From Candidatus Poribacteria bacterium (GTDB lineage Bacteria > Abyssobacteria > SURF-5): DNA of 15,080 nucleotides. Below the pieces are notes generated by a model. The model did not search any database and was not told where the DNA came from. It worked only from the letters and a program-made list of their open reading frames with translations. The translations under genes were made by a program, and so were the position numbers. Shown piece after piece: positions 1 to 15,080 of this stretch. How positions within the stretch are numbered: the stretch's first letter is position 1; each line of letters starts with the position of its first letter. The DNA is taken from the NCBI GenBank assembly GCA_016215705.1, contig JACRIR010000046.1, positions 1 to 15,080 on the forward strand. Direction: 5' to 3'.

Positions 1-99
1 ACGGGAATCCGAGGGAATCCGCAGAATCCACGATTTCCTCAGTTCCTCATCATACGGCAACCGCGCCGAACGTGAGCGCAGCGACAATTTCGCGCCGAT

Positions 100-1689
100 C
101 TACTTTCGGAGCGGTTTGCCGGGCAGGATGCCGGTATGCTGATCATCCTCGACGACAATTTGTCCGTTTACGATGACAGCCTTTATGCCGACAGGATACT
201 GATTCGGATTCTCATAGGTCGCGCGGTCAATAATTGTTTGAGCATCAAAGAGGACGAGGTCGGCCTTCTTGCCGCTGGCAAGTACGCCCCGGTCTTTCAG
301 CCCTATGCGGGATGCCGGCAATGAGGTCATCTTCCGAATCGCCTCGGGCAGCGTGATTATCTTTTCTTGTCGCACGTACTTCCCGAGTACGCGCGGGAAC
401 GTTCCGTACGTGCGTGGATGTGGAAGAGTCATCCCCAGCAGCCCATAAGGCGCAAAGGCCGCGGCATCAGAGCCGATCATCACTTTCGGACGCCGCATGA
501 ATGTTCTCACGTTGTCTTCGGATTGATCGATGACGTTGACGAATGCGACACAGTTGCACTCGAGGACAATGTCCATTATCGTGTCAATCGGGTCTTTGTC
601 GAGTTCCTCGGATATCTTCTTGACCGTTTTGCCCTGATACTCGGGATGCCCCACGCTGAGACCGATGAAAAGGCCGTCCCATCCGCCGGTCAAGTTCTCC
701 GGGCCGAACTCGCCGGCTCCTCTCTGCATCTCACCCTTGATTTGGGCCCGGGTTTGGGTGTCGGCAAGTCGTTTGAGCAGCGTCTCGTTACCCTGATTGT
801 GCACCCAGTGCGGGAGAACGGCGGAAAGTTCCGTATGACCCGCCGTATACGGGTACATATCGGCGGCGATGTCCATGCCCATCTTGAGCGCGCTCTCGAT
901 TAGCTCGAGCGCTTTCGGGCCGTCAGCCCAATGGTTTTGGCCTGCTGCTTTAAGATGACTTATCTGCACGGGTGCGCCGGAGCATTCGCCGATCTCGATT
1001 GCCTCTGAGATTGCCTTCAACAAGGTCTCTCCCTCGCCGCGCACGTGTGTCGAGTAGATTCCGCCGTTGCGGGCGACCGCCTTGTTCAATTCAATGAGCT
1101 CCTGAGTTCTTGTAAACGTGCCCGGCGGATAGATCAGTCCCGAGGACATTCCCCACACGCCTTGCTCGAACGCGCGATCAACTCCCTTCTGCATCGCTCT
1201 TATTTCTTCATCCGTCGGAGCGCGATCCGTTCGCCCCATTACGGCGTCGCGCAGGGTTCCATGACCCAGCAAATGGATGATGTTGACTGCAACGCCGTCT
1301 TTACGTATCATCTCATTGTAGTCGTCGAATGTTTTCCAACTCAGCTCCATGCCGAGCATTCTGGTGAGCGACTCGATTTCTTTTCGCGCGTCGCCTACGA
1401 GCGGCGCGGCCGAAAGGCCGCAATGGCCGACAACCTCCGTGGTCACGCCTTGATGCACTTTGCTCTCTGCATTCCGGTTTATCGGATACAAGAGCTCAGA
1501 GTGGGTGTGCATGTCGATGAAACCGGGCGAAATGTGGAGCCCCTCGGCGTCAAGTGTGCGCTTTGCCGGGGCATCGCCCAGGTTTCCTACCTCCGAGATA
1601 GTGTCTCCCTGAATTCCTATATCAGCTACGTATTCCTCCTTCCCCAACCCATCAAGCACACGGGCCCGCCTGATCAGTAAGTCCAGCAT
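100..1689 (-). CDS. N-acyl-D-amino-acid deacylase (D-aminoacylase-like amidohydrolase)
   Basis: Metal-dependent amidohydrolase, predicted to cleave N-acyl-D-amino acids or related N-acyl amides to a free amine and a carboxylate in the cytoplasm. Seen in the 529-residue product: an N-terminal beta-sandwich strand, then DMHTHSE with H61 and H63, GVTTEVVGHCG with C90, STHVRGEGE with H215, ISHLKAAG with H245, and IGSD with D408. The spacings H61-C90 (29) and H215-H245 (30) equal those of the metal ligands of Alcaligenes D-aminoacylase. The C-terminus has the usual GVLASGKKADLVLFD return strand. The start is ATG at 1689, because AAGGAGG lies 8 bases upstream; an in-frame GTG at 1695 is too close to that site. 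It is the last gene of the minus-strand run, 158 bp after the M20 gene. The family is confident; the substrate (D-acylamino acid, dihydropyrimidine-like or other amide) is not. Confidence 0.9.
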   Translation of the reverse strand: MLDLLIRRARVLDGLGKEEYVADIGIQGDTISEVGNLGDAPAKRTLDAEGLHISPGFIDMHTHSELLYPINRNAESKVHQGVTTEVVGHCGLSAAPLVGDARKEIESLTRMLGMELSWKTFDDYNEMIRKDGVAVNIIHLLGHGTLRDAVMGRTDRAPTDEEIRAMQKGVDRAFEQGVWGMSSGLIYPPGTFTRTQELIELNKAVARNGGIYSTHVRGEGETLLKAISEAIEIGECSGAPVQISHLKAAGQNHWADGPKALELIESALKMGMDIAADMYPYTAGHTELSAVLPHWVHNQGNETLLKRLADTQTRAQIKGEMQRGAGEFGPENLTGGWDGLFIGLSVGHPEYQGKTVKKISEELDKDPIDTIMDIVLECNCVAFVNVIDQSEDNVRTFMRRPKVMIGSDAAAFAPYGLLGMTLPHPRTYGTFPRVLGKYVRQEKIITLPEAIRKMTSLPASRIGLKDRGVLASGKKADLVLFDAQTIIDRATYENPNQYPVGIKAVIVNGQIVVEDDQHTGILPGKPLRK

Positions 1690-1797
1690 TATCACGTCCT
1701 CCTTTGTCTTCCCTATCTAGTAGAACGCTTCCTAAAAGTAGTATTGTATTCGCCGGATTGGTCGTTCCTTGTCCGTTTGCAGATGGCCGGACATCGC

Positions 1798-1825
1798 TGT
1801 CATTCCGAGCGAAGCGAAGAATCTC
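1798..1825 (+). repeat. 28-bp dispersed repeat, copy 1
   Basis: The core GAGCGAAGCGAAGAATCTC preceded by TGTCATTCC recurs at 7671-7698 with a single C/T difference. The ends ATTC and GAAT pair, so it is a weak palindrome. It lies in the 158-bp gap between the M20 gene and the aminoacylase gene. Confidence 0.8.
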
Positions 1826-1847
1826 AGTTTCGCGTTTCTCCTGCGCG

Positions 1848-3101
1848 CTAAAACGCCAGGTAGTGCACCAGTTCCTTTGTCATGTTAAGCAGGTCCGTGA
1901 CGCCCACTCGCTCATTAGCGGCGTGAGCCGACAAGTTGCTTGCGCGTGCGGGCGACATTCCGACAAACTTGTCCGTTTTGAGCGCCATGGCGACGCAGCC
2001 CATATCAGTTGAGCCGCCAAGTCCGCCCACCATGAAATCGCCATAATCGTGCACCGCCCGCCTGGCCTCCTTCATCTTCTCCATGAAGGGGCTTTTCACG
2101 TCGAAGACCACGGGCGGATAGTTATGGATGAATTTCACTTTGACATCGATCAATTTGCTGTTTGCGCGCCCGCGGTCGATCGCGTCTTGAATCTCTTTTA
2201 CCACGTCCTCATATTTTTCCTCTGGAATGTAGCGGCGGTTCAGAGTCAGATTGCATTCTCCCGGAGTGATGTTAGGTTTGGCTCCGCCTCGAATGACGGA
2301 GAGGTTCAACATGGGCGTGAGCTGAGTGGAAGGCGCATTGGGAAGCGGGAAAGAGGGAACCTTTGACTCCCTCGCTTCGACCTGTTTCTTCAGCGCCAGC
2401 AGTTCGTTCATGATCGGAACCATTTCTTCGAGCGCGTTCACACCCATGAAGTTCATGCCCGAGTGGCAGCTCTTGCCGACTCCGGCGATCATCACGTCGA
2501 TTCCGCCCTCGCATGCCTGCATTAGAATCGGCTCTTGAGCGCCAAGCTCGAGATTGAGCATGTGTCCTTGCACGTATCCATTCAGAGCGAGATGATAGAC
2601 GCCCGGATACACGCCGATTTCCTCATCGGTGCAGAGCAGACAATGAATGTCGAACTTCGGCTCGAGGGAGAGATCGTGGATCACCTTCAAAGCGCCCATG
2701 AGACACGCAATCGACCCCTTCATATCCATCGCGCCCCGACCGTAAAATGTGTCTCCTTCAACGATTCCCGCAAACGGGTCGCATTTCCATCCTTCCTCGA
2801 TCGGCACAACGTCCATATGCGCGTAAATCGAGACCGGCTCCTTCCCAACGTCTCGCGACGCCACCAGATTCACGCGCGGTCCCTCCAGCGGATATGGAAT
2901 CTCTCTTACCTTATCTTCCGGAATTATCACTCGCTCGGTCGTGAAGCCGAATCTCTTGAAGTCCGGTTCGAGCGCGGCCACAAACTTGTCGTAATTCCTG
3001 CCAGGCGGAACTGTCGTGTCTATGCCGACCAGCTTCCTCAATGTTTCGATAATGTATTCTCGGTTCGCTTCGACGCTCCCAAAAGCTTTTTGGTAATCCA
3101 T
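1848..3101 (-). CDS. M20-family metallopeptidase/amidohydrolase (ArgE/DapE type)
   Basis: Predicted dinuclear zinc hydrolase acting on an N-acyl amino acid, dipeptide or carbamoyl compound. The 417-residue product shows the family motifs in order: YAHMDVVP (H95, D97), GRGAMDMKG (bridging D126), TDEEIG (E160 catalytic base, E161 ligand), NLELG (E185, in the place of the usual Asp/Glu ligand) and SAHAANERV (H393). The dimerisation-domain motif GVGKSCHSG is at about 207-215. The start is the second of two adjacent ATGs (3101 rather than 3104), because GAGGGG then sits 6 bases upstream; a longer frame to 3155 has no ribosome site. It follows the thiolase after a repeat-filled 542-bp gap, so cotranscription is uncertain. 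Together with the downstream D-aminoacylase it gives two amide hydrolases in a row. ArgE, DapE, carboxypeptidase and acylase specificities cannot be separated from sequence alone. Confidence 0.9.
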   Translation of the reverse strand: MDYQKAFGSVEANREYIIETLRKLVGIDTTVPPGRNYDKFVAALEPDFKRFGFTTERVIIPEDKVREIPYPLEGPRVNLVASRDVGKEPVSIYAHMDVVPIEEGWKCDPFAGIVEGDTFYGRGAMDMKGSIACLMGALKVIHDLSLEPKFDIHCLLCTDEEIGVYPGVYHLALNGYVQGHMLNLELGAQEPILMQACEGGIDVMIAGVGKSCHSGMNFMGVNALEEMVPIMNELLALKKQVEARESKVPSFPLPNAPSTQLTPMLNLSVIRGGAKPNITPGECNLTLNRRYIPEEKYEDVVKEIQDAIDRGRANSKLIDVKVKFIHNYPPVVFDVKSPFMEKMKEARRAVHDYGDFMVGGLGGSTDMGCVAMALKTDKFVGMSPARASNLSAHAANERVGVTDLLNMTKELVHYLAF

Positions 3102-3346
3102 CATTCTCCCCTCACCATGTGATTTCGACCTACCCCCATTTCCAGTGTCCGTCATGATATATTGGCGCGTTACCGAAAGTCAACAACGGCGATTCTTAAC
3201 CACAAAAATGAGAGGAGCGCAACAGAAGAGAATCAGTTTGAATCTGCATAATCTGTGGACAATACCATCTGCGCTGCTAACCATCAATTTCTTGAAATCC
3301 TGTCGTGATTCTTGTGGCTGCATATGGATAACTGCTTGCCATTCAA

Positions 3347-3371
3347 TGGATTCCCGACTTCGCGGGAATGA
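3347..3371. repeat. REP-like short palindrome
   Basis: TGGATTCCCG and CGGGAATGA flank a short ACTTCG loop, giving a 7-bp perfect stem. It resembles the palindrome at 10343-10369, which also pairs ATTCCCG with an A/G-rich partner. Confidence 0.6.
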
Positions 3372-3407
3372 TAAGAAAAAGAGAATTCTTATTCGTGAGA
3401 TTCGTCC

Positions 3408-3463
3408 CGCGCCATGCGTCTCGCGTTTCGCGGGATGACATTCGTGTTCCTGGAGTTTCTTCT
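3408..3463 (+). repeat. 56-bp dispersed repeat, copy 1
   Basis: Matches 8890-8945 over 56 bases without gaps and with 4 mismatches by eye. The centre, CGCGTTTCGCGGGATGACAT, contains a CGCG-TTT-CGCG palindrome. It lies in the thiolase/M20 gap. Confidence 0.85.
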
Positions 3464-3515
3464 TCTTTTTTGTTTCTTCTTCTTGGTTGCGGCTAAGGTC
3501 TCTCTTCAAGCAAGA

Positions 3516-3541
3516 AGGGCCGGGGGTTGAACCCCGGCCCT
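3516..3541. terminator. Perfect GC-rich hairpin downstream of thiolase
   Basis: AGGGCCGGGG (3516-3525) pairs perfectly with CCCCGGCCCT (3532-3541) around a 6-base loop. On the minus strand it lies 100 bp after the thiolase stop. No clean T-tract follows on either strand, so it may be an intrinsic-like terminator, an mRNA stabiliser or just another repeat. Confidence 0.45.
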
Positions 3542-3643
3542 CGTGATTCCGACTCTCTCAGTATCGCCTTGCCTTACTCTCTTCTATCGGCAATCGTGGC
3601 GATGACATTCATCACTCATCATTGCGCATTCGTCATTCCTGCC

Positions 3644-4846
3644 CTACGACTCTCTCTCAATAATCGTCGCGATGCCCTGTCCGCCGCCAACGCACGCATT
3701 CGCAAGCCCATAACGCGCGTTGTTTTTCTGAAGAATCCGCGCGAGCGTGCCGATGAGGCGAATGCCCGTCGACCCGAGCGCATGGCCGATAGCCGTCCCG
3801 CCGCCCATGACGTTGACTCTGTTGGGATCGATGCCGAATTCCTTTATGCAGTTCAGCGCGACAACGCAGAACGCCTCATTGATCTCCCAATAGTCGATGT
3901 CTTTTGCCTTGAGGCCGGCCTTGTCGAGGGCCTTCTTGCTTGCCGGCACCGGCCCGGCCCCCATGATTGTCGGATCAACGCCTGACCAGCCCATCGACCG
4001 GATGGTCGCCAGCGGCTTGATACCGTTCTTTTTCGCTGTCTCTTTCGACATGAGGAGCATACCGGTCGCGCCGGCGTTCAGCGGAGAGGAGTTGCCGGCA
4101 GAAACGATTCCGTCCGGCCTGAATGCAGGCTTGAGTCCCGCGAGACCCTCTACCGTGGTGTCCGCGCGAACCGCCTGATCAACCTTTATGACTTTCTTGC
4201 TTCCATCCGCCTGCTCCGCCTCGAAAGGCAGTATCTCACCGTCGAAGAAGCCTTCCTTCTGACCCTTGGCGGCCAACTCGTGGCTGCGTTTCGCCCATTT
4301 GTCCATCTCTTCCCGTGTGACGCCCGCTTGCGCGGCCAGCTTCTCAGCCGTGAGACCCATATTCATCGTGGTCATCATGTCCCAGTGATGATACTGCTCG
4401 TCGCCGATGAGAGATGGATTCGGCGCGATCGCGTCGCTTCCGCGCGCCACGAGGTCCATCGGCACTCGCGTCATGTGCTCCATACCCAGACACAATACGA
4501 CGTCCGAGAAGCCCGTCATGATTTCCATCGAGCCGATCTGCACAGCCGCCATGGCCGAGCCGCATTGCTGGTCCACAAACCTCGCCGCGACGGTCTCCGG
4601 CAGATTCGCAAGAAAAACCGGAATCCTGCCGCCATAAGTCCACTGCTCGTTCACTCCCATTGCGCTGCCGGTGACGCAGTTGTCGATCAGCTTCGGGTCG
4701 ATTCCCGTCCGCTTGACCAGTTCTTTCGCCACGGCCGCAACAAGCACGTCGGCCCTGACCTGCCCAAACCAGTCACGACCCGGATCATTTGGTCTCGACC
4801 TTGACAACGCCGTTCTCAGATATCCCGCGATTACTACGTCTTTCAT
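3644..4846 (-). CDS. Thiolase (acetyl-CoA C-acyltransferase family)
   Basis: Condenses two acyl-CoAs or, in the degradative direction, cleaves 3-ketoacyl-CoA with CoA to acetyl-CoA and a shortened acyl-CoA. The 400-residue product has the complete active site: acyl-accepting C95 in QQCGSAMAA, N323 in NEAF, H355 in GGGTAIGHALGSTG and general-base C385 in NACVGGGQG. The His loop reads AIGHALG rather than the common ALGHPLG, a modest departure. The start at 4846 (MKDVVIAGYLRT) is chosen because AAAAGGAGAGGA lies just upstream and the protein begins like other thiolases; the open frame reaches 4885. It is 170 bp downstream of the crotonase gene, with a heptamer array between them, and is probably the thiolytic last step of the same pathway. 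Degradative versus biosynthetic use is not decidable. Confidence 0.93.
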   Translation of the reverse strand: MKDVVIAGYLRTALSRSRPNDPGRDWFGQVRADVLVAAVAKELVKRTGIDPKLIDNCVTGSAMGVNEQWTYGGRIPVFLANLPETVAARFVDQQCGSAMAAVQIGSMEIMTGFSDVVLCLGMEHMTRVPMDLVARGSDAIAPNPSLIGDEQYHHWDMMTTMNMGLTAEKLAAQAGVTREEMDKWAKRSHELAAKGQKEGFFDGEILPFEAEQADGSKKVIKVDQAVRADTTVEGLAGLKPAFRPDGIVSAGNSSPLNAGATGMLLMSKETAKKNGIKPLATIRSMGWSGVDPTIMGAGPVPASKKALDKAGLKAKDIDYWEINEAFCVVALNCIKEFGIDPNRVNVMGGGTAIGHALGSTGIRLIGTLARILQKNNARYGLANACVGGGQGIATIIERES

Positions 4847-4940
4847 TGTCCTCTCCTTTTTTCTTACTGCTCTTCCCAAAACCAATAACTCATTAGTAGT
4901 CTGCGTTTCACAGTTTGCAGTCTACGTCATAACCCTAAAT

Positions 4941-5003
4941 CGTAAACCGTGAACCGTGAACCGTAAACTGTGAACTATAGACTGTGAACCGTGAACTGCG
5001 AAC
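4941..5003. repeat. Heptamer tandem array (9 units)
   Basis: Nine consecutive 7-base units of the type CGTGAAC: variants are CGTAAAC (2), CGTGAAC (3), TGTGAAC (2), TATAGAC and TGCGAAC. All nine end in A-C and fit in register without gaps. It occupies most of the gap between crotonase and thiolase. No translated frame across it looks like protein. Confidence 0.85.
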
Positions 5004-5016
5004 CTCGCCGCGCCGC

Positions 5017-5862
5017 TCAAGTCAACGGAAAAAACTCCGGCATGTCCTTGCTCACCTTCATTGTCCAGCGAGGTGGTCTCTTCTCGAGGAAAGACATGAT
5101 GCCCTCGTTGCAGTCGGGCTGCATCCCTGTCCACGCGAAATACGTATGATTGATCTCCTCAACCTTCTGCAAATCGGTCTCGGCCAGAAACTGCCACAGC
5201 ATGCGTTTCGTGAGCGCCAGTGGCACAGGCGCCGCATTGGCCGCAATCTCCATAGCCAATTCACGAGCCGTAGCCGTCAATTGCGAATCCGGTACGACTC
5301 GACTGACGAGACCGCACTGCAGGGCCTCCTGCGCGCTGATGATGCGGCCGGTATACATCAACTCGGCTGCCTTGCTCACTCCGACTATGCGCGTAAGAAA
5401 CCACGGGCTCGCCAATTCCGGCACGACCCCTCGGCGAACGAACACAAGCCCGAAGCGTGCGCTCTCCGCCGCGATACGGATATCCATCGGGAGTATCATC
5501 GTGACGCCGACTCCGACCGCCGGGCCGTTGACCGCCACAATGACCGGCTTCTTGAGGTTCAGCATCACAGTCAATATCTGATCCACCGGCGTCTTGGGTT
5601 GTTCTCCGCCGTCCGGCTTTCCCTGTTGCCTCGAAGGATCGAAGGTGCTCCCGCCGGACGAAAGATCCATGCCTGCGCAAAAGCCTCGCCCCGCTCCCGT
5701 CAATATTGTGGCCCTTATGCTATCGTCTTTATCCACTTCTTGCAGCGCGTCCAGCATTTCCCCAACCAGAACATAGGTGAACGCATTGAGGCGTTCGGGC
5801 CGGTTCAATGTGATAGTCGCCACGGGCCCCGAAACTTCAAACAATATTTGTTGATAACCCAT
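5017..5862 (-). CDS. Crotonase-fold protein (enoyl-CoA hydratase/isomerase family)
   Basis: Acts on an acyl-CoA thioester: hydration of an enoyl-CoA or a double-bond shift. The 281-residue product has a crotonase N-terminus (TITLNRPERLNAF, 17-29), both oxyanion-hole segments (GRGFCAGMDL, 59-67; NGPAVGVGVTM, 112-122) and the C-terminal helices. A gapless match to rat enoyl-CoA hydratase (FG...LTR.VG) puts F141 where that enzyme has catalytic Glu144, while E167 matches Glu164; another Glu follows in RRGVVPE (E149). With one of the two glutamates gone, an isomerase or other crotonase reaction is as likely as plain hydration. GAGGGAG precedes the ATG. The start lies 21 bp after the dehydratase stop, so the two genes are almost certainly one transcript. 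Confidence 0.9.
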   Translation of the reverse strand: MGYQQILFEVSGPVATITLNRPERLNAFTYVLVGEMLDALQEVDKDDSIRATILTGAGRGFCAGMDLSSGGSTFDPSRQQGKPDGGEQPKTPVDQILTVMLNLKKPVIVAVNGPAVGVGVTMILPMDIRIAAESARFGLVFVRRGVVPELASPWFLTRIVGVSKAAELMYTGRIISAQEALQCGLVSRVVPDSQLTATARELAMEIAANAAPVPLALTKRMLWQFLAETDLQKVEEINHTYFAWTGMQPDCNEGIMSFLEKRPPRWTMKVSKDMPEFFPLT

Positions 5863-5883
5863 TCAAATCTCCCTCTCGCCTGC

Positions 5884-7347
5884 TTAGTCCTTGATGCCCG
5901 CAAGCCGCCTGACCATTGCCTTGCGCGCCTCGATGTCATATTGCGACGTGATCGCGATCTGCTCCATGATGGGCGAGCCGCCGCCATGATAGCCCCCCAC
6001 TGCCGCCACACCCGAGCTGGCTGAACACAGCAAATCGGCGACGTAGCGCCACAATTGCGCCGAGTTCTCAGCCGAAATGTCAGGGTTGCGCATGATGTAC
6101 TTGTTGAGCAAATCCTTGGTCTCGGGATTGATAAAGTCGCCCTCATACGGAAACGTCGCAGGCACTCCGCCCGCGAGATCGCAAAGCATTTCCATCTCGT
6201 GATAGACCGCCTCTCCCGTCAGACACCGTCCGACGTTCGCGTAGATCGAATCCGGTATGTAGTTGCCGGGTCCGTATGGCGTCTTTCCCATCCCGGGAAC
6301 ATACAACTGATTGCTGCCCAATTCGGATGCCGTGAATCCTGCGGCGTATCCCAATTCGGTCACCATGATAAACTCCGAAAGCTTCTCGCGAACATGAGGA
6401 GCTTTCTGGATGCCGTTGCACTCGGCAATCAGAGCAGCGGTTCCGAGCAACAGGTCGCCGATCGCAGGTTTACAGCCGGAATAACTGTGGCGGTGGAACA
6501 GCGCGAACAACAGCGCGCATGCGCCGCCGTGCAAGGTCTCACCGCACAGAAACACACGATCCCACGGAATCAATACGTTATCGAAGATTGTATACGAGTC
6601 CGTTGCGCCCGGCGTAAAACCCCTCGGAAAATGCTTCCGCGGACGCAGATTGTGGATGCTTACCACTTGCTTGATTCCTTCCCAGTCCGCAGGGATGGCA
6701 AAAGCGATGGCCCAATCCTTTTCATCAGCCTTGAGCGCGCGCGTGGGAACCACCAGAATCTCATCCGCCACCGACGCCTCGGAATTGTGAACCTTGCAGC
6801 CGCGCACAACTACGCCTTCGCTCTTGCGCTCGACCACTCGCAGGTAGAGATCAGGATCTTCCTGCTCGCTCGGACGCCGCATGCGGTGGCCCTTCACGTC
6901 GGTCTGTGCGCAACAGCCTACGAGGTCCTCATTCTGAAAGCGCTCAAGCCACTTCTTGAAATTCTTGTGGTATTCAGTCTTGCCGCTGTTCTCTTTGTCG
7001 GCCTCGTAGGACGCGGCATACAGCGCGTTCGTGCCGTCTATTCCCATGCAGCGCTGGATGCATCCGCCGACGGCCCGACACAGCATCCGGGTCATATCTT
7101 GTTTCTTATGAAGGTCTTCTTTGTTCTGGTGCACGTGGCAGAACCGGTTGATTACTTTCCCCGTGAGATGCGAAGTTGCGGTGCACAAGTCTTTGTTCTC
7201 GGGTTTCTCCGCCATGTCGAAGGTCAGCCCGATGGTATTGATGCAGTCCATCTGAAGCTCATCGGTCCGGTCAATTTTCTGACCGTTCACATAGATGTTC
7301 CGACGCATCTTCTTCAGACCCTCGATGTATTGCTGTTTCGTGCGCAT
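5884..7347 (-). CDS. 4-hydroxybutyryl-CoA dehydratase / vinylacetyl-CoA isomerase family (4-hydroxyphenylacetate 3-hydroxylase superfamily)
   Basis: Predicted flavin and [4Fe-4S] enzyme that dehydrates 4-hydroxybutyryl-CoA to crotonyl-CoA, or a close relative using another 4-hydroxyacyl-CoA. The 487-residue length is typical. The cluster ligands described for the Clostridium aminobutyricum enzyme (Cys99, Cys103, His292, Cys299) have counterparts with the same local spacing: C96 and C100 in GGCIQRCMG, H285 and C292 in FHRHSYSGC. Oxygenases of the same superfamily lack this cluster, which favours the dehydratase. The flavin-domain segment TDVKGHRMRRPSEQ (149-162) is also present. The ATG at 7347 has AAGGAG 8 bases upstream. 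It is the first enzyme gene after the regulator and is tightly followed by the crotonase. The exact substrate is inferred from the family only; the enzyme in this family is oxygen-sensitive, which suits an anaerobe. Confidence 0.88.
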   Translation of the reverse strand: MRTKQQYIEGLKKMRRNIYVNGQKIDRTDELQMDCINTIGLTFDMAEKPENKDLCTATSHLTGKVINRFCHVHQNKEDLHKKQDMTRMLCRAVGGCIQRCMGIDGTNALYAASYEADKENSGKTEYHKNFKKWLERFQNEDLVGCCAQTDVKGHRMRRPSEQEDPDLYLRVVERKSEGVVVRGCKVHNSEASVADEILVVPTRALKADEKDWAIAFAIPADWEGIKQVVSIHNLRPRKHFPRGFTPGATDSYTIFDNVLIPWDRVFLCGETLHGGACALLFALFHRHSYSGCKPAIGDLLLGTAALIAECNGIQKAPHVREKLSEFIMVTELGYAAGFTASELGSNQLYVPGMGKTPYGPGNYIPDSIYANVGRCLTGEAVYHEMEMLCDLAGGVPATFPYEGDFINPETKDLLNKYIMRNPDISAENSAQLWRYVADLLCSASSGVAAVGGYHGGGSPIMEQIAITSQYDIEARKAMVRRLAGIKD

Positions 7348-7385
7348 GGGACGTACTCCTTATGCTTGAAAACCATAGCCTTGTT

Positions 7386-7439
7386 AAGACAACTCACACC
7401 GACAACTCGCCGGCAGTTTGTCTTGACTTTCGGACAACC
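7386..7439. promoter_or_regulatory. Cluster of GACAAC-type boxes upstream of the dehydratase gene
   Basis: GACAACTC occurs at 7388-7395 and again at 7401-7408, 13 bases apart. An inverted partner GTTTGTC is at 7416-7422 and another GACAACC at 7433-7439. The outer pair AAGACAACT/AGTTTGTCTT forms an imperfect inverted repeat. This is a candidate operator about 40-90 bases from the dehydratase start. No convincing -35/-10 pair was found here. Confidence 0.35.
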
Positions 7440-7571
7440 GGGAACATCCTGCTTTGGAGGGCGACAACCATGTTATCACATCGCCCTTCCGGCTAACAAG
7501 GATGCGCCGAACGCGCATGTCCGGCGCAAGAGGCGCCTCCGTGTTCCTTCATTTTACCAGAGCAGGGAGAT

Positions 7572-7669
7572 CTGTCATTCTGTTCCCATCACTATCATTC
7601 GTGTCCCTCACTATCAATCTGTGCCCATCACTATCATTCGTGTCCCTCACTGTCATTCTGTGCCCATCA
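7572..7669 (+). repeat. Tandem array of alternating 20- and 19-bp units
   Basis: Five units run in register: 20, 19, 20, 19 and 20 bp (starts 7572, 7592, 7611, 7631, 7650). The type units are CTGTCATTCTGTGCCCATCA and CTATCATTCGTGTCCCTCA. The 19-bp units at 7592 and 7631 are identical, so the true period is a 39-bp pair. The array runs directly into the 28-bp dispersed repeat, whose first bases (CTGTCATTCTG) are the same as a unit start. Confidence 0.9.
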
Positions 7670-7670
7670 C

Positions 7671-7698
7671 TGTCATTCTGAGCGAAGCGAAGAATCTC
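7671..7698 (+). repeat. 28-bp dispersed repeat, copy 2
   Basis: Same sequence as 1798-1825 except for one base (T for C before GAGCGAAGCG). It forms the right end of the 19/20-bp tandem array. Confidence 0.8.
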
Positions 7699-7721
7699 GT
7701 TTGCATCCGCTTCATGCTCTT

Positions 7722-8390
7722 TCATATCATTCGAGCCTCGGGCTCCGCCTTCAACAAAATTCGAATCGCGGCCCGCGCCTTGTCGATCTCAGGCTTGCGT
7801 CCGCTTATTACATCGCTGTATAGGAAGGACTCTCCTATTCGAACCACGATATAGGCCAGCGCATCGAGGTCCATCGCGGGTCTGATGTGTCCTGCGTTCA
7901 CTTGATCCTGCAACGCATCACGAACGGCATCCGTGCACCTCTGCTGAAAAGGTGTGGATTTCGATGTGAGTACCCGCAAGGCATACTCGGGGTCATACTC
8001 CAGGAAGCTGCGCAGCGGTTTGGACGCCAACAAGTCATTCAGCAGCTTATCCACAACGTCAGCGATACGGTCGGCCCCCACGCCCCGAGATTGTTTTCGC
8101 GCCTTCTCGAACGATGCCGTGAACAACGACGAGATGATCTCGGCGTGAAGTAGATCGCGATTGCCGACCCATCGGAAAACCGTTGCGCGCCCGATGCCTA
8201 ACTCCGTCGCAAGCTGACCGATATCCAGCCGCTCGCCATTGAGCCATTTGCGACGCGCCAGCGCAAACAAATCGAGCGGCGTGATTCTCGGCGTCGATTC
8301 CGATGACCTCAACGTATGCGCCAGAGGTGTAAGCCCCTTTCGCGTGCCCCTGCTTTTCACCGCCGTCCTTGCCTGCCCGGTTGTCTTCAT
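7722..8390 (-). CDS. TetR-family transcriptional regulator, QsdR type
   Basis: Dimeric DNA-binding repressor predicted to control the adjacent catabolic genes. The helix-turn-helix lies in LDIGQLATELGIGRATVF followed by RWVGNRDLL, and the ligand domain carries DPEYALRVLTS and RIGESFLYSDVISGR. These patterns match my memory of QsdR-type TetR proteins; Rhodococcus QsdR is known to respond to gamma-lactones. The start is placed at ATG 8390 (223 residues): AAGGTGAAGGA lies 4 bases upstream, and the promoter at 8419-8447 would start transcription close to 8411, leaving a ~20-base leader. The longer ATG at 8411 would give a leaderless message. The N-terminal ~30 residues are basic and low in structure. 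The gene precedes the dehydratase on the same strand, 374 bp away. The ligand is unknown. Confidence 0.85.
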   Translation of the reverse strand: MKTTGQARTAVKSRGTRKGLTPLAHTLRSSESTPRITPLDLFALARRKWLNGERLDIGQLATELGIGRATVFRWVGNRDLLHAEIISSLFTASFEKARKQSRGVGADRIADVVDKLLNDLLASKPLRSFLEYDPEYALRVLTSKSTPFQQRCTDAVRDALQDQVNAGHIRPAMDLDALAYIVVRIGESFLYSDVISGRKPEIDKARAAIRILLKAEPEARMI

Positions 8391-8418
8391 TCTGTCCTTC
8401 ACCTTATCCATGAAAGAG

Positions 8419-8447
8419 ACTATATCCGATGTGAGTCATATTGTCAA
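8419..8447 (-). promoter_or_regulatory. Sigma-70 promoter of the TetR gene
   Basis: On the minus strand TTGACA (8442-8447), a 17-base spacer, and TATAGT (8419-8424). This is close to the consensus for a primary sigma factor. The predicted transcript start is at about 8410-8412, which favours translation from ATG 8390. Confidence 0.75.
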
Positions 8448-8451
8448 ATCG

Positions 8452-8464
8452 TCTCATTCTGAGA
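8452..8464. promoter_or_regulatory. Palindrome abutting the -35 box (candidate operator)
   Basis: TCTCATTCTGAGA is a perfect inverted repeat (arms TCTCA/TGAGA, 3-base centre) ending 4 bases from the -35 element of the regulator's promoter. A related GAGAC/GTCTC pair spans the promoter (GTCTC on the minus strand next to the -10). It is a plausible autoregulatory TetR site, but not proven. Confidence 0.4.
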
Positions 8465-8944
8465 TGGATTACAAAAATGACTCAACCCTCATTGGTACAC
8501 GTCTATTCATCCCAAACCCCTCACCGTCATATGGCCACGGATTTCAATCCAAAACCACTCTTGTCCAAGATAGCAGAATAGAATCGTCAAAAAAGCCTGA
8601 TACTGTAAAGCAAAGACAACTTTTTCTGCAAAGGAAACCTCTTCGTCAAGGATAACAAAAATGAAACGAACTGGACGAATCATCAACCGCAGAGGGCGCT
8701 GAGGAACTCGGAGGTCTTTTCTTTCTCGCTTTTCCTCTGCGAACCTCAGCGTCCTCTGCGATTCAGATTCTTTTGTTTTGGACAGCAGTGAATGGCCATC
8801 CTAATCCTGGTTGCTGCGCAAAACAAAGCCATCTATCTTCTTCTTTAGTTTTCTTCCCCTTTCGCCTGCTCCGTATTCGCGATTCGCCTCGCGCCTTGCG
8901 TCCCGCGTTTCGCGGGATGACATTCGTGTTCCCAGAGTTTCTTC
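8465..8944. other. Intergenic gap between divergent regulator and isomerase genes
   Basis: No gene is supported here. About 8465-8660 shows no recognisable structure. A long hairpin repeat fills 8665-8791, and a 56-bp dispersed repeat fills 8890-8945 right up to the isomerase promoter region. Confidence 0.6.
8665..8791 (+). repeat. Long hairpin repeat, copy 1 (MITE-like)
   Basis: Matches 14564-14697 over its whole length, with scattered mismatches and one 7-base insertion in the other copy. Two 17-base arms, 8688-8704 (CGCAGAGGGCGCTGAGG) and 8744-8760, pair completely if one G-T wobble is allowed, around a 39-base pyrimidine-rich loop. The right end reads TTTTGTTTTGGACAGCAGTGA. No transposase frame is inside. 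A partial third copy lies at 12630-12677. Confidence 0.85.
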
Positions 8945-8945
8945 T
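8890..8945 (+). repeat. 56-bp dispersed repeat, copy 2
   Basis: Second copy of the element at 3408-3463 (4 mismatches). In this copy TCCCGCG-TTT-CGCGGGA is a perfect 7-bp stem. Its right end touches the extended -10 motif of the following gene. Confidence 0.85.
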
Positions 8946-8953
8946 GCTACAAT
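8945..8953 (+). promoter_or_regulatory. Extended -10 promoter element for the isomerase gene
   Basis: TGCTACAAT fits the TGnTAnnnT extended -10 pattern. No good -35 is visible. A start of transcription near 8960 would leave only a few bases before ATG 8964, giving a nearly leaderless message. This agrees with the absence of a Shine-Dalgarno sequence there. Confidence 0.4.
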
Positions 8954-8963
8954 ATACTCTTAT

Positions 8964-9770
8964 ATGGCCATCAAATTCTCCATATGCACAGAGATGATCT
9001 TCCCTGAACTGTCCTCAGTGGAAAAACTGGAAAGAATCGCTGCAGCGGGATTCCAAACCGTCGAATTCTGGGACTGGAAGAACAAAGACCTCGGTATGGT
9101 CAGCGAGCGTTGCAAGGCGCTCGGACTGTGGATCAGCAACATGAGCGGCCAGCGGGCGGGCTCACTCCTCGACTCAAACGACCTCCGGGTCTACTCTGAC
9201 GAGGTTACCGTTTCCATCGGCGCGGCAGAGCGGCTTTCCTGCCCGAACCTCATGCTCTTGACAAATCCGCTCGGTCCGGACGGCTCTGTCCTCAATTCGT
9301 ACCCCGACGTTCCCCCGCGCAAGAAGAGGCAAAACTGCGTGCGCGCGCTCTCGCGACTGGCTCGGCTCGCCGGCAGACATGGCATTCGCTTGCTCCTCGA
9401 GCCGCTGAACACGCGCATCGACCATCCGGGCTACTGGCTCGACGACGCCGACCTCGCGTTCGAGATCATTAAAGAGGTGAATCACCCGAACGTCCTTCTG
9501 CTCTACGATCTGTACCACATGCGCGCAATGGGGCGGGACCTTCTTTCGGACCTCGAAAAGAATCTCGACCTTATTGGATACTTCCACGCGGCGGATTTCC
9601 CCGGCCGGCACGAGCCCGGCACAGGGACCATCGACCTTCCTTCAATCCTCCGGCTGCTCGGCTCCCTTGGCTACGACGGCGTAGTCGGCTTCGAATTCAG
9701 CCCATCCTCCACTTCGGACCACGCGCTCTCACGCATCTCCGCTCTCGTTGCGCAATTCGTTGCGCCCTGA
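8964..9770 (+). CDS. Hydroxypyruvate isomerase-like sugar isomerase/epimerase (xylose-isomerase-like TIM barrel)
   Basis: Predicted divalent-metal isomerase or epimerase acting on a small keto-sugar or sugar acid in the cytoplasm. The 268-residue product begins FSICTEMIFPEL as hydroxypyruvate isomerases do. It has the barrel metal-ligand positions E146 (LLLEPLN), D182 (LLYDLYHM, with H185), H208 (YFHAADFPGRHEPG) and E244 (GFEFSP). ATG 8964 is chosen because the family homology starts there; the frame is open back to 8811 but that part is translated repeat. There is no Shine-Dalgarno, and an extended -10 lies just upstream. It stands alone on the plus strand and ends 3 bp from the stop of a convergent gene. 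Hydroxypyruvate is the family's name substrate; inosose or other ketose substrates are equally possible. Confidence 0.85.
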   Translation: MAIKFSICTEMIFPELSSVEKLERIAAAGFQTVEFWDWKNKDLGMVSERCKALGLWISNMSGQRAGSLLDSNDLRVYSDEVTVSIGAAERLSCPNLMLLTNPLGPDGSVLNSYPDVPPRKKRQNCVRALSRLARLAGRHGIRLLLEPLNTRIDHPGYWLDDADLAFEIIKEVNHPNVLLLYDLYHMRAMGRDLLSDLEKNLDLIGYFHAADFPGRHEPGTGTIDLPSILRLLGSLGYDGVVGFEFSPSSTSDHALSRISALVAQFVAP

Positions 9771-9773
9771 CAC

Positions 9774-10268
9774 TCATTTCGATCCCGAAACTCCCGGAGA
9801 GCGTATCAAATGAGCCTCTGCAATGCTCTCAAGTTTGCTTTGCCGCGGCGCCGAAGTGGCATAAAGCACGGCTGAAATTCCGAAAAACAACCACCACTCT
9901 TCCAGTCGCCTGGTCATGAATGTTATGATAAGCCCGAGCAACGCCGGTACCTCAGACACCCCAAGAATAATAAAGTTATAACCCCGATATTTCGTTATTA
10001 TCTCGTCAAGGCTCTGACATTTCATGTAAGCTGCTTCTTCGTAGAGTAGCCTGTTCTGAACCCAGAATTTTGCCACTCCCGCCCCGATCGATATGGCGAT
10101 AAACAGATTCTTTAGTGCGCCGGCTTCGCCCGGTTCGCTCGAACTCTTCCCGACGACGAGAAAAACAACGAAAGTGTACATGACGATAGCTGAGCAAAAA
10201 GCTAGATAGATGCTCCAGTCGACCTTGATCACGTTGCGAATCTTTTCCTGTTCTCCAGAACCAAGCAT
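9774..10268 (-). CDS. Small four-helix membrane protein of unknown function
   Basis: I do not recognise the family. The 164-residue product shows four hydrophobic segments at about 18-40, 51-70, 97-118 and 123-141. They form two hairpins joined by a charged loop (QNRLLYEEAAYMKCQSLDEI). The N-terminal 17 and C-terminal ~24 residues are polar. There is no signal peptide and no catalytic motif that I can see. ATG 10268 is chosen over the frame opening at 10307 because AGGAGGAGGA lies 4 bases upstream of it. A TATAGT hexamer at about 10291-10296 on the minus strand could be a -10, but no matching -35 is present. It ends 3 bp from the convergent isomerase gene, and the next minus-strand gene upstream also encodes a membrane protein. 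Confidence 0.75.
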   Translation of the reverse strand: MLGSGEQEKIRNVIKVDWSIYLAFCSAIVMYTFVVFLVVGKSSSEPGEAGALKNLFIAISIGAGVAKFWVQNRLLYEEAAYMKCQSLDEIITKYRGYNFIILGVSEVPALLGLIITFMTRRLEEWWLFFGISAVLYATSAPRQSKLESIAEAHLIRSPGVSGSK

Positions 10269-10342
10269 GGCTTCCTCCTCCTGAAAAAGCACTATAGGTG
10301 GGGTCAAGAGTCATTGCGCATGACGGAAAGCCCCGACTGGCC

Positions 10343-10369
10343 GTCATTCCCGCGAAAGCGAGAATCCAT
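10343..10369. repeat. REP-like palindrome with GNRA loop
   Basis: GTCATTCCCGC-GAAA-GCGAGAATCCAT forms an 8-bp stem with one mismatch and a GAAA tetraloop. It belongs to the same style as 3347-3371. It lies between the two membrane-protein genes. Confidence 0.65.
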
Positions 10370-10401
10370 AATAATTGCGGTGAGGAACATGCGCAATTAT
10401 T
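10370..10401. terminator. Inverted repeat downstream of the YhhN-like gene
   Basis: AATAATTGCG (10370-10379) pairs perfectly with CGCAATTATT (10392-10401) around a 12-base loop, 22 bp beyond the stop of the upstream minus-strand gene. It is a terminator candidate by position, but the stem is AT-rich and no T-run follows. Confidence 0.35.
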
Positions 10402-10422
10402 CATGGCGTTCTGTGTAGTATT

Positions 10423-11202
10423 TCATCCACCGCTGTTACCCCATCTGTATCCGCTCAGCGCCAGACAAACGATACAAGTTCCGTAGAAAATCCAAACGAA
10501 GTTGAACGCGATGTTGGAAATGCGCCCGATTTGTATGTTATAAATCTCGCCCGTAATCTCGGTAATCAACCAACACGTGGTTCCTATCCCTATCATCCAC
10601 GCATTCAGCCTCGGATACAGCCTCTGGCGAACCGTCTCCCATCCTACCCACATCGACGCCGCCACAAAGAAAGAGTACACGAGGCCAATCGTCAAATGCC
10701 CAACACGCGCCATGTCTTTGAACAATGGAATCAACACCGCGACCGCAATCCCATAAACCAGCAACGGAAGCCATATGAACGAGCCACGGTTCGCTCGCGG
10801 CTTGCTTGTTCCGGTAATACCACGCAGATACGGGAACCCGCGGCCATGCCGGATAATGAGCAACACGTCCGCGACAATCGAAAGGACCCCGCCAACCATG
10901 AACGCAGGTGACGCCACCGTCATTCCGGGGTAGAACACGACGACGCTCATGAGAACGTCCACCGGCACAATACACACAAACGCGAAGATCAATAATGCCG
11001 TATCCCTGCGATCGATTCCGTCCCTGCCTATGAGCGACACGAGCAGCAGGCAAATAGACGACACAACGGGTTTCGCCACGCCCGCATAAATGGTCTTAAT
11101 CCCTAAAAGGAATATCATCCAATCGACGGCGATGAACGAGCCTGCGATGAGCAAAATCAGTCCCACCAATGCAAACACAACAACTCGTTTCCGTCCCCTC
11201 AT
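10423..11202 (-). CDS. Multi-span membrane protein, YhhN/TMEM86-like (tentative)
   Basis: The 259-residue product is an integral membrane protein with about seven or eight hydrophobic segments (roughly 9-32, 41-58, 68-90, 100-117, 143-161, 168-187, 202-220, 230-250). The pattern of a KP motif (AKPVVSS, 43-49), an Asp in the third segment (VPVDVLM) and a late polar segment (CWLITEITGEI) recalls YhhN proteins. Some of those are lysoplasmalogenases that hydrolyse the vinyl-ether bond of lysoplasmalogen. The match is loose and I would not assign activity. ATG 11202 is chosen, with GGTGAG upstream; an in-frame GTG at 11208 overlaps that site. It ends 154 bp before the next minus-strand gene, separated by two palindromes. 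Confidence 0.7.
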   Translation of the reverse strand: MRGRKRVVVFALVGLILLIAGSFIAVDWMIFLLGIKTIYAGVAKPVVSSICLLLVSLIGRDGIDRRDTALLIFAFVCIVPVDVLMSVVVFYPGMTVASPAFMVGGVLSIVADVLLIIRHGRGFPYLRGITGTSKPRANRGSFIWLPLLVYGIAVAVLIPLFKDMARVGHLTIGLVYSFFVAASMWVGWETVRQRLYPRLNAWMIGIGTTCWLITEITGEIYNIQIGRISNIAFNFVWIFYGTCIVCLALSGYRWGNSGG

Positions 11203-11470
11203 TCTCACCCGCCCCTAAAGTTCATCCTGCCCGCGCAAGAGGTCCGGACTTTGCCGACATAACCCGCGCCTGAACCCGTCCCTGTTGCTTCTCCTTGCCC
11301 TTGTTCCACTCCAAAATCCAATGATTCGTTCCATTCCTGTTATTCGTGAACCGGCCTCTTTGCGCTTTTCTCTGCTTTGTGCCGTGCTCCTTTGCTCTCT
11401 CTGTACTACTAACTGTTGTTTTCTTGAAACTGTGTCATGATTCCGTTGACATGTCGCATGGAACTAATGC

Positions 11471-11538
11471 GGGCGCAATGAATTGCGCGCCTACAGGGTC
11501 GAACCAAAAGCCCCGTAGGGGCGCGATTCATCGCGCCC
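11471..11538. repeat. Double-hairpin repeat (two inverted GGGCGC..GAT palindromes)
   Basis: The left half, GGGCGCAATGAATTGCGCGC, and the right half, GGGCGCGATTCATCGCGCCC (11519-11538), are each palindromic. They are also inverted copies of each other, extended by CCTACAGGG and CCCCGTAGG flanks. The right half has a perfect 8-bp stem with a TTCA loop. A decayed single copy is at 14056-14078. Confidence 0.75.
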
Positions 11539-11668
11539 AACGTGTGCCGTTTGGTTGCGGCCCTGCCGCGCGGCGACTATGAATGCCTCTTTTTCTAATC
11601 CCCGTGGTTGCAGATGCCGTTTCTTCCTTTTCCCCCAAATCCGTGTGACTCCGTGGTTAAGAGCGCTC

Positions 11669-11732
11669 TTCTTCTCTTGGTGACTTCGTGACTTGGTGGT
11701 TAGAAGCTCCTTCTTCATCCGCGTTCATCTGC
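11669..11732 (+). repeat. 64-bp direct repeat, copy A
   Basis: Matches 12869-12932 in the same orientation, with 5 mismatches and no gaps. It includes CTTCGTGACTTGGTGGTTAG and TTCTTCATCCGCGTT. The two copies bracket the LolA-like gene. Confidence 0.85.
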
Positions 11733-11748
11733 AAATCAGTGGTTCTCT

Positions 11749-12576
11749 CTATTTCTGGCCCTTTGACGGCTGCTGCATCTTCTTCATCGAATCTATCATG
11801 CTCTGCGTGTTGTCCATGATCTGAACGCCCGCCGGAGGCGCGAACAGGAATTCGGAATCATTAATCGGGACGTTTATCTTGTAGTTTGTATACGCGTGCG
11901 TCATCATGAGTTTGTTGCTCATGTCATATACGAACATCTTGTTGGGCAGGCCGGTGTCCGAGTTCAACCACACCGCGATCCTCGACGGACTCTCGTGCGG
12001 CCCCATCTGGCCTCCCGACATCCGCGTCGCCGCTTGCGAAATGTCTCCCTCAAACACATAGACGGATTTGCCTTCAACCGTTTTCTTTTCCACGAACTTT
12101 ATCTTGTCTTTGAGGAATGCGTCGAAGGGCCTCGACGGGTCTTCAGGCTGCGCGACGGGCGCCTGCGGATATTGTTTCCTGACTTTTGCCAGGTCCACCT
12201 TATGTGCCATTCTCGACGCCGGCATGTAATTCCATAGGACATCGCCGCTGCCGTACATTTCTTGCTTCATGCCTCCCGACATACCAGGGGGCATTCCCGG
12301 CATTCCCGGCGGCATCTCCGGCATCGAAGGCATGGCCATCGTCGTCACCATATGCACCTTATCCGGGCGTTTGAATGCCATAGTGCCGCTGCTGACCATC
12401 TTCTCTCCTTGCATCGCCATCTCCATTTTGATATCCGCCCTGTAACTGTTGACGGCCTTCGCCTTCTGCGTCACCTCGTCAATCATCTGCTGCGTCTTTG
12501 AATCCGTCTGCGCAAACGCAGCCGATGCAAGAACGAGAACGAATACAAACGCCAATACTTTCCGCAATGCCTTCAT
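11749..12576 (-). CDS. Exported LolA/LolB-fold protein with Met/Pro-rich insert
   Basis: Predicted periplasmic protein related to outer-membrane lipoprotein carriers (LolA superfamily), possibly handling lipids or lipoproteins. The 275-residue product has a signal peptide: basic MKALRK, hydrophobic core, probable cleavage after AFA at residue 22. The body has alternating strands with the pattern NSYRADIKMEM, GTMAFKRPDKVHM, GKSVYVFEG, SRIAVWLNSDTGLPNKMFVYD, and FLFAPPAGVQ near the end, typical of LolA-like proteins. Residues about 80-103 form a Met/Pro/Gly-rich stretch unlike the rest. ATG 12576 is chosen from the signal peptide and AGGAGGA upstream; the frame stays open to 12738 through repeat sequence. 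It stands between two 64-bp direct repeats. It is not a canonical LolA, and function beyond export is uncertain. Confidence 0.8.
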   Translation of the reverse strand: MKALRKVLAFVFVLVLASAAFAQTDSKTQQMIDEVTQKAKAVNSYRADIKMEMAMQGEKMVSSGTMAFKRPDKVHMVTTMAMPSMPEMPPGMPGMPPGMSGGMKQEMYGSGDVLWNYMPASRMAHKVDLAKVRKQYPQAPVAQPEDPSRPFDAFLKDKIKFVEKKTVEGKSVYVFEGDISQAATRMSGGQMGPHESPSRIAVWLNSDTGLPNKMFVYDMSNKLMMTHAYTNYKINVPINDSEFLFAPPAGVQIMDNTQSMIDSMKKMQQPSKGQK

Positions 12577-12927
12577 TTTGTCCTCCTGGTTTTTGTTTCT
12601 TATGCCTCTTCTTGTCTGATTCCCTCTTTGCGTCCTCTGTGCCTCCGCGGTGAAGAAAGCCGTTTTAGACAGCAGTGAATCTCTGTCATCATTTCCTTTT
12701 CTTCTCCTTTTCCCGAATCCGCGTTCATCTGCGGGCATCTGCGGTTAAGAATGTCTTTTGTTGTTTCTTCTTGTTCTTCTTCTTCTTTCCCCCAAATCCG
12801 CGTAATTCGTGTAATTCGTGGTTAAGAACGCCTCTTCTTTTTCTTTATTTCTTTTCTTCTTTTTCTTCTTCTTCTCTTGGTGGCTTCGTGACTTGGTGGT
12901 TAGAACCTTCTTCTTCATCCGCGTTTA
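12577..12927. other. Mosaic of short dispersed repeats
   Basis: 351 bp with no gene. From left to right it holds a partial hairpin-repeat copy (12630-12677), two degenerate cassettes of the type ATCCGCGTTCATCTGCGG (about 12717 and 12796) each ending in GGTTAAGAA, a pyrimidine tract of TTC/TTT runs (about 12834-12876), and the 64-bp direct repeat copy B (from 12869). Confidence 0.65.
12630..12677 (+). repeat. Partial copy of the long hairpin repeat
   Basis: GCGTCCTCTGTG followed, after a diverged middle, by GTTTTAGACAGCAGTGA. These are the right arm and right end of the elements at 8665-8791 and 14564-14697. The left arm is missing. Confidence 0.6.
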
Positions 12928-12932
12928 TCAGC
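12869..12932 (+). repeat. 64-bp direct repeat, copy B
   Basis: Second copy of 11669-11732. Its last bases (12928-12932) overlap the end of the methyltransferase frame, and the stop codon TGA (12928-12930, minus strand) lies inside the repeat. Confidence 0.85.
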
Positions 12933-13893
12933 GGGCCCCGGGACTCTCGTGTGGACCAAAACTGGCGCGATGTCCCGACACCCAGCCATTGATTATCCAG
13001 TACCTCGCCGGTTCATAGTGATTCTCGGCCGTATACGGAGGACAAAACTTGTCCCCTACCAGGTCCGCCCTCACAAAAAAGGCGTTTGTGCCGGCAACGC
13101 TGGCGCCGACAAGACTATATCCTCTGTCAGAAAACAGTCTCTCCATCGACTTGAGCGACGCCCCGAAATAATCGGTTCCATCCCACGAATGATTCGGGTC
13201 ATACTTCATTATCCACTCGATAGGCGGCGGAAACTTGGCGTTATACTCAATAATCACAATGCGCGGGTTGACCTCCCTGATTGCACTAAGGACATGGTAG
13301 TCGTTGCCATCCACGTCGATACTCAATATGTCAATCTCGCCGCTCAGGCCGGCGTCACGGAGAATGTCATTCACGTTCTCGACTGCTACGGAGGTTTCGG
13401 TGAGCCTCAATCGCTTCGTGTCCAGAAAAGCGCGAAAACTCTCCCGAATGGCCCCCGCAAACTCCGGGTTGGCCTCGACCCACACGCCGTTCCATCCCTG
13501 AATCAACAAACTCGCCGTATTGTTCTCCAAGCCGTTTCCGACTCCTATCTCAACAAATGTCCTCGAGGTCGGTCCGATCCTGTGCACAATCTCCTGTATT
13601 ATGCCGTCTTCGTCCGATTGCGAGTAGACCTTCCTCCCAAACTTCAAAAGCCTTCCCGGGTCTTGAAACCTCGCAGACCCCTGCAACGTCGAGATCGTCA
13701 GCAGCGTGAGCAGAGTGTCAAGTTTGCCCGCTATTACACTGAGATTGTCAAGTTTGTTGGAAATGATACCCGGATGGACAGAGAGGAGAGTGTCGAGTTT
13801 GTCGATTATGATACTAAGTTGACCGGAGATTGTTGAAGTGTCGAGAACCTCCTGGCTTCTTTCCGTTGTTCGCCTTCCAAGCCATCGAAGCAT
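12928..13893 (-). CDS. FkbM-type SAM-dependent methyltransferase
   Basis: Predicted class I methyltransferase that O-methylates a sugar or other small acceptor, often found with surface-polysaccharide genes. In the 321-residue product the SAM site reads FVEIGVGNGLENN (113-125), then WVEANPE (138-144), and DILSIDVDGNDYHVL (188-202). The segment VIIEYNAKFPPP (213-224) and FGASLKSMERLF further down are typical of this subgroup. Residues 25-70 are helical, with three KLD motifs (32-34, 47-49, 57-59). ATG 13893 is chosen because AGAGGA lies 6 bases upstream and the promoter at 13939-13968 would place any earlier start before or at the transcript start. The last ~15 residues (GHRASFGPHESPGAR) do not look like family sequence and end inside a dispersed repeat, so the original C-terminus may have been replaced. 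The acceptor is unknown. Confidence 0.87.
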   Translation of the reverse strand: MLRWLGRRTTERSQEVLDTSTISGQLSIIIDKLDTLLSVHPGIISNKLDNLSVIAGKLDTLLTLLTISTLQGSARFQDPGRLLKFGRKVYSQSDEDGIIQEIVHRIGPTSRTFVEIGVGNGLENNTASLLIQGWNGVWVEANPEFAGAIRESFRAFLDTKRLRLTETSVAVENVNDILRDAGLSGEIDILSIDVDGNDYHVLSAIREVNPRIVIIEYNAKFPPPIEWIMKYDPNHSWDGTDYFGASLKSMERLFSDRGYSLVGASVAGTNAFFVRADLVGDKFCPPYTAENHYEPARYWIINGWVSGHRASFGPHESPGAR

Positions 13894-13938
13894 ATTCCGT
13901 CCTCTGACTGCGTTCCATGTCCTCGCCACAATCGGCGT

Positions 13939-13968
13939 ATTATACAACGAACCCGGGACTACTGGCAA
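13939..13968 (-). promoter_or_regulatory. Sigma-70 promoter of the FkbM-type gene
   Basis: On the minus strand TTGCCA (13963-13968), an 18-base spacer and a perfect TATAAT (13939-13944). The transcript would start near 13932, leaving about 40 bases to ATG 13893 with its AGAGGA site. Confidence 0.65.
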
Positions 13969-14237
13969 CCGCTCAGAGAAGACGAGAAGACGCAGGAGGC
14001 AGAGTAATCACGAGGCATAATGAATTACACCCTGCAGGCGCACATCAGGAAACCGTGTAGGGCGCGATTCATCGCCCGAATGTTTGATTCTTGGGTTATC
14101 TATTGCTTGCAGTTATGGAGGGAAGATACTTCGAATCATCATGAGTCTTCCAAAAGGCGTCACGCAGCCTCATGGTTATCAGGCCGGGCTTGCCCCAAGT
14201 CCTTCGGTTACATTTCCCTCATGATTTCTTGACTGAG
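13969..14237. other. Intergenic gap with a decayed repeat
   Basis: No gene is supported. A single, imperfect copy of the GGGCGCGATTCATCGCCC palindrome lies at 14060-14078. The rest shows no recognisable structure. Confidence 0.55.
14056..14078. repeat. Decayed single copy of the GGGCGCGAT palindrome
   Basis: GTAGGGCGCGATTCATCGCC is the right half of the 11471-11538 element with a few bases lost on both sides of the stem. No partner arm is nearby. Confidence 0.6.
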
Positions 14238-14563
14238 TCAAGCTGGAGCCTTGACAGCCAGGGCTGAAGAGATGACCTCTATTCCTGCGCTGTCTCTCAG
14301 CGCCTTCTCTTGCAGTGCCTCTTGGAACAGAACATAAAAGGCTGTTGCGGACAAAAACACAGACCCGGTCCAAGACACCGAGTCAAACACAAGCAGGAAC
14401 GAACCCAGAAATATCCCTGGAACCAAGAAACCAAACTTTTCATCAGAAAAGCTTTTGTAATACAAAAAGGCTATAGGTCCTAGCAACCAGGAGAAATAGT
14501 GAGCCCATGTCAACGGAAAGACCAGAATGGTCAGAAAGAGGAAATAGGTGACTTCGCTTTCTG
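14238..14563 (-). pseudogene. 3' remnant of a GT87-like (DUF2029) membrane glycosyltransferase
   Basis: The frame gives about 108 residues with three or four hydrophobic stretches. It begins abruptly in SESEVTYFLFLTILVFPLTW. The phrase VFPLTWAHYFSWLLGPIAFL resembles the conserved P(L/I)(S/T)W-H segment near the C-terminus of GT87 mannosyltransferase-like proteins, which build glycans from polyprenyl-phosphate sugars at the membrane. Those proteins are usually several hundred residues long, so only the tail is here. The upstream end coincides with the left edge of the hairpin repeat at 14564-14697; the frame runs seven codons further to an ATG-ATG at 14585 purely through repeat sequence. No ribosome site is visible. 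It is best read as a gene cut by the repeat or by a rearrangement at it. The family call is tentative. Confidence 0.6.
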
Positions 14564-14697
14564 AACGAACTACCCGAATCATCAACCGCAGAGGGCGCAG
14601 AGGAACGCGGAGGTCTTTTCTTTCTTGCTTTTCCTTTTTCCTCTGTGTACCTCAGCGTCCTCTGCGGTTCAGATTCTTTTGTTTTCGACAGCAGTGA
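14564..14697 (+). repeat. Long hairpin repeat, copy 2 (MITE-like)
   Basis: Homologue of 8665-8791, with the same flanks (CGAATCATCAACCGCAGAGG at the left, CGACAGCAGTGA at the right). The arms 14587-14603 and 14650-14666 pair with one mismatch and one wobble. It carries an extra TTTTTCC in the loop. It sits exactly at the broken 5' end of the GT87-like remnant. Confidence 0.85.
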
Positions 14698-14766
14698 CCC
14701 TTCATATGTATTGTCTTGAGGGGAACAAGCCGCTAGAAGGCTACGGGGAGTAACGGGGACAGAGCA

Positions 14767-14953
14767 TCATCGCTCTTTTCGAAGATCGGGGATTGCAAGT
14801 CCTTTACATATTTATCCGGCAAGCTTATCAGGGATTGCAGTGTGCCGCGGCACTGTTTCCATAGAGCCATTCGCCGGGTTCAGCCAAAGAGAGTGTGCCG
14901 CTCCTTCCCTTTTGAGGTAACAACCATAGCGACGCAGAAGTATCTGGAGTGGT
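14767..14953 (-). pseudogene. Remnant of a HicA-type (YcfA) toxin gene
   Basis: HicA toxins are small double-stranded-RNA-binding-fold mRNA interferases paired with a HicB antitoxin. The minus strand encodes RRYGCYLKREGAAHSLWLNP followed by ANGSMETVPRHTAIPDKLAG. This matches the HicA variant with GC..LREG..HS...NP and VPRH.EI.D.LARKIC. The catalytic-type His is present (AAHS). Two defects are visible. A TAA at 14812-14814 interrupts the frame where the family has a Lys; beyond it the family C-terminus continues in frame (ICKGLAIP) to a TGA at 14767. There is also no ATG in a sensible N-terminal position; the open frame starts only at a TTG (14994). The 5' limit given is approximate. No hicB is recognisable next to it. 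It is most likely an inactive toxin fossil. Confidence 0.65.
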
Positions 14954-14964
14954 CGAAACAGTGG

Positions 14965-15080
14965 ATGGAACTTAACGAGAGCATAAGCGACCAAAGGCTA
15001 AAGGAGGCACTCTCAGGACATGGGTCTGAGAGAAACGCACAGGAAAAAAAACGGCGGAGGCGATCTTCTCGGAGATCAAA
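14965..15080 (+). CDS. Possible partial coding region running off the right edge
   Basis: From ATG 14965 the plus strand is open to the window end and reads MELNESISDQRLKEALSGHG and then SERNAQEKKTAEAIFSEIK. The sequence is polar and helix-forming, as in a real protein. It has no recognised motif, and the ribosome site is weak. The frame continues upstream antisense to the HicA remnant, which is no argument for coding. The gene, if real, lies mostly outside the window. Confidence 0.25.
   Translation, partial: MELNESISDQRLKEALSGHGSERNAQEKKRRRRSSRRS

Follow-up and report, generated by a model that had tools for sequence, protein, structure and literature searches.

A predicted catabolic core for a hydroxylated acid, with an off-type 4-hydroxybutyryl-CoA dehydratase homologue, in an Abyssobacteria-related bacterium

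4-Hydroxybutyryl-CoA dehydratase serves as a marker enzyme, both of 4-hydroxybutyrate metabolism and of two carbon-fixation cycles. The enzyme of Clostridium aminobutyricum (AbfD, PDB 1u8v) works by ketyl-radical chemistry, and we take its Glu455 to be a catalytic residue. The closest described relative of the regulator considered below is QsdR of Rhodococcus erythropolis (PDB 4za6), whose lactone pocket was predicted by docking to comprise E90, R96, F106, L158, Y159, P161 and L162 (PMC6262395). The initial annotation of the locus analysed here had brought these two systems together, proposing that a QsdR-type regulator heads a dehydratase gene run that ends in two amide hydrolases and serves the breakdown of lactones or N-acyl amides.

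The window is a whole contig of 15,080 bp (G000:C227) from a source genome, G000, of 5.47 Mb in 270 contigs, 92% complete. Among named records, the most similar dehydratase (86% identity) is that of Candidatus Abyssobacteria SURF_17, to which the source organism is related. Six open reading frames lie on the minus strand in the order initially described, and Pfam and NCBIfam searches agreed with the families given (TetR_C_36, HpaB_N plus HpaB of the 4-hydroxybutyryl-CoA dehydratase family, ECH_1, thiolase, M20 and Amidohydro_3); the matches are long and their E-values, from 1e-25 to 1e-178, place them far above chance level. The features are as follows.

100..1695, minus strand: D-aminoacylase-like Zn amidohydrolase (Amidohydro_3), 531 aa; Pfam/NCBIfam, structure alignment
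1848..3155, minus strand: M20 (ArgE/DapE-like) metallohydrolase, likely start at about 3104; Pfam/NCBIfam, structure match
3346..3483, no strand: dispersed repeats between thiolase and M20 genes
3644..4846, minus strand: acetyl-CoA acetyltransferase/thiolase of PRK06445 type, 400 aa; NCBIfam, PDB
5017..5862, minus strand: crotonase-fold protein, PaaG/6ijk-like, without both hydratase glutamates, 281 aa; ECH_1, PRK08260 over cut-off
5884..7347, minus strand: 4-hydroxybutyryl-CoA dehydratase-like [4Fe-4S]/FAD protein of the HpaB superfamily, Glu455-less clade, 487 aa; Pfam HpaB_N/HpaB, alignment, tree
7572..7702, no strand: tandem 39-bp repeats and a dispersed repeat between regulator and dehydratase genes
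7722..8411, minus strand: TetR regulator with a TetR_C_36 (QsdR-type) C-terminal domain; Pfam, best structure 4za6

The six-gene run is not a single tight operon; its gaps measure 374 bp between regulator and dehydratase, 21 bp between dehydratase and crotonase, about 170 bp between crotonase and thiolase, about 490-540 bp between thiolase and M20 gene, and 152 bp between M20 gene and amidohydrolase. Dispersed repeats of the genome occupy the first and the last two of these gaps and also the region upstream of the regulator, and none was found between crotonase and thiolase. Intergenic repeat pairs 87-92% alike were located within the contig at 8665-8791/14564-14697, 3399-3466/8881-8948 and 1792-1830/7665-7702. 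Related copies of the dispersed repeats are present elsewhere in the genome, on further contigs (L096, L098), and there are few or none in the compared parts of G001 and G002, two genomes of the source organism's family. The repeats at the borders of the regulator and M20 genes fit a scenario in which both would have been joined to the core through rearrangement or insertion. At the other extremity, the D-aminoacylase-like gene ends at base 100, against the contig edge, and the run may continue further; its described end in two amide hydrolases is that of the contig, and the true end need not be there.

The remainder of the contig carries three further genes of note. A hydroxypyruvate-isomerase-like AP_endonuc_2 protein is encoded at 8967-9770 on the plus strand, divergent from the regulator gene, and this gene is as possible a target of the regulator as the dehydratase side. 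Farther on are a LolA_like secreted protein (11749-12738; weak match under the Pfam cut-off), whose low-complexity stretch (MPPGMPGMPPGMSGG) is rich in Met, Pro and Gly, and an FkbM-type methyltransferase-domain protein (12928-13968; Pfam Methyltransf_21, E 1.4e-7).

The best PDB match of the dehydratase is 1u8v (E 4.5e-97). Alignment to this structure showed that C99, C103, H292, C299, Q101, Y296 and K300 are kept and that three positions are changed (T190S, E257D and E455G). We placed the protein in a tree of 55 rows. The AbfD group (10 rows, support 100/100) contained 1u8v, the vinylacetyl-CoA isomerase 6vjr and a second copy from the source genome. The window dehydratase fell outside the 1u8v clade, in a 13-row clade (clade B, 100/100) nested in a 42-row group without Glu455 (100/99). 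Column 455 holds Glu in all 10 AbfD rows, the vinylacetyl-CoA isomerase included, Gly in 12 of the 13 clade B rows and Ala in each of the 28 other rows counted. Given the absence here of Glu455, a residue that does not vary within the AbfD group, the enzyme may not share the catalysis of AbfD. The second copy, on contig C181 (L002, L096), is a canonical AbfD, 58% identical to 1u8v, with the Fe-S ligands, T190, E257, Y296, K300 and E455 all kept. A third HpaB/4-hydroxybutyryl-CoA dehydratase paralogue on contig C49 (L003, L097) has lost three of the four cluster ligands, with P, D and Y in place of C99, C103 and C299, respectively. The window dehydratase is a member of a side branch without prior study: our literature search, with most subscription papers outside its range, returned no paper on the Glu455-less clade and no account of the role of Glu455 in the dehydratase.

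Glu455-less dehydratases of about 49-67% identity are also present in several archaeal lineages (L011, Lokiarchaeota; L015, Bathyarchaeota; L018-L019), a hint of inter-domain transfer. At four clostridial loci (L025, L028, L031, L032) two such copies lie close together, and at L025 and L031 a 3-hydroxyacyl-CoA dehydrogenase gene stands between them.

The crotonase matched PDB 6ijk and PaaG (4fzw_C). Residue comparison placed Val and Phe at the two hydratase glutamate positions, which presumably correspond to E144 and E164 of rat ECH. Both glutamates are likewise missing in the G001 and G002 orthologues, in 6ijk and in PaaG, and are kept in comparator crotonases from related loci. The Glu of a VPELA motif aligned with the Asp of the PaaG "PD" motif, which we take to be the catalytic residue of PaaG. 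The loss of both glutamates, together with the PaaG-like alignment, suggests that an isomerase-type role would be more likely than hydration. A general pairing of Glu455 loss with a PaaG-like crotonase was considered and rejected, since both glutamates are present in the crotonases encoded next to dehydratases of the sister group. The thiolase scored 591 bits against the NCBIfam equivalog PRK06445 (cut-off 511) and matched FadA and thiolases in the PDB; its active-site Cys, NEAF, GHxxGxxG and C-terminal CxGGG motifs were present in the sequence and alignment.

Dehydratase, crotonase and thiolase genes are adjacent in G000, G001 and G002 alike, at 74-88% identity and with otherwise different flanks, which bears out the grouping of these three as a CoA-ester catabolic core. 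When the amidohydrolase is counted with the core, identities of the G001 and G002 orthologues are 73-88%. In both genomes it lies about 2-4 kb past the thiolase, beyond unrelated genes (G001: URO-D protein; G002: ammonium transporter, methyltransferase), and the source genome has several paralogues. This link is thin, a co-location in three genomes of one family, and the amidohydrolase is best described as a loosely linked partner. An FrsA-like esterase gene upstream is common to G001 and G002, and none of the remaining window genes was found near their core loci. The M20 orthologues (78-81%) are on other contigs with different neighbours, and neither genome has a homologue of the regulator. 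The six-gene order, whose conservation in relatives had been proposed as a check, was found on this contig alone, and of the two hydrolases assigned to the module, the D-aminoacylase-like one keeps a loose link in 3/3 family members and the M20 enzyme is unlinked in both relatives. The regulator, a lineage-specific addition, and the M20 gene are local neighbours of the core, and neither is assigned a role in it.

We then considered the neighbours of related dehydratases. The same thiolase type adjoins clade B dehydratases at 7 of 13 loci. A 3-hydroxyacyl-CoA dehydrogenase is nearby at L005, L006 and L007, and an AMP-forming ligase at L005, L007, L008 and L009; L005 and L007 also have a branched-chain-type ABC transporter. 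Neighbours in the sister rows include 3-hydroxyacyl-CoA dehydrogenases, crotonases, thiolases, CoA transferases or ligases, and acyl-CoA dehydrogenases. The lack of a CoA-activating enzyme and of a 3-hydroxyacyl-CoA dehydrogenase, pointed out initially, was confirmed for this contig; both adjoin related dehydratases in other phyla. AMP ligases are numerous elsewhere in G000, G001 and G002, and several 3-hydroxyacyl-CoA dehydrogenases are encoded there too. Orthologues of the L006 dehydrogenase (76%) occur, unlinked, in both G001 and G002; a close one was not found in G000, at its 92% completeness.

The regulator matched TetR_C_36 with E 1.1e-36 (125.6 bits, cut-off 33.7), and its best solved structure is 4za6 (E 5.4e-21). 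The name "QsdR-type" holds at the level of this one domain; the protein is 31% identical to QsdR and did not group with QsdR and its orthologue, a grouping that the AU test given below did not reject. The domain was found in no other of 116 genomes searched, and in 0 of 20 genomes with dehydratase relatives, a count without a positive control of its own, the same model having matched the source genome. A search for the TetR regulator in plasmids gave no match. Among 396 genomes of an actinobacterial-type phylum, picked by its WhiB genes, 18 had a match over the cut-off. One of these proteins, L139, is 61% identical to QsdR and adjoins a phosphotriesterase (PTE)-family gene and an AMP ligase, as in the qsd operon, and was used as a control. 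In the regulator tree QsdR and L139 paired (100/99) with the window protein outside and weak deeper forks; an AU test did not reject a joint clade of the window regulator with this pair (p 0.115). A single clade with the most similar actinobacterial proteins (L132, L134, L137) was rejected (AU p 0.009). Three of the seven docking-predicted pocket residues (R96, L158, Y159) are identical in the regulator. This partial match is not diagnostic, and R96 says little because most proteins of the family have it and L139, in its place, has Leu. Other TetR_C_36 regulators neighbour GH31, beta-lactamase-family, acyl-CoA dehydrogenase, AMP ligase, FAA hydrolase, tannase-like and GGT genes, and with neighbours so varied the ligand is not deducible from the domain. 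A literature search on TetR_C_36 found nothing. An operator candidate upstream of the dehydratase was discarded: 75 of 300 shuffles gave a palindrome as good as the best one there (8 of 9), and relatives do not conserve the region.

How these genes work together can be read in several ways. A QsdR-like repressor could sense gamma-lactones (or AHL), the hydrolases would cut amide bonds, and dehydratase, crotonase and thiolase would degrade the opened 4-hydroxy acid. The QsdR domain with its three kept pocket residues, the loosely linked D-aminoacylase-like gene and the existence of PTE-family genes in the genome all speak for such a module. However, neither family member has the regulator, nor has any other dehydratase genome tested; R96 is widespread in the family but not kept by the orthologue of QsdR, and other TetR_C_36 regulators adjoin unrelated genes. 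Moreover, the M20 gene is unlinked in relatives, the PTE genes are unlinked and common to relatives that have no such regulator, and the window is without any known lactonase family. The lactone or N-acyl-amide proposal thus received little support, and we consider it very improbable. Equally improbable is that the six genes form one functional unit for an N-acyl amino acid, conserved in this species only: they share a strand and a consecutive order, but intergenic distances of about 150 to 540 bp, the dispersed repeats that border the regulator and M20 genes and the failure to find this gene order in relatives argue against it.

Despite its change at Glu455, the dehydratase could be a functional 4-hydroxybutyryl-CoA dehydratase that serves a plain 4-hydroxybutyrate/GABA route. 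This has more in its favour, as the enzyme retains the cluster ligands together with K300 and Y296, and the partner genes suit conversion of crotonyl-CoA to acetyl-CoA. Against it stand the canonical AbfD already encoded on C181 and the split of column 455 between the AbfD group and the other rows, so that we find this route unlikely. A further idea, fairly unlikely and proposed tentatively, is that the Glu455-less clade might be a distinct radical [4Fe-4S]/FAD hydroxyacyl-CoA dehydratase subfamily of bacteria and archaea, whose substrate would differ from 4-hydroxybutyryl-CoA or whose reaction would halt at the 3-enoyl-CoA, followed in Abyssobacteria by a dedicated adjacent PaaG-like isomerase.

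We favour the reading that the locus probably encodes, in an anaerobic Abyssobacteria-related bacterium, a beta-oxidation-type catabolic core acting on a short-chain carboxylic acid that bears a hydroxyl group, with a divergent dehydratase whose substrate is not nameable from sequence. In the catabolic core so conceived, the acid would be taken up and activated to its CoA ester by enzymes encoded elsewhere. The [4Fe-4S]/FAD dehydratase, to judge by its kept cofactor ligands, would remove the hydroxyl at an unactivated position through a ketyl radical as in AbfD, and the PaaG-like crotonase would most likely shift the double bond. Hydration and oxidation would again depend on enzymes encoded elsewhere, and the thiolase, as its family suggests, would yield acetyl-CoA. 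The amidohydrolase may feed the pathway or have a common substrate range. A widespread paralogue clade that lacks Glu455 and keeps the cluster ligands could be mis-annotated as the AbfD marker in many genomes; it also offers a natural test of which residues dehydrate and which shift the double bond. For the regulator, a domain in common with QsdR does not by itself make a lactone sensor.

Compared with QsdR, the window regulator has the same architecture, a TetR N-terminal domain plus TetR_C_36, but lacks E90, F106 and P161, and no lactonase or acyl-CoA ligase lies beside it, whereas the PTE/ligase setting is present at the L139 control. The amidohydrolase has the Zn-site motifs of D-aminoacylase (HTH, C, H, H and D in the alignment to 1m7j), and shares with 1m7j and the N-acyl-D-glutamate deacylase 3gip the metal-site motifs HTH, C, TH, ISH and GSD; it differs from N-acyl-D-amino-acid deacylases in an extra segment between the aligned halves and in its PRK09061 score, 235 bits against an NCBIfam cut-off of 340. 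The crotonase resembles PaaG, a 1,2-epoxyphenylacetyl-CoA isomerase, and the "enoyl-CoA hydratase" 6ijk in the absence of both glutamates and in an acidic residue at the PD-Asp position, but its genomic partners are unlike those of the paa operon. The dehydratase shares with AbfD the fold family, the four [4Fe-4S] ligands, Q101, Y296 and K300 at about 39% identity, and departs from it in T190S, E257D and E455G, in its separate clade and in having a canonical AbfD elsewhere in the same genome. The locus is best read as an ordinary kind of acid-degradation cluster with an off-type dehydratase.
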